A stretch of DNA of 64,000 bases from Picochlorum sp. 'celeri' (Eukaryota > Chlorophyta > Trebouxiophyceae), in the NCBI GenBank assembly GCA_010909725.1, contig JAACMV010000005.1:558001-622000 (forward strand). Reading direction: 5' to 3'. Below, piece by piece: positions 1-64,000 of this stretch (position 1 is the stretch's first letter; each line of letters begins with the position of its first letter). Below the pieces are notes generated by a model. That model searched no databases, was not told where the DNA came from, and saw only the letters and a list, made by a program, of their open reading frames with translations. Both the position numbers and the translations under genes were made by a program.

Positions 1-918
1 ATCCGAAGGATTAATAACCACCTGTACCACACGCTGATGCTTGTCATCCTCCTGCAGCCAATGCCTCACCTTTCTAAAATACGACGTCGAGGCACTCTGT
101 TGAAACGAAATCCCCACCCAGACAATCATATCAGCCCCTTTGACATCCTCTTCCATGAGGTCCATGACATCATCAGGCGTAATATATTCCCCATCATCGT
201 CATCATACATCATCACTTTGAACCTCAAGGAAGAATCCTTGCACACATCACACCGCACAGACACATGACGTGACAAGGACGCAGCATGTGCTTCGCTCAT
301 CAGCGTGGTTGTCCCACACCCTGTGCATACCAAGTGATGTACTGACCCATGCATCTCGACAGTACACCCATCCACATTACTCTCAGGATCCCACACATCC
401 ATCCCTACTCGAGTAGCTAATCCATCTATATTCAGCGTATAATGCCGCGACAATCTCCCAGCCTCAGACAAGCGTGCCAGGGCAACGTGCCCAGGAGCAG
501 GAGTAGCAGCACGAGCCTCTCGTTGAATATCCACAAAGAACGCCTCAGCCTCCTGTTTACGCCTTTTATAAAAAGAATACGTAAACAAGTTTTTCCCATC
601 GCTCAATTGGTACTTTTGCCGAGCCATATCGTATAATCCACCCTTGGTACTAAATGTCGACATGCCGCTCGTTGCAGACAGACCAGACCCTGAAAATACC
701 ACAATCTTTGATGCTCGATGAGCATATTCCTTTAACAGTTCTATATTACGAGCATTCGAATCATCCCTACAGAAACAGACAGCGGTTGGAAACATCTCAA
801 CGACATTCTGCTGACATTGGCAATACCTTTTCTCACTCTTCCTCCTTTTCCGAAGCGCATAATAGGGCTGGGGAGTATCCTGATCAGAATCAGATGAGCC
901 CATGGTTGTTGTTGTCAT
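1..918 (-). CDS. Divergent SIR2-family (sirtuin) protein, partial
   Basis: Reading the minus strand from the ATG at 918 gives an open frame that runs off the left window edge (306 codons, C-terminus missing). Sirtuins are NAD+-dependent lysine deacylases. Visible landmarks are a Rossmann motif GSGLS (77-81), NID (163-165) before GL, the catalytic His in EMHGS (His190), and a zinc pair CTGC (198-201) followed by CDVC about 25 residues later. The loop after the Rossmann motif, normally GIPDFRS, reads GMSTFST, so the conserved Asp and Arg are absent. The Gln before NID is Leu. Activity may therefore be reduced or altered. The N-terminus (about 30 residues) is Ser/Asp-rich, then basic. The family call is firm; the substrate is unknown. 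Confidence 0.75.
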   Translation of the reverse strand, partial: MTTTTMGSSDSDQDTPQPYYALRKRRKSEKRYCQCQQNVVEMFPTAVCFCRDDSNARNIELLKEYAHRASKIVVFSGSGLSATSGMSTFSTKGGLYDMARQKYQLSDGKNLFTYSFYKRRKQEAEAFFVDIQREARAATPAPGHVALARLSEAGRLSRHYTLNIDGLATRVGMDVWDPESNVDGCTVEMHGSVHHLVCTGCGTTTLMSEAHAASLSRHVSVRCDVCKDSSLRFKVMMYDDDDGEYITPDDVMDLMEEDVKGADMIVWVGISFQQSASTSYFRKVRHWLQEDDKHQRVVQVVINPSD

Positions 919-1021
919 GAGTAGTACCTCGCGTTGCATGACTTGAGATTTTCATGTTCATCTTCTTCTTCTTCTTCTCGTTTCTATTATTTTATGCTAC
1001 ATGAAATTACAAATGTCGTAT

Positions 1022-1942
1022 TTAATTTTTAAGTATGGAACGGAACAGCGTCTGCCAGGCTTTGGCGTCTTGGCCTGGTCCAGGACCAGGTCGAGAACCT
1101 ATGGAAAAGACTGCATTGGTGGTCTCTGGTGCAGTCAGGCATTGAACGATCGCCTCTGCGACCGCAATGCGGGATGTCTCACCGACCTGGTCATCTTCAA
1201 GGGTGAGTTGAATGTCTTGTCTCTCTCCACTCACCCCTTTCAATAATGTGTTCAAATCATATGATGTGTATGGGCCATCTGTCAATCTGTTTGGTCTGAG
1301 TATGGTGTATGGTACTCCAGAAGCCCGAAGGGCGTCTTCTGCCATTTTCTTATACTTGAGTACTCCAAATGCGTTCAATATGATGAATGGGAATTGATTG
1401 GATCTGTCGACACCAGCTGATGTGGTGAGAATGAATCTCTTCAGGCCTTTAGATGCTGCTGCTGCGTCAATCAAATGCTTCACGCCGATGTAATCTGTCT
1501 GCTCTGGAGTATTTCCTCCATCCCATCGTTTCGAAGGAAATGCTGTTGTCCCAGTGCAGCAACACACGGCATCAACCTTGTCCATCGCCTCTGTCAAGGT
1601 TTCTGGTTGCCTCATATCCCCATAGACAACCTCCAGATGTGGAGCATCCCCAAGGAGGGTTTTGGTCTTCTCTCGACTTCTGCTTAGTGCTTTGACGGTG
1701 TATCCTCGTTCTAAAAGCTTTGCAGCGACCAATTGTCCCACACCGCCCGTGGCCCCAGCGACGAGGACTGTTGAGCCAGGTTCACATGTGTGTGTCTGTG
1801 CATCTGTCCCATACGCAATCACGCTCCTTCTTGACTGGATGAATTTTTCATGTAATGTACTATGTGCTGAGGACATCAGGCGTGAAGATCGACCAGAGTC
1901 GAAGAAAGGCGTGGAGATACCATTGGCTAGAATGTTTGCCAT
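1022..1942 (-). CDS. Atypical SDR-family NAD(P)-binding protein, probably plastid-targeted
   Basis: A 306-aa single-exon protein from an ATG at 1942. After an N-terminal stretch of about 55 residues rich in Ser/Arg, resembling a plastid transit peptide, comes a Rossmann motif VAGATGGVGQ, then GDMRQPETL, CCCTGTTAF and a YKKMAEDALRASG segment typical of atypical (NmrA-like) SDRs. The closest remembered relatives are the plant chloroplast atypical SDRs of the At5g02240/At2g34460 type. These bind NADP(H) but lack the classical YxxxK catalytic pair in standard position, so the reaction cannot be named. It is on the same strand as the phototropin gene and starts 112 bp downstream of its stop. Confidence 0.8.
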   Translation of the reverse strand: MANILANGISTPFFDSGRSSRLMSSAHSTLHEKFIQSRRSVIAYGTDAQTHTCEPGSTVLVAGATGGVGQLVAAKLLERGYTVKALSRSREKTKTLLGDAPHLEVVYGDMRQPETLTEAMDKVDAVCCCTGTTAFPSKRWDGGNTPEQTDYIGVKHLIDAAAASKGLKRFILTTSAGVDRSNQFPFIILNAFGVLKYKKMAEDALRASGVPYTILRPNRLTDGPYTSYDLNTLLKGVSGERQDIQLTLEDDQVGETSRIAVAEAIVQCLTAPETTNAVFSIGSRPGPGPGQDAKAWQTLFRSILKN

Positions 1943-2033
1943 TGTGACGCTTTCTTCGCTAAATGGTAGTTAATCGATTTAATGATTTAGGAATGCATAG
2001 TTTGGGCCTTGTATTGGATTATTATTACATGAT

Positions 2034-2055
2034 GATGATGATGACCATCATCATC
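2034..2055. repeat. Palindromic GAT/ATC trinucleotide hairpin at the phototropin stop codon
   Basis: Ten bases of GAT repeat (2034-2043), a two-base centre and ten bases of ATC repeat (2046-2055) form a perfect inverted repeat. It overlaps the first base of the phototropin stop codon on the minus strand. In RNA it would fold into a tight hairpin in the 3' UTR. It could be simple-sequence slippage or a 3'-end signal; nothing in the sequence decides. Confidence 0.5.
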
Positions 2056-4243
2056 AAAATCCCTCCACAGTAGTAGTGGAAGTTGTTGTCTTCATCTCCT
2101 TTTCTGGTAGCTTTGGTGTCTCACCAGGAATATACGGAGGCTTTGAGTTGGCTAATAAAGACCAATCTATGTCATGGAACCATGGATGTCGTTTGACATC
2201 TTCTGCTCCTGCTTCATGGCCCAATCGATCCTCTGGATCTTTTCTGAGCAATGACTTGAGCAAATCCTTGCATTCATCAGACATGGGTGGCTCCAGGGTG
2301 GGAAACTGCAGTTTTTTTTTCAGGATATTGTCAAATGTTGCATCTCGTCGTGGTCCTCTGAAGGGCGAGATGCCAAAGGAGAGTTCGTAAATGAGGATGC
2401 CAAAGGACCACCAGTCTACCATGTAGTCATGACCCTGTCCTGTGATGATTTCTGGAGCCAAGTATTCTTCCGTGCCGACAAAAGAGTTTGCTCTTCCCTT
2501 TGGTTTTATTTTAATGATGTAATCTTCTCGCTCAGGCGATAGACCATTCTCAATGTCAGTCGCCGAGCGTGGCACGTGTATCTTTTCTACGCTAGGAATA
2601 GTCTCTCCTTGGCACCATGACAGATCAAAGTCTGTCAGTTTAATATGCCCTGATTCGTGGATGAGAATGTTCTCTGGTTTCAAATCTCGATACATGAATC
2701 CATTGAGGTGCAAGTACTGGAGAGCCATTAACACTTCTGCGGCATAAAACTTGACCCAGGCTTCTGGAAGGCGCTTTCCAGGCATCCGATTCATCAAGCC
2801 ATACAGCTCACCCCCTGAACAGTATTCCAGGATAAAGTGCAAATGTGTGTCGGTTTTTAATTTCGCATAGCATGTTGATAGGAAAGGATGATCAATCGTT
2901 TCAAGAATTTTCTGTTCGGTTCTGACGCGACCAACCTTGTTTCGATCAATCATTTCTTGCTTTTCCAAAGACTTCATGGCAAATTGATGGCCATCCATGG
3001 CCACCAAGTCCACCATACCAACATCCCCGGTCCCGAGCTGCTTTCGTCGTCTAAAGTCAGAGAGTTTGATTTTTCCTTTATCGTGCTGCAATTTTTGAAT
3101 AGAGACGCCTCCAGAGTCTTGTCTTCTGTGAGGCTTGAGTGGCAAGACGGTATTTGTAAAGGATGCCCAAGGGTCCAGACCAACCCAATCAACTCTCTTC
3201 AACGCGTTGCCAACATCATGTGCAGCCTTCATTCCTAACGGTGCAGCTTTTTCTACCGTAGATTCTTCCGTGACGTCCACTTGAACGCCGACCAGAAACC
3301 TGGGCGCACCAGAGACATCTCGAATGGGGGCTACAGTGAGCATATTCCAAAATGGAGTGCCATCCTTTTTGTAATTCAACAGTCTCACCGTGATCTCCCT
3401 CTGTTCTTTTATGGCTTTTTTAAGAGTATCAACTGTTGATCTATCAGTATGCTTGCCCTGCAAGAAGCGGCAATTCCGCCCCAACACTTCTTCCCTACGA
3501 TATCCACATAATTCAATGAACGAATCAGACGCAAACACAATTGGGCAATCCGGCAGCGTTGGATCCGCAATGACAAAATTCGATTGAATTCTCTCTACAG
3601 TCGTCGCAAGATCCAATGCATAACGAGGCATCCCCCGACCAGGAGACCCAGCTCCAGATTGCCTTGATAGGCGCTTTGGCGTCTTGCCCTCACCCGCCTG
3701 TACTGCATGCAACACGTCATCAACAATCGGCTTTGCCACATTCTCCTTCAATCTATCATCATAATTAATCAACACAGGAACTCCTGATGCATCATGAATC
3801 GCATGACCTTCCGTTGTCGACGTCACATCCACCTGCACCCCCACAAACTTGACAACCCGACCAGTCTCATCGCGAATCGGCGTGATTGTCAGCAAATTCC
3901 AAAACGGCGTCCCATCTTTTTTATAATTCAACAATCTAGTACACAACGATTTGCCCGTCTTCACAGCTTCTCTAATCTGATCCACAGACTTTGGATCTGT
4001 ACCTTCTCCTTGTAAAAATCTGCAATTATGCCCAAGAATCTCCTCTGAGGAATAGCCAGTCATCTGCATAAACCCTTCGCTTGCATACACGAGCGGGCAG
4101 TCGGGCAGCGTAGCATCAGCAACTACAAATGTATGACGTAAAGCAGCCAATGCAGTTGTTAATTTCGCCTGGGGCAATGGCACCTGCGCAGTCGTCACCG
4201 TGCTTGGCTCTTTCTGCCCAGCAACGTCTCCCTCCGTCACCAT
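2054..4243 (-). CDS. PHOT: Phototropin: LOV1-LOV2-Ser/Thr kinase blue-light receptor
   Basis: Phototropins sense blue light through FMN-cysteinyl adducts and autophosphorylate; in green algae they act in mating, eyespot and photoprotective gene control. Numbering is from the ATG at 4243 (729 aa). LOV1 lies around residues 25-145 with the adduct Cys in NCRFLQG (Cys73). LOV2 lies around 210-325 with the same motif (Cys257). The AGC-VIII kinase follows, with LGTGDVG (402-408), Lys423 in [12 protein letters not shown] (517-524) and the phototropin-typical DFD (537-539) in place of DFG, then GTEEYLAPE. The same frame stays open back to a GTG at 4270, just downstream of a possible splice acceptor (catactag), so an upstream exon cannot be excluded. 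Apart from that the coding region is one exon. Length is close to the algal phototropins I remember. Confidence 0.95.
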
Positions 4244-4389
4244 CCTTGCTTTGTTTTCATCCGACGACACCTAGTATGTGTCTCCCATATATCAAAATGA
4301 AAAATGTTCTACCCTCACCATGAGGCACGAAGATAAAACTATCCCGGAGTGTCGAGAATTTTTACAAGCGCAGTCTTATCTGCTCCACC

Positions 4390-4755
4390 TCAGAACCCTC
4401 GTGAGCATGCGATATCTCCAACCTGATTCCAAACATACATGGATGTTTTTAAGGCACTCTGGGTGGGATCGACCCTCATCAGAATGTGCCCTATTCGATC
4501 CAGTCTTTCTGTGGACATAGTATTTCGGGAGAGGTCTCGAATGGATGACACAGCATCCCTTAATACCTCCGGAGAGTGTAAAATAATAGATACATACGTG
4601 TTTTTAATATCAAATATCACCCAACTGTGAGCAAGAACGCCCGTCGTGATCGACAATGTCCCAAGGCCAACATCAACCCGAAGATATCCAGGACGAGTAC
4701 GAATCTCTGCCGAATTGGAACGATGGATTATCACAAGAATTAAATATGCTACCAT
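4390..4755 (-). CDS. Candidate 121-aa protein or upstream exon, antisense to the next gene's start
   Basis: An ATG-initiated minus-strand frame lies upstream of phototropin. Its downstream two thirds (4390-4650), in sequence otherwise non-coding, read like protein: a hydrophobic stretch, then an amphipathic helical segment with AVSSIRDLSRN and MSTERLDRIGHIL. Its first 100 bases overlap the start of the plus-strand gene at 4656, so only one of the two starts may be real. It could be an independent small gene. It could also be a 5' exon spliced in phase 0 from near 4406 to the acceptor just before 4270 of phototropin. No family was recognised. Confidence 0.25.
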   Translation of the reverse strand: MVAYLILVIIHRSNSAEIRTRPGYLRVDVGLGTLSITTGVLAHSWVIFDIKNTYVSIILHSPEVLRDAVSSIRDLSRNTMSTERLDRIGHILMRVDPTQSALKTSMYVWNQVGDIACSRGF

Positions 4756-6110
4756 CTGGTGAGGGAGACAGGATTGATGCTGTCAGGAGTCGAGTGGGGG
4801 TGGGAGCAACGACCCGCCAACCGTCGTCCAATGTGATTGGCGCTTTCCATTGGCAGGGTGAGGATCAGGGGACAAAGAGAAAGTCACTGACCCCTCAAAA
4901 GAGTGGTCTTAGTGGAAGAGCGTTGAGAATGCATAGTCATGGTGGAGAGGAGAAGGGTGAGCCGCATGGTGAGGGGGACTCTGATGCCAGAACTACTGTT
5001 GTGGAATTGGACAGTGCGCCACGCACCACATTCAAAGGGATTCTGAAAAAGTTGGATTTTCCATCGACAGCTCAAGCTACTCCTGCTGGGCAGACGATTC
5101 ATGCTCCCATGACTGCGACGAAGCGTTTGACGTTTACATCACATCTTCCTCATGCTGAGCGTGGCAGGGATTCGTCATCATGGAACACACCTCTTTCGTC
5201 GACAAACGGGCCGATGGTGTTTGGGTCTCTCGGCTCTCAAATGACGTTGGAACGTAGGCGGGTGACATTCGGTCGAGTGACGGATGATGACGATGTCATT
5301 GCTGAGGGAGATGAAGGCGAAGAAGAACATGATGAAGATGTGTGCCCGATGAGTGTGAATAGTAGGAATGCAGGGTCAACTCCTTTTGATAAGAGGCTTT
5401 CGTCGCTTTTTAATAGATATACACCGTCAGAAGAAGGGGAGGAAATTGATCATGTGATTGAGCATGCGACTGAGGATGCTGATGGTGTCATTACCAAGGA
5501 TCAGCTTGCATCTGCATTGAGACGCTCGCTGCTCTTTGTGGACAGATACAACCGTTCCAAGTCTCAAGAAGGGGATACGCAGCGCCCTCCAATGTATGGC
5601 GTGATATCACCCACGACTGGAGTTTTGAGTATGCCGTTCAGAGAAGAAGAACAGGACAGAACTCCCTCCATGTCAACACGGAGGAGCAGTGCAGGTTTTA
5701 GTTTTGCTCCTGCCGTGACTCCAGAACTTCCACAATACAGTGGAACTCCAGATTTTTCATTCTCATCTCCAAAGACGGAGAATACAAGACACCATCTCAC
5801 ACCACAAAGCTGCAGTCCAAACCTGCTGTCCTTGTATGGCAAGGCACGCCGAGTGGTACCTGAAGAGGAGGATGAGGGCGCAGCCAAGGCTGCCGATATG
5901 GTTGCTGCCATGTCTCTGAAAGAAGAGCAAGGAGAAATGCCCCGCCGATCACCTCGACTCGCCAAGAAGAATGCAGCGAAGAAAAAGCGGGATTCGCTGT
6001 CATCACAGAATGCGTCATCAGGGGGAAAGATTCAACTCAGCCCTACAGAGCAGTCCATTCGAAATTCCCTCCGCCGAAAGAGCACCCTTGGCAACTCGAA
6101 TTCGACATGA
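4656..6110 (+). CDS. Basic/Ser-rich protein with RVxF-like PP1-docking motif, unknown function
   Basis: A 484-aa single-exon frame, low in predicted globular structure and rich in Ser, Pro and Glu. Three short conserved-looking segments stand out in the N-terminal half: FKGILKKLDF (around 124), KRLTF (around 156) and RRRVTFGRV (around 200). RVTF fits the RVxF docking consensus for protein phosphatase 1. An acidic run follows at around 211-230. Near the C-terminus is RRSPRLAKK followed by further basic residues, the kind of basic SP motif seen in chromatin or mitotic-chromosome proteins. I infer a nuclear, phosphorylation-regulated protein, but no named family was recognised. It faces the DAO-family gene tail to tail. 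Confidence 0.6.
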   Translation: MSQGQHQPEDIQDEYESLPNWNDGLSQELNMLPSGEGDRIDAVRSRVGVGATTRQPSSNVIGAFHWQGEDQGTKRKSLTPQKSGLSGRALRMHSHGGEEKGEPHGEGDSDARTTVVELDSAPRTTFKGILKKLDFPSTAQATPAGQTIHAPMTATKRLTFTSHLPHAERGRDSSSWNTPLSSTNGPMVFGSLGSQMTLERRRVTFGRVTDDDDVIAEGDEGEEEHDEDVCPMSVNSRNAGSTPFDKRLSSLFNRYTPSEEGEEIDHVIEHATEDADGVITKDQLASALRRSLLFVDRYNRSKSQEGDTQRPPMYGVISPTTGVLSMPFREEEQDRTPSMSTRRSSAGFSFAPAVTPELPQYSGTPDFSFSSPKTENTRHHLTPQSCSPNLLSLYGKARRVVPEEEDEGAAKAADMVAAMSLKEEQGEMPRRSPRLAKKNAAKKKRDSLSSQNASSGGKIQLSPTEQSIRNSLRRKSTLGNSNST

Positions 6111-6350
6111 AAATATTTTTGTATCTATATACTGTTTGACAGTTGTCAATACATGAATCTATATATGGTCATAGAATGCATTTGTGTTACACAATCTAGA
6201 ATGATTCATGGCATGATTTATTTCTTGCAGTCACACATTGGGCATCATCAGAGTATATATATTCTCCAACAATGCAATGAGAGTGAAAGCCTCTGCTGCA
6301 TGTGTTATTATTATTATTATTCCTTGATTTATTCCAACACAACAATGATG

Positions 6351-7679
6351 CTACATTTTTGCAGTCTGTGGCAGTGCTGGCTGCCCAATCTTCCTCAACC
6401 CCATGGTCTCACGCGTGATCCTGAAATTCGACACATCAATCGGTGTCTCCTGTTCAAGCGCCAATCTCGCCAAGCATTCTCCAAGCAACGGTCCAAACTT
6501 GAACGCACGACCGCTCCCTCCAGCAAACACCACCACATCCTTCATATCCCCAGGCAAGCAGTCCAACAAAAAGTACGGATCTCGCGTCATAGAATACGGA
6601 GCAACATATGTCGATGTCCTCCTCCCAATCCCATTCATATTATTCCGTACCCAATCATCAATCATGGCCAACACATCCTCCGATGGCGTATAATCAAACT
6701 GTGCCATTGTCTGGGGCGTATCCCTCTCTTTCAACGTCTTAAAATCCACACCAACCTTGATCTGTGGATTTGATTCTCCTCCAGGACCAATCATATCAGG
6801 CGCCGTCTCTGTCGCATTCGGAGAAAACGCATAATACAACCCCCCATCGTTCCCACCATCCCGCTCCTTTCGAAAGCAAAACATCTGCGGATACCCTCCT
6901 CGAGCAGCGATACCCTTATCCACCTCATAATGCGTATAATGAACCCTCCAAATATCCAGATTCACATCCAACCCCAGCTCCCGATTGAAAAACTCCCTTG
7001 TCCACCCACCCAAGCACAAAATCACCTTTTGAGCATGATACACATTCCCACGCTCTGTTGTAGCCTCCCACACAAACCCATCATTCCCAACCTTTTTCAA
7101 ATGCTTCAACCCATCATGATACATCACCTCACACCCATGCGCTCGAGCCACCCGCACCATGGCATTACAGGTCGGAGCAGCCCTGGCATGCCCAGCTGTA
7201 TGCTCAAACACCCCTTCATATCTAGGCTTATCCCCAGCACGCACCCCCGCCCATCGCGCATCAATATCCTTTCCACTAGGAAACGATTCAAACGGAATCC
7301 CAAGCTCCTCCATCGTCTTCTTCGCCCCCAACACACTCCCCTCCACCGTCTCCCCAGTCTCCTCTCCATAAAACAACAGCCCATTCGCCACCAACAACTG
7401 CTCCCCACACATCGCCTCCAACTCACGCCAATTCTTCTCTAAAGCAAACTCTTGCATCTTCGCATAGAAAGGATCGCTGTACATTTTACGATACATCCGA
7501 GAATCCCCAGCAGATGATGCCACATCATTCGCTGGGTAAGGCGCCCCATCAATCAGCGTCACATTCGCAATATCTTCCTTCTTCCCATCCATCGCCATAG
7601 AACAGTACATGGCAGCCCCAGCCCCTGCCATCCCAGCACCCACCACCAAAACGCGAGTCTTCTTTTTGTGAAATCCCAT
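6351..7679 (-). CDS. FAD-dependent oxidoreductase, DAO family (sarcosine/pipecolate oxidase-like)
   Basis: The protein is 442 aa from the ATG at 7679. The frame stays open upstream to a TTG but contains no earlier ATG. It opens with a dinucleotide-binding motif, VVGAGMAGAG (12-21), and continues with SRMYRKMY, VILCLGGWTREFF and a C-terminal FAGGSGRAFKFGPLLGE. These are hallmarks of monomeric sarcosine oxidase, pipecolate oxidase and N-methylamino-acid oxidases, which oxidise secondary amines using covalent FAD and O2. In the family the C-terminal motif carries a Cys or nearby residue tying FAD to the protein; here SGRAFKFGP has no Cys, so covalent attachment at that place is doubtful. The substrate cannot be assigned. 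No clear targeting signal is seen. Confidence 0.85.
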   Translation of the reverse strand: MGFHKKKTRVLVVGAGMAGAGAAMYCSMAMDGKKEDIANVTLIDGAPYPANDVASSAGDSRMYRKMYSDPFYAKMQEFALEKNWRELEAMCGEQLLVANGLLFYGEETGETVEGSVLGAKKTMEELGIPFESFPSGKDIDARWAGVRAGDKPRYEGVFEHTAGHARAAPTCNAMVRVARAHGCEVMYHDGLKHLKKVGNDGFVWEATTERGNVYHAQKVILCLGGWTREFFNRELGLDVNLDIWRVHYTHYEVDKGIAARGGYPQMFCFRKERDGGNDGGLYYAFSPNATETAPDMIGPGGESNPQIKVGVDFKTLKERDTPQTMAQFDYTPSEDVLAMIDDWVRNNMNGIGRRTSTYVAPYSMTRDPYFLLDCLPGDMKDVVVFAGGSGRAFKFGPLLGECLARLALEQETPIDVSNFRITRETMGLRKIGQPALPQTAKM

Positions 7680-7777
7680 CTTTCTGAGCGTCACGTGTAA
7701 TCTCAATACAGGCAAACCCTTGATCTTTCAATCCACCCGCATTCGTTAAAATACTATTACAATACTAATAATATATA

Positions 7778-8339
7778 TCATCTCTGACCCCGTCCCCTCT
7801 GGCATTCTGTACTACAACGACTGATACATGCCTCATTCCAGGCAGGAACCTGATGCATACTGGTACACACTGCTTGTTGACAGGCTTCTGTACACGCATC
7901 CAACGCTGATACGCCACACACAGTCACACATGTATGGGGTGTGATGTCCTTGGCAAGGCCACCCATTCGGCGCATCAGTCTGTTTGATGTGCACACACGT
8001 TCACAGATGAAATTGGGATCTGTGCCACCCTCTCTGCATACATATATATATACATCATCATTGTCTGATACGCATGTACATCTCTCTGACACCCTATCGT
8101 ATTGCTTCTTCTTCTTCTTCTTCCTTTTTTTCTTTCAATAGAGTACTTGTCAATTTTCTTTTGTGAAGGAGGAGAGACAATTGCACGTACCCATCCATGA
8201 TCCCATCCCCATGCATGTATGATGAAGAACTAGAAGACAATGAACGTCGTCGAGAAGACCCACCGCGGTGGGTCACTGCCCGGATGGCTGTCACGACTCC
8301 CAAGGCTGGGACAATACCCACCAACCACGGATTCACCAT
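7778..8339 (-). CDS. Small membrane-anchored protein with repeated CX3C motifs (two exons)
   Basis: Exon 1 is 8191-8339 and exon 2 is 7778-8033, joined across a 157-nt intron with a GTACGT donor and ATGCAG acceptor. The join preserves the frame and gives 134 aa. An in-frame ATG further up (8432) would add 31 basic residues. The N-terminus MVNPWLVGIVPALGVV is a likely membrane anchor, followed by a Ser/Arg-rich stretch. Exon 2 carries four CX3C pairs (CERVC, CVTVC, CTEAC, CISRC) plus extra Cys. Twin CX3C motifs occur in disulfide proteins such as small Tim chaperones, but spacing and anchor differ, so no function is claimed. The 3' end is 98 bp from the DAO-family start. Confidence 0.5.
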
Positions 8340-8801
8340 GTGAGGTGCTCTTGGTTTTTTCTTGTGTGTCAATTGAGAGGAGAGCGAAAAAAAAAGCAGT
8401 GTTCTACTCCTCCTCTTTGATTTTATTACCACTAGTATCCCTTCTGTATCTAGAATTTATTACTGGTATATTATTATAGCAGAATACTAGTACGTACTTA
8501 AAATAGCAGCGCTCATCGCAAAACAAATCTCCATTCTGCGCTGTTTGAAACACAGCCTCACGACAGGTGGGTGCTACCCATCAACCATCCCCGTTGACAG
8601 GGGATCCCCACTTTCAAAATCCTTCTTCTTCTTGATGAAGGCAAATCTTTCCTTCTCTTGTATGTATATACATATATATCGCCTCTCGCGAGAGGGAGAA
8701 TGTCGAATAGATATTACACCATTCTTAATGCATGTACAGGATAGAAAATCACATCAAGATGATACGCATGCTGCTGCTAATACCAACAACAACAACAACA
8801 A
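8340..8801. other. Intergenic stretch between the CX3C gene and calmodulin
   Basis: Apart from the possible 5' extension of the CX3C gene (8340-8432), this is AT-rich sequence. It contains a TATATATATA-like run near 8665-8680 and an (AAC)n microsatellite near 8790-8805 at the calmodulin stop. It would hold the promoter of the CX3C gene and the calmodulin 3' UTR. No other gene is seen. Confidence 0.5.
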
Positions 8802-9360
8802 TCACCTCTTGCACATCATTTTTGTAAACTCTTCAATATCAACCTGACCATCCCCATCAGCATCGGCCTCCTTCATCATGGCATCCACCTCCTCATCAGT
8901 CAACTTCTCTCCCAAACTGGTCATCACATGACGAAGCTCGGCTGCAGAGATGTATCCATTGCCGTCCTTGTCAAAGACTTTGAACGCTTCTCTCAACTCT
9001 TCCTGAGAATCTCGTCCCTTGCTTTGTCTCGACATGAGACCTAAGAATTCCTTAAAATCAATGGTTCCGTCCTTGTTCGCATCAACTTCAGCAATCATAT
9101 CCTTGAGTTCTGCTTCGGTTGGTGTTTGGCCGAGGGATCGCATCACGACGCCGAGCTCCTTGGTTGTGATTGTCCCATCTCCATCCGAGTCAAAGAGCGC
9201 AAAGGCTTCTTTGTATTCTTTTTCCTGCAGGTATATGTGGATGCGAGTGAGTGGAAAGGGCAGGGATGTGACTCAAGGGTCATCAGTACCAACGGAATCC
9301 GTCTTGGTTGGTGATACATGGGCATACCTGGGCGGTTGTGAGTTGTTGTTCTTCAACCAT
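8802..9360 (-). CDS. CAM: Calmodulin (two exons)
   Basis: Exon 1 (9328-9360) encodes [12 protein letters not shown] 103-nt intron (GTATGC donor, CTGCAG acceptor) joins it in phase 0 to exon 2 (8802-9224), giving 151 aa. All four EF-hand loops are complete: [36 protein letters not shown] and [12 protein letters not shown]. Each has acidic residues at positions 1, 3, 5 and 12 or the usual substitutes. The linker helix carries [12 protein letters not shown] in place of the canonical MARKMKDTDSEEE region, a moderate deviation. Calmodulin is the general cytosolic Ca2+ sensor that activates kinases, ATPases and channels. The small first exon ahead of the first EF-hand matches the intron position common in plant calmodulins. 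About 280 bp, including a (CT)n tract, separates it from SIN3. Confidence 0.95.
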
Positions 9361-9643
9361 GGTTGGAATGAATTGTTTTTTTATATTTTGTTGGAGTGCT
9401 GAAGGTGGGGTTGGTTGTTGTTGGTTGGACGACCTTGTGAAAGTCGTTGTTGTCCCATGCGGGCTTTGGTCTGACCGGTTGTTTGTTTGGGATGCCAGGG
9501 ATCTCTCTCTCTCTCTCTCATACACTCCCCAAGGGAGGAAGAACAAAACGTGTGTGTTAGAGACAAAGAATCTCTGGTATATATGGTGTATAGTAGGAGT
9601 ATTAATTACAGCAGCACAAAACTATAATGATACATGGTTATTA

Positions 9644-12600
9644 TTATTGCTCTGCTGATGCATCCCGCATGGGTTGGTCTGGTCCAGCATCGTCTGCAGC
9701 AGAGAGCAAATGATCAAACATGGGGGTGGTCCCAGGGGGGTAAAGTTGATTTCCTATATCGTCTGCCTGTTGCCTGGGTATTTCTTGCATGGGATTTCTT
9801 TCCTCCTCCTCCTCCTCTTCTTCTTCTTCATGTACGCCATCAGCTGACACAGGGGGCTTTTGAGGGGATGCCCGGATGATTGCTGATTCCCTTTCAATCC
9901 ACGCATTGAACTTTTTGGACTTTGCCTCATTGATGGTCTTGGTCTTCTTCTCGTCCAATTTTTGTCGTTTTCGCAGGAGGAAATCTTCAGTGCCGAGAAC
10001 ATAGGCAATTTTCCTTGTTTTGCGGGCTAATGTTGTGCCAAGTTTGCATTCCAGTCCGTTCCTTGAGATGATGCTGCTTCGGATAAAGTCTGATGACATT
10101 GTATCAGCATCAGATGAATCTTTGATGCCAATTTGATCCAGGTTTCTCTTCAGGCAGACTGGGACTCTCTCTGGGCCTTCGTCTGTCTCTGCATACTCGG
10201 TTGCTACACACGTGCCAGCCATCTGTCCAGCTTCGTCTGTCGCTATATACTCCTCAATATATCCTCTAAATCTAGAATCTACAACGGGAGGAACTTCTGA
10301 TTTGTCGCCTTCCAAGTACTGGAATGTCAGCTGATGATCTTCAGTGAACTCAAATCTCACTGTTGGTTCATCACCATGAATGACTCTCGTGTTTGCATAA
10401 TACACGCTATCAACCACAGGAACACTACGGGAGTTTTCATACTTCCATAAATCTATCAATCGATGGGTTTGGTCCTCTGTCAGGCAGGTGAGCGCTTGTC
10501 GGACGAGCTTCTGCACCAGTTTGTCCAATGTGAAGAGTTGGTAGCTATTTGTGCCAAGAAGAGCCCTGCAATCGTCTTCGTAGGTTGAAGGGTCAGTACT
10601 GCCTTGAATGAGTGACTCTGCCATTCCCATAAATGTATCATGCATTGCTCTGGCATCCCCCTCCTTTTCACACTGAGCAGCAGCGCACTGGCGAGCAGTC
10701 TTCATTCTATCAAACAAAATCTGATGGAGTCTCAGCAAGACAAACAAGGATTCGTTTCCATAGAAGATTCTGCAATGGCCTTGACGAGGTCTCTTGTCTT
10801 TTCCAGACACCAGTGGGGCAACTGGACGGCACCCAGCAAACTGAGCTTCTGCTGCTTCATCTTCTTCAGAATTCTCAGCATCTGTCACGTCATCAGCCCT
10901 GTCTTTGACGTCGCCACTCTCTACATCCGTTACGTGTTCTTTGTCGTCCTTTTCATTCACTTGAGTCTCCTCATCCTCTCCAGTCGCGGCAGCAGCATCC
11001 ATATCTGTGGATGCTTCTGTATCTGGAGCAGCTGCTCGTGCTGCTCGTGGGGTTGTTCCTGGAGGTGGTGCATCACCTCCTCCATCCTCCATGCGCTTTT
11101 GTTCAGCTTCCATGCAGATACATTTCAGCTCGAAAAAGGTCTCGAAAAAGTTGTGGTAGAAATGTCTGACCCGCTTTGATGCGTCTATGGTCAACATGTT
11201 GTCGATCGCTGACTGAACGATGCGATTCGTGTCCTCAGCCACCTGACGGTCAGAAAAGTCTGACGTGATGTGAGGTGTAACTCGAGAGGCAAAGTCCACA
11301 CGACCAGCAAGGCTCATCAAAATGGACACCTTTTCATTCTTCTTCTTGTCAGAAATATCCTTGAGCTCTGTGAACAGCAATTTTGGTGTAAGAGTCTTCT
11401 TCTCGGACTGTTTGAAATAGAATGAGCGATGATCCAGCGACTTTTTGTAATTTTCTTTGAAAATCGCCTGCCAATGGGCCATCATCTCCTTCTTTGTCTC
11501 GGACCACTCGAGAGCTTTTTGTTCCAGACGAGGGAGAATTGTTGGTACAGCCACAGCAGGATTCTGCCTCAACAACGCAAGCATTTGCTGTGCACCCTCT
11601 CCATATACCCGATGGACAGCTCTGTAATGAAAGGCCCGCAATGCTCCTTCAGGCAACTGCCATGATGCCTTGGCATCCTCTGGAAGCTCTGAAATCTGCT
11701 CCACCAAAGGTTTCATGGCCTTGATGGCAGATGCATTCTGATTCATAATCATATCCAGTTCGAAATGATCATCCTCTGCCATGAACAAAAAGTCTTCGTA
11801 TTGATTCTTCCTGTAATGCTTGAAGTTGTAATCTTCAGATCCAGAGGTGACTGAAACCCAGTCATCGTTCATCAATGCAGCCATTGCAGGATCACGACCA
11901 GTTGTCCTGAGTTTTGGGTACGACGATGGCAACTGCACATATGATGGCGTTATCCTCTCCCAGTTGCCAACCTCAAGCTCCGAGATGGGCATCGAGAGAT
12001 ACTTGTGCGTCAGATTGGCATGACGAGATCTATCTCGTGCCTGGTATGGTCTTGAATATGGATCATCTGGCCCCAGCTCTGATCGCAATAAAAATTCATT
12101 CAAAGCAGCCAACAAATCTGGATGCTTTCCAATGATATCTTTTTGCAACGTCACCAATTCATCCCGTGTCACAACATCATCAGCATAGAGGCTGAGGCAT
12201 TTCAAAAAGTCACTGTATGACACATCATTCCTGATCCTATTCTTCACCTTGTGTAAAAATGCAAACTCTCGTTGAACTTTTGGATCATCCCGTCGCAATG
12301 GAGGAGGCGCACGCTTTGGTTTGCCTGCCGCCGCTCCATAGGCACCACCAGCTCTGCGAGGCGCCGCTGTCTGTCGCCGTGCCTGTGCTGGGGCAGCATC
12401 TGGCAAAAAGTACGAAAACTCATTCAACAAATCCTCATGATGTCTGAACAAGAGGGCAACCTCTTCATACACACTCTGAATAGTCTTCAAACCCTTCCTG
12501 TACTGGTTCAAAATCTCCAAGAATGCCTTGTACACCCGTTCATCATTTGCAAAGGTTTGCTTGATTCTGTTCACATACGTGATGGCCTGATCGAATTCCA

Positions 12601-12883
12601 CAGGCGACTTTTGCTGCGGTGGCCAGTTTGGCAAATCTTCCAGCTTGATTTCATACCCTTTGGGCAAAAATGTGTTGAACCCAAGAATCAATTCCGAATG
12701 CCCATAGAAGAGATTCTTCACCTTTTTAATCACCCCAGCAGTATCAATTGTCTGAGCTTTGAACTGCTTCATGATGTCCAAGAAATTATCATACACTTTT
12801 CTATTATTTGCAAAGCGACTTTTGACTTCTCTGAGATAACTCAGAGCGTCGTTCGTCGTCAACTTTTCCCGTTTCTCATCCAT
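9644..12883 (-). CDS. SIN3: SIN3 transcriptional co-repressor scaffold
   Basis: The protein is 1079 aa from the ATG at 12883; the frame is open upstream to a TTG only. SIN3 scaffolds the histone deacetylase co-repressor complex in the nucleus. Three paired amphipathic helix domains are visible: PAH1 (about 10-77, DALSYLREVKSRF to YGHSELILGF), PAH2 (about 96-161, AITYVNRIKQTF to HHEDLLNEF) and PAH3 (about 204-269). The HDAC-interaction region follows, with SYPKLRTTGRD then a block around 330-360. An acidic low-complexity region (around 620-710) precedes the conserved C-terminal Sin3a_C-like part. Residues near 1035-1050 form a Glu run encoded by a GAG-type repeat. It is a single exon, shorter than plant SIN3-like proteins. 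Its 5' end lies about 330 bp from the KDZ transposon insertion. Confidence 0.93.
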   Translation of the reverse strand: MDEKREKLTTNDALSYLREVKSRFANNRKVYDNFLDIMKQFKAQTIDTAGVIKKVKNLFYGHSELILGFNTFLPKGYEIKLEDLPNWPPQQKSPVEFDQAITYVNRIKQTFANDERVYKAFLEILNQYRKGLKTIQSVYEEVALLFRHHEDLLNEFSYFLPDAAPAQARRQTAAPRRAGGAYGAAAGKPKRAPPPLRRDDPKVQREFAFLHKVKNRIRNDVSYSDFLKCLSLYADDVVTRDELVTLQKDIIGKHPDLLAALNEFLLRSELGPDDPYSRPYQARDRSRHANLTHKYLSMPISELEVGNWERITPSYVQLPSSYPKLRTTGRDPAMAALMNDDWVSVTSGSEDYNFKHYRKNQYEDFLFMAEDDHFELDMIMNQNASAIKAMKPLVEQISELPEDAKASWQLPEGALRAFHYRAVHRVYGEGAQQMLALLRQNPAVAVPTILPRLEQKALEWSETKKEMMAHWQAIFKENYKKSLDHRSFYFKQSEKKTLTPKLLFTELKDISDKKKNEKVSILMSLAGRVDFASRVTPHITSDFSDRQVAEDTNRIVQSAIDNMLTIDASKRVRHFYHNFFETFFELKCICMEAEQKRMEDGGGDAPPPGTTPRAARAAAPDTEASTDMDAAAATGEDEETQVNEKDDKEHVTDVESGDVKDRADDVTDAENSEEDEAAEAQFAGCRPVAPLVSGKDKRPRQGHCRIFYGNESLFVLLRLHQILFDRMKTARQCAAAQCEKEGDARAMHDTFMGMAESLIQGSTDPSTYEDDCRALLGTNSYQLFTLDKLVQKLVRQALTCLTEDQTHRLIDLWKYENSRSVPVVDSVYYANTRVIHGDEPTVRFEFTEDHQLTFQYLEGDKSEVPPVVDSRFRGYIEEYIATDEAGQMAGTCVATEYAETDEGPERVPVCLKRNLDQIGIKDSSDADTMSSDFIRSSIISRNGLECKLGTTLARKTRKIAYVLGTEDFLLRKRQKLDEKKTKTINEAKSKKFNAWIERESAIIRASPQKPPVSADGVHEEEEEEEEEERNPMQEIPRQQADDIGNQLYPPGTTPMFDHLLSAADDAGPDQPMRDASAEQ

Positions 12884-13212
12884 TGTGTCCTTCAACGTAC
12901 AACAGGATCGATGGTATCGCAATCAACTTGTCTCTCTGCTGCTTATAGTACTGCACACTTTGTCTTCATATCGAATCAAAAGGGCACGTGTGATTCCGCT
13001 TGTCGACGCGTATCAGGCTAATGTGTTCCAACACCCTACACAAGGAAATTCAAACGAGTCATTCCAATGGCATGATATGCTACTCCAGCATGTCTTGCTG
13101 CTAGACCAGAATATAAAATATATGTATATCAATACATGAAGGCAATCGGAGGGCATCGTGCCTCGTGTCCACCCAAACCCCTCCCACCCCATCAGTGCCC
13201 TGTGGAACATTG

Positions 13213-13222
13213 CCCTGACACG
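13213..13222 (+). repeat. Left copy of putative target-site duplication
   Basis: CCCTGACACG, identical to 20532-20541. It is placed seven bases outside the GCGCATGG core of the left terminal repeat, the same offset as on the right side. Confidence 0.7.
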
Positions 13223-13229
13223 TTCTAAG

Positions 13230-13279
13230 GCGCATGGAAATTGGCTCAAAAATGGGGTTCTCGGATCGCCGTCGGGTCA
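13230..13279 (+). repeat. Left terminal inverted repeat of the KDZ element
   Basis: It begins GCGCATGGAAATTGGCTC and ends CCGTCGGGTCA. The reverse complement of 20461-20524 begins GCGCATGGGAAACTAGGC, runs into AAAAA as here, and ends with the same CCGTCGGGTCA. The two arms differ by small indels and a spacer about 14 bases longer on the right. Confidence 0.8.
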
Positions 13280-13559
13280 GTCGTCGGTGCCCTCGGGTGG
13301 GCCTGGGACCAAAACTCCTGACCTGCACAGTGCATCTTTTATTCCGCTGATTGCTCAGAAATGCTTCAAATAATTCCAAATATCTATTTTTAAATTGGAG
13401 TAGCATTTGGTTACAGGTGTTGTGGCACGTGTGCAGACCGTTGTCAGCACCGAGCCCGGTTGATTGCGCTGGGCTGTACAGGGCGATATAGCACGCCACC
13501 GACGCCATACAAACTAAACTAACTAATATTGAAATATATATAGTACTTTCATGGCGTAA

Positions 13560-16500
13560 ATGGCACGTAGGAAGAAGAATACGCTGTGGTTGCGAAGTCG
13601 CATTCAACATCCTATCCGCTATTGCCAGGTTGTCGCCGCAGAGGAAAGGAAATTGCGCAGAATACTCAGAGATAATCCAAATTATTCTGATAGTACACGA
13701 GTAAGGAGTAGGGTTCGCAGAGCTCGCTGGTCGGTGACCAGGGAATATCCGGGTTTGGCCCCTTTTGTTTCTGAGCCCCAGGAGACCGAGGATCGTGGCC
13801 AGGATTCCGAAGAAGAGTACGAATCTGATGATTCATATGATGGTATTGTTTCAAGGAGGAATTTGGAGTCTGAGAGGAGTGTGCACGAGGAGAGAAACAA
13901 GAGAGAGGAAGAGGCATGGGGCAAAGTGAGGAACAAGATAGTTGACCAGGCCAAATTACGCCACAGGGATCGACGGCACAGCCTGCAAGTCGCTATGCAC
14001 ACTGAAAAAGAACGTATAAAAAGTAAGGTGGAGTCGGTATCGAAAACATGCCCGCGTTGCCGTGGCAGTGGTTCATTGTTGTCAGAGTTTGACAGGAGGA
14101 AAGTCACCATCCTCACCATGCAGTTTTGCCATGTTATCAGCATCCCTCTGGTAGAATGCGCGCGGTACGAAATGAAACATGAAAGAAAAAAATAATGTGA
14201 GGCGATTCACGACGTATTGCATCGCAGGTGCAACATGCATGGCCCAAGTGGCTGTGGCAGATTCCATGTGATTCCAGCAGACATTGATGCCTTTCCCTCA
14301 ACTCCTGATTGGGTATGTTCGACATCAATATCACGTCCGTCCGCAGTGAAAAGACACAATAAGCATTATGTTGGTTATATGCAGCCTTTTGATCTTTTCC
14401 ACGCACTCAGGGATGACAAAGTAGTCTTGTACCACATGGACTTGCTGACTTTCCTCAGGGATCAGATAGACTTCTCTCCAAGGCTGGCCGTGTCTTCATT
14501 CGCCAAGGGTTTTAAGCGCACATTAATGAGGAATGGATGCCATGTCAAGATTAGTGCAGAACAGATGTCCAAGCACTTGAGCAGGGCTCTTCATGAGTAC
14601 ACCATTTTTGAGATGACTGCCAATGATCCATACATGTACTCCTCCACCCATAGAGACTGTCCAATGGAGTGTCCCGCTTGTCTAGGCTCTCAAAATCATT
14701 TGATACATATATCAAAGACCAAAGTGGAGAAAGCTGGTGCAGATATGGCAACCTTTGAGCCAATTGCCTCTGGGAGTCAACTGCTGCTTCATTCAGTATA
14801 CATTGATGGGCACTATGGCTTGCCTCACATGGCGAAAGCAGGGAAATCTCGACAGTACGATCCTCCTTTTAGTATAAAACTCCTCCCTGACAACGAGGTG
14901 CAAGAGTTTGAAGAGCATTACACGTCGCAGCCAAGGGCTAATGCAGTGGCAACCTGTGGGTCTGAATTCCAGGCTGACTCAATGCTCAAGAGAAGGTCCC
15001 AGTACCACGACCGTACAGGAGTTGTGGGCGCATTTTGTAGACATGGATCGTGTTTACTCATGCTGAACATGACAAAAGGTATGCTGAGGTTCCCCTGGTC
15101 CAAATGTGGAGGCATAGCATGAAGACAGATTCAAATGTGTTGCAGGTGAGAAATGGTCCTACGCCTCCATGCTGCTGGAGCGTATCGCCGGGCAAATAGG
15201 GCTACCAATAAATCTTTGGTATGATATAAACTGTAGATACAAGGGACATGCGGTGTCATGGGCGACAGCAAAGCAACAAGAGCTTGGCACAATGGTGTCC
15301 TCATGGATCACCCAGGTGATGGCATACCCATTGCCCCCCATGCACTACCAGATGCACGACATTCCTTGTCAATTGAAGAACAGCTACCTGAGCGTAGAAT
15401 TTGCCGGTGTTGGAGCGGGGGAGCCCACGGAAATTGCTTGGTCCCACTTCAGGAAAGCAGGGCATGTACTACAGTATCAGTCCCTGTCTGGCAGAGCTGT
15501 GGGCATAGAGAAATTGGTGCGCAACTGGAATCGCACCAAGCGCCAAGGTTGCATAAAATTCTTGTGGGATGCAAGTCAACGCGCTGAGGCTAAAATTCAG
15601 CTAGCAGAGCGGGAAGTCCAAGAGCTAATAGGGCTGCTCCTGGCCAGTGGGCTCAGCCAAGATGAGGTATGCTCTGATGCTCTGATGCTCGTTGTTCATC
15701 GCAACCTGACCACTCAGTTCATGTAGGTGATACAAATGAGAGATAATCCTCCTGCAGCAGTAGATCGGTACCGTCCAGAACAGTCGTTTGAGGTCCAGTT
15801 TGCTGAAGCCAGGTTGAGGTACATCTATTTCAAACACTTTTGGGATTCAGTGAGAAGCCATCCCTTCTTCCGCGTGCTGCTCGGTCCAGATGTCGCAGAG
15901 ATGACAACGAAAAAAAAGTGTTTGGATATTGAAAATAGAAAAATGCGGGAAGCTCTGCGGAGATTGCCCCAAGGGTATGTCAACAATGCATATGAGTGTC
16001 GCAAGGGGGAGATGGGTTTGCTGGCATGGAGGCTACGATGCGAGCAAAATAGGGTGACGGCTCTTTTTCATCAGAAAGAAATACTTCGTTTACAAGAAAA
16101 TAGAATGCTCACCCGCCGAGGCGAGGCCGCAAGGCTAAGGAAGAGGAAAAAGGTGTGCCTTGGTTGCTCCATGAGGTTCTTCATGTTTGAACTTGACCCA
16201 TGTGTACCTTTCCCTGCAGGCTCTGGAGAGTCAACTGCGTAAAGTTGTTCGCCAGGTCATTGATATAAGCTCCCTTATATACAGTATACATTGCGAGAAC
16301 TGCTTGGAGCGTGGTCAGGGTGGCCCAATTGCAAGCATAGTGTTCCCTGATTTTGCTTCCTACATGAGGGCAGTGTCTCCCCCTGAAACGAGGCAGGCAT
16401 GGGAGGAAGCCGAGGTCATTTATCGCTTGGTTGGTCCATTTCAAGATGGAGAGCCATTGAATGCACAACGGTTTCATGCCGCGTTGGAGGAAGGCAGGTA

Positions 16501-16996
16501 TCCTTGGATTTCAAACAGTTCTACCATGGTGGAAAGCTACAGGGTTCAACTGCATGCCAAGGCTAATCTCCTCTCGAGAGCAAGAGAGGAGAAACAACTT
16601 TTGCTCGAGGAGATAAAAGGATGTGAGTTGCTGCTTCATAGCGAAAAAACCGCTGTCGATGCCGAGATTGCTGGGATTCAGGGGAGAATTGAGGAGCACC
16701 AACTGCATCAGGATGCAAGAATACCAGAGGAGAACAGCCCATATGCTTACACGCTGGGTGTGGAGCTTCAAGAGCAACACAGTCATGTTGAATCGCTCTA
16801 TTTTCACAAACTGCAGCTGGAAAAAGTGAAGGCGGAGGTTTCAACGCTTGCTACTAAAGCACGGCTGTGCGCAGATGTGTTCGTTAGGGGTGCCCGTCCC
16901 GACCATTCGCAGATACTGGATGATACGCCAGCACAGGACGATGACCCGTTCGATAATGAAATAAATAATGAAGAAACTGAAGTTGTTGCCGAATAG
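13560..16996 (+). CDS. KDZ transposase (five exons, intact)
   Basis: Exons 13560-14164, 14228-15078, 15146-15666, 15727-16152 and 16220-16996 join in phase across four introns of 60-67 nt, giving 1059 aa. KDZ transposases are RNaseH-fold enzymes with an N-terminal cysteine cluster. Here CPRC is followed by FCH and then CARCNMHGPSGC, ahead of AFPSTP, the segment that follows the CxC cluster in this family. Candidate catalytic acids are Asp395 in YIDGHYG, Asp512 in WYDINC and Glu581 in GEPTEIAW. The C-terminal third is helical and Arg/Glu-rich, probably coiled coil. An apparent TAG at 15724 falls inside the third intron (GTATGC donor, ATGTAG acceptor), so it is not a break. It would excise and integrate the surrounding element. 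Confidence 0.9.
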
Positions 16997-18585
16997 AGGG
17001 TGAAGGAAGCACGCGAGAAGTTTGGTCACTCGAGCCAATTGAATTGCACTTCGTGGAATGTCTTCGATTCTCCAAACTCTACTCGCATTGAGTCTGCATT
17101 AGGTTCCAAATATGTTATAGTAATGTAAATGTGAATTATTTTGCAATGTAATGCAAAGGCGTCAATTTCCTTCGCCTAACGGTAAAGTCCGCATGTCTGC
17201 AACATGCGTCAAGTCTCCGAACTTGTCGATCTGAGACCATTTTGTATTTGGCTTTCGATTACACTCAAAATTAGTAAAAACCCATAGTTTCTAAGCAACT
17301 CACATCCGAAATGGAGCGGGAGATCGCCAGGTCCCAGGAAGAGCTCGAACATGCCATTTCAAACACTGCCAAGTTCCTGGGCTTGTGCAGCGCACTCCTC
17401 GCCTATTCTTCCAAACTAGACATGCGTTTAGCAAATAAATACTTGATTTAATGATTGAGTTAGGTTGTGCAGAGCAAGGGTAGCATGCGCGGCCCAAAAA
17501 GGAATTCCTCCAAAATGTCGTTGGAGCCGAGCTTCTCTAGTTCGGGCGTATTCGGTGCTATATACCAATCAAATCATTGCAAATACTTCAATGTGTATTA
17601 GTATACCACAGAATAGGCACGGGGGACACTGGTCGTGACTGCAGCGCTCGTAGGCCTCCGCCTCGAGCAACGCCCCTGTTTCGCTCGTTTGCTGCTTGTC
17701 TGAGGCATGAGAGACTCGCAAACTCGTTCCATATCCCTTAGAAAATATTTCTAAGCCTAAAGAAGCGGGTGGGAGGGCGTTTGCAGTGACCGCCCCCAGG
17801 GCCGGAACGAGTTTTGGCACCAAAAAAGCCTGCCTAAACGCTTGTGCACTTGGGTCACTCGGAATTTCGGTCACGCTATTTCGACCCGTTCGCCGATTCA
17901 TACCACTAAATAGCATATAAATAATGTATAGAGCTTCTTGAATCGGCGAAATATGCGCGGGAACGCCTTCTGGAGGGGAAAAGAGCCCCAGCTGGCCAGC
18001 TCCAACTGCAGGTTCCCAAGACGCTCCATCCAACTCTCCGAGCAATGTCGCGTCACAGCGAACCCGAACCTCGCATCAGATCCCAAATTTAGATTTAGTT
18101 TTTAATAAAGATCCTTTGGAGACGCGTATTATTGAATTGCGTTCCTTGTATGCGTGCCCAAAAGACGACAACATGTCGCAAAACAGGCATGGAGATCCCC
18201 CACCTGACGAGAACTGCCTCTGCTGGCGCACATATTGGTGCGCAACAGTTGCGATGACATCTTTTAGTATTATGCATCTAAATTCTTGCGCCCTCAATAC
18301 CAGGACAAGGCACACGCCCCGTCACTGACACGTTCTCCGATGTTGGAAATGTGCGTTCAAGTTCTGAAATTACCGTGGAGAAGATCTAACCGCGCATTGC
18401 CGCATCAATGAAATATAAATTTAATTTAGATTCAATTGGGCATTCGATGTGGAGCAGGTTATGGCCAAAGCTCGCACATTTCTCGCCTTCTCATCACCTT
18501 GCCCAACTGCCCCAAGTTGTTCTGGCGCATGAGATGCGTTCCTCCCATCCTTTAGGAGAGTACAGGCCATTCCCGCACCCTGATT
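16997..18585. other. Non-coding interior of the KDZ element
   Basis: This is the 1.6 kb between the stops of the two convergent element genes. Minus-strand frames near 17569-18045 and 18076-18315 lack good starts. The 12-mer CTGACACGTTCT at 18325-18336 repeats the sequence at the left boundary (13215-13226). Around 17170-17235 there is tRNA-like sequence (see rejected items). No supported gene was found. Confidence 0.5.
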
Positions 18586-20212
18586 CTATTGTTTTCGTTT
18601 TTTGGGCCTACCGCGCCTCTTTGTGAGGCTACCACGTGGCCTTCCTCGCCCCCTGGGTGCAACCTGTTCTGCAGTGGCAAGTGATGGCTCAGCCTCTTCA
18701 AGCTGGTCACGATCCCCGCCGCGCAAATTGAGGACAGTAACTTGCTCTACACTTCCATCAATTATAATATTCTCCTCCGGGTCAGATGGTAGCGCTCTCT
18801 CGATAGATGGTGGGGCAAGCTGTCCAGCATGGATGTTACCTGCAGCAGGATGCTGTGCAGCACTCACAGCTGCCATTTCTTGGGTTGCAACCGCATTGAT
18901 ATCCAGCGACCCCTCTACAAAATCATTTAATACTTCGTTCTGTTCGGGGTGCAATCCCAGCGCGAGCTCCATGGGGGCCGTACCTCCACCAGCTGCTGCT
19001 GGGAGAACCACATCTGCACCCAGGGGGTTGTCACTTCCTCTGCCGTCTTGTTGCGGCGCATGCCGGTCCGAGGGCGCACTGAATGAATTATGCCTATCAT
19101 CAAAATAAGCATCAAACGTTCTTCGTATATGGTGCGGGTCAGGGCCATGTCTTCCCATGTCCTCTGCTACCTGAGTCATGATGCCTGCCCCCTCCTCTTC
19201 CTCTTGTTCAATTCCCTTGGTTTCGTACCACAAATCTTTGTCAACGCGACGAAAATGCTCTATTAGTATGTTTATTTGAGCCTTGGATAAGGCAGAATAG
19301 CAAATGAAGGGAACTTGCTCTGGCCATGATGCATGTTGCCTTGCCAATGTGCACCTTTCACACCCACCATTGCATTCCGATTGTCTAATATGCAACTTAG
19401 TGGCGCTAGTAACGGCAACATGGATATCTGTAGAGGAAAGAACTGCAGCAAGAAGACGAATGCTTTGTGAGAGACTCATCTCATCTCATCTCAGCCAAGC
19501 CACAATGGGCTAGCAGTCTAGTGCAGCCCTCAACCCTGTTTGGCCTTTATTCCGTATCTGCAAACTGCTATCAAGATAATAGAAATTCACACACCTCTAT
19601 TAGTCTCCGTTGCAGCCTCTTTCATTGCCCTCTTAGCATGCTCTCTCAGCTTATGGACCTTGATGTCAATCAGAGCCTTCAGAGTTTCCTCATCATCCTT
19701 TACCCCTTGATCCACCATGACAAACCGTTCCTGATGAATGTTACATTGCAAATCGCAATGATATCGGTGGAGAGACTCGCATTCGCTCGCAACTCGCTCG
19801 GCATACTCCTTTCTCAAACCTGCACAGAAGCTAGCAGGTCACCCACAACATGAACACCTTGGTGTGGGCTTGTGCTACCCACAGGCCTCGATCGTGGCCA
19901 CCACTACACGTTCATACAACCATACATACCATTTTGATACAAAGAGCTGCGAATTACCGTGGATTTGTGGTCCGGCCAGGTCAAAACACCCAAAAAGTCA
20001 GGGATGCTCACCAGGCCCCTTTCATCTTTGCTGAACAGCCGCTTGTGCTCACGAGACATCTCGTGTAAGCCTTTGCAGATCAATTTCGATATCTCTCTCT
20101 CCCATTTTTTCATTACAGCCTCCATTTTCCGCGTGCGGCGCTGGAAGTCGCGACGAACATCGGGGTCTTCCAAATGCCCCGGCATATGCGCTACACGATA
20201 CTCCAGATTCAT
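18586..20212 (-). CDS. KDZ passenger gene: AT-hook protein of unknown function (three exons)
   Basis: Proposed exons are 19930-20212, 19595-19819 and 18586-19484 (468 aa). The first junction is good: GTATGTATGG donor, GTGCAG acceptor, phase 1. The second has a GTGTGTGA donor but a poor acceptor (gatgag) and is uncertain; exon 3 also has its own ATG at 19479. Exon 1 has heptad-like Arg/Lys/Glu helices, and exon 2 has a Cys/His pattern HRYHCDLQCNIH. Exon 3 has CNGGCERC, an acidic region and, at the C-terminus, two AT-hook motifs (RGRGRPRG and KRRGRPKKRK), which bind the minor groove of AT-rich DNA. It lies inside the terminal repeats, convergent to the transposase. I infer a role in element mobility or chromatin targeting; no family was recognised. 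A TTTGCAG upstream of the ATG may end a 5' UTR intron. Confidence 0.55.
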
Positions 20213-20460
20213 GAGGCTGCAAATATATCAGTTATTAACTGACTTTAGTAGTATGAAACGGTCGAAGAGCGTTTAATTGCACGCAGTGAAACTCGAGAAC
20301 GCGTGTAACAATGGGCTCCCGGGAGGCCGGTTCTGCGCCGCTCCTTGGCCTCTCGTGCACTTTCGAGCGTTTTGTTGCGATATTTTAAATATTTTAAAGC
20401 CATTTCTGCTGCGATTGCGGGCCGCACAAACGAAAGCCACGCGAGTGTCACTCGATAAGG

Positions 20461-20524
20461 TGACCCGACGGATGCCTGGTCGGCCCACCGGCGGGTATGG
20501 TTTTTAGCCTAGTTTCCCATGCGC
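20461..20524 (-). repeat. Right terminal inverted repeat of the KDZ element
   Basis: Read on the minus strand it starts GCGCATGGGAAACTAGGC and reaches CCGTCGGGTCA at its inner end. It mirrors 13230-13279 with indels. Confidence 0.8.
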
Positions 20525-20531
20525 GTGACCT

Positions 20532-20541
20532 CCCTGACACG
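20532..20541 (+). repeat. Right copy of putative target-site duplication
   Basis: CCCTGACACG, identical in sequence and orientation to 13213-13222. It lies seven bases outside the right terminal repeat core. Confidence 0.7.
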
Positions 20542-21612
20542 CCTGTCAAAAGGCGCCCTTTTCCCTGCCGATGCTGAGCAACCAAACCAGGACCTTGGCC
20601 ACCACAGCCCCACCCCAAACGTACGATATAAACGCAACCACACACACTAGTTCACATAACGGAACAAAAATATATAGAATACATCGTCATATGGGCTACA
20701 CGTCACACTCCGACGAATCGCCCTGTGACAGACAGACACCTCGCCATCGAATCAGGACCACCATCGACGAATGCCCCAAACACACATGACGCCACAGAAA
20801 ATCATATGAAATGGAGAAAGCAACACCCAAATGAACACAACTGGCAAAATAGAAGACTGACGCGACAACCATGAACGTGGCAGCAGCAAGGAATCACAAT
20901 CACAGTTGACGCCACCCCCGACCCATCGGCGATGGAATATCATGCATGAGAAACATATATTCAACGTACGTTTGTCGATATATTACACGATTGTAATTAA
21001 AATAATGTCGCTGTCACCTTTGGTACCGTTTCAAACACCTACCGGTCATCGTCGATCCAGGGACGTCATCTCGATGGTCGATGGATCCATGCCGATGTGA
21101 TCGGTCGACATGGCCTTTTAGTCGAAGGAAAGGATGAGGCGGGGTTATGTTCGATGTGTCCGGCTGTGGCTGCATGTCGATGGGCAATCTACATGTATCT
21201 TCTTAGTCACCGTGCAGCGATGGGTCAATCCTATGAAACAAGGCATTCCATGGGAAGAGGTGGAACTTGAGGCGTGGTTGTTTGTGTTCTTCAGATACTC
21301 GAGTCCTGAACGGCGTTTATCGAGACTAGGTATATCAAGTATCCCATTAAAACGATTACAAGGATTCGTGTGGGAGAGTCGTTGCCATAACATCGCCAGA
21401 AAAGGCAATGAAGTAGTCGTTGTTGCCGCTGCTGATCGATCACACCGAGTTTTGGAGACTCTACACAGGAATACGTGCTAGCAGAAGGAATACATTCGTA
21501 TTATATAGTGCTACTTTGATCTACTGTGGTTGGATTGTGGCGAGACGCGTCGTCCTCGTATTCTGTTGCTGTTCGTTGTTGCTAGTGCCACCACGAACGT
21601 GATAGTATCGTC
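20542..21612. other. Intergenic region upstream of SEC23
   Basis: About 1.07 kb lies between the transposon and SEC23. A 115-aa ATG frame at 21134-21481 (plus) has no recognised motif and is probably chance. The region just before 21613 should hold the SEC23 promoter. Nothing else was identified. Confidence 0.4.
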
Positions 21613-23901
21613 ATGGGATCATACGGGAACGAATTTTTAGAATTAGAGGAGGTTGATGGGGTTCGTATGGTGTGGAATGTGTGGCCTAGGAGTCGGCTTG
21701 AGGCTGCCAAGTGCGTGGTGCCCTTTGGTGTTGTGGTGACTCCAGCCAAGGAGACTGCGAATTTGCAGGTTGTTGAGTACGACCCTGTGCCGTGCAAGTC
21801 GTGTGGTGGGATCCTGAATCCATATGCTATGGTGGATTTTGCGAGTAAAGTGTGGACATGCCCTTTCTGTATGGCTCGCAATCACTTTCCTGCGCATTAT
21901 CAGGGAATTTCCGAGGCATCTGTTCCAGCTGAACTTTTCCCTCAGTGTAGCACGATTGAGTACAGCTTGCCAAGGCCAGGGGCTATGTCTCCTCCTGCGT
22001 ACTTGTTTATTATCGATACATGTGTTGCAGAGGATGAGTTGAAAGCGTGTACGACTGCCGTTGCACAGGCCATGACCATGATACCAGAGTATGCACTGGT
22101 CGGTTTGGTCACGTTTGGAACCCATGTGTATGTGCATGAGCTCGGTTTCCAAGAATTTCCAAAGACATATGTGTTTAAAGGAAGCAAAGAATACACTCCT
22201 GGAGCTATTCAGGAGCAGTTGGGTCTGCTCCATGCTCGGCAGCAGCAGCATCCAGGGCATGCTGGTCAAGTGCAAGGGAAGAAGGGATCATTCCTGATGC
22301 CCATGGGCGAGTGCGAATTTGTTTTGTCAGCAGCGCTAGAAGATTTGCAATGTGATGCTTTCCCTGCGGTGGCTGGGCAAAGGCCTTCGCGATGCACGGG
22401 AACTGCATTGCAGGTGGCCACAGCACTCATGGGTGGTAGTTTGCCGAATGGAGGAGCTGCTGCTCGCATGTTGCTCATGTTGGGAGGACCATGTACTGAA
22501 GGAAGCGGCAAAGTAGTAGATAAGGACTTGACAGAGCCTATTCGATCGCACAAGGATTTGGCAAAAGACTCTGCTCATCATTATAGAAAGGCCAAGGCAT
22601 ATTATGATGGGATTGCAACTCAGCTGGTGATGCAAGGGCACACCTTGGATGTGTATGCCTGTGCTTTAGATCAAGTTGGACTTGCAGAAATGAAAACTGC
22701 CGTAGAAGCGACTGGTGGAATTACAATTCAGACCGATACATTCACCAATCCAGTGTTCAAGCAGTCGCTCAAGAGAATGTTCATTCCTCCCGGTGAAGAT
22801 GAGCATCTCAGTATGCATTCAAATGCAACCATGGAAGCATTTTGCTCCAAGGATATAAAAATATGTGGTGCGTTGGGACCAGCATCCGGCGTAGAGAAGA
22901 AGAGCTCGTTGATCAGTGATACTGTGGTGGGGCTGGGTGGAACCACCACATGGAAACTGTGTAGTCTGGAGCCAGGAACGTCCATGGCAGTAGTGTTTGA
23001 CATTGTCGCTCCACATAGTAGCAGTGATTCGATGGCTCAGAACCAATTCTTTTTGCAATTTGTCACAAGGTACCTGCACGAGAATGGCAGTATGAGGTGT
23101 CGAGTGACCACGGTCACCCGTCGATGGGTTGATGGGTCACATGTGGGAGACTTGATCCAAGGATTCGACCAGGAATGCGCTGCTGTACTTGTTGCGAGGC
23201 TTGCGTCGTATAAAATGGAAGTCGAAGAAGACTTTGATGCGACCCGATGGTTGGATAGATCGCTGATCCGCCTTGCATCCAGGTTTGGTGATTACAGAAA
23301 GGATGAACCAGAATCTTTCCAGCTGCAGCCTCAGTTGGCCTACTATCCACAATTTATGTTTCACTTTAGGCGCTCGCCGTTTGTTCAGGTGTTCGGCCAG
23401 TCTCCTGATGAGACTGCATACTCCAGGATTATGCTGAATAGGGAGGTGGTATCAGAGGCAACCCTCATGCTTCAGCCAGTCCTGTATGCCTATTCATTCA
23501 ACTCTCAGGCACCAGAGCCAGTACTTTTGGACGTCACGTCTGTCACGCCAGATCGTATCTTGCTTCTGGATGCATATTTCTATGTCGTGGTGTTCCATGG
23601 TTCCACAGTAGCACAATGGAGAAAGGCAGGGTATCAAAATCAGCCAGAGCATGCCGCATTCAAATCGCTTCTGGATGCCCCACAAAGTGAAGCAAGTTCC
23701 ATTATTCGCAGGCGTTTCCCAACCCCTCGTTTCACTGACTGTGATCAGAATGGAAGTCAGGCTCGATTCTTGTTGGCCAAATTGAACCCATCGGCAACAT
23801 ACAACTCAACTGCAGCAGTAAGCAGTGAAGTCATCATGACGGATGATGTCAGTTTACAAGTCTTCACGGAGCACCTCAAGAAGCTCGCGGTCCAAAGCTG
23901 A
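21613..23901 (+). CDS. SEC23: COPII coat subunit SEC23
   Basis: A 762-aa single-exon protein matching SEC23 over its whole length. SEC23 is the GTPase-activating inner coat subunit of COPII vesicles leaving the endoplasmic reticulum, working with SEC24 and SAR1. The zinc finger is at the N-terminus (Cys61, Cys64, Cys83, Cys86 in CKSC and CPFC). A trunk/von Willebrand-like domain (YLFIIDTC, about 127 on) follows, then the beta-sandwich, a helical domain and a C-terminal gelsolin-like domain (YFYVVVFHGSTVAQWRKAGY). PRFTDCDQNGSQARFL near the end is strongly conserved in the family. The start is the ATG at 21613, in line with the usual short N-terminus (EDGVR.. region). Confidence 0.95.
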   Translation: MGSYGNEFLELEEVDGVRMVWNVWPRSRLEAAKCVVPFGVVVTPAKETANLQVVEYDPVPCKSCGGILNPYAMVDFASKVWTCPFCMARNHFPAHYQGISEASVPAELFPQCSTIEYSLPRPGAMSPPAYLFIIDTCVAEDELKACTTAVAQAMTMIPEYALVGLVTFGTHVYVHELGFQEFPKTYVFKGSKEYTPGAIQEQLGLLHARQQQHPGHAGQVQGKKGSFLMPMGECEFVLSAALEDLQCDAFPAVAGQRPSRCTGTALQVATALMGGSLPNGGAAARMLLMLGGPCTEGSGKVVDKDLTEPIRSHKDLAKDSAHHYRKAKAYYDGIATQLVMQGHTLDVYACALDQVGLAEMKTAVEATGGITIQTDTFTNPVFKQSLKRMFIPPGEDEHLSMHSNATMEAFCSKDIKICGALGPASGVEKKSSLISDTVVGLGGTTTWKLCSLEPGTSMAVVFDIVAPHSSSDSMAQNQFFLQFVTRYLHENGSMRCRVTTVTRRWVDGSHVGDLIQGFDQECAAVLVARLASYKMEVEEDFDATRWLDRSLIRLASRFGDYRKDEPESFQLQPQLAYYPQFMFHFRRSPFVQVFGQSPDETAYSRIMLNREVVSEATLMLQPVLYAYSFNSQAPEPVLLDVTSVTPDRILLLDAYFYVVVFHGSTVAQWRKAGYQNQPEHAAFKSLLDAPQSEASSIIRRRFPTPRFTDCDQNGSQARFLLAKLNPSATYNSTAAVSSEVIMTDDVSLQVFTEHLKKLAVQS

Positions 23902-24221
23902 CAGGAAGAGCAGGAGAGTGTGCCTGCATCTGAATTATTCTGGTACATGTAGCAGTCATACGGGCACTCTGGTACATGCCAGAAACAGATGCAAATCCAT
24001 GCATATTCTGCTGCTCATCCACGAACATAGTGCCGTATCTCCTGTATCATTGATATATTTGTAACTTCATCTCCGTGCATGTTTGAATACGCTTCCATAT
24101 GCCCACGTGGGCGCGTCGAACTCTTGGTTGGTCGCCAGAAACACGCCTCGTGTACCCACCAGGCCATATTCAGACTCCCCCGCAGTCTCCAGACATTTTC
24201 AATATTACACATGGATGAATT
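23902..24221. other. SEC23 3' region and promoter of the next gene
   Basis: The 320 bp between co-oriented genes contain no frame with protein-like character. It should carry the SEC23 3' UTR and the promoter of the 24222 gene. Confidence 0.4.
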
Positions 24222-25492
24222 ATGAAGTCCATTTTGTTTTATATTGGGTTGATATCCCTGCTGGGGGCCGTGTCCGGCCAGTCCTCGGCTGGACTTCCGA
24301 AAAGAGAGCTCGTCGTCACTGGAGGCCAATTCACTGCGGAAACGTACATTGATGTCGGCGCATTCACCGCTCCAGTATTCCCTCTTGATGATCGAGGTAC
24401 GTGTAGAACTCATTCATGGTGGCCCCTGACATTGCATTTGGTAACACATGGTATGTATCTGCAGAATGGATTGGGACACCTCAATTGAGCATGCTGTGCT
24501 ATAGCCCTCGAGTCCCAATCGAACAATTTTCATTATTCACTCACATGAAGGATGTTCTGTACCCAATCATTTGGTATTATCCATTGGATCATCGTCTGGG
24601 AGACTGGAAGTATGAGTATGGAGACACACTCATCTGTCAACTCTGGGAATGTGATGGTGCACCAAATGGATGCCATCCCGACAAGCCAAATATTCTTCCT
24701 AATGCAAAAGCTGGAGATGATTTGATTGGACAAGCAACATTGTCAATGGGAAGTTACCAGATATTGGGCTCACATTTGCTGAACATGACCATTCCTCGAA
24801 ACGGAAAAGGAAACTTTGGTGACCCAGCGGCATCCTTCCTCATCGAATGCAAAGGGTGCAAGGAGCTCTGGTCCAAAGATCCATCGTGGTATAACCCATT
24901 CACAGAAAGACCACCTCCCATGGAGCCATCTCCATCTCCGCCTCCAAATGAGCAGGTAGATGTACCCCCTGTGTCACCATCGCCTTCAGAGACACAGTCT
25001 CCATTACCATGGAGAGACCCCGAAGATAAAAAGAAGGATGAGCCCGACACAAAGGATGAGATTGTCGAGACGGACGAAAGTGTCGAACCTTTCGAAGGCC
25101 CAGTGATACCCACCAAATTGGATGAGCCAAATGACCCAACTAGTGCACCACCATCACCCGATACCACGACCACTCCAGAGCAACAAAAGGGAGAGGAAAG
25201 CGAAAGTTCCTCAGGAGGTGGCAGCAACATATTGGTCATCGTATTAGCAGCTTTGGGAGCATTAGTAGGAGTATTAGTTTTAGCAGGCATCACCTACATG
25301 GTGCTGAAACGGTGTGGATGGAGACGAGTAGAGCCAGTCGAAGAACCCAAGCCAACCGAGAAAGATGAGAATGTAGCTCGCCACCTCCGCATCCGAGTCC
25401 AGCGTCCAGCTGAAGCAGATGCAGCAATTCGACAACATCAGGCAGATGGTGCTCTAGCCGAGCTTCCATGGGCCCCAAAGACCAAGCATTAA
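24222..25492 (+). CDS. Type I membrane glycoprotein-like protein with Pro-rich stalk (two exons)
   Basis: Exons 24222-24396 and 24465-25492 (68-nt intron, GTACGT donor, CTGCAG acceptor, phase 1) give 400 aa. A signal peptide (MKSILFYIGLISLLGAVSG) precedes an extracellular domain of about 200 residues with YIDVGAF, WIGTPQLSMLCYSP, WECDGAPNGC and ECKGCKELW; its Cys pairs suggest disulfides. A Pro/Ser/Glu/Asp-rich stalk (about 215-320) leads to one transmembrane helix (ILVIVLAALGALVGVLVLAG, followed by ITYMVL) and a basic cytosolic tail ending with short helices. This is the layout of a surface receptor or adhesion protein. No named family was recognised. Confidence 0.75.
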
Positions 25493-25607
25493 CACCATCG
25501 TTCTGTTCTATTTCATTAAATTATACTCCATGTAACATAAAAAGCAAAAGAGATCGTTACAGGAGTATAATACTATGCCCTAGGATACGTAGACTCGACT
25601 ATCAAGG

Positions 25608-27231
25608 ATGTCGCCTTCCCTCTTTGACCTCGAGTCCAACAGGAGGACAACTATTCTCATCAATACAGCCAGTGTCCTAGAGAAATGTGATGAACAAATA
25701 CTCCCTGCCCTATATTCTAGGGTTGGTGCGTCTTTACACGCAACGCCATCGCAATTGGGGTACATTACACTTGCTCGAGCTTTTGTCCAGGCTCTGACAT
25801 CTCCGCTGGCTGGGGTAGCAAGTACGTGTTAAGAAAAGTATATTTGTGCCTTATATGGGGCAATATCACGGTATTGTCAATGGTTTATGTGTAGGTGAGT
25901 TTCTTCCACGTGGGACAGTTATTGGAGTTGGTTGTTGCATTTGGGCCATCTTCACAGCTGCATTTGCCTGTGTATCATCGCTTCATCTGGCAATAGGACT
26001 GTGTGCTGTCAATGGTTTGGGATTGGCCCTCGTGATACCCAGTGTGCAGAGTTTGACAGCTGATTTACATGCCAGTGAGTCACGAGGGCGGGCATTTGGT
26101 ACCCTTTGGCTTGTCATCAGCCTTGGAGGCATGCTGGGCGCTCTGTATGCAACCAATCTTGGAGCATACACGCCTTTAGGCATTGAAGGGTGGCGATTTG
26201 TCTTTTTCTCTGTGTCAGTCTTGAGTGCGCTGGCGGGCATACTGAACCATCTCTTTGTCCATGATGCTGCGTTTGAGGACAAGGAGCGGGATGCAGAGAG
26301 TTCGGGTGGCGTGTCGGTCGACAGCCTGAAATCCATCGCCATGCAAATTGGAGGTGTCATGAAAATACCCACATTCTCGTTGATCATCCTGCAGGGCATT
26401 GTTGGGAGTGTTCCATATGCAAGTTTGGTCTTTCTCACCCTCTATCTGCAACTCTTGGGTATGTCTGACAGTGCGGCATCGGTCATTGTAGCTCTTTATT
26501 TAATAGGAGGCGGTTTAGGGGGTCTCTTGGGAGGATGGATCGGAGACTTGGCAGCATCGAGATTCCCAAATCATGGACGTATTGTGGCAACCCAATTCAG
26601 TGTCTTTATCGGAATACCATTTGCATTTTTGATCTTCAAAGCGCTCCCTGATGGAGCAGGTCTCACCAACACCTTGCTGTACAGTATATCAATTTTCCTC
26701 TTCGCAGTGTCCACGGCATGGCCTGCGCCTTGCGCCAATAATCCCATTTTTGCAGAGATTGTTCCTCCATCCCAGCGAAACCTTGTATATTCATTTGATA
26801 GATGCTTTGAGGGAGCTGTTGCAGCGTTTGCCACCCCATTAGTGGGATACATGTCGGAAAAAATGTTCGGATTCAGTGGGACAAGTGCCGTCTCGGGAGA
26901 CCCAAGCATCGACATTCCAAACGCCCATGCCCTTGGAAGCGCTCTGGTGGCCTTCACCACCATCCCATGGCTCTTTTGCTTCGTCGTGTATTCATCCCTC
27001 CACATGACGTATCCAAAAGACAAGCGAAACACATTCTTGTACTCTAAAATCTCGATATCATCGAATATGGGAATGACGGATATGGAGCAGGCAGATCGCA
27101 GTATGCCACGCGAGGATGATGATGACTCCATCAGACTTCATCATCGGTCTGGAGGAAGCACCCCCTCCTCTGCAACAGCACATCCGAGTAATGGATCTCA
27201 AGGGAAAATCCAACTCCTACAACATCGATAG
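25608..27231 (+). CDS. Major facilitator superfamily transporter (two exons)
   Basis: Exons 25608-25821 and 25895-27231 are joined across a 73-nt intron (GTACGT donor, GTGTAG acceptor, phase 1), giving 516 aa. Transmembrane segments are clear throughout. An MFS-type loop after helix 2 (GVASEFLPRGTVIGVGC) replaces the canonical DRxGRR motif in relaxed form. ESRGRAFG sits in the loop between helices 4 and 5, and GGGLGGLLGGWIGD precedes a basic loop. The best remembered relatives are plant MFS proteins of the At2g18590/At4g36790 and Spinster-like type. The substrate is unknown. The N-terminus before the first helix is about 10 residues; the C-terminal tail is Ser-rich and probably cytosolic. Confidence 0.85.
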
Positions 27232-27284
27232 AAAAAAAAAATGTATGTTTGTGTATATTACATGATGGATGAAGAATGAATCAA

Positions 27285-27548
27285 TCAGGACAGAACAATC
27301 AGAATAGCAGCAAGCAAGATGTTTGTCATGGAAAATCTGAGCTGATCTGCCGTCCCAATGCTTTGCTGCATCATGTTCAATATCTGCTGCAGCATTGGCT
27401 GCAGTGTCGTATCCCATAATGGAACATTCGCCTGAAGATGCACCAGACGAGTGAACAGGGCATACCCAACCTTGAAGTATGTCAAGGACAGATACCCCAG
27501 AGTCAGGTAAAACGCTGGCATGATCACCACAAGCGGAGACTTTCTCAT
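27285..27548 (-). CDS. Small 87-aa membrane protein, unknown
   Basis: An ATG-started frame with a hydrophobic N-terminal segment (VVIMPAFYLTLGYLSLTY), an amphipathic middle with PMLQQILNMMQQSIG, and a short hydrophobic C-terminus (ILLAAILIVLS). This suggests two membrane passes in an organelle membrane. It is convergent with the MFS gene, with 53 bp between stops. No family was recognised. Coding is inferred from composition only. Confidence 0.45.
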   Translation of the reverse strand: MRKSPLVVIMPAFYLTLGYLSLTYFKVGYALFTRLVHLQANVPLWDTTLQPMLQQILNMMQQSIGTADQLRFSMTNILLAAILIVLS

Positions 27549-27734
27549 TGTTCTTGATAAATTTGTAATGTAAATCTTTTACTACTACTGTCTTCTAGAT
27601 GCCGTCTACCTGACAGCACTCGTAACAAGCGAATCTGAGAAAATGTCTTTCAATGCAAAAGCCGATAAGAAACCAGCGCACGTTGTTCCTCGTACTTTTC
27701 TATATATATGTGGTCAGTCAGGTCAATAAAGATG

Positions 27735-27969
27735 TTAGTAATTCGTTATCGGAATGCCACGAGCACGCACAACATTCTTGATTTCCACCATGTGCTGTCC
27801 TTCTCGGAGCATGTAACAGGGAATATACCCTGGCACCATCAAAGGGATATTTTGATGGTAGATACATGTCTACCTCTGCTGTGTGGGTACCCATCTCCAT
27901 CAAAGGTTGCCCATCTGCTTGTATCACAACATCTCGCACGAAAACCTTAAGAAAAAGCATCATTGTCAT
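27735..27969 (-). CDS. Possible 51-aa two-exon small protein
   Basis: Exon 1 (27874-27969) begins MTMMLFLKVFVRDVV. A 79-nt intron (GTAGAC donor, GGACAG acceptor, phase 0) leads to exon 2 (27735-27794), ending VRARGIPITNY. The C-terminal part looks protein-like, but the model is short and the intron bounds are weak. It may be a fragment of a larger gene or not coding. Confidence 0.25.
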
Positions 27970-28067
27970 GCTAGTGCTGTGACCGTTGGTCACATTGACA
28001 ACTGAGGACTACCAGAAACACGACCAAGGGTATCTTGTTGGACACAAACAGAGTTGCATTTCCGGCC

Positions 28068-29429
28068 ATGGTGGTGGGACACGTATGCGTTGTGCATTCA
28101 CATTGTTATCGTGGCTCTCAGAGTCATGGGAGAAGAAGTGGTAGGGTTCAAAGGGGGTGGAACAACAAAGGGGTTTCGACGACACGTGTCACCACCACGA
28201 CGCAGTGTGCCGTCGAGAGGCGGAATGACGGAGAAGGATTCACCAAGGAGAGTGACACGTACTTTATTAAGCGTCTTGAGCAGCGTGGATGGGATTCTGC
28301 GAGAGACACGCTTCCGGGGGCGTCTGAAACAAAAGGCTTGCATGGAGGGATCGATTTGGTGTGGCGAGCCATGGAGTCTATTTATGGGCTTGGGATTATT
28401 GAAACAGCTCTTATGCCGAGTCCTTGGTTACAAGAAGCTGTGGCGCGGGAGGGTAGTGGTGATGTTGCCCCACGCACGCGGGTGTTTTTGAAGATGGAGA
28501 ACACACAGATCACAGGATCGTTCAAAGCTCGAGGGGCTGCATTCAAGGTTTTGTCTCTGACGCCAGAAGAGAGGAAGAATGGTGTTGTGATTTCTTCGAC
28601 GGGGAATCATGCCTTGGCGGTGTTGAATGCGATTAAAGAGATTCGAAAGATGACTGGGGAACGTATTCCAGTCGAGATGTATTTGCCAGAAACAATTAGC
28701 TCAAGAAAGTTGTCAAAGATTGAGAGAGAGGCTGAGGCATGTAGCGGACATATCACATTGTTAGGACAAGATTGTGTCGAGTCGGAAATTGCCGCACGGC
28801 GGGCTGCTGAAGAGGCCGGAAAAGTGTATATATCACCGTATAATGATGTGGATGTTGTGGCTGGACAGGGGACAATTGCAATAGAGATTCTCATGGCAAC
28901 AGACAAGTTGGATGTAGTGTTTGTACCTGTAGGTGGAGGAGGATTGATATCAGGGGTCGCCAGTGCTTTAAAACGCATTGCCCCCCATGTCAAGGTGATT
29001 GGTTGCCAACCAGAGGCTTCTGATGTTATGCGTCAATCCGTCGAGGCAGGCAAGGTTGTTTCCATGCCGTGGCTGGAAACTCTGTCGGAGGGAACTGCTG
29101 GCAGTATCGAAGATGATACGATCACATTAGAGTATTGTGCTGACCTGGTGGATGATTGGGTGACGGTGAGTGAGTCTGAGATTGCTGCTGCCATGGTTGG
29201 TTTCCATGGGCATCATGCAGCACAGATTGAAGGAGCTGCGGCTGTGACTATTGCAAGCATCATCAAGATGGCTCCATCTTTGGCTGGAAAACATGTCGTG
29301 GCTGTCATTTGTGGTGGAAATGTGGGAGGGGACATGCTTGATGTTGCCTATGACATTGTCAGAGGTGTACATCTCACAAAGGATGAACAGCGGCAACAAT
29401 CAAAAAAGGGGGAGGCTTCAGCTTTCTAA
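28068..29429 (+). CDS. PLP-dependent serine/threonine dehydratase (threonine ammonia-lyase or serine racemase-like)
   Basis: The protein is 453 aa from the ATG at 28068; the frame is open upstream to a TTG only. The fold-type II PLP Lys is in GSFKARGA (Lys153), the tetraglycine phosphate loop is VGGGGLISG, and the end carries CGGNVGGDML as in catabolic threonine dehydratases and serine racemases. The C-terminal regulatory ACT domain of biosynthetic IlvA is absent, so feedback-inhibited isoleucine synthesis is less likely than amino-acid breakdown or racemisation. About 80 N-terminal residues rich in Arg/Thr/Gly precede the enzyme core and could be an organelle presequence. Confidence 0.88.
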   Translation: MVVGHVCVVHSHCYRGSQSHGRRSGRVQRGWNNKGVSTTRVTTTTQCAVERRNDGEGFTKESDTYFIKRLEQRGWDSARDTLPGASETKGLHGGIDLVWRAMESIYGLGIIETALMPSPWLQEAVAREGSGDVAPRTRVFLKMENTQITGSFKARGAAFKVLSLTPEERKNGVVISSTGNHALAVLNAIKEIRKMTGERIPVEMYLPETISSRKLSKIEREAEACSGHITLLGQDCVESEIAARRAAEEAGKVYISPYNDVDVVAGQGTIAIEILMATDKLDVVFVPVGGGGLISGVASALKRIAPHVKVIGCQPEASDVMRQSVEAGKVVSMPWLETLSEGTAGSIEDDTITLEYCADLVDDWVTVSESEIAAAMVGFHGHHAAQIEGAAAVTIASIIKMAPSLAGKHVVAVICGGNVGGDMLDVAYDIVRGVHLTKDEQRQQSKKGEASAF

Positions 29430-29432
29430 TCA

Positions 29433-31229
29433 TTACGATTCAAACAATGTATCAACTATTTTATTTCCAAGGATATTGTGTGGGTCTACCTCTTTTCTAG
29501 CTTGCTGGAATGCGGCTATAGGATATCGTTTGTTGAGACGATTGCGCATGGCGTGAGTCTCTGATGGAGTCTCTGGAATCTCAATCTTGGCCCAATGTTC
29601 CACGGCGTCATATCGACTCAAAAGATTCTTTTCTACGAGATATCTGTAATCCATGAAACGGCGCGTGACGTCTAATCTCTTTTGTTCTTCACCTTCTCCT
29701 TCTGGTAAATACATGATGATGCCAACCCATGAGAAGAGTGATTCAGGGCTCCCTGAGGATGGACTCATGGACGATGAACTACCACTCGACCACCTCTGTT
29801 CGATAGGGCTAGGCGCTGGGATGTTGTTCTTCTTGATGTGCTTCAATAGCTCTTCCATGTATTGGATGTCCTTGTGATTTGGAGATGCTTGTGTGCCGCA
29901 TGGGAATGCTACTTCAAAAACCCATTGCTGACCACCGCAATCAAAACCCAAGATATCATCACTCCAGCCAACGGTGACTCCTTGATTAGACTCCCAGAAT
30001 TCTGCTTCTGCTTTATTTACAGATGCCACCCATGAAGGATTTAATGGATCATGGGCTAACAGGACATCTCTGCACTCTGTTGGTGACAGGTTATGAATCG
30101 ATTCCTCACCATCCTTGAGAATACCAGATTTTTCGACCATCTGCTGGAGGGCATGCAATGTGTTCTTCTTTCCATTGTGTGAAGAATCGTCCTTCATCTC
30201 TTTAAGAGCCAATTCTGCCTGTGGAGATCCTTCTGGATTGCATTGAACGACTACAACTTTATCCGTGTTTGGAATCCACATGTAACGCAAATGCTTATTA
30301 TCCTTCAGCCATGATACGTGATGTTTCTTCACATCACGCACGTGTGTGACAAATGTCTTCTCCACCAACTTGTGTGCTGGGACACATTGAACAGTCACCT
30401 CTGTCACAACCCCCAAACAGCCCAAACCAACCTTGGCGAGCTTGAAAAGCTCTGGGTTTTCCTTGTCAGATAAATATATAGTTCCTTGGGCCGGTGTCAC
30501 AATCTTCAACCGGACAACAGAATCATCCACTGTCGGAATCCCAGCTCCTGTGCCATGTGCTCCAATTTGCGTGAAACCACCGACAGTCTGCTCCCGTATA
30601 CTAGCATAATTCATTAAAGTCATTCCATATTGTTTGATTTCATCAGCTACATGCTGCACACGTGCACCAGATTGGACAGTGACAGTCATTGCTTCCTTGT
30701 CTACAGAGAGGACCTTGTCCATGAGAGACAGGCTCATCATCCCTTCCTCTTCGAACGATATGCCATTGGGAGACAGGGCAGATCCCACACATCGAATCTT
30801 TTGTTTGGTTGCATGTGCCTGGGATACAATGGCTTCAACCTGTTCTGATGACTCTGGCTGATAGAGTTTCTTCACCAAGCACGAGTGAGTTCCAGACCAA
30901 TTGACCAACTCTTCATTTTCGATCGGCTCTACTGGACTCTGTGAAGATATATTTTGAAGCACAGAGTAGTACACCGCGCCTGTAGTCCCAAGTAAAGTGG
31001 CAAATGTAATTGCATTCCTCTTGGAAATCTTCGATGCTTCCTCTGCCGTCGCATGGTGTACTTTGGGGTACGACGCAAGTGGATCTTTGAAATCCTTTGA
31101 TTTATTTGCATTTACAATGGGGTTCGAATGAATCGCTCGGCGTCCTTGGTTTGTCACCACAGACTCCTCTCTGACTAAAAGTCTCAGGATTTGACACCAA
31201 TTCGCTGCCCCCCGCCGCATACTATTCAT
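29433..31229 (-). CDS. GLDH: L-galactono-1,4-lactone dehydrogenase (mitochondrial, last step of ascorbate synthesis)
   Basis: A 598-aa single exon. The enzyme oxidises L-galactono-1,4-lactone to ascorbate, passing electrons to cytochrome c at the mitochondrial inner membrane. Visible are an Arg-rich presequence, a hydrophobic segment (ITFATLLGTTGAVYY, about 75-89), NWSGTH, the FAD pyrophosphate loop (IRCVGSALSPNG), QIGAHGTGAG, and near the C-terminus HWAKIEIP, the HWxK motif of aldonolactone oxidoreductases. The residue after VGS is Ala, whereas the motif I remember in plants is VGSGLSPNG. Its 3' end lies four bases from the stop of the convergent dehydratase gene. Confidence 0.93.
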   Translation of the reverse strand: MNSMRRGAANWCQILRLLVREESVVTNQGRRAIHSNPIVNANKSKDFKDPLASYPKVHHATAEEASKISKRNAITFATLLGTTGAVYYSVLQNISSQSPVEPIENEELVNWSGTHSCLVKKLYQPESSEQVEAIVSQAHATKQKIRCVGSALSPNGISFEEEGMMSLSLMDKVLSVDKEAMTVTVQSGARVQHVADEIKQYGMTLMNYASIREQTVGGFTQIGAHGTGAGIPTVDDSVVRLKIVTPAQGTIYLSDKENPELFKLAKVGLGCLGVVTEVTVQCVPAHKLVEKTFVTHVRDVKKHHVSWLKDNKHLRYMWIPNTDKVVVVQCNPEGSPQAELALKEMKDDSSHNGKKNTLHALQQMVEKSGILKDGEESIHNLSPTECRDVLLAHDPLNPSWVASVNKAEAEFWESNQGVTVGWSDDILGFDCGGQQWVFEVAFPCGTQASPNHKDIQYMEELLKHIKKNNIPAPSPIEQRWSSGSSSSMSPSSGSPESLFSWVGIIMYLPEGEGEEQKRLDVTRRFMDYRYLVEKNLLSRYDAVEHWAKIEIPETPSETHAMRNRLNKRYPIAAFQQARKEVDPHNILGNKIVDTLFES

Positions 31230-31450
31230 TTTTTAAATATAAATTGATTGGATGTCGGTGGAATGTATTGTATCCATGCAAAAGGCACGACAGGTTCTGT
31301 AAAAAGGAATCTCAATTCACTTGATCAACTCAAGTTGATGTGCACATTCCTGGAGCATGGTATTTCGAATGACTTTTCAGGTAAACGTGTTTTTATCAGG
31401 TCACCTTAACATTGGATACGTTCATTTATCAAAAGATCAAAGCGCCACTG

Positions 31451-32743
31451 TCAATGGCGCTCATTGTCAAAGCCTGGGCATTCAAAGGGCACCTCGGGAC
31501 AAGTTTGTTGGATTCCATCTGGAAACAGCACACGCTCCATATCCGCAGTCTCAACCGACGCATGAATGCCATTGTACATTGAACTGTACTCCTCAAACAC
31601 ATATTTCATGTACGCATCCACCGATTGCCTCGTCACAGTGTTACACACAAATTCTCTCGCAGCAACAATCATTTGATAGGATTGTTTGGGATGTTTCCTG
31701 GCCCATTCCACAGCAGCAGCCACATCTGTCACATGGACGGGCAGATAATGCACATATGGCTGGAGCGACGGATAGAAAAATTCATAGAACGGGCTCTCTT
31801 GTTTCAGAACAAGACTGTGTCCTTGAAGCTGAGACAATATCCTGGAGCTTGGTGGGCCATTGCCATCCACGATAATGACAAACTTGTGCTCTTCCACATC
31901 AGCTTGTGACACCCTGGCAGCCTCCATCCCCAACCGTTCTCTCATCTCGGGGATATTCTCTGCTCCCTGAATGTATGAAACGAATTTAGCATCGCAAATG
32001 TCCTCGTGCTCCTTGCAGTAGAGGACAAGCTTGGGTCTCGGATACTCCTCCCAAGTGGATGTTGTCCATTCACTGCCTGTTGTGCTTCCTCTCCAGAACG
32101 CAATGTTCTTCTTCTCACGCTTCCAAGTCTCAAAATCAGGCAAGGGTCTTTTGCATCCTGCTCTGTCCAAGCTGCGGAAGGAGTGCTGATATGGAACCAA
32201 AATGTCCAGGTCTGTGACACTCTTTGTCCATGAGAAACTTGGGAAATCTTTTGATAGCGATTTGTCGCCAGTGGTGTACACCCAATCCATGTCTCCTTGT
32301 ATAGATTCCTTGCACATTGCGTGCACAAATTGGCACAAGGCATTGTTCATATCGTTCCCACTCCGCAAAGAATGTCTTGTCTTGTAGAGCTTTGTACCTT
32401 CTTTTCTGAGGTGATAGCCAAACCGTAGGGACTCAATGGCCTCCTCCAGCGCCTCTTTTGATGGCTGGTGATGTTCTTTCAGATACCTGAACGTCCTCTC
32501 TGCATCTCGCTTCCACTCTGTCGGGAAATCATGGCACACTTGGCCTCCACCACCAAAGGCAGCAGCAGTCTTACCATGGTCCACGGGAACAGATGTATTG
32601 GGCGTTCGTATCTCGCTCTTTTCAATCTCAATCTCGTATCTTTTGCAGTCCCAAAAGGCGTACATGAAAAGCCATGGGGCCAGGACTGCTATTAGCAGAA
32701 CTGAATACAGGGGAATACCACCCCCAAATTTTGCCCACCTCAT
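31451..32743 (-). CDS. CAP10-family glycosyltransferase, copy 1
   Basis: A 430-aa protein, probably type II membrane-bound in the Golgi/ER. A short N-terminus precedes a signal anchor (IPLYSVLLIAVLAPWLFMYAF). The CAP10/POGLUT domain shows IAFWRGSTTG, KFVSYIQGAENIPEMRERLG, FVIIVDGNGPPSSRIL, VLKQESPFYEFFYPSLQPYVHYLPV and a C-terminal segment with paired Cys. Family members transfer glucose or xylose to proteins or capsule polysaccharide. The acceptor here is unknown. It forms a tandem pair with the gene at 33208; similarity covers the coding region but stops at its ends. Confidence 0.85.
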   Translation of the reverse strand: MRWAKFGGGIPLYSVLLIAVLAPWLFMYAFWDCKRYEIEIEKSEIRTPNTSVPVDHGKTAAAFGGGGQVCHDFPTEWKRDAERTFRYLKEHHQPSKEALEEAIESLRFGYHLRKEGTKLYKTRHSLRSGNDMNNALCQFVHAMCKESIQGDMDWVYTTGDKSLSKDFPSFSWTKSVTDLDILVPYQHSFRSLDRAGCKRPLPDFETWKREKKNIAFWRGSTTGSEWTTSTWEEYPRPKLVLYCKEHEDICDAKFVSYIQGAENIPEMRERLGMEAARVSQADVEEHKFVIIVDGNGPPSSRILSQLQGHSLVLKQESPFYEFFYPSLQPYVHYLPVHVTDVAAAVEWARKHPKQSYQMIVAAREFVCNTVTRQSVDAYMKYVFEEYSSMYNGIHASVETADMERVLFPDGIQQTCPEVPFECPGFDNERH

Positions 32744-33207
32744 GAATCAAATTGAATATTCAGTGACATATTGACATATATTTACATATAGATGTGTTTT
32801 ACTATCAATTACATAGTTCCAGCGTCGTAGCACAGGTAGTAAGAAAGTATTTTTTCCATCGCATCCCGTAGGCGGCAGACCACTCTTGGATGGATCACAC
32901 CTTTGAACGGGGTAAACTCAGATGCATGCAAGTGCATGAGGTTTGAAAGATGAGGGGGGCTTGGAAATGCCATCAACTTTTAAGAAGAGAACGTATGCCC
33001 TGATCTTGCATAGAGCAATTAAATATCAGCGCTTGTTCATGCAGAAATCGTTTTAAAACATTGACCAGTACAAACACGCACAACTGATGTTTTTGCTTGT
33101 AATATATGATGACATGCCCTTGCGTTGCTCCACACAGTGAGGGAGATTTCTACTTTTCTTGCTTTGATCGGCGGAGTCACCACATGATTTTCTTGTACCT
33201 AACACTA
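32744..33207. other. Intergenic spacer between the CAP10 paralogues
   Basis: 464 bp of AT-rich sequence with no protein-like frame and no visible similarity to the region upstream of copy 2. It should hold the copy-1 promoter and the copy-2 3' UTR. Confidence 0.4.
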
Positions 33208-34503
33208 TCAATCTTGCTCATTGTCAAAGCCTGGGCATTCAAAGGGCACCTCTGGACAAGTTTGCCATATACCACCTGGAAACAGCACACGCTCCATATC
33301 TGCAGTCTCAACCGACGCATGAATGCCGTTATACATTGAACTATACTCCTCAAACACATATTTCATGTACGCATTCACCGATTGCCTCGTCACAGTGTTA
33401 CACACAAACTCTCTCGCAGCAACAATCATTTGATAGGATTGTTTGGGATGTTTCCTGGCCCATTCCACAGCAGCAGCCACATCTGTCACATGGACGGGCA
33501 GATAATGCACATATGGCTGGAGCGACGGATAGAAAAATTCATAGAACGGACTCTCTTGTTTAAGGACAAGACTGTGTCCTTGAAGCTGAGATAAAATTCG
33601 GGTGCTTGGCGGGCCATTGCCATCCACAACAATCACAAACCTGTGCTCTTCAACATCAACTTGTGACACCCTGGCAGCCTCCATCCCTAGTCGTTCTCTC
33701 ATCTCGGGGATATTCTCTGCTCCTTGAATGTATGAAACGAATTTAGCATCGCAAATGTCCTCGTGCTCCTTGCAGTAGAGAACAAGCTTGGGTCTTGGAT
33801 ACTCCTCCCAAGTGGATGTTGTCCATTCACTGCCTGTTGTGCTTCCTCTCCAGAACGCAATGTTCTTCTTCTCACGCTTCCAAGTCTTAAAATCAGGCAA
33901 GGGTCTGTCGCAACCTGCTCTGTCCATGCTGCGGAAGGAATGGTGATATGGAACCAAAATGTCCAAGTCTGTAATACTCTTTGTCCATGAGAAACTTGGG
34001 AAATCTTTTGATACTGGTCCATCGCCAAAATTGAATATCCAATCCATGTCTCCCTCTATCGAATTGCTACACATCAAGTACACAAACTGGCACAGGACTC
34101 TGTTGAAATCTTCACCATCACGCAGAGAATGTATCTTCTTGTAGAGCTTTGACCCCTCTTTTCGAAGGTGATAACCGAAATCCAGGGACTCAATGGCCTC
34201 CTCCAGCGCCTCTTTTGATGGCGTGTGATGTTCTTTCAGATACCTGAACGTCCTCTCTGCATCTCGCTTCCACTCTGTCGGGAAATCATGGCACACTTGG
34301 CCTCCACCACCAAAGGCAGCAGCAGTCTTACCATGGTCCACGGGAACAGATGTATTGGGCGTTCGTATCTCGCTCTTTTCAATCTTAAATTCGTATCGTT
34401 TGCAGTCCCAAAAGGCGTACATGAAAAGCCATGGTGCCAGGACTGCTATCAGCAGAACTGAATACAGGGGAATACCACCCCCAAATTTTGCCAACCCAGT
34501 CAA
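33208..34503 (-). CDS. CAP10-family glycosyltransferase, copy 2 (start codon unclear)
   Basis: The paralogue of the 31451-32743 gene has the same length, signal anchor and CAP10 motifs. The open frame begins with TTG (34503) just after an in-frame TGA, and no ATG precedes the membrane anchor. The first in-frame Met is inside the anchor (FMYAF). So translation starts at a non-ATG codon, or an upstream exon is spliced in, or the copy is 5'-damaged. Most of the protein is nearly identical to copy 1, but residues about 110-210 differ strongly (for example GDMDWIFNFGDGPVS against GDMDWVYTTGDKSLS). It lies head to head with OTU1. Confidence 0.75.
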   Translation of the reverse strand: MTGLAKFGGGIPLYSVLLIAVLAPWLFMYAFWDCKRYEFKIEKSEIRTPNTSVPVDHGKTAAAFGGGGQVCHDFPTEWKRDAERTFRYLKEHHTPSKEALEEAIESLDFGYHLRKEGSKLYKKIHSLRDGEDFNRVLCQFVYLMCSNSIEGDMDWIFNFGDGPVSKDFPSFSWTKSITDLDILVPYHHSFRSMDRAGCDRPLPDFKTWKREKKNIAFWRGSTTGSEWTTSTWEEYPRPKLVLYCKEHEDICDAKFVSYIQGAENIPEMRERLGMEAARVSQVDVEEHRFVIVVDGNGPPSTRILSQLQGHSLVLKQESPFYEFFYPSLQPYVHYLPVHVTDVAAAVEWARKHPKQSYQMIVAAREFVCNTVTRQSVNAYMKYVFEEYSSMYNGIHASVETADMERVLFPGGIWQTCPEVPFECPGFDNEQD

Positions 34504-34869
34504 CTTTCACACGTACATATCCAGTGGGAAACACAAAATGACATCTTCTACTAACTAATTGCATCCATGGAGAAACCATTCTGACGCGGGGATGTACATA
34601 TCTTGTGCATGAGCCACGCCGTGGCTCAAGTTTCGTAAAAAGGAAAAGACAGTGCACAGCTGAATTCGACAGTTGCTGAGGAATACGAACCCTTCGCCTC
34701 CAAATAAAATCATAATAACAATGAATCTGAGAATCCGGGGGCCTAATGGCCAGTCAACATTGCGAGGTAGTGTCTTATAAGGGTTGATTTGTAACTGTGA
34801 CATTCCTGACGAAGACTCTCTCTCATGAATATGATGAGATTCGAGGGATGTTTTTGAATTAATGGAGTC
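34504..34869. other. Divergent promoter region with a GC-rich hairpin
   Basis: The 366 bp between copy 2 and OTU1 contain an inverted repeat TGAGCCACG/CGTGGCTCA around one central base (34610-34628). A minus-strand ATG frame (34803 down to 34555, 82 aa) contains a hydrophobic stretch and might contribute a 5' exon to copy 2, but no convincing splice pair was found. Confidence 0.4.
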
Positions 34870-36047
34870 ATGATGTGTGTAGATATATCAGAGGATATCT
34901 CAACGGCAGATTTATTGGATATGATTGCAGAAGCGACCACAGTTCCAGTCAACTGTCTGGAACTGCGAGGTGGATATCCAGTGAAGCGTATTGACATCCC
35001 CGACGACGGGTCTATGCCGGCGACAGAGGGCTTAGGAATTACTCCAAATGATGTTCTGATGGTGCAGGCGACGCCCGCGGCCGATAGTGCAGCACCTGCA
35101 GTCTCTGAAAACAAGACCCAGTCTCCAACTGCTGGCCATGTCGACACAACCATGGTATGCTCCTTCTGGCACTATGATGGATATTCAAGAATTCTACTTC
35201 ACATACTATGATTCGTATTTTCTGATGCAGAATGAGGATGAGATGTTGGCGAGGGCGATTGCTGCCTCATTAGGAGAAGAGGTGCCAGGACAACAAGGCC
35301 AGCCAAGCATTCCTGGGCTCATAGAAAAAGGAAAACCTGCATTCGAACTCCTCTCTGGTTCAGAGAAAGCAGTTGTGAGGAGAATAGTTCCAGATGATAA
35401 TAGTTGTTTATTTAGTTCTATTGCGTATTGCGTTGGTAGAGGAAGGATGGGTGCCAGTGAGATGAGGTCACTGGTTGCCCAGGCAGTTGTTGCAGATCCT
35501 ATACAATGGAACAAGGCCATTCTAGGGTCTGATCCATCCGAATATGCGGCATGGATATTAGATACTTCCAAATGGGGTGGATCTATTGAGTTGACAATAC
35601 TTTCACAGCAATTAGCGGTCGAGATTTCCGCATTTGATGTTCAGACACAACGAGTTGACACGTATGGTGAAGATTTTGGGTACTCCAAGCGTATTTGTGT
35701 TGTATATGACGGTGCGTATGCTATTTTATGTAGAAAATAATCAGTACCATATATATCGTATGCTAATATCACATGCAGGCTTGCACTATGACGCCCTGGC
35801 ACTCGCTGCATTCGAAGGGGCTCCAGAGGCACAGGATATCACCATGTTTCCTGTGAAAGGTTCGCTCTTGGAAGAATTCATGGGCGGAGCCTCATCACTC
35901 GTATCCAGATATCATGATATGAGACAGTTTACAGATACATCAAAATTTACACTTCGCTGCAACGTGTGTCAGCTCGGCCTCGTTGGAGAAAAAGAAGCAG
36001 TTCAACATGCCCAAGTTACTGGCCATGATAAATTCTCAGAATATTAG
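34870..36047 (+). CDS. OTU1: OTU1/YOD1-type deubiquitinase (three exons)
   Basis: Exons 34870-35154, 35231-35711 and 35779-36047 (introns 76 and 67 nt) give 344 aa. OTU1 removes ubiquitin chains from p97/CDC48-bound substrates in ER-associated degradation. An N-terminal UBX-like ubiquitin fold contains LELRGGYPVKRI. A segment NEDEMLARAIAASL, right after intron 1, fits a ubiquitin-interacting motif. The OTU catalytic site is DDNSCLFSS (Cys154) and DGLHYDAL (His258). The C-terminal C2H2 zinc finger is CNVC to HAQVTGH. The ubiquitin-interacting motif between UBX and OTU differs from the yeast/human layout I remember. The stop overlaps that of the convergent gene by three bases. Confidence 0.92.
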
Positions 36048-36941
36048 CGATGCTTCTGTGTAACCATGGAATATATACCACGCCCAAACTCTTCCTTCGC
36101 CTTCACTGAGACAGGAGAGCTTCCCAAATATAGATTTAAAAAGGCTCTTGAGAACCTATCATCACGCAAACGCCCTATTTCTTGCCCATCCACCTTGGTA
36201 ATCATAGCATCCCGTTCAAAGAAGAAGGAAATATCCATCCCCTTTCGGAACGATACTGAGTCAAACATGCTCCCGAAATTGGCCAGTGTCTCTTCAGATG
36301 CCGTACCGCTCAAAGGAGGCTTTAGCTGTTCATCGAGTGCACTGACGAATGCTTTGCGCTTCACAAGCGCTGATGTAATCACCACACGAAGCGCCTTTTC
36401 AAGGGATGAATGCTTCATCAAATCTGCACAGAATATGCATACTCGCCTTCATCAAGCATACATACATGTATAGTCGTATCCAAACACACCTGCAAACATG
36501 GCGTCGTCGTGTGCAAACGAATCCTCGTCAGCACTCTTTAGAGCCCTGTCTCCAAGCAAAGAGGTGACTCCAGACTCATCAACATACAAGGCCACAGCAT
36601 AGATATCCAGGCTCTTTATCCCTGCCAGTCTCTTCTGTCGAGTCCTGCATATTGTCATCAATCATTAGGGACCAAGATCGCTCCGTCAATACCCATTGCA
36701 CAACGTACCCAACGCCTGTAATCCTTGGGCAACGACGGTCCTGTGGACGCAAGCACAGTTCTCCTGGGAACACAAAGCCACTCCGAGGCTCCTTTATCGA
36801 ATCTGCATGATTCGATTTAGATAATAAATTCATACCAATATGACACCATCCGACACTGCGGAAATTAATGGAAGAAAAAAGCGACAGGTGTTGTCCATCT
36901 GTCCCGATGGATAGTCTGTCATCTGTCGAGAATGTCGGCAT
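36044..36941 (-). CDS. Chalcone isomerase-fold protein (FAP-like, four exons)
   Basis: Exons 36836-36941, 36709-36802, 36490-36644 and 36044-36423, with introns of 33, 64 and 66 nt, all in phase, give 244 aa. The first intron is unusually short. Signature stretches are GVGTRQKRLAGIKSLDIYAVALYVD, SLEKALRVVIT, FRKGMDISFFF and RFSRAFLNLYLGSSPVSVKAKEEFG, typical of chalcone isomerase-fold proteins. In algae, members without flavonoids are usually the fatty-acid-binding FAP type in plastids, so that is the likelier role than true chalcone isomerase. I did not find an obvious catalytic Thr/Tyr/Asn set. The N-terminal 35 residues do not look like a strong transit peptide. Confidence 0.8.
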
Positions 36942-37105
36942 GGCAGCGGGCTATCAGACCACCGGAAACGATCAATACAAATACTCAAGAAGAAGAAGAA
37001 GAAAAATACAATTGCGCATTACACACGAGACACACGTATCAAACGAAAATCTCTTCATGGTACATTATCCCACTCGTCATGAGTGGCGATTTAAAACACA
37101 TTCAT

Positions 37106-38275
37106 TCATCTTTCCCACACTCTCTTTCCAACGGCAGCTGGAACAATGGCCCTATCTGACGGAACACGACCTCCATTGTCGCCTCGAGATCCATACATGT
37201 CACCATCACGTCTCCTAGTCCTTTTCCTCTTACCCACCCTTCTGTAGCTGTCATACTCCTCATCACTCATCGATCCCATCACACTCGACTCCATCGATTG
37301 CTTGAGGCGAGTTGCCGCATCCTCAATGCCAAATTTCTTTGCCAAGTCATCGAACCATCCATACTGCTTTTGTGCCAATGCTTCAGCAGCAGCAGCTCTG
37401 GCAGCAGCCTGTGCTCTACTGTACCGAGCAGCACGCTCCTTGGCTTTACGCTTCTCCTCTCTATCCTTTAGGAATTTTGCCGTGGCCGACCAAACATCCT
37501 TCGCGCCCCCACCCTGTCCAGCCATCATCACGCCAACATCGACCCGTTCCACAACATTCTGAGTGACATACTCCAACGCAGGCAAGTCTTCCTTTTCCAC
37601 CCAATGAATACAGCTCACTGGACACGCGTCCATAGCAGCTTGGATATCATCCTCCGTATCCAACCACTGCCCAAACACCCGTGACCGTCCATAGTCATCC
37701 TCCATCCGAAATGTAGCTGGGGCACACCACACGCACTGTTTGCACCCAATACATGTACACTCATCCACAAATACACCTCGACTCTCATTTGGATCTTCAT
37801 TCTTCCCCATCCGAGTATTCGCCATCCATTTAGACAGTGTCTGCCCTGTGTACCCATCAGTTTCATCCTCCAGAGCCTCATCCAACACTCTGTTGTATTC
37901 ACTTCGCTGTTCTGGGTCCGAAAGGACTGTATAGGCTTCATTCAACAAGATGCACATATTATGGCCCTCTTCATCCCCACTAATATCAGGATGACAGACT
38001 TTTGCAATTGTCCTATACGCAGACTTGATCTCTACTTCTGTAGCATCATCATCCACTCCTAGTACAGCGTAATAATCAACAACACCATTTTCTAATACGA
38101 AAATTTCATCCTGATTCAGTCCTGAAGCAGCACGGCACGTGCTGCTGATCCCTCGAGAACCAGCGAATGCCCTTCTGAATACAACAGACTGAATACTACT
38201 ACGACTGACAGGCAGTGTGTTTGTACCAGTACAGATGACATGTGTTGCTCTGGTGCAACACAAGGGCATCCGCAT
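37106..38275 (-). CDS. J-domain/bacterial-type ferredoxin protein (plastid, DJC76/77/82-like)
   Basis: The protein is 389 aa from the ATG at 38275, the first ATG in a frame open to a TTG at 38296. An Arg/Ser/Thr-rich transit-like region (1-55) precedes a J domain (about 67-135) with HPD at 95-97. A ferredoxin domain follows: CTCIGCKQC, a further Cys, and ACPVSCIHW. An Ala/Lys/Glu-rich helix comes next, then a basic Arg-rich C-terminus. The J domain would stimulate Hsp70 ATPase, and the iron-sulfur domain may couple this to plastid redox state. Plants carry DJC76, DJC77 and DJC82 with the same pairing. Confidence 0.9.
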   Translation of the reverse strand: MRMPLCCTRATHVICTGTNTLPVSRSSIQSVVFRRAFAGSRGISSTCRAASGLNQDEIFVLENGVVDYYAVLGVDDDATEVEIKSAYRTIAKVCHPDISGDEEGHNMCILLNEAYTVLSDPEQRSEYNRVLDEALEDETDGYTGQTLSKWMANTRMGKNEDPNESRGVFVDECTCIGCKQCVWCAPATFRMEDDYGRSRVFGQWLDTEDDIQAAMDACPVSCIHWVEKEDLPALEYVTQNVVERVDVGVMMAGQGGGAKDVWSATAKFLKDREEKRKAKERAARYSRAQAAARAAAAEALAQKQYGWFDDLAKKFGIEDAATRLKQSMESSVMGSMSDEEYDSYRRVGKRKRTRRRDGDMYGSRGDNGGRVPSDRAIVPAAVGKRVWER

Positions 38276-38572
38276 TGCGTTCAAGGGTTGAGCCAATTAT
38301 CCCAGAGGATGACCAAGAACAGGGGCGAATCTTTTGCAATCTCGTATAGTTGATGTCGAAAGAACAGCAGACTCACATATATTTACATATACGAGAGTCT
38401 AAAGTGAATATAACATTTCATTATGGTGAGACAAGTGTCCTTCGAGTCACGATATCAAACCTGATCACGATCACGTCGGTCGAACGCGCGTTCCGAACGC
38501 GTGGCCACGCGCCATGGCATGCATGCCACGTTTGATGAGTGATGAGACTATGCCACAATGCAACGGCAGTCA

Positions 38573-39257
38573 TCAGTACTCTTTGCAACGCTCTGTCATA
38601 TTTCCATTGAATCGAAGAGACACTTGCCTACCTCTTGCCTGTTGGTTGCAACCATATTCAACAATGGCTGCAACTTTGATGTAGGAGGTGTCAGAAAGGT
38701 CTTCAGAGTTTGCAATCCAGGTTCCCATTTCCTCATCATATCTGCCGACCATTTTCTCGCACAACTTCATTTTGGGGTTTATGTAGTAGTTCACTCCTTC
38801 GCCGCAACAGTAGTTTTTACCATTTTTGTAGCAGGATGCAAAGTCATCCGTGTCATCATCCAGGGGACCGCTGTTCAGAGCAGGCAAGTATGATTTCGAC
38901 ATGACAGTTGCAATGATCTTTGCCACCTCATACCCTCTCGAGCCATAACTAGCATCTTTTTCTGTGAAGGAATAGCAAAAGTACTTTTTCTTGTCCACCT
39001 GCAGGGTAGAAGCAACCAATGTGAGCAGCAGCAGTCTTCTTTTTGTTTCTGAGAGTCTTGAAGGCCACGTGACACGGGATCAGTCAAACCCAAAACGATC
39101 GCACCGATAATGGCAAATATTTGTCACTTCCAAGATTGTATTCGAGTTCTCCAATCGGAACAAACTTTGTGAGTTCGTTCACGCAGGTGTTGCTGGCCAG
39201 CACGCCAATGCGCAATAAGACGACAAGCAAGGCGCCCTGTAGGAGGAGGTGCTTCAT
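38573..39257 (-). CDS. Small secreted Cys-containing protein (two exons)
   Basis: Exon 1 (39105-39257) encodes a signal peptide (MKHLLLQGALLVVLLRIGVLAS) then NTCVNELTKFVPIGELEYNLG. A 106-nt intron (GTGCGA donor, CCTGCAG acceptor, phase 0) leads to exon 2 (38573-38998), for 192 aa in all. The mature part has scattered Cys (YFCYSF, SCYKNGKNYCCGEG, KLCEKM, YGCNQQ). A donor-like GTAGGC near the end of exon 2 leaves open a further 3' exon. No family was recognised; the secretory route is the only firm inference. Confidence 0.5.
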
Positions 39258-40621
39258 TGCTTTTCTTCTATGAGCAAATAGATCTATTGTAAAAGATATA
39301 TTCTTACGTTTACGAAATCAGATCGCCGATACAATTGGATGTACTGGTACTTGGAGGACGACAACCCCAGATCCGCGCCCGAATCGAAGGCGATGTGCGT
39401 GCACATCCATCATGTGGAGGCAGCTTCCAGCAGTGGCAATGCATCGTTATGCGACCCACATCTGGGCACTACATTTGGATAGATCATTGCATGGGTACAA
39501 TTTTACAGTTTCTAACGAAAGGTGACTGAAAATTTGTGCCGGACAAATCATGCATTGACATGGCATATCTGGCAGCTGGTGCATGGAGCATTCGTCTCCA
39601 GCACAATCTGACGTGATGGTGGCACCCTAGGAAAAAGTACATCAACAAGTTGAAGCGTCAACGTCTGTTTTCATATCTGATGCACCACAATGATACGCTC
39701 TCAATTTCTTGGTTGGAACAAGAGCAGCCAAGGAAAGCAAGCCATTTCCCAAAGGCCCACCTGCTTCATTCCTTTCTGTGCATGACTGACCAAGGAGCTG
39801 GCACAGATATACAAGTCATGGCCTGCTTCGGCGACAGCTGCAGTACATTCAGCCTGGAGTTTTTCTCTTTCAAGTAACCTTTCAAAAGTAACACGCTCCG
39901 CGCCATGACACCCTATAACATTGGTCTCATAGAAGCATCCATGCAGCACACAGATGAAGTCTACTCTCCCAATTCCGTATTATGTTTTTCACCCGTATAA
40001 AAGCCAGGTCTTCCACTCTGAGCGACAAGCAGCGCTGCCCATAGACTCTGTCCTGGGATTCTCTCCCCAATGCCGCGCGGAATGCAACAACTGCTTCGGT
40101 ACCGTATTGACTATGCGTCTCTACAGTGTGTCCTCCCTGCAGTGAGCTCAAGCCCCTGCCCCCCTCTGTGCTCGCATCCACTTGAACCGATGGATCCACA
40201 TACAGATACTCTGGTAATTATAGAATTTAATGTGGCGAGGATGGGTGGGTAAGTCGCCTCACCTCTCGCAATCGCGATATGCGCTTGCACCCGCCAACCC
40301 TCTGGCGATCGCGCACCAAAGCATCTCTTTGGTGACCACCTGTATCAAGCAAACAAAATTTACGATCAAATGGCTATATATATTCGTCTATCTGTGCAGA
40401 TGCAGGTATGGACGAAGTGGTTCGAGTCAGGTATATGGCCCTTGAGGGCGCTAAGATTTCAGTGGCCGGGGAAATGTGCACGTGACCGAGATAACTAGAA
40501 TCGCAATCGCGATTCTGGTCGCGGGCGCTGTTATAATATTCCACGATTCTCGTACGAATCGAGTCATATTTTTTATTACTTCTATATTTGTCATTCAACT
40601 ATTATTTTGGTTATATTCACA
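39258..40621. other. Gene-poor stretch of 1.36 kb
   Basis: Short frames of 60-90 codons occur on both strands. The two best, on the minus strand at 39701-39949 and 39927-40199, contain helical protein-like runs such as ERLLEREKLQAEC, but no start, splice pair or family could be supported. It may hold a degraded gene and the promoter of the 40622 gene. Confidence 0.35.
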
Positions 40622-43481
40622 ATGCCTGTATTTGATGGTAGATCCTTCCAGGGTAGAGTTGCAGCAACGCCTGGAGTAGGGTTTCGTGGAGACGTCGTAC
40701 TTGGTGGTTTCGGAGGCGGTTTCTCTGCTATGAGGACTCATCAAGCAGCATCAAGGCATATTTATCGTAGTATATCACATAATGTGTATAATAAAACCGT
40801 GCATCGTCATATGCGCACCTGTGCAGCGCGTGCCGTGCCCGGAAAATCGGAGGCGGTCAGTTGTACCGGAACAATCTCCTCTGGTTGGGCAAGCATGCAG
40901 CCGACATTTTCACGAGGGCTTGGCGGTCGCCCCGGGGCAGCGTATATGTCTATACACCGTGCGTGCATTTGTCGTGCTCAGTATACCGCTGTGTTCTCAG
41001 AGGAGCCGTCGGAGGACGGTGACGAAGCTTCCTCAATGGATGTGTCACTTGTGGAGGAGGACATTCTTCCTGCTCATCACACAATGCCAGTGTTCCACGT
41101 TGTCGGCACGTCCAAGTACGCGTCACGACTCCGTCAAACCATTCAAAGTATTTCAGAAAACTATCCTGAGTCCCCAATACTGATTCAAGGAGAGTATGGC
41201 TGTTTGAAGGACGAGATCTCAGAGTTGATTCACAACAACAGTGGGCGGCATATTTTCGAAGTGAATGATTGTGCACTGTACGTATCTTGAAGAGACGCTC
41301 CCCTAGAGGGGCGCTTAGTGATTTTGAAATTCTCCTGGTATTGTATGGCATTATGTTTGGGTTTATTTATGCATTGTGGCACGTACTTATGAAATGCAGC
41401 ATGTGTCCCGGAGAGTTGCTTCAAAGAGTGAAAGGTTCTAATTACTGCAAAGATCTACACACCATGCTCATCAGAAATGTGCATCGACATCCAAAGGAAG
41501 TAAAGGAGTTTTTGGAGTTCTACCAGAAGCACGAGACCTTGCGGGACACCATGAAGATCATTATGACAACCGATGTGGAGATTGGTGGCATTGATCACGT
41601 CCAGGTGGTTAAGATTGTTCCATTACGAGTCAGAATCGAAGATGTCAGGTCCTTAGCTATGTATTTTCTGGATAAAATATCCGTGGAGCGTGGCATTGGG
41701 CTGCTGAGAATATCTCCGAGCGCTGTGCGTCGGTTGGAAACGTTTTTGTATGCTGAGAATGACAAGGATTTGGAGAACATGCTGAATCGGGCAGTCACAA
41801 AGCACCTGCAAGAGCAGGGTTCCCCAGCATTCCTTGAGCCAGGGACTACCGCTTTGATTCTGGATAAAGATGATTTGCAAGGATATCATGAGGTATGTTT
41901 GTGATTGCTTTTCCGTTGCGGTTCGGAGAAAGCCGAGAGACGGTCTTTTATTGGTATTGGTATTTGTAGGATGAACATTTATTCAGCCTATCCGAGAGGT
42001 TCCCAAGATTGAAACCGTTTTTGATGTCACCCTGGTGGCCAAAAATGTTCAATGAGAATTTCACAGTGTACGCGTTCGCAGCAACAGTGGTGTATTTGTT
42101 GGTTGGACCACAAACAAGGGACGAAAATCCAATGCTTGCAATCTTTTGGGACACGTGGTGGCCGGTGTCCTTCATGCTGTTCCCTTTCGTGGGAAGAATT
42201 TGGTGCTCCGTCTGTCCTTTCCAGACATATGGAGAGCTTGTGCAGAAGACGAAGCTTAAATTCGGCGGAAAGGTCGCCAAGTGGCCTCGGGCTTTTCTGG
42301 AGAAGTGGGGGTACAAGTTCATGCTGGCGTCGTTTGTTGCCATCCTCGTGTGGGAGCAAGTGTGGAACTTACCAAACAATGGCACTCTATCAGCGTACTT
42401 GTTGTTGCTCATCACGTCTGGAGCGGTTGTCGGGCAATTCTTTTACGAAAAACGAGTGTTTTGTAGATATCTGTGCCCCATTGGTGGCATGAATGGCCTG
42501 TTCACCCAGCTCTCCATGACCCGAATGAAAGCGACGCAAGGCATCTGCTCGGCAGAGTGCAGTACATACTCGTGCTTGAAGGGCAGGAGCGATGTACCTG
42601 AAGGGGTGGGCGTGTCTACGGGGTGTCCCATGCAAACGCATCCGGCTCAGGCAGTTGACAATCGCATGTGTGTTCTGTGCATGGAATGCATAAAAGGCTG
42701 CCCCAACGATTCAGTACAAGTCGTGCTACAGATTCCAGGTAAAAATATCTGGGATGGCATCAACCAGCCAATCCCAGAAGAATTGGCTATGGGTTTTGTC
42801 CTGCTAGGTGCCATGGGCTTGCATTGCTTGCCGACCCTGTTGGGCGACTTGGGCTTGTCAGAGTATCAGAGCTGGATCTGCGACTCATCATTGATGTATG
42901 TGTTAGTATCTGTCATTGTCATTGCGGCGCCCGGGGTGCTGGCATACTCGTTTGATGCTTTGTGGCGCATTCTTGCTGCAAAAATGCACGATGGTACATG
43001 CATCAGTCCACAGTCCTTGTCCCTGGGCGACAGTCTTGAGAATAGTTTGGACAGCGATTTTTCGCAGGATTCCTTCGATATTTTTGTTTCTGCTGCCAAT
43101 AGCAAGTACCAGTTGGACTCCAAGAGCATAGTTGTTGCCCCGCAAACCCCCTTTGTAAGACTTGGGTATGGCTATGTGCCTCTGATGTGGAGTAGCGTAT
43201 TGGCGTATTACATCAGACCGCTGATGGAGGAAGGAGGTCATATACCGAGTATTTTAGGAAGCGTCCTGGGACTTGGGGGTGCCCAGGACTGGGTCCTATG
43301 GAACTTCTCCTTGCCTGAGATCCACCTGATTCAATCAATTTTGGTACAAGTTGGCATCGTTTCGTCATTGATCTTGTCGAGAAAGGTATCAGATCAGCCA
43401 TGGAAAGTCATAATTCCTCAATGTTTGTGTATAATTGGTATTGGGGCAGAGTTAAACCATCTGTTTCTGTCTCAGTTCTGA
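40622..43481 (+). CDS. Degenerate sigma-54-activator-like AAA+ region fused to NapH-type membrane 4Fe-4S module
   Basis: Exons 40622-41277, 41400-41892 and 41970-43481 are in phase (introns 122 and 77 nt), giving 886 aa. The first 135 or so residues are Arg/Ser/Gly-rich and may be an organelle presequence. Next comes a region resembling bacterial enhancer-binding AAA+ domains: ILIQGEYGCLKDEISELIH (Walker A, 190-196, Lys kept but GK replaced by LK), FEVNDCA, MKIIMTTD, KIVPLRVRIEDVRSLAMYFL and a terminal helix block. Walker B and the GAFTGA loop are missing. From about 400 on are transmembrane helices and iron-sulfur motifs of the NapH/NosR/YccM type: CSVCP (462-466), CRYLCPIGG (from 548) and CVLCMECIKGCP (from 617). 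I infer a membrane electron-transfer protein with a sensory or regulatory front end that no longer hydrolyses ATP. Cyanobacterial origin is possible but not shown. Confidence 0.8.
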
Positions 43482-44292
43482 TCAGAGGCAGTGTGCTTGT
43501 GCCGTCTCCACCACTGTGAGATGTTTTTGTAGGAAGTTTTGTGATTGAAATCGAACACACCGCAGAAACGTCTCACTTTTCGGAAGGAGAATTCAACTTT
43601 TCTTTTGTAGTTTCACATTTTTTTTTCGCAGGTGCTGTCTCAACCTTTTTCCGAGACACCCAATCTAGATTGACAGCCAGACTTGTCTGGGGCAGACGAG
43701 TCTCCTTTGAAGTCGAGAAGAGTAGATCCGTAGAGCTATAGGAAGATTTATCGCCGAAATTGGTATTGAAATAATTACATCCCGATACTCCACCATGAAT
43801 ATGTACATATGTTTCTATCTGTTGGGATAGTTTTTTGCAGAGCATTTGCCCGGCCATCCTGCTAGGTTTGAATGTGTATGGTGATGCTTCCAATAATAAT
43901 ATACCTTGTTCATGTTTCTAAATAAAGAGTTTCCATGCCCAATGCATTCTCACACGCACATACATCAATACGACATCTACAACGCGGTGCGCACGCGTCT
44001 CTAGACTGAATCATACGAAAGGCCCAGCCACGCGCCAGCGTGCGCTAGGCGTTCTTTCTGTACCCGTGTACGACATGTGGCGCACGCTTGACATGTTCTC
44101 TCGCGATCGAGATGAGAGATAATGGCGGCTAGTCGCTGTCTGCTCCATTTTCAATAATATTTGTGGCGAATATTACCACAAAGACTGACATCACGAAAGA
44201 TCATTTTCACGTTGGTGGATCATCTGCCATCTGTTGTGCACAAGTGCCAATATCTACCACGATCAGGGTGGTTGCCAAGGTGTAGAGTCAAT
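43482..44292. other. Intergenic stretch upstream of the M75 protein gene
   Basis: About 810 bp. The minus strand holds one protein-like small frame (see 43573-43857). The segment 43980-44110 is GC-rich and contains several CACGCG/CGCGTG-like words. The remainder should include the 3' UTR of the Fe-S gene and the promoter of the next. Confidence 0.4.
43573..43857 (-). CDS. Candidate 94-aa basic protein
   Basis: An ATG frame (43857) begins MAGQMLCKKLSQQIETYVHIH and ends in a Lys-rich tail (SRKKVETAPAKKKCETTKEK). The composition is protein-like and the frame is antisense to the neighbouring genes. No homology was recognised. It may be a single-exon small gene or chance. Confidence 0.3.
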   Translation of the reverse strand: MAGQMLCKKLSQQIETYVHIHGGVSGCNYFNTNFGDKSSYSSTDLLFSTSKETRLPQTSLAVNLDWVSRKKVETAPAKKKCETTKEKLNSPSEK

Positions 44293-46429
44293 ATGATGCG
44301 CTCTGCAGTTGTCTTCTTCTTTTTGGCATGTGTGATTCATAGCACTATCGGTATGTTGTTGTGTGCGATGGCCTGATCCAGCTAGATGGGTTTCTTAACC
44401 AAGTGCTGGAACATCCAGTTTTGGAAATGTGCTTGATCACATTTCTGCCCCACATTTTGCTTAACGAGACCCACATGCTCTAGTCAAATACATGCACTAA
44501 TATCATTATCATTATGATGTAGCTGCCTCTCCTGAGGTCATGTCGGTGGTGTCCTTCGCTAGGAGCAATGCCGTGGAGTCGATATCTCTTGCTCAGGATC
44601 TCCTCAAAGCCCTTGAATCTGGAGACAAGAATGCTTCTATCGTGGCATATACGGCACTTCGTCCCAACTATGAAGAGATTGAACATTTATATGAGGTTTT
44701 TGGTGATACAGATTCTGATATCGACGCCCGACCATATGCCTACCCGTATGGAGAAGCTTTTAGTGCCCAGCTTACTGAGATCCCAGGAGCCGTCTTCAAA
44801 GGCTCTCACAAGATCGAAGCTATGTTGTTCAGAGAGGACGATTTACCAGGAGCTGTTTCATGGACTGAACAATTGATCAAAGACTATGAGACACTGATTG
44901 AAAAATTGGATGATCCATCCGACTATACTCCGGAGGCCATTATGCATGGTGTGGCAGAGCTTGCCTACGAGGTCGCCAAGAAGAAATTCTCCAGTGAAGA
45001 GGAGACGTATTCAGATTTATCGATTCTCATCTTTTACCACAATTTGGCAGGTATAAAGAACATCATGGAGCCATGGGTTGAGGCCCTCGAGGGATCAAAT
45101 CCTGATAGTGCTCAGGGCTTGATCAAATCCATTGACGCAGCCAATGCGACCCTTGCACCATATGTCCTCAGGGATGGCGACGGAAATGTGGTTGGATATG
45201 AGCCATATTCTGCGGTCAATGTCACTACAAGAAGAGAGATTCAAAAGTCATTCTATGATGTGGGCCTTGCTGTTGAGGATGCTGCAGATTCTTTGGGTAT
45301 TGAATTGGTAGATCCTTCAGAGTCTGGAGAGGCTGGGGAAGGCGAGGCAGAGAGCTCCGACGAATGCACTCCATACGTAGAAACGGCTTCATTCTCAAAC
45401 GAGAGTCCTCAGATTCAAAATGGCCTGGCATACTTCAGTGCCTTGATGCCATACGCTGTTCAGGAGTCAGAAAACTTTGTGGAGGTTCTCAAGAGCGGAG
45501 ACGTCGATGCAGCGAAATCTGCCTATTTGTCCACCAGACCAATTTATGAACAGGTTGAAGTGCTAGCTCCGAGCTTCATCGATATTGATGAGGCTTTGGA
45601 CGCCCGCGAGTATATATACTTCAGAGGGGAATTGGATGATTCCTTTAGGGGTTTCCATAGGGTAGAGAGGCTGCTTTTCGGAGAGAATGTGATTTCGAAT
45701 GACACTATATCTCTTGCCGAAGATATTGTTGATAACTTGAAGGACCTCCAGGGTCGCCTAGAGACTCCCTCCGAAGATTTTAATTCTGCCAATGCATGGG
45801 ACGGAATAGCAGGTCTTGCATCTGAGGTGCCATCGAAGAAGATTTCAAGTGAGGAGGAGACATTCTCCGACTTGTCCCTCATGATCTTTTATAATAATTG
45901 GAAAGGAATATGGAGCCAAATTTATCCATTTTGCGACGATGCACCAAAAGAATGTGAGGAGGTTGCAAAGGCAATACAGGACGCTAGAGACTGCCTTGGT
46001 ATTAATACCAATGATGATATTACGGCAGTCTCTGCTGCAAATGTCACCGAAGACAGCATTTCAAACTTATTGAACGCTGACTACAAATCCTATGCAAATG
46101 CCACCATGGACACAAGGAAATGTATCATTGACAAAGGGTATGCAGTGAGAGACGCTGTAGTCTCTATGGGAAATGCCCTCAATGTGTTTGACGATTGCTC
46201 TGACTTTTATGAACTCAAGTTCATCAATTACCCAGAGAGGACTACCAAGCTTGATGTGAGTGAATATGATGGAGACTCAGCGGAAGCTGAGTCAGAAGCA
46301 GGAGAAGCCGGTGAGGCTGGTGAAGCAGGAGGAATTTATCAAGAGGATGAAACCTCCTCCTCCAGAGGCTTTTTGGTGAATCTTTCGCTTACTATTTTAG
46401 CCACGGTAGTGGGAGCTGTCTTCATTTAG
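44293..46429 (+). CDS. Secreted, probably GPI-anchored protein with two EfeO/M75-like domains (two exons)
   Basis: Exons 44293-44350 and 44523-46429 (172-nt intron, phase 1) give 654 aa. The signal peptide is MMRSAVVFFFLACVIHSTIA. Two tandem domains resemble the imelysin/EfeO (M75) fold. Each has a YEEIE/YEQVE helix, a DIDAR or ALDAR site, the metal-binding HxxE motif (GSHKIEAMLF, His115/Glu118; GFHRVERLLF, His398/Glu401), and a KKxSSEEETxSDLS block with YHN/YNN. The C-terminus is Ser-rich then hydrophobic (FLVNLSLTILATVVGAVFI) with nothing after it, fitting a GPI signal. Bacterial EfeO binds iron for the EfeUOB uptake system, so surface iron binding is inferred, helped by the ferric reductase gene 350 bp downstream. 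An acidic linker joins the domains, and a Glu/Gly/Ala repeat precedes the anchor. Confidence 0.82.
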
Positions 46430-46780
46430 ATGGCAACAAGTAGATATGAATCGTATGGGGTCTTCATGCAGCAACATGCATTTGCCAATCTATATTTTCA
46501 ATGTAACTAGTTCAAAAACAAGATCCTGGTACGTCCCTTGACAGTACCATTTTTTAATCAAAATTATTTGTTCCAGCTATCTTTTTAGCCTCTGGTAACG
46601 AGAGCGACGTCCTCCCCACACGCCTGGCGTGTGCCTCCTAGGGATGGCGCCGCGAAGCTATGCAAAACAGATACGATATTATTATCAAAGTTTCAAATGA
46701 TCCATTGAACAGAAATAAATTTCTAAACATTATTTAATTGTCAAGTTGGACGGCGTAGAAAGTACCATTCCCGATTACTC
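46430..46780. promoter_or_regulatory. Spacer before the ferric reductase gene, with hairpin
   Basis: The 351 bp between two co-oriented genes contain a perfect inverted repeat CACACGCC/GGCGTGTG around one base (46617-46633), about 150 bp upstream of the next ATG. CACACGCC resembles GC-rich metal- or light-response elements in outline only, so any regulatory role is speculation. Confidence 0.35.
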
Positions 46781-48634
46781 ATGGAAGACGATTACCTTGA
46801 AAAAGCCATTGAGGAAGTGCTAGATGCATGCTGCGTGTTCAACAATGTTCTTAGGGAAGGTATCAAACAGAAGATTCTTTATGATGTTGATAATTTGAAG
46901 ACGCCGAATGCTTCCCAGGTCGCTGACTCAGACTTGATATGGAGCACACTTGACATGGAGGCAGATTTGCAAATAGAAAATCAGCCCAGACAGAAATCCA
47001 TTGATGGCGCATCAATTTCGAAACGAATGAAGCTATACATGGTCAGGAATAGTTTGATTGTGTTCATGCTCTGCGCCTTGTTCTGTATTACTGTCGCTGC
47101 AGCCTTCGTTTTAAGTTTTCCAAGATCCCAGAGAGGAGTGTGGAAGGAAAAGGGACGACTTGCCCTTCTTTCAGTTGCTGTTGCAGGGGCGTCATTAGCT
47201 GTAGCATCGCTTGTGTTCTGTTTACTCTCAGCAAATGGATTATTGAGATATCTCTTCTATAAGAAGTTATCCCATTATTTCCACCTTCCAATCACAATGT
47301 CAAGTCTTCATCGTGTGTTTGGGATTATTGTCCTGCTAGGTTCAATAGTTCATTCCATAGCATGGTTTCCACTGTATTGGAGTATTTCAAGTTCTGAAGG
47401 ATGGGTAAATGGAGATTCAAAGTACAGGTACATTGGTAACCTAGGAGGAAGATCTAGAAGTATGACGGGGCTTTGTACATCATATGTGTCAATTACTGGA
47501 TATGCCATGCTTGGCATACTTTTGCTGGGATCTTTCATCGCTTCAGGGGCGCATAAAAGACTAATTAAAAATGAAACACGGATAGGAAAGTATATCAGGT
47601 CGTTTGAGGCTTTCAAGTTGAGCCATTGGATCATGGCTGCGACATTTTGTGTTCTTCTGTTTTTTCACCCTCTACCCACTCTGCCGTCATGGGACGCCAC
47701 TCAGGGTTTTGGCTCAATAACTTGGATTTTCATCAGTATTCCAATTTTACTACTTCTATTATCTGTTGGGATTAGATGGTATCGGAGAAGCAAAAGTGTT
47801 AGCAGCATCATTTTGTGTCATACTTTGCCAAATGATGCCCTTTCCCTGACGGTCTGGGCACCTGGAAAAAGAAGATGGCAGCCAGGAACGTATGCTCATG
47901 TATTAGTACCATCAATTTCAAAATACCAATGGCATCCTTTCTCGATTACTTCCTTTTCCAAAAATAATTTGACCTTGTATATCAAGGCAGTTGGAGACTG
48001 GACAAACGAGCTACATCATCAGGCCTGCCAAGGCAATCTTGTTTCGACAAGGTGTTACGTGGATGGCCCGTACATGACAAGCACATGCGAATACAAAAAC
48101 TACAGCCATATTGTTATGGTGGCTGGTGGAATAGGGGTGACACCATTTGTGTCGGTCATTGCAGAGATGATGGAGCATAGTCATCAATGTAGGTCATTGA
48201 CTCTCCATTGGGTGGTGAGAGACATTGAAGCAGCCAGGACCTGGTTCAAGACCCTTTTCGAATCTATGGAAGATCTGAGACAATCCTCCGAGAATTGCAG
48301 CATTCGAGTTAACATATGGCTCACTGGTATAAAGCCTGAGCTTGTAGAGCTTGCAAAAAGAGTTGGGTCTGTTCATGCTGATGTCTGTGGACTGGATATA
48401 CTCTCTGGAATCAGGATAAAGAGCTCAAATACTATGTCACATTTTGGACGACCAGATTTTGGTCAACTTCTCAGAGATTACGATCCAGGTGCATCTCTTG
48501 CCGAGAGCCCTGTGGGTGTCTTTTGTTGCGGACCGACCGCTATGGTTGCAAGTCTACGCCATGCTTGCAACACATTCTCGGCAATTAGTGGGAAACACTT
48601 TGCATTTCATGCTGAAGATTTCCATTCTTATTGA
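46781..48634 (+). CDS. Ferric reductase/NADPH-oxidase-type flavocytochrome b
   Basis: A 617-aa single exon. FRE/NOX proteins move electrons from cytosolic NADPH through FAD and two hemes across a membrane, to Fe(III)/Cu(II) or O2. About six helices are seen between 90 and 340. Heme-ligand histidines occur as His177/His191 (LHRVFGIIVLLGSIVHS) and His282/His296 (SHWIMAATFCVLLFFHP), the bis-heme spacing of the family. HPFSITSF is the FAD site, AGGIGVTPFVSVIAEMM the nucleotide site, and FCCGPTAMVASL the C-terminal NADPH motif. There is no EF-hand region at the N-terminus. Next to the EfeO-like protein, ferric reduction for iron uptake is more likely than superoxide production. Confidence 0.88.
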   Translation: MEDDYLEKAIEEVLDACCVFNNVLREGIKQKILYDVDNLKTPNASQVADSDLIWSTLDMEADLQIENQPRQKSIDGASISKRMKLYMVRNSLIVFMLCALFCITVAAAFVLSFPRSQRGVWKEKGRLALLSVAVAGASLAVASLVFCLLSANGLLRYLFYKKLSHYFHLPITMSSLHRVFGIIVLLGSIVHSIAWFPLYWSISSSEGWVNGDSKYRYIGNLGGRSRSMTGLCTSYVSITGYAMLGILLLGSFIASGAHKRLIKNETRIGKYIRSFEAFKLSHWIMAATFCVLLFFHPLPTLPSWDATQGFGSITWIFISIPILLLLLSVGIRWYRRSKSVSSIILCHTLPNDALSLTVWAPGKRRWQPGTYAHVLVPSISKYQWHPFSITSFSKNNLTLYIKAVGDWTNELHHQACQGNLVSTRCYVDGPYMTSTCEYKNYSHIVMVAGGIGVTPFVSVIAEMMEHSHQCRSLTLHWVVRDIEAARTWFKTLFESMEDLRQSSENCSIRVNIWLTGIKPELVELAKRVGSVHADVCGLDILSGIRIKSSNTMSHFGRPDFGQLLRDYDPGASLAESPVGVFCCGPTAMVASLRHACNTFSAISGKHFAFHAEDFHSY

Positions 48635-48831
48635 GTGCATGGCCTACAGATCAGATCCTATTGGGGAGGGAGATGTGGGTCAATTTTATTTTATTTTTTA
48701 TTTCTGAAATACAGTCAACTGCCAATTCTTTCGATAGAATCACTCGCAACCATTTGTATGTATTACACTACAATAATTATAACAATCTGAATCCACTAAT
48801 GCCACCAAAACCCTGTACTGCTACCAGAGCT

Positions 48832-49710
48832 TTAGTTCTTCTTTGCATCAGTGGTTCCAATAATACCCTGAGCAAATCGCTCCTCTCTACGGGCAAGCTT
48901 GCGCTCGCGACTAGCCTTATTCTTAGCACGACGAGCCTCAAGTTGGTCGGCGATTGTCTTGGCACGGAGTTTCTCACCCTTCTCGTAGTGAATGGCCTCA
49001 ATCAACACACGCTTGTTCTTGTATACGTTACCCTTCACCCTAAGATACAATTCGCGGTAAAGATGGAGATCGATCTTCTTGCTATCTCTGTACTTCTTCA
49101 ACAGACGGCGCAACACACGAAGACGGCGCATCCAAAGAACCTTTGTTGGGAGACGAGCCTCGCGTGTACCACGACGCTTACCATATCCGCAGTGACGTCC
49201 CTTGGACTTGGCCTCGGCAGAGGCACGGGCACGAGATCTGGAGTGCATGTTGGTTGGTTTACGAATAATAAATCCATCCTTGATCAACTTTCTGACACTT
49301 TGTCCTGCACAGAATCATGACAAAGAGGTAAGACTCGGAAGAGAACTCAAAAGGCGGCCAGCCCTCAATGGACAGCTCTGTCAAACAGATGCCATTAATT
49401 AGCCATTTTATTTTATAAATTGCACAGTAAGAACCACGAAGGGCTTATATCGACAGCATGCGAGTCTCACTGGCACAGGCCGCCGTTCCCCAGTGGGTCG
49501 GTCGGTTCATGCGACGCAGCGTGCACTCTTCTCCTGCCACTCGTCCCATAATTCATGAAATAGCCTATAGAATAATACTAGATGATTCATATACGTACTT
49601 GAGTTGGCCATGGAAATGTCGGTGACCTCATTAGGATCGAGCCAGACTTTACGCTGGCCGCAGCTCAGCTCTGAGGCTGCCAATCTCTTCTGCAATTTAA
49701 GGCTCACCAT
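48832..49710 (-). CDS. RPL19: Large-subunit ribosomal protein eL19 (two exons)
   Basis: Exon 1 (49599-49710) encodes [19 protein letters not shown] to ISMANS. A 294-nt intron (GTACGT donor, GTGCAG acceptor, phase 1) joins exon 2 (48832-49304), giving 194 aa. The sequence matches eL19 throughout: [66 protein letters not shown], then the basic C-terminal helix ending DAKKN. It is a cytosolic 60S subunit component. The intron is longer than most in this window. Confidence 0.97.
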
Positions 49711-49935
49711 TATATCTAAATTTCTATATTGGTTGTCTGGTTGTTTGGGCTGCGTCAACCTAAGACGAGTATCGTCACACCATGCTTGTGCGATGGCTGC
49801 GGAGGGCTGAGACGGAATAATTCGGCACCGGCTTGAGCTGTCCCTGATAGGCTGCCGGCTGAACGGTCGATGAGTGTCTTTGACAGGAGTATACAATCTG
49901 TTTTGGCTTCAAGGAAAAAAGAATTTACATTTCTC

Positions 49936-52818
49936 TCATATTGGTTTAAGACGGAACTGATATCTCTTATTTCCATTTGCCACTCTACTGTAGGACCATC
50001 GTAGTCCTGAGCAATCGGATTTGGTGCCCAGGAATGCCTTTCTGCCTTTGACAGCCCTGTTGTGAGACACCAGCTGCACAATGGAGCAGTCATCTGACTG
50101 TACGGGGTAGAACCTGACAAGTTCATCCTTCTGTTGTAGGCTGGGTGTTCTTGTGCCTGCCAAGTACGAGTACTTTGTTCTTCTACCACTTGCAAACAGC
50201 GTGGTTGGATCCCCCTGCTTCGTCTCAGACTTGATCTTCCAGGTTCTTCGTGGATTTTTGGCTTGTCTCCAGGATTTTAGCGAAACTTTCCTATTGCTTG
50301 ATGACAGCGAGTGTGCAATGTATCTTCTATCGCATGTCAGTGCTTGTATCATGTATTTTCCTTGATATGAACATACTGGTGGAGGTGGTGGAGGGGGAGG
50401 AGGAGGATTGGGACTTTCCAGTGGTGGTATTGGATCAAATGGTGGACTTGGCGCATCCTTGGCCTCTATGCTTCTGATCACGAGTGGCCTGAAAGATTCA
50501 TTCGAATCTTTCAATGATGATATATAGTAGATGCCCTGAGGTTTATCCTGAGGCAATGTTGAGTCTCCGCTACCGGTCTGATCATATCGAACCATCCTGA
50601 CCATGGCAAATGTTCTGATTCCAGACTGTACAAACGGAGTTATATCCACACGAACAAATGTGCCTTCTTGGTTGATGAATGAAGATGGAGGTATAGTCAC
50701 ATGACCCACGATAACCAGGTTGTCATCATTCCAGTTGATGACATTGTCCTTGACAGCATTCAGTGGGGTGGTATATGTCCTCAACATGCCAAAGTTGGAC
50801 CAGGAAAGTTCATTCTCATTCCAATCAGAATTCTTGTAGCCAAATACAGTGACAATCTCTGGCTCAGTATTGGTACTTTCTTTTGTCACGTGGAGCTGTA
50901 AGATTGTGTATATAACATCGCTCTGCTGAGGATAGTCATCTACTTTGATTACCAGGACTGAAGGCTCATCACTGTTGTCAGAGGTAATTCGAAACGCCTG
51001 CCCTTGGGTAGCTGTTGAAGATGGGCTCAATACAACCGCTGCTTCGGCTGGAATTGTCTCTACTTTACTGGGGACAGTTGGAATTTGAGCCTCTTGCACT
51101 GTATTTGGAGGTACATTGAATGTTATCAATGCACTCGTGCCCACAGGGATGGTTCCAGACACCTCCCCGTGCAGAGTTGAGGTCATCTTCTCATTATTCC
51201 CTACGGATGATACGATAATCATGGAATTTGGAATTGTTCCATACTGTGAAATGTCAACTTCCACCTCTTCATTGAACCAACCCTGATTCACTAAAAAGAT
51301 TGACACTGATCTGTCATTCTTCAAAGCCCATGCAAGGACAATGTCATTGACAGAGGTGAATGAATGCGTCCTCGAATACACTTTGAAAACATCTTTTTCT
51401 CCTCTCTTATTTGCTCCTGATCCGGTGAGAGATCTATCGAGAATCATTCGATAGACCTCCGCGGATTTTGAAGAACCTGAAGCATAAAATGGCGGGTTGA
51501 TGGTGTCGCCATACAAGACACCATTCTTCCCAACTTTGCTGGGCACACTAGTAACCCTATTCTGAGCTATTTTATGCAAACTTATTGATTTTGTTATCTT
51601 TCTTCTCACATATAAAGATCCTATCTGTGCAGCTACACACGCACTCGTGGACGGTTCATCCATCACATGCATACCTGCCAGTTGCTCTGCTGTTCTAAAG
51701 GTGTAGCAATTGAACTCTGAAATGTGTATATCCATATCCTGGTACCCCCTGATGTCCAAGTTATCTCTTGCATTATCAAACTTTGTTCGTAATTTATGCC
51801 CATTGCTCGGTGAGCAGGTTGGCGAAATTGTTGTGCATCCGCTTGGCAATGAGCCATATGCATGGAATGAGTAGGCATCAAGCACTCTCCAGTTCTCATC
51901 AGGTTCATCTGCTAAAAATGTCATATTAATGTCTTTGATAATATCTCCAGCAAAATTCGTAGGAAAAGACGCTGCAGTTGCTGGTGCTATTATATATGGC
52001 TTGATTTCCACACCAGACTTTATGGAATAGTCTGCAAAAGCATCTTGGAGTGCTTGAGATTTAATCTTGTAAGAACTATTCCAGCGCGTCCGATCTATGC
52101 ACGAATCTTTGTCAGGTTCATTATACAACTCAATATCTGTGATACCATGCTCTGCCATCCAAGCACCTCCAATATACATGACTCTATAGTCTTCAAACCT
52201 CTCCCTATAGTAGTCTGGATCAGCTGGATCAGTACTAAGAAATTCTAGCTCAGTGCAATCCCAATCCCACACAGCCATTATTCCTACATCTTTATCCTGC
52301 AATTTTTTCACATAATCTTCAGGAATACCCTGTTGCATGAGCGTAATACCATCTGCAGATTCTGTCATCCGGCGCAACAATTCATTCCAATTCACTTCTT
52401 TGTGATTCTTTTCCAAAAACTCTGCAATCCCCATCCCCACAGGCCCATTCTGTACCCTAAAACGGAAGTCATTGACTGCATTTCTAAATGAATCGGGATC
52501 GATCACATCTTCTCCAGCGAAAGAGACCCCAAACTGATTCCCATACTCTCCATTCCTCCAGCTGTTACTTACAAATTGTCGCCAATCTTGTGTGTTGTAC
52601 TCTGGCTCACTCGAATATACAAAAGGGTGGAAGAACGCCCTAACAAAATTTGGACCGAGATAGTCCAGCCATGTGAATATATTATTATCTGGATGCACCA
52701 GGCCAAACCCAAGACCCATCGACGAAGGTGTCTGGGAGGTAACTTCTTGACCAGCTACTCTGCCAAGAGGAAGGCAAACAGACAACAGGAACGCACAATA
52801 GAGTACGACGATACTCAT
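49936..52818 (-). CDS. Secreted multidomain glycoside hydrolase (clan GH-A-like) with DNRLRE and trefoil-like domains
   Basis: A 960-aa single exon. The signal peptide is about 1-23. A (beta/alpha)8-type catalytic region (about 30-480) shows WDWDCTE, the acid/base motif YNEPD (Glu234), SFHAYG (His319) and HISEFNCY, a candidate nucleophile Glu368. A beta-sandwich (about 490-560), typical after GH-A catalytic domains, follows. A DNRLRE/CBM96-like domain comes next (about 580-760; VFGYKNSDWNENELSWSN, VRVDITPFV). A poly-Pro linker (about 805-820) leads to a C-terminal domain of about 130 residues with LTCDRRYIAHS and WRQAKNPRRTWKI, resembling a beta-trefoil or carbohydrate-binding module. The exact GH family is not recognised. 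It is probably secreted to the cell wall or medium and is divergent from a polysaccharide lyase gene. Confidence 0.82.
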   Translation of the reverse strand: MSIVVLYCAFLLSVCLPLGRVAGQEVTSQTPSSMGLGFGLVHPDNNIFTWLDYLGPNFVRAFFHPFVYSSEPEYNTQDWRQFVSNSWRNGEYGNQFGVSFAGEDVIDPDSFRNAVNDFRFRVQNGPVGMGIAEFLEKNHKEVNWNELLRRMTESADGITLMQQGIPEDYVKKLQDKDVGIMAVWDWDCTELEFLSTDPADPDYYRERFEDYRVMYIGGAWMAEHGITDIELYNEPDKDSCIDRTRWNSSYKIKSQALQDAFADYSIKSGVEIKPYIIAPATAASFPTNFAGDIIKDINMTFLADEPDENWRVLDAYSFHAYGSLPSGCTTISPTCSPSNGHKLRTKFDNARDNLDIRGYQDMDIHISEFNCYTFRTAEQLAGMHVMDEPSTSACVAAQIGSLYVRRKITKSISLHKIAQNRVTSVPSKVGKNGVLYGDTINPPFYASGSSKSAEVYRMILDRSLTGSGANKRGEKDVFKVYSRTHSFTSVNDIVLAWALKNDRSVSIFLVNQGWFNEEVEVDISQYGTIPNSMIIVSSVGNNEKMTSTLHGEVSGTIPVGTSALITFNVPPNTVQEAQIPTVPSKVETIPAEAAVVLSPSSTATQGQAFRITSDNSDEPSVLVIKVDDYPQQSDVIYTILQLHVTKESTNTEPEIVTVFGYKNSDWNENELSWSNFGMLRTYTTPLNAVKDNVINWNDDNLVIVGHVTIPPSSFINQEGTFVRVDITPFVQSGIRTFAMVRMVRYDQTGSGDSTLPQDKPQGIYYISSLKDSNESFRPLVIRSIEAKDAPSPPFDPIPPLESPNPPPPPPPPPPVCSYQGKYMIQALTCDRRYIAHSLSSSNRKVSLKSWRQAKNPRRTWKIKSETKQGDPTTLFASGRRTKYSYLAGTRTPSLQQKDELVRFYPVQSDDCSIVQLVSHNRAVKGRKAFLGTKSDCSGLRWSYSRVANGNKRYQFRLKPI

Positions 52819-53321
52819 GCTGACTCTTACTATACCCCAGAGAGGTGAAAATTAATGAATGAAAGTAAGGGGCTGCCCCTGAGGGCCAGGCTCCCGTGCT
52901 CTAAGACCTCTTCGGTGCAACCGCGTCCGTCGGTGGTACACTGTCTTGCAAACTGTTCGTACAACAAAGAAAAGGCCTCCAAGCTTTAGATCTCAACATT
53001 GAATCTGTCACAATATATATGAATATTTTGAAAATAAGTTTCCCAATTGAAAACGTTTTATATTTGTACAACTTCCAGATGGGTTCTCATCATCACTGTC
53101 CACCGTGGCACGTGTCCATTTCGGGACCGACATTACGCCAAAGTCGTTGGTTCGATGATTCATGTATTGAGGGCTCCATTGGTACATGAATACTCAGAAA
53201 GATACAATCTTGTCTTGAAAACCCATCAAAACTGCGTATTGGCCTGGCAAGAATCGTCGAGTAGCTGTCTTGTCCTTCTCTGCGGGACTTTCTCCAAGGC
53301 AGTTCTTTCTTGCAGACAGAT
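52819..53321. promoter_or_regulatory. Shared divergent promoter region of the glycosidase and lyase genes
   Basis: 503 bp. A plus-strand frame (53047-53325) has no recognised motif. A TTCTTGCAG just before the lyase ATG may be a splice acceptor ending a 5' UTR intron. A GC-rich imperfect hairpin lies at about 52868-52890 (GGGGCTGCCCC). Confidence 0.35.
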
Positions 53322-54209
53322 ATGAGCTTTTGGAGTTACACGAAGAAAGTAATTAAAAAATATGTCATTGACGAGATAGATAAGAATGACCGCCGTGAGC
53401 AGCAGCCAGTAGCATCGTCATTCATACCAGGGAACCATAGGTTACTCCTGCCTTTTCTACTGCCAATTCCAGAGAAGAACCAACCGCCATGGAACGTGAT
53501 ACGGTCACGAAAGAAGGTAATTGCACGGATCTCTGCGGAAGGTGATAGTACTCGAACATCGAGCCAGCCATCCCTTCGAATAGACTATGCTCCTGGCAAG
53601 GTGGGCAGTTGTTCTGGATTTGGCCTCTTTGCAGCTCCTCAGCATGCATTCCCATCCACCTCTGCTACATTTTCGTATAAAGTATATATTGACAATAACT
53701 TTGACTGGGTGCGAGGTGGGAAACTTCCGGGTTTATTCATTGGATCGCCTGGTGCTTCTGGAGGAAACTGGGAGGCTAATGCTGGGTCTGTCAGAGTAGT
53801 ATGGCAAAGGAAAGGTATTGCCTGCCTGTACGTCTATATACCATTGCAAGTATCTACTTCAGGGACAAAAGAAGGAGCTTTGCAAGCCCAATCTGCGGAA
53901 TTTCAAGATTGCTGCCATATGACAAAGAAGGGCTGTCACCTGTGGCATACAGGACCTCTCACATTCACCAAAGGGGCTTGGAACGATGTATCCATATCCC
54001 TTACTCTGAACCACATCGGATCACATGATGGATCTGTACAGCTCACAGTAAACGACAGGAGTGTATCCTGCTCTGGCCTGACATGGAGAAGCCAACCACA
54101 CCTCCAGATTGGTGGTGTGTCCATACAAACATTTTATGGTGGAAGTAGCCCAGAAGCAGCAGTCCCTTCATGCGGATCATACTTAAAATTCAGAGAATTT
54201 ACTGTGTAA
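53322..54209 (+). CDS. Polysaccharide lyase family 14-like protein
   Basis: The protein is 295 aa from the ATG at 53322. A jelly-roll domain shows RIDYAPGKVGS, FSYKVYIDNNFDWVRGGKLPGLFIG, VRVVWQRKGIACLYVYIP, and FTKGAWNDVSISLTLN to GVSIQTFYGG. The KLPG and WVRGG features match PL14 alginate/glucuronan lyases and their eukaryotic relatives, which cleave uronic-acid polymers by beta-elimination. Catalytic residues cannot be fixed by eye. There is no classical signal peptide at this start, so an upstream exon may supply one. The 3' end faces the 54250 gene with 40 bp between them. Confidence 0.75.
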   Translation: MSFWSYTKKVIKKYVIDEIDKNDRREQQPVASSFIPGNHRLLLPFLLPIPEKNQPPWNVIRSRKKVIARISAEGDSTRTSSQPSLRIDYAPGKVGSCSGFGLFAAPQHAFPSTSATFSYKVYIDNNFDWVRGGKLPGLFIGSPGASGGNWEANAGSVRVVWQRKGIACLYVYIPLQVSTSGTKEGALQAQSAEFQDCCHMTKKGCHLWHTGPLTFTKGAWNDVSISLTLNHIGSHDGSVQLTVNDRSVSCSGLTWRSQPHLQIGGVSIQTFYGGSSPEAAVPSCGSYLKFREFTV

Positions 54210-54249
54210 TGCAATAATAAAATAGACTGGCATGGTGTCCAGTAGATCA

Positions 54250-54996
54250 TTATTCAAATCGAAAAGGCAGCTTGTCTCCTGGCCGTATCGTCATTGGATC
54301 CCCTTTCCAATCCAATACTATCTTGCCTCCACTCTCGCCGCCATCATCCTCATCATCGCTGCTACTTTTTGACATGCGCACCGTATCGTCACTCTGCGCT
54401 TCATGCCGAACCCTCTGCCGACCAATTACACCTGTAGTGCGACGACTGCTACTGCTCTCCCCCCCACTTGCATACTGCTTAATATCCTCGTCCGTCGCAA
54501 TCTCCAACATCCCACTGCCTCCACCACGAGCAAAAACATCAATTGATCTATAAATCTCCCAGGTCGGCGATCCATCAATCATCACCTCTCCAATCTTGGC
54601 ACTCCAACCCTTGTGCTCTTCCACTGGGATGCTCGACCAAAACCTCTCCAGTGCCTCCAACGACTCAAACTCCACTTCCAGCTCTAATCGACTCTCAGGA
54701 CTACCAACACTTCCACTACTAATACGCACATTCTCAGACGTTAAACCAGGCTCAGCCATTGTTCCAATTCGTTCCACCCATTCCACCAACAACTCTGCTC
54801 CAAGGTTCTTCGTTCCATATTTGCAATCAAAACACCATCTCGCCCTCACAGAATGACATAGTAACGATACCATACCCCGCGTTGATCGTCCTACCCGACG
54901 CACGCCACCACATTCTAGAAAGCTTCCTGGTTTCGTCATTTGCCGACGGCCACAAGAGCCAATGGCAGCCGATTGCATCAATGTATTCGCATACAT
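54250..54996 (-). CDS. Conserved-looking protein of unknown function, possibly plastid-targeted
   Basis: The protein is 248 aa from the ATG at 54996; the frame is open to a GTG only. An Arg/Ser/Gly-rich N-terminus (about 50 residues) resembles a transit peptide. The middle contains WCFDCKYGTKN, ELLVEWVERIGT, a beta-rich LELEVEFESLEALERFWSSIP and HKGWSAKIGEVMIDGSPTWEIYR, which together look like a dimeric alpha/beta-barrel (NIPSNAP/ABM-like) domain. The C-terminal third is low complexity with a Ser/Asp run, then GDPMTIRPGDKLPFRFE. No named family can be given. Confidence 0.6.
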   Translation of the reverse strand: MYANTLMQSAAIGSCGRRQMTKPGSFLECGGVRRVGRSTRGMVSLLCHSVRARWCFDCKYGTKNLGAELLVEWVERIGTMAEPGLTSENVRISSGSVGSPESRLELEVEFESLEALERFWSSIPVEEHKGWSAKIGEVMIDGSPTWEIYRSIDVFARGGGSGMLEIATDEDIKQYASGGESSSSRRTTGVIGRQRVRHEAQSDDTVRMSKSSSDDEDDGGESGGKIVLDWKGDPMTIRPGDKLPFRFE

Positions 54997-55171
54997 ATTC
55001 TTTTTATACCGGTAGGTTTTCACTTTTTCAATACACGCCTAATGCATTATAATGGCCAATGATTGGCAAGGGTCCGTAATTGGATACGAAAAAATCATGC
55101 ATGTGCTCATGCACACAAACGCACACGAATATGGAATAGATAACTACATATAAAAAAAGTGTATTTATATC

Positions 55172-58100
55172 ATGACCTACTCATCTCCCTTGCAATCAAA
55201 GGTCTTTGAGGGTACGAGAGGGCTGGTGTTCAAACACCCTCTCGACAAGGGTAATCATAGCTACTCACGGTGCGTCAATGTTCTAGTATTATCACAAAGA
55301 CAGTTATGAATATAATTATGACTGTGATTGTTCGGGTTTGTGCAGGGGCGGATTCCGACGATCCGGCAGCAGTCAGCGTCGCTGTTGGGATCGACAGAGA
55401 GCGTCTGTGTTCCTGGGTACTGCCAATCGTACACGTAAAAATTATTCATCTATAAAACACATAAGCGCAGCGACGGATGCAAGTGTTGCGTATCGGAGGG
55501 ACTATGACGCAGGCAAGGGGAGGCGAGTGACTGCTGAGACAATCGTCAGCGATGAAGGCGATAGGATTATTCGAATTGAGAGTGATATTCCTGGCAAATT
55601 GTTGTTGCATTGGGGGTTGGAAGGTAACGAAGGGGAAGGTTGGAGGCTGCCTGGGAAGGAGGTGTGGCCAGAGGGTACAGTGGAGTATAAAAGGAGGGCG
55701 TTGCAGACTCGGTTTGGGGATGGGGGTGTCGAGATACGGCTTCGTAACGATGATCCTGCCAGATATTTGAATTTTGTTGTCAAGGATACGGCGTCTGGGG
55801 AGTGGTACGATATTAATGGGAGCAATTTTCATGTTCCCATAAGCCTTGTAGATGATGAGAGCAAGGTGTCAGTGGGGAGTGGCGGTGCGGACGAGATGGT
55901 GCAGCCGAATCAGAAAAAGGTGTTGTTGAGGGAGGAGGACATTCCCTCTATTCCTCAAGATCTGTCTGGTGTGTGGTCGTACATGAAATGGGAGGCATCT
56001 GGGTGTCCTAATAGGAGTCAAGAGGAGGCTGACCGCGAATACCAGAATGCAATAAGGGAGATTGCCATGTTTTTGAGGCAAGGGTGTAGTTTGAATGATT
56101 TGCAAAAGGTTGCTGAAGATGGCGTGGAGAGGTATAAGGCGTTTGCGAGGGAGCAAGAGATGATGTGGACGCAACAGCCCATGCCAGCAGCAGAACCACA
56201 GGATGGTGGAGATGTGGATGTTGATCAGGATGTCGTGAATTTCAGAGCCTACTTGATGTGGGAACAGGCTGGGAAGCCTGATGGTGCTGATTTTGGACAG
56301 GCTGCTCGAGCCGAGATTGTCCAGTTGCTTGGGGAAGGAAAGACAATGGAGGATATTAGACATGATATGAACATGGCTGGGGCACAAGAGACGCAGCACG
56401 TGCGTGAAGAGGCGCAGCGTGATGACGTGGTGGAGACACCGAAAGAGAAGCAAGTTGATGAAGTACAGTATACTGTTGGAGAAGGTATTGGAATCAGATA
56501 TCGAAATCCCTTGGATCTTATTCACAGGTCTGGTGCTCCAAGGCTCTCTGAGGTTCATAAAAAGACACCAAAGCCATTACAGCCTTTATGGAAAATGGCA
56601 CGAGAAGATGAGGACTGTATCTGGCATCGTGTATACTCATTAGGTTCCAAGTCAGAAATGTTGGTGTCTGTTTGGAAGGAAGGAGATGAGCATCCTTACA
56701 AGGTGGTTTTGACCACTGACAACCCTTCAGAGCTTGTCATGCATTGGGGAGTGAGGAAAGGTGGAAGATCTTGGAAGAAACCGGATGTGGCTTTATTGCC
56801 AGGAGATAGCGACTTGGTGCCTGATGGTATTGCAGCTGAGACGCCGTTCAAGAGTTGCTCTGATGAAGAATGCCATATTGAGATTGGTGGAAGTATAGTC
56901 CCTCTGCAGCGCGTGGAGCTGAGTGTGCCAGGTAATGCCAAAGTGTCTGCAATTTCATTTGTTCTCCGTAGTGATGACGGATCAAGATGGTGGAAAGACG
57001 GTGGATCTGATTTCTTGGCCCCGTTGCTTGCGAAAGATGCTTCCAAATCTGTTGATGAGGTGGGAGAGGTGGATGAGTTGAGTCAGACGATAATTGACTG
57101 TGAGGTCAAGTCGGGTGCGTGGACCCTCATGCATCGCTTCAATAAAGCCTCAGATTTACTAGAAGATATCGTTCAAGGTAGATTTGAGCCGGCGGATAAG
57201 GCCATGGCGACCATATTTGTTTGGCTCAGGTACAGTGCCATCAGGCAGTTGACGTGGCAAAGAAACTACAATACCCAGCCAAGGATTTTGGGAGCAGCAC
57301 AGGAAAGGCTGACTCATAAGATCAGCGATGTATATTCTTCTCTGCAAGGGCAAGCGAAAGAGTTTGCTCGGTTGTGCCTAACCACTGTTGGTCGGGGAGG
57401 CAATGCTCAAGCTGTGAGGGACGAAATTCTGAATATTATGCACCGCAACAAGGTTAAGGAGGTCAAGGGAACTTGGATGGAAGAGTTTCATCAGAAACTT
57501 CATAATAATACAACTCCTGATGATGTTGGTATCTGTGAAGCTTACATTGCCTTCCTCAAGACTGATGGGGATATCGGAGCATATTGGGGCACCCTGTCTG
57601 ACCACGGCATTACCCGAGAGCGCCTAGAGTCCTTTGATCGTCCAATTGTAACGTTGCCAGAGTTTATGGGAGACAAAAAAGAAAACCTAATTCGGGACTT
57701 TGAGAATTATTTGGGTATTTTGAAGGCGACCCATTCAGGGGCTGATCTCCAAGCTTCTGCCTCTGCCGCATCTGACTTTGTGCCTGCATCCGCAAAGTCA
57801 TACTTGGGATTTGTTCTGGGCCAACAAAACTCGAGCAATGTGTTATCATTGATGGAAGCGGCGGTTGAGTGCCGAACAGAAATCAATGGCATGCTGGGAG
57901 ACCACAGGGAAATTATGTATTTGGATTTGGCATTAGAGAACATTGTTAGAGCAGCAGCAGAGAGGGGTGCTGGAGCTGCAGGCTCCAGTGCTGCGTCCCT
58001 GATGACTCCATTATTACAGAATCTGGCATTGTCGCTTGAGAACAATGAGGAAATATGCTATTGTTTGAAAGCCTGGCAGGATCTAGATGATGAAGTTAAG

Positions 58101-59750
58101 CATGGGGGATATCCCTCAAAAGACCAGGCATTGCGAGGGATGGCAGTGATTGAGCGGATACGTAGAGCGCTTGCTGATGCATCAGACACCATGGTAAATA
58201 CGCTGCAAGATATCAGCTCGCTTTTAGGAAATGCATTTGGATGCGAAGAATGGTCTGTGCAATTGTTTGCCGAGGAGGTTGTCAGGGGTGGGCCAGCTTT
58301 TGCAGTAAGTCTTGTTCTCAGTTCCATAGAGCAAAATCTGAGATCTGCTGCTGAAATGGGGGCCTGGCAGGTCATCAGTCCAGTTGAGAAAACAACTGGA
58401 AAGCTTCTAATGGTCCCTGATTTGCACGTTGTAGCGGACGAAGTCTACAAAGAGCCTACAATATTATTAGCATCAAGAGTTACTGGGGAAGAAGAGGTTC
58501 CTCTTGGTGTCGTTGGTATCCTGTCCGGCGATGCCCCTGATGTGCTGTCACACTTGTCAGTACGATGCAGGAATATGAAGGCTTTGTTCGGTGCTTGCCA
58601 CGAAGCAGAACCATTGGAAACCCTTGAGGAACTGAATGAGAAGTATATCACCATTACCACAAATGCTGCTGGAGCTGTCTCTTGGGAAGAAGTGGATTCC
58701 TCTGCCGTTGCTTCCTCCGAATCTACTTCGGATGATGCTAAAACAAAGAAAAAGCTTTCAGTAGCGAAGCCAACGTGGTGCAAGAAGTGGTCCATTGGTA
58801 TTGACAGTTTTGAGAATGGAGTTGTTGGTGCAAAGTCCAAAAACTTGGCAAGCCTCCGAGGAAAACTACCTGAATGGATTTCCCTTCCTTCTTCGATTGC
58901 ATTACCATTCGGAAGTTTCGAAGCAGCAATGTCATCTCCAATTAACTCGGATATAGCTTCCCAATTGGAGAAGTCTGTAAAGGATGCAAGAAATGGAGAC
59001 ACAAAAGCATTGAGTACCTGTCGAGAACTCATCATGGGCATGGAGATTCCTGAAGAAGTCCAAAAAGACCTGGCACAAACGATGAAATCAAATGGCATCT
59101 CTGCTCCAAAAGATAGTGATGCGTGGTACCAAGCCTTTAGAGCCCTGAAAGCAGTCTGGGCATCAAAATATAATGAAAGAGCATTTACTTCAACCAAGCG
59201 TGTAGGCCTTGATTTTGATGATGTCACCATGGCTGTACTAGCCCAAAAAGTTGTTCAGGCAAAATATGCTTTCGTCATTCATACTACAAATCCAATGACA
59301 GGAGATGAAGACGAAATCTATTGTGAACTGGTCAAGGGCATGGGCGAATCTATTGTCTCTGGAACTGTCCCAGGCTCGGCACTTGCCTTTACAGCAAAAA
59401 AGAATGACCTCGAAAATCCCAAAATTGTACTGTACCCATCGAAATCTCAGGGTATGTTTGTCAGGGAAGAGAGCCTTATCTTCCGCTCCGATTCTAATGG
59501 AGAAGATCTCGAGGGCTATGCTGGGGCAGGCCTGTATGACTCGGTCACGACAGCTGTCATGACACAAGAACTCGTAGATTATTCATCCGATCAAATTCTA
59601 ACCGACCCAGAGTTTGCCAAGGACATCATGTCAAGGGTTTGCAAGACGGGAGCAGCAATTGAAAAATCACTCAAGAGTCCACAGGATGTGGAAGGCGTTA
59701 TTGATCCAGACAATGTTATTACAGTTGTGCAAACAAGACCGCAGATGTAA
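55172..59750 (+). CDS. GWD: Alpha-glucan water dikinase with two CBM45 domains
   Basis: Exon 1 (55172-55269) encodes a transit-like N-terminus (MTYSSPLQSKVFEGTRG). A 76-nt intron (GTGCGT donor, TGTGCAG acceptor, phase 2) joins exon 2 (55346-59750), giving 1500 aa. GWD phosphorylates starch at glucose C6 using ATP and water, opening the granule to amylases in the plastid. Two CBM45 starch-binding repeats are seen, with LLHWGLEG...WRLPG (around 120) and LVMHWGVRKGGRSWKKP (around 497). The phosphohistidine motif DVLSHLSVRCRN has its catalytic His at about 1102. The nucleotide-binding domain has RSDSNGEDLEGYAGAG (from about 1413) and ends VVQTRPQM. Exon 1 was chosen because the open frame in exon 2 lacks an ATG before the conserved part. 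Confidence 0.95.
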
Positions 59751-59762
59751 TCCAAAACCAAA

Positions 59763-60931
59763 TCATCCAGCATATGACTGATATTGAATATCGTATGCTT
59801 TCATGTAATCATATGGGTCAGTATGAATAATTGATGCACCTGTAAATACTTCCATTCCTCCGTAGTCGGAAGCTAGGGATTTGCTGCTCTGCTTTCCCCT
59901 CGACACAATTCTGCAAACAACGCCTTGGTCCATTCGGCCTCCTTCGTAACGCGGATATACCCCAACATTGAAGCTAGACGTATCTAGTATATCAATCATT
60001 GCTCTGAGGCTGCAATGAACAATTTTGACAAATTCAGCGTCCGTCAAATCGTTTCCAAAAATGCAGATTTCTCTGTCTTTCAGAGGACACAAGGAGGCAA
60101 ACATGCCAGCACGCCCAACATCGCCACGTGACAGACCAATCTCTGTGTGTGCTTGGAAAACATCATGGTAATAATTTCCATCATATTCGTTGAAAACGTG
60201 TCGCTGTAACACCTCTTGAAGAGGGAACTGCCGATCACTTGCCAGTAGCTGCGAATGACCATGAATTTGGCTAGCGCCACTCCTGCCACCACAATTCCAA
60301 ACCATTAGCGGGTACAGACGACCTTCCACTCCTTTTCCATTTCTATTCTGGTAATCTATGTAGCATTTATCAAACCATGCGTTGGACACGCTAAACATAT
60401 CCGACAGCATTTCGAGGGAGAAACATAGTGGATCATGGTGTTTGAAGATACAAACTGCTTGATACGGTCCTACATACTTGAATAGATTGGATGCAGTAAC
60501 ACAAAACTCTCCTTCTATACGTCCAAAATCATCCTCTGCTGTCAAGACATCCCAAGAACAAAAATCACATGATGTTTTTGAAACACCTGTGTCTGACACC
60601 TGGTTGCTTGTCTGAACAAACTGCTGTGGCTTCTTCACTCGTTCTTTATTAAACCAAGCCACATCAGATGTGATTTGATTCTTAATGGATATCAAATGCT
60701 GTCGATTGTCGATTGGAGAACCTGAATGTATGCATCAGAGATAGGTCAACAAGGCCTGCAGCCAGGCACCCCACCTGTGTAAGGGGTCGTACCATATTTT
60801 GACAGCAACTCCGGTGTACCCCTGCACGAGGCGTAATGCTCTGCTATAGAGAACAATTTCCGAAAATCACAACTCAAATTGTGGCGTTGTGCAACGACAT
60901 CGGCAATGCTTTGAAATCTGAGAACAGTCAT
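59763..60931 (-). CDS. GalT/HIT-superfamily nucleotidyltransferase or phosphorylase (two exons)
   Basis: Exons 60793-60931 and 59763-60721 (71-nt intron, phase 1) give 365 aa. The catalytic triad motif of the GalT branch, HGHSQ (200-204, HxHxQ), follows the typical WNCGGRSGASQI. A CDFC pair near residue 110 could bind zinc as in GalT and plant ADP-glucose phosphorylase. The C-terminus has FNVGVYPRYEGG and CRIVSRGK. Members move a nucleotide between sugar phosphates or phosphorolyse nucleotide sugars. The substrate is not assignable from sequence. Being tail to tail with GWD (12 bp between stops) is probably coincidental. Confidence 0.75.
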
Positions 60932-60973
60932 GAGTTTGTCTCAAATTAACGCTGGAAATTCGCTATCGAGCAA

Positions 60974-63516
60974 TTATCCATCCGCCAATTTCGTCAATAG
61001 TCTAGATTTTAATCCTCGACTTATATAAATGACGTCATCGACGCTGGGATAGCTATCAAATCCTCCTCGCCTTGTCACAACGTCTGATGGGCAGAAACTT
61101 GGTTTCACACTGCTGGAGCCAATGCTTTGCACCCAAGGAGATAGAGGATATCCCACAAATAATTGCTTCTGCGCTGTTCTCGAAATATTTTGGTACCTTG
61201 TCATCTTCTCTAGTGTACACAGAACTGTATGAGTGTCTGATAAGAGTGATTCTGTGGTCAGCCCTTCAAATATAGGATGGGTCATGAATCCTCTCAGCAA
61301 GGTGAGGCATTCCTGAACAACCCGTAGCCGTTTTAGATGGGATTTTTGCTCAGCATAGTCAAAACCATCTGGTAATGCAGGTTCAATAAGCATCATGTGC
61401 ATTCCCGGTTCTGTGCCGAGAGAACCTGATGCCCTATTTGCAGCATCTATGAGTTGCAGAGGTAATGATTTGGCAACAATGGTAGATGCATGCTCCTCTC
61501 CCACAAGGTCTGTCACATCTAGATTATGGAAATGTGACTCTTCTATGACACTTCGTAAAATCGCGTCTGCATGTCGCTCGAGAAGGCTGGCGAAGAAGGA
61601 CAGACACAGACGGATTGTGTCCCAGCAATGTTGGGATTCATCAGCCAAACAGAGGCACACACTTTGAACCAGTCTGTGTGACCACGCGCTCTCGCGAAAC
61701 TCGATATCAGCATTCTCCAACTTTTTCTGTACGATGCTGTGCCGGCGATGCGCTCGCGGCCGGAGCCTGGAAGGTGTCCTGTATTGGTTGTTTGCAAGCT
61801 GCTTTGAAGGAGACACGTTCAATTCTAAAGAGGCACTGCATTCCATGCTTGAAAGCACATCTTTGCTCTCCACCATGTTTAAAATTATCTGAATAAGCTT
61901 ATTCCTGTGCGCAGGAAACTTCATCAGAATCATCTGAAACGATTTTGACTGAAGAACTGGGACAAACATGGATGTCAACATGTCTGAATGCATCGAGGTG
62001 TTGAGCAACAGGAACTGAATAATCTTCTCCAGAGCGTGGTACGCCAACGTAGTATTCATCGGGGACAAAATCTTCAACAGATGTACAATGGCGGTTGTTA
62101 TGCTTTTCTTCGTCGATTGAATCATCTCATTCGGATCCCCAGACTCTTGGGCAAATTCCTCCAGTTTGTCTCTAATGCCCCCATCCACAACAAATTCGTT
62201 CAATATCGAAAACAGCGCATCTACAAACTTGAGGAAACTTTCAATATCTTCCTCACGAGTGATGTAGTTCCCCACAACACTCTTGGCATCTGTGTGTACC
62301 ACATGCACCATTGTTGATAGCAATAATATAGACACATCATTCAAGTTTGGTCTATTATTTCCTAGCTCTCGTTCTAAATTACCCAATACAGTTATTTGTA
62401 CATCATCAAACTGCATGCCAAATCGTTCCCTGACCAACTTGTACTCCTTGATGCAGTCTACATCTTTTCCATGCCCAGCAAGCCTTTCTGTCAATGAAAG
62501 TTGAGACCCTGTGTGTGGTGCCATCATGACAGGTACAATGCATGGTATACTAGCATCCTCCACCGAATTACTCTTCTCAAATGTGGGCGTCGTAGGCTGC
62601 TCGAGTACCAATGGGGAATTATCCCTAACACCACTTGATGGAGAATTCACCACTTTTCTAGCAACACCTCTCACCTGCAGTGCATTCCCCTCCACATCTG
62701 GTACTCCTGCAGCAGTCTTTAAAGGATCGATGTGCATCCTACTCACCCCACGATCATCTATTTGCATATTTGTTGCTTTGCTAGACTGCCGCCGCAGCTC
62801 ATCAATCTGCACCGAAGAAGAAAATCGATTCAGGCAAAAAACAAGACTAAAAACAAAAGGAAAAGGGCCCACAACAGTATCCAAAAAGCATACCTCTTGT
62901 TGCTTGAACATCAGCTGACGTTTGTAATTATTCACCTGACGCTGTAATTCAGACAACTGAGCTTGCTGTGGCATCATGATGACATCCCTCTGCTCAGCAT
63001 GTCCACTCTCCAAAACGGGAGCATTCACAGTCTGATGATGCTGTATTCCATTCCCTGTCGTTATTGCGACTACTGCTGCATTTATGGTACCATCCATCCG
63101 CCTCCCTTGAACGCTCGCTGTATCCAAGCTGCCAACACCAGCCTTCCTCTGTGCTGCAATCCTGGAAAACTTGCTCACAGCATTCCACTGCAGCCCACCC
63201 TGAGAGCCCCCAGGCTGCTCCATCTGAACCTTCAAAGCCTCTGTCTTTTCCACGCCAGTCTGAGGTACACCATGGCCAGCATTCTCTACCGTCGTATGCC
63301 GTGGGCTCCCCTGAGAAGGAGACAAGGTACCCTGGTGCTGACTCTGTGATTCACAGTTTGGTGCAATGTAAGGCATATGAAGAGTATATAAAAGCATAAA
63401 ACACACACATCCTGCCGTACCGCATCCTTTCTCGCCTTGTATTGTTCAACAACCTTGTCAATGGTAGAAAAGAATTCCTCGTCAAAATCTTCAAAGTCTT
63501 CGTCATCCATATCCAT
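60974..63516 (-). CDS. Large coiled-coil/helical protein, candidate ATR-interacting protein (ATRIP)
   Basis: Exons 63409-63516, 62894-63343 and 60974-62806 (introns 65 and 87 nt, both phase 0) give 796 aa. The acidic N-terminus (MDMDDEDFEDFDEEFF) resembles the RPA-binding patch of ATRIP. Ser/Gln-rich sequence follows, then a coiled coil (LSELQRQVNNYKRQLMFKQQ to IDELRRQS), then a long helical-repeat region with LVQSVCLCLADESQHCW and RVVQECLTLLRGFM. This order (acidic patch, coiled coil, HEAT-like repeats) is that of ATRIP, which brings ATR kinase to RPA-coated DNA. The match is by architecture, not by clear sequence identity. The second intron has no in-frame stop, so its retention would give a longer protein. 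Confidence 0.5.
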
Positions 63517-63920
63517 CTCTCCCTTCTAGTGGACACTCAACAGTATTCCATTAAATGTAATTTATGAAAGAAAAGATGCAGCAACGCAATTGAGAACCCC
63601 TGTATTGCTTGGTTGGTTCCAGCCTTGAGAGTCAAAAAGTTCTGTATATAAATCATTAAAAAAGGCGCGACATCTACATTTGAATTTGTGACTTCGCCAT
63701 CGGGCATGATCCTATTTTGTCCGTGCCGTCTTCCCTCAAATAGTTCAATTCAATATAATTTTACAGTTATTGGAAGAGAGTGCGCACGCAGTCTCTTGCT
63801 AGTAAAGAAGAGAAAGAACACGAAGAAGAAGCCGATTGAACATTTGAACTTTTTTCCTTGTTCACGGATACGCACTAGGTTTTTGACACCACTTGTTGCG
63901 TCAAATATCCATTTATCAAA
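63517..63920. other. Divergent promoter region at the right end
   Basis: 404 bp separate the ATRIP-like start from the ATG at 63921. It is AT-rich with no protein-like frame. It probably carries both promoters. Confidence 0.4.
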
Positions 63921-64000
63921 ATGGAATTTGGAAGTCAGGCTGCGCAGCATGATGCTGCGTTTAGCAATATCAGTGCAACGCCTGAAGCGTGCGAGCAGCG
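63921..64000 (+). CDS. Start of a gene leaving the window (partial)
   Basis: An ATG at 63921 preceded by ATCAAA opens a frame through the window end, beginning MEFGSQAAQHDAAF and continuing with Ala/Glu-containing, soluble sequence. Only 26 full codons are visible, so function is unknown, and it may be chance. Confidence 0.35.
   Translation, partial: MEFGSQAAQHDAAFSNISATPEACEQ

Follow-up and report, generated by a model that had tools for sequence, protein, structure and literature searches.

How does a nuclear gene of a green alga come to encode what resembles part of a bacterial sigma-54 activator joined to a membrane iron-sulfur module, and what could such a protein do? To address this question, we analysed a 64,000-nucleotide stretch (referred to as the window in the rest of the text) of contig C5 in the Picochlorum sp. 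'celeri' genome, which comprises 27.4 Mb in 30 contigs. The gene lies on the plus strand, as do all of its features given below, and its three exons join into a frame of 886 amino acids. Exon 1 (40622..41277) codes for an Arg/Ser/Ala/Gly-rich N-terminal extension and the first half of an AAA+ core, exon 2 (41400..41892) for the second half of the core and its lid, and exon 3 (41970..43481) for a NapH/NosR-like multi-helix module, a ferredoxin-like Fe-S stretch and C-terminal helices. Enumeration of GT..AG pairs near both gaps yielded six open three-exon joins, from which one was picked by eye; intron 2 (41893..41969, GTATGT...TTGTAG) is identical in all six, while intron 1 (here 41278..41399, GTACGT...TGCAG) differs among these frame-keeping choices. 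The first 125 residues contain 15 Lys or Arg and 3 Asp or Glu, a composition suggestive of a transit peptide. The exons recur in a near-identical copy on contig C20, with no non-synonymous and one synonymous difference, and a second pair of copies is found on contigs C3 and C23. The pairing of C5 with C20 and of C3 with C23 looks like a phased diploid assembly, and a phased diploid P. celeri genome is cited in a passage of PMC11092101, which also gives a GC content of 46.3% for Picochlorum SENEW3. The two alleles also differ by a 26-base insertion/deletion at 40274, upstream of the gene.

The initial annotation described an AAA+ outline running directly into a membrane Fe-S module, and this fusion is borne out. 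The paralogue on C3/C23 carries both parts in a single intronless frame (909 and 905 aa) that shares 50% identity with the window copy over exon 3 and 40% over 786 aligned residues. A search with residues 150-886 of the window protein scored 7995 candidates and retrieved 127 relatives at E≤0.001, the best of which (6.9e-186) spans the entire query; Elliptochloris bilobata is the only named eukaryote among the best 120 relatives listed. Because the paralogue and the cyanobacterial relatives carry both parts in one chain, it is very unlikely from these alignments that the AAA and NapH parts are separate genes.

Within the AAA-like part, the Pfam family Sigma54_activ_2 matches residues 161-260 above its cut-off (6.7e-7) and AAA_lid_14 matches residues 295-356 (approximately 41626-41811) at 4.9e-6, with 26.7 bits against a cut-off of 27. 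The motif anomalies noted initially were all found in the window copy: Walker A is altered to GEYGCLKD (41189..41212, residues 190-197), Arg-Asn replaces the acidic pair of Walker B, GAFTGA is absent and a VPLRVRIEDV block (41617..41646), corresponding to the pattern VPLRxRxEDV, opens the lid. The combination of a GxxxxGK[ST] Walker A and a DE Walker B that marks sigma-54 activators is thus missing. GAFTGA is equally absent from all 344 collected relatives, some of which are fragments, and the four matches to a loose GAFTGA pattern all fall outside the AAA part; a recognisable P-loop is present in 321 of these sequences. The P-loop consensus GExG[LV]xKD is kept in the 38 cyanobacterial rows that we tabulated, and related altered forms occur in green and prasinophyte-like rows, the labels of unnamed rows (these two as well as cyanobacterial and ochrophyte-like) being assigned by kinship. 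The Walker B pair in the same 38 rows is NN in 35, NK in one, and DN or DQ in two, such that the first acid is Asn in 36 and Asp in two, and an acidic pair never occurs. Asp occupies the second position in 7/9 prasinophyte-like rows, including one Asp-Asp (P0103), while diatom rows have no acidic pair (Glu-Gly in one). Alignment of the cyanobacterial P0007 with PspF, in which motifs with known roles in AAA+ proteins were compared, revealed a deletion of the GAFTGA loop, NN at the Walker B DE, TSE in place of the ATN of PspF and a shorter arginine-finger region. Nine rows forming a deep, presumed cyanobacterial branch (P0106-P0108, P0110, P0112-P0114, P0116 and P0117) all keep a canonical P-loop, G[STA]GK[ST], and the first Walker B Asp is retained in seven. 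Since these nine rows do so, not every family member need be a pseudo-ATPase, and the deep-branch members may still bind or hydrolyse nucleotides.

Structure comparison was carried out on P0001, which is 98% identical to the C3/C23 paralogue. The core and lid of this near-copy adopt the AAA+ fold of the enhancer-binding class, as had been proposed, with VpsR as the top Foldseek match. The Pfam listing of the window protein at E≤10, a threshold at which HMMER filters drop most very weak matches, comprises 12 families and contains no DNA-binding helix-turn-helix (HTH) domain; membrane helices occupy the position where enhancer-binding proteins carry their HTH. Taken together, the AAA part of the window copy appears very unlikely to act as a sigma-54 activator; its motifs are rather those expected of a non-hydrolysing pseudo-ATPase, for which a function as a sensor or scaffold is plausible.

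The host genome agrees with this reading. PF04552, the DNA-binding domain of sigma-54, has no match in the genome of the alga, in line with the earlier claims that eukaryotic nuclei have no sigma-54 system and that the AAA part does not activate transcription. Across 291 Cyanobacteriota genomes, PF04552 was found in two above the cut-off and in nine at E≤0.001, and none of eight named genomes had a match. One of the two matches above the cut-off, partial at 62 bits and unusual for the phylum, lies at 411956-412339 (minus strand) of contig C1 in one genome (G130) that bears PsaA/B and a member of the family. According to passages of PMC3162934, sigma-54 and its activators are missing from all 29 cyanobacteria examined there, and GAFTGA-less relatives are regarded as non-activators. 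Cyanobacterial members are nevertheless often labelled sigma-54 regulators although the phylum is nearly devoid of sigma-54; the database names are "sigma 54-interacting transcriptional regulator" and "cyclic nucleotide-binding domain-containing protein".

The redox half of the window protein is matched by Fer4_5 above cut-off in two stretches (2e-10), and by the NCBIfam napH model with an E-value of 7.3e-11, but at 42.1 bits against a cut-off of 213. Two cysteine pairs lie in the membrane module, CSVCP (CX2CP; 42204..42218; C462 and C465) and CRYLCP (CX3CP; 42462..42479; C548 and C552). They are followed by a set with the spacing CX3CX4CX16CP (42546..42626; C576, C580, C585 and C602) and by another, CX2CX2CX3CP (42669..42704; C617, C620, C623 and C627), with the usual 4Fe-4S spacing. 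All 12 family-conserved cysteine columns are retained in the window copy; at each of eight of these columns, at least 76 of the 77 other rows also have cysteine, and at the remaining four, to which 72-75 rows extend, 71-73 do. A structure model of exon 3 (pLDDT 89.0, pTM 0.88) had no PDB counterpart that we could find for the NapH-like module. The helix order in the models would place the soluble Fe-S stretch, the two Cys pairs and the AAA part on one side of the membrane, the stromal side if the protein is plastidic. By analogy with NapH, the module is probably quinol-linked and may bind 4Fe-4S clusters.

To trace the origin of the family, we searched the 291 Cyanobacteriota genomes with a family profile (E≤1e-30) and obtained matches in 74. 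Seventy-two of these belong to the 137 PsaA/B-bearing genomes, a count in which a few fragments and some shorter members missing the N-terminal part are included; the remaining two hits cover the AAA part only. In a 78-row tree of the redox core, one group inside cyanobacteria (support 100/98) consists of the 31 algal rows and the long-branched, presumed cyanobacterial P0109, and a topology constraining the 31 algal rows to a single clade was not rejected (p-AU 0.26). Ten diatom and three other ochrophyte-like rows group together (100/99). Long branches, namely those of the window copy, the diatoms, P0103 and P0109, meet in this tree. Judged from this nesting, the window gene is a nuclear gene of cyanobacterial descent, in agreement with the origin suggested initially, from a bacterium or the plastid ancestor. 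The further suggestion that the protein was repurposed in the eukaryote was not supported, as fusion and GAFTGA loss are already seen in the cyanobacterial relatives, and the term "remnant" is misleading for a P-loop whose altered form is itself conserved in the 38 cyanobacterial rows; in the window copy this P-loop is eroding. The comparisons thus indicate that the joining of the two parts and the loss of sigma-54 function are older than the eukaryote, and that this is an ancient cyanobacterial redox-protein family, carried into algae, whose pseudo-AAA module belongs to the enhancer-binding class.

What varies within the family is the additional domain. The cyclic nucleotide (cNMP)-binding domain PF00027 is present in P0097; it was not listed for P0001 or the window protein, none was found in the green rows scanned, and some members of about 715-750 aa also lack it. 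EF-hands occur in the same chain as the AAA-like and NapH parts in all five long diatom-type proteins scanned (P0125, P0133, P0138, P0143 and P0154), and in P0138 and P0143 they follow the Fe-S/helix part and precede the last helices.

The window copy has diverged unevenly. Measured against P0001, its identity falls from 55% in the NapH core to 34% in the lid and 29% in the AAA core; the corresponding values between P0001 and P0097 are 61%, 43% and 40%. It has changed 11 of 84 near-invariant columns, compared to one of 84 for P0001, which is itself one of the defining rows, and its terminal branch measures 1.27 compared to 0.28. Based on these figures, the redox half appears constrained and the AAA half appears to be relaxing, which by these alignments makes the window copy a second copy that evolves fast, keeping its redox part as the AAA part erodes.

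The window copy lies just upstream of two genes on the same strand, coding for an imelysin with two Peptidase_M75 domains (44540..46429) and for a ferric reductase with FAD_binding_8 and NAD_binding_6 domains (46781..48634). By eye, the imelysin gene may have a further short exon upstream, near 44293, coding for a signal peptide, and its product may have a hydrophobic tail. Imelysins likely take part in iron uptake according to the abstract of PMC3143127. In whole-genome searches, which could miss intron-split genes, this locus and its allele were the sole places with an imelysin or NAD_binding_6 match, and FTR1 maps to another contig pair. Both imelysin and ferric reductase function at the cell surface, and the adjacency may therefore be due to co-regulation or chance, or the window protein may be non-plastidic. 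In cyanobacteria, no neighbour was common to more than 12 of 80 family loci, and imelysin occurs in 12/72 family-bearing and 6/65 family-lacking PsaA/B genomes (P = 0.22); an iron link of the family thus has no support from cyanobacteria, and that of the window copy is hinted at by one locus noticed after the fact. Elsewhere in the window, on the minus strand, we observed two PAS domains with a protein kinase domain in a phototropin-like arrangement (2057-4270), two adjoining glycosyltransferase family 90 genes (31451-32743 and 33208-34503) and a DnaJ domain joined to a 4Fe-4S ferredoxin domain with a single cluster (37106-38296), as well as an open reading frame with a KDZ transposase domain match (14217-15122).

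We propose, with about an even chance of being right, that the window protein is a plastid-membrane electron-transfer protein bearing an AAA-like, non-hydrolysing platform for regulation or docking. The main reason for regarding it as a regulated electron-transfer protein is the combination of a fixed redox core with an exchangeable input. The nuclear-encoded protein would most likely reside in a plastid membrane, where its C-terminal module, probably a quinol-linked electron-transfer unit, would by analogy with NapH take electrons from the quinone pool and hand them, via the membrane module with its Cys motifs and then the soluble Fe-S stretch, to a stromal acceptor. The pseudo-ATPase fold would dock or gate the redox part, and the input to this gate would differ by lineage, most of the cyanobacterial relatives examined having a cNMP-binding-type domain and diatoms having EF-hands. 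Because the window copy adjoins iron-acquisition genes, we suggest that it may serve iron reduction or redox reactions under iron limitation.

Three other explanations deserve consideration. A factor for iron or copper reduction or metal delivery at the plastid membrane, in which the AAA-like part would hold the acceptor following a logic like that of CcoG, is possible, with a chance we put near one in four: CcoG belongs to the same broad polyferredoxin class and the gene adjoins an imelysin and a ferric-reductase locus, each the sole one found in the genome, but the missing iron association in cyanobacteria and the separate location of FTR1 argue against it. Somewhat less probable is a membrane-tethered regulator of gene expression, with the AAA-like part still acting on transcription, as certain GAFTGA-less bacterial proteins do, and the NapH part as a redox sensor. 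TyrR and VpsR are themselves regulators, VpsR is the top Foldseek match, the cNMP-binding domain of P0097 would suit signalling and many cyanobacterial members bear regulator names in the sources. In addition, passages of PMC3162934 discuss TyrR and VpsR as GAFTGA-less, non-sigma-54 proteins. However, membrane helices stand where the HTH would be, no DNA-binding domain appeared among the 12 listed families, the redox part is the better conserved half, and for RdhC, which has the same membrane module, an initial proposal of a regulatory role was followed by arguments that it carries electrons (passages of PMC5928378).

The least probable of the three, and unlikely in our view, is that the window copy is a decaying paralogue without a function of its own, the intronless C3/C23 copy doing the work. 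Its terminal branch could reflect decay, and the low identity of its AAA core to P0001 and its altered near-invariant columns point in the same direction. On the other hand, its frame is open with GT-AG introns, its 12 cysteines are complete, the identity of its NapH core is maintained, and its alleles code for the same protein, although their differences are too few for measuring selection.

If the regulated electron-transfer reading is extended to the whole family, we would tentatively see, at well below even chance, a redox switch of oxygenic phototrophs, in which the AAA module reports on or gates a polyferredoxin linked to the quinone pool. Such a switch would have been kept from cyanobacteria to algae without sigma-54, its sensor being swapped between nucleotide in cyanobacteria and calcium in diatoms, and a duplicated copy being turned to iron acquisition in this alga. 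If the plastoquinone pool is tapped, a regulated branch would be added to photosynthetic electron flow. The family is common to cyanobacteria, green algae and diatoms; among the matches listed from the open-licence literature, we found no paper on the AAA-like and NapH domain pair and no role assigned to the family. The EF-hand and iron-locus versions supply directly testable inputs, and tests would be most rewarding on the eroding, iron-linked second copy and on the diatom form with EF-hands.

Compared to known systems, the window copy is closest to its cyanobacterial relatives (about 840 aa, with Fer4_5), which have a collinear AAA core, lid and NapH module, the same class of altered P-loop and no GAFTGA; full-length rows share approximately 33-36% identity over 96-98% of residues 150-886. 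Most of them have an N-terminal cNMP-binding domain, whereas the window copy has a transit-like extension instead, together with introns and an eroded AAA core. The diatom EF-hand proteins have the homologous AAA-like and NapH chain, but with a GxxGSGKx P-loop and a Sigma54_activ_2 match that is below cut-off in three of five and not listed in the other two. Unlike the bacterial enhancer-binding proteins NtrC, NtrX, PspF and FleQ, the window copy lacks GAFTGA, the Walker B acids and the HTH, in whose place it carries the membrane module, and no sigma-54 domain was found in its host. With NapH/NosR, it shares a Fer4_5 multi-helix module in which Cys pairs precede a 4Fe-4S motif, but its Cys sets follow the NapH pattern only partly: both pairs of NapH are CX3CP, whereas pair 1 of the window copy is CX2CP and pair 2 is CX3CP, and of the two C-terminal motifs, both CX2CX2CX3C in NapH/NosR, the window copy has one in standard form and one as CX3CX4CX16CP. 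Beyond the NapH/NosR plan, it carries extra C-terminal helices and an N-terminal AAA domain.
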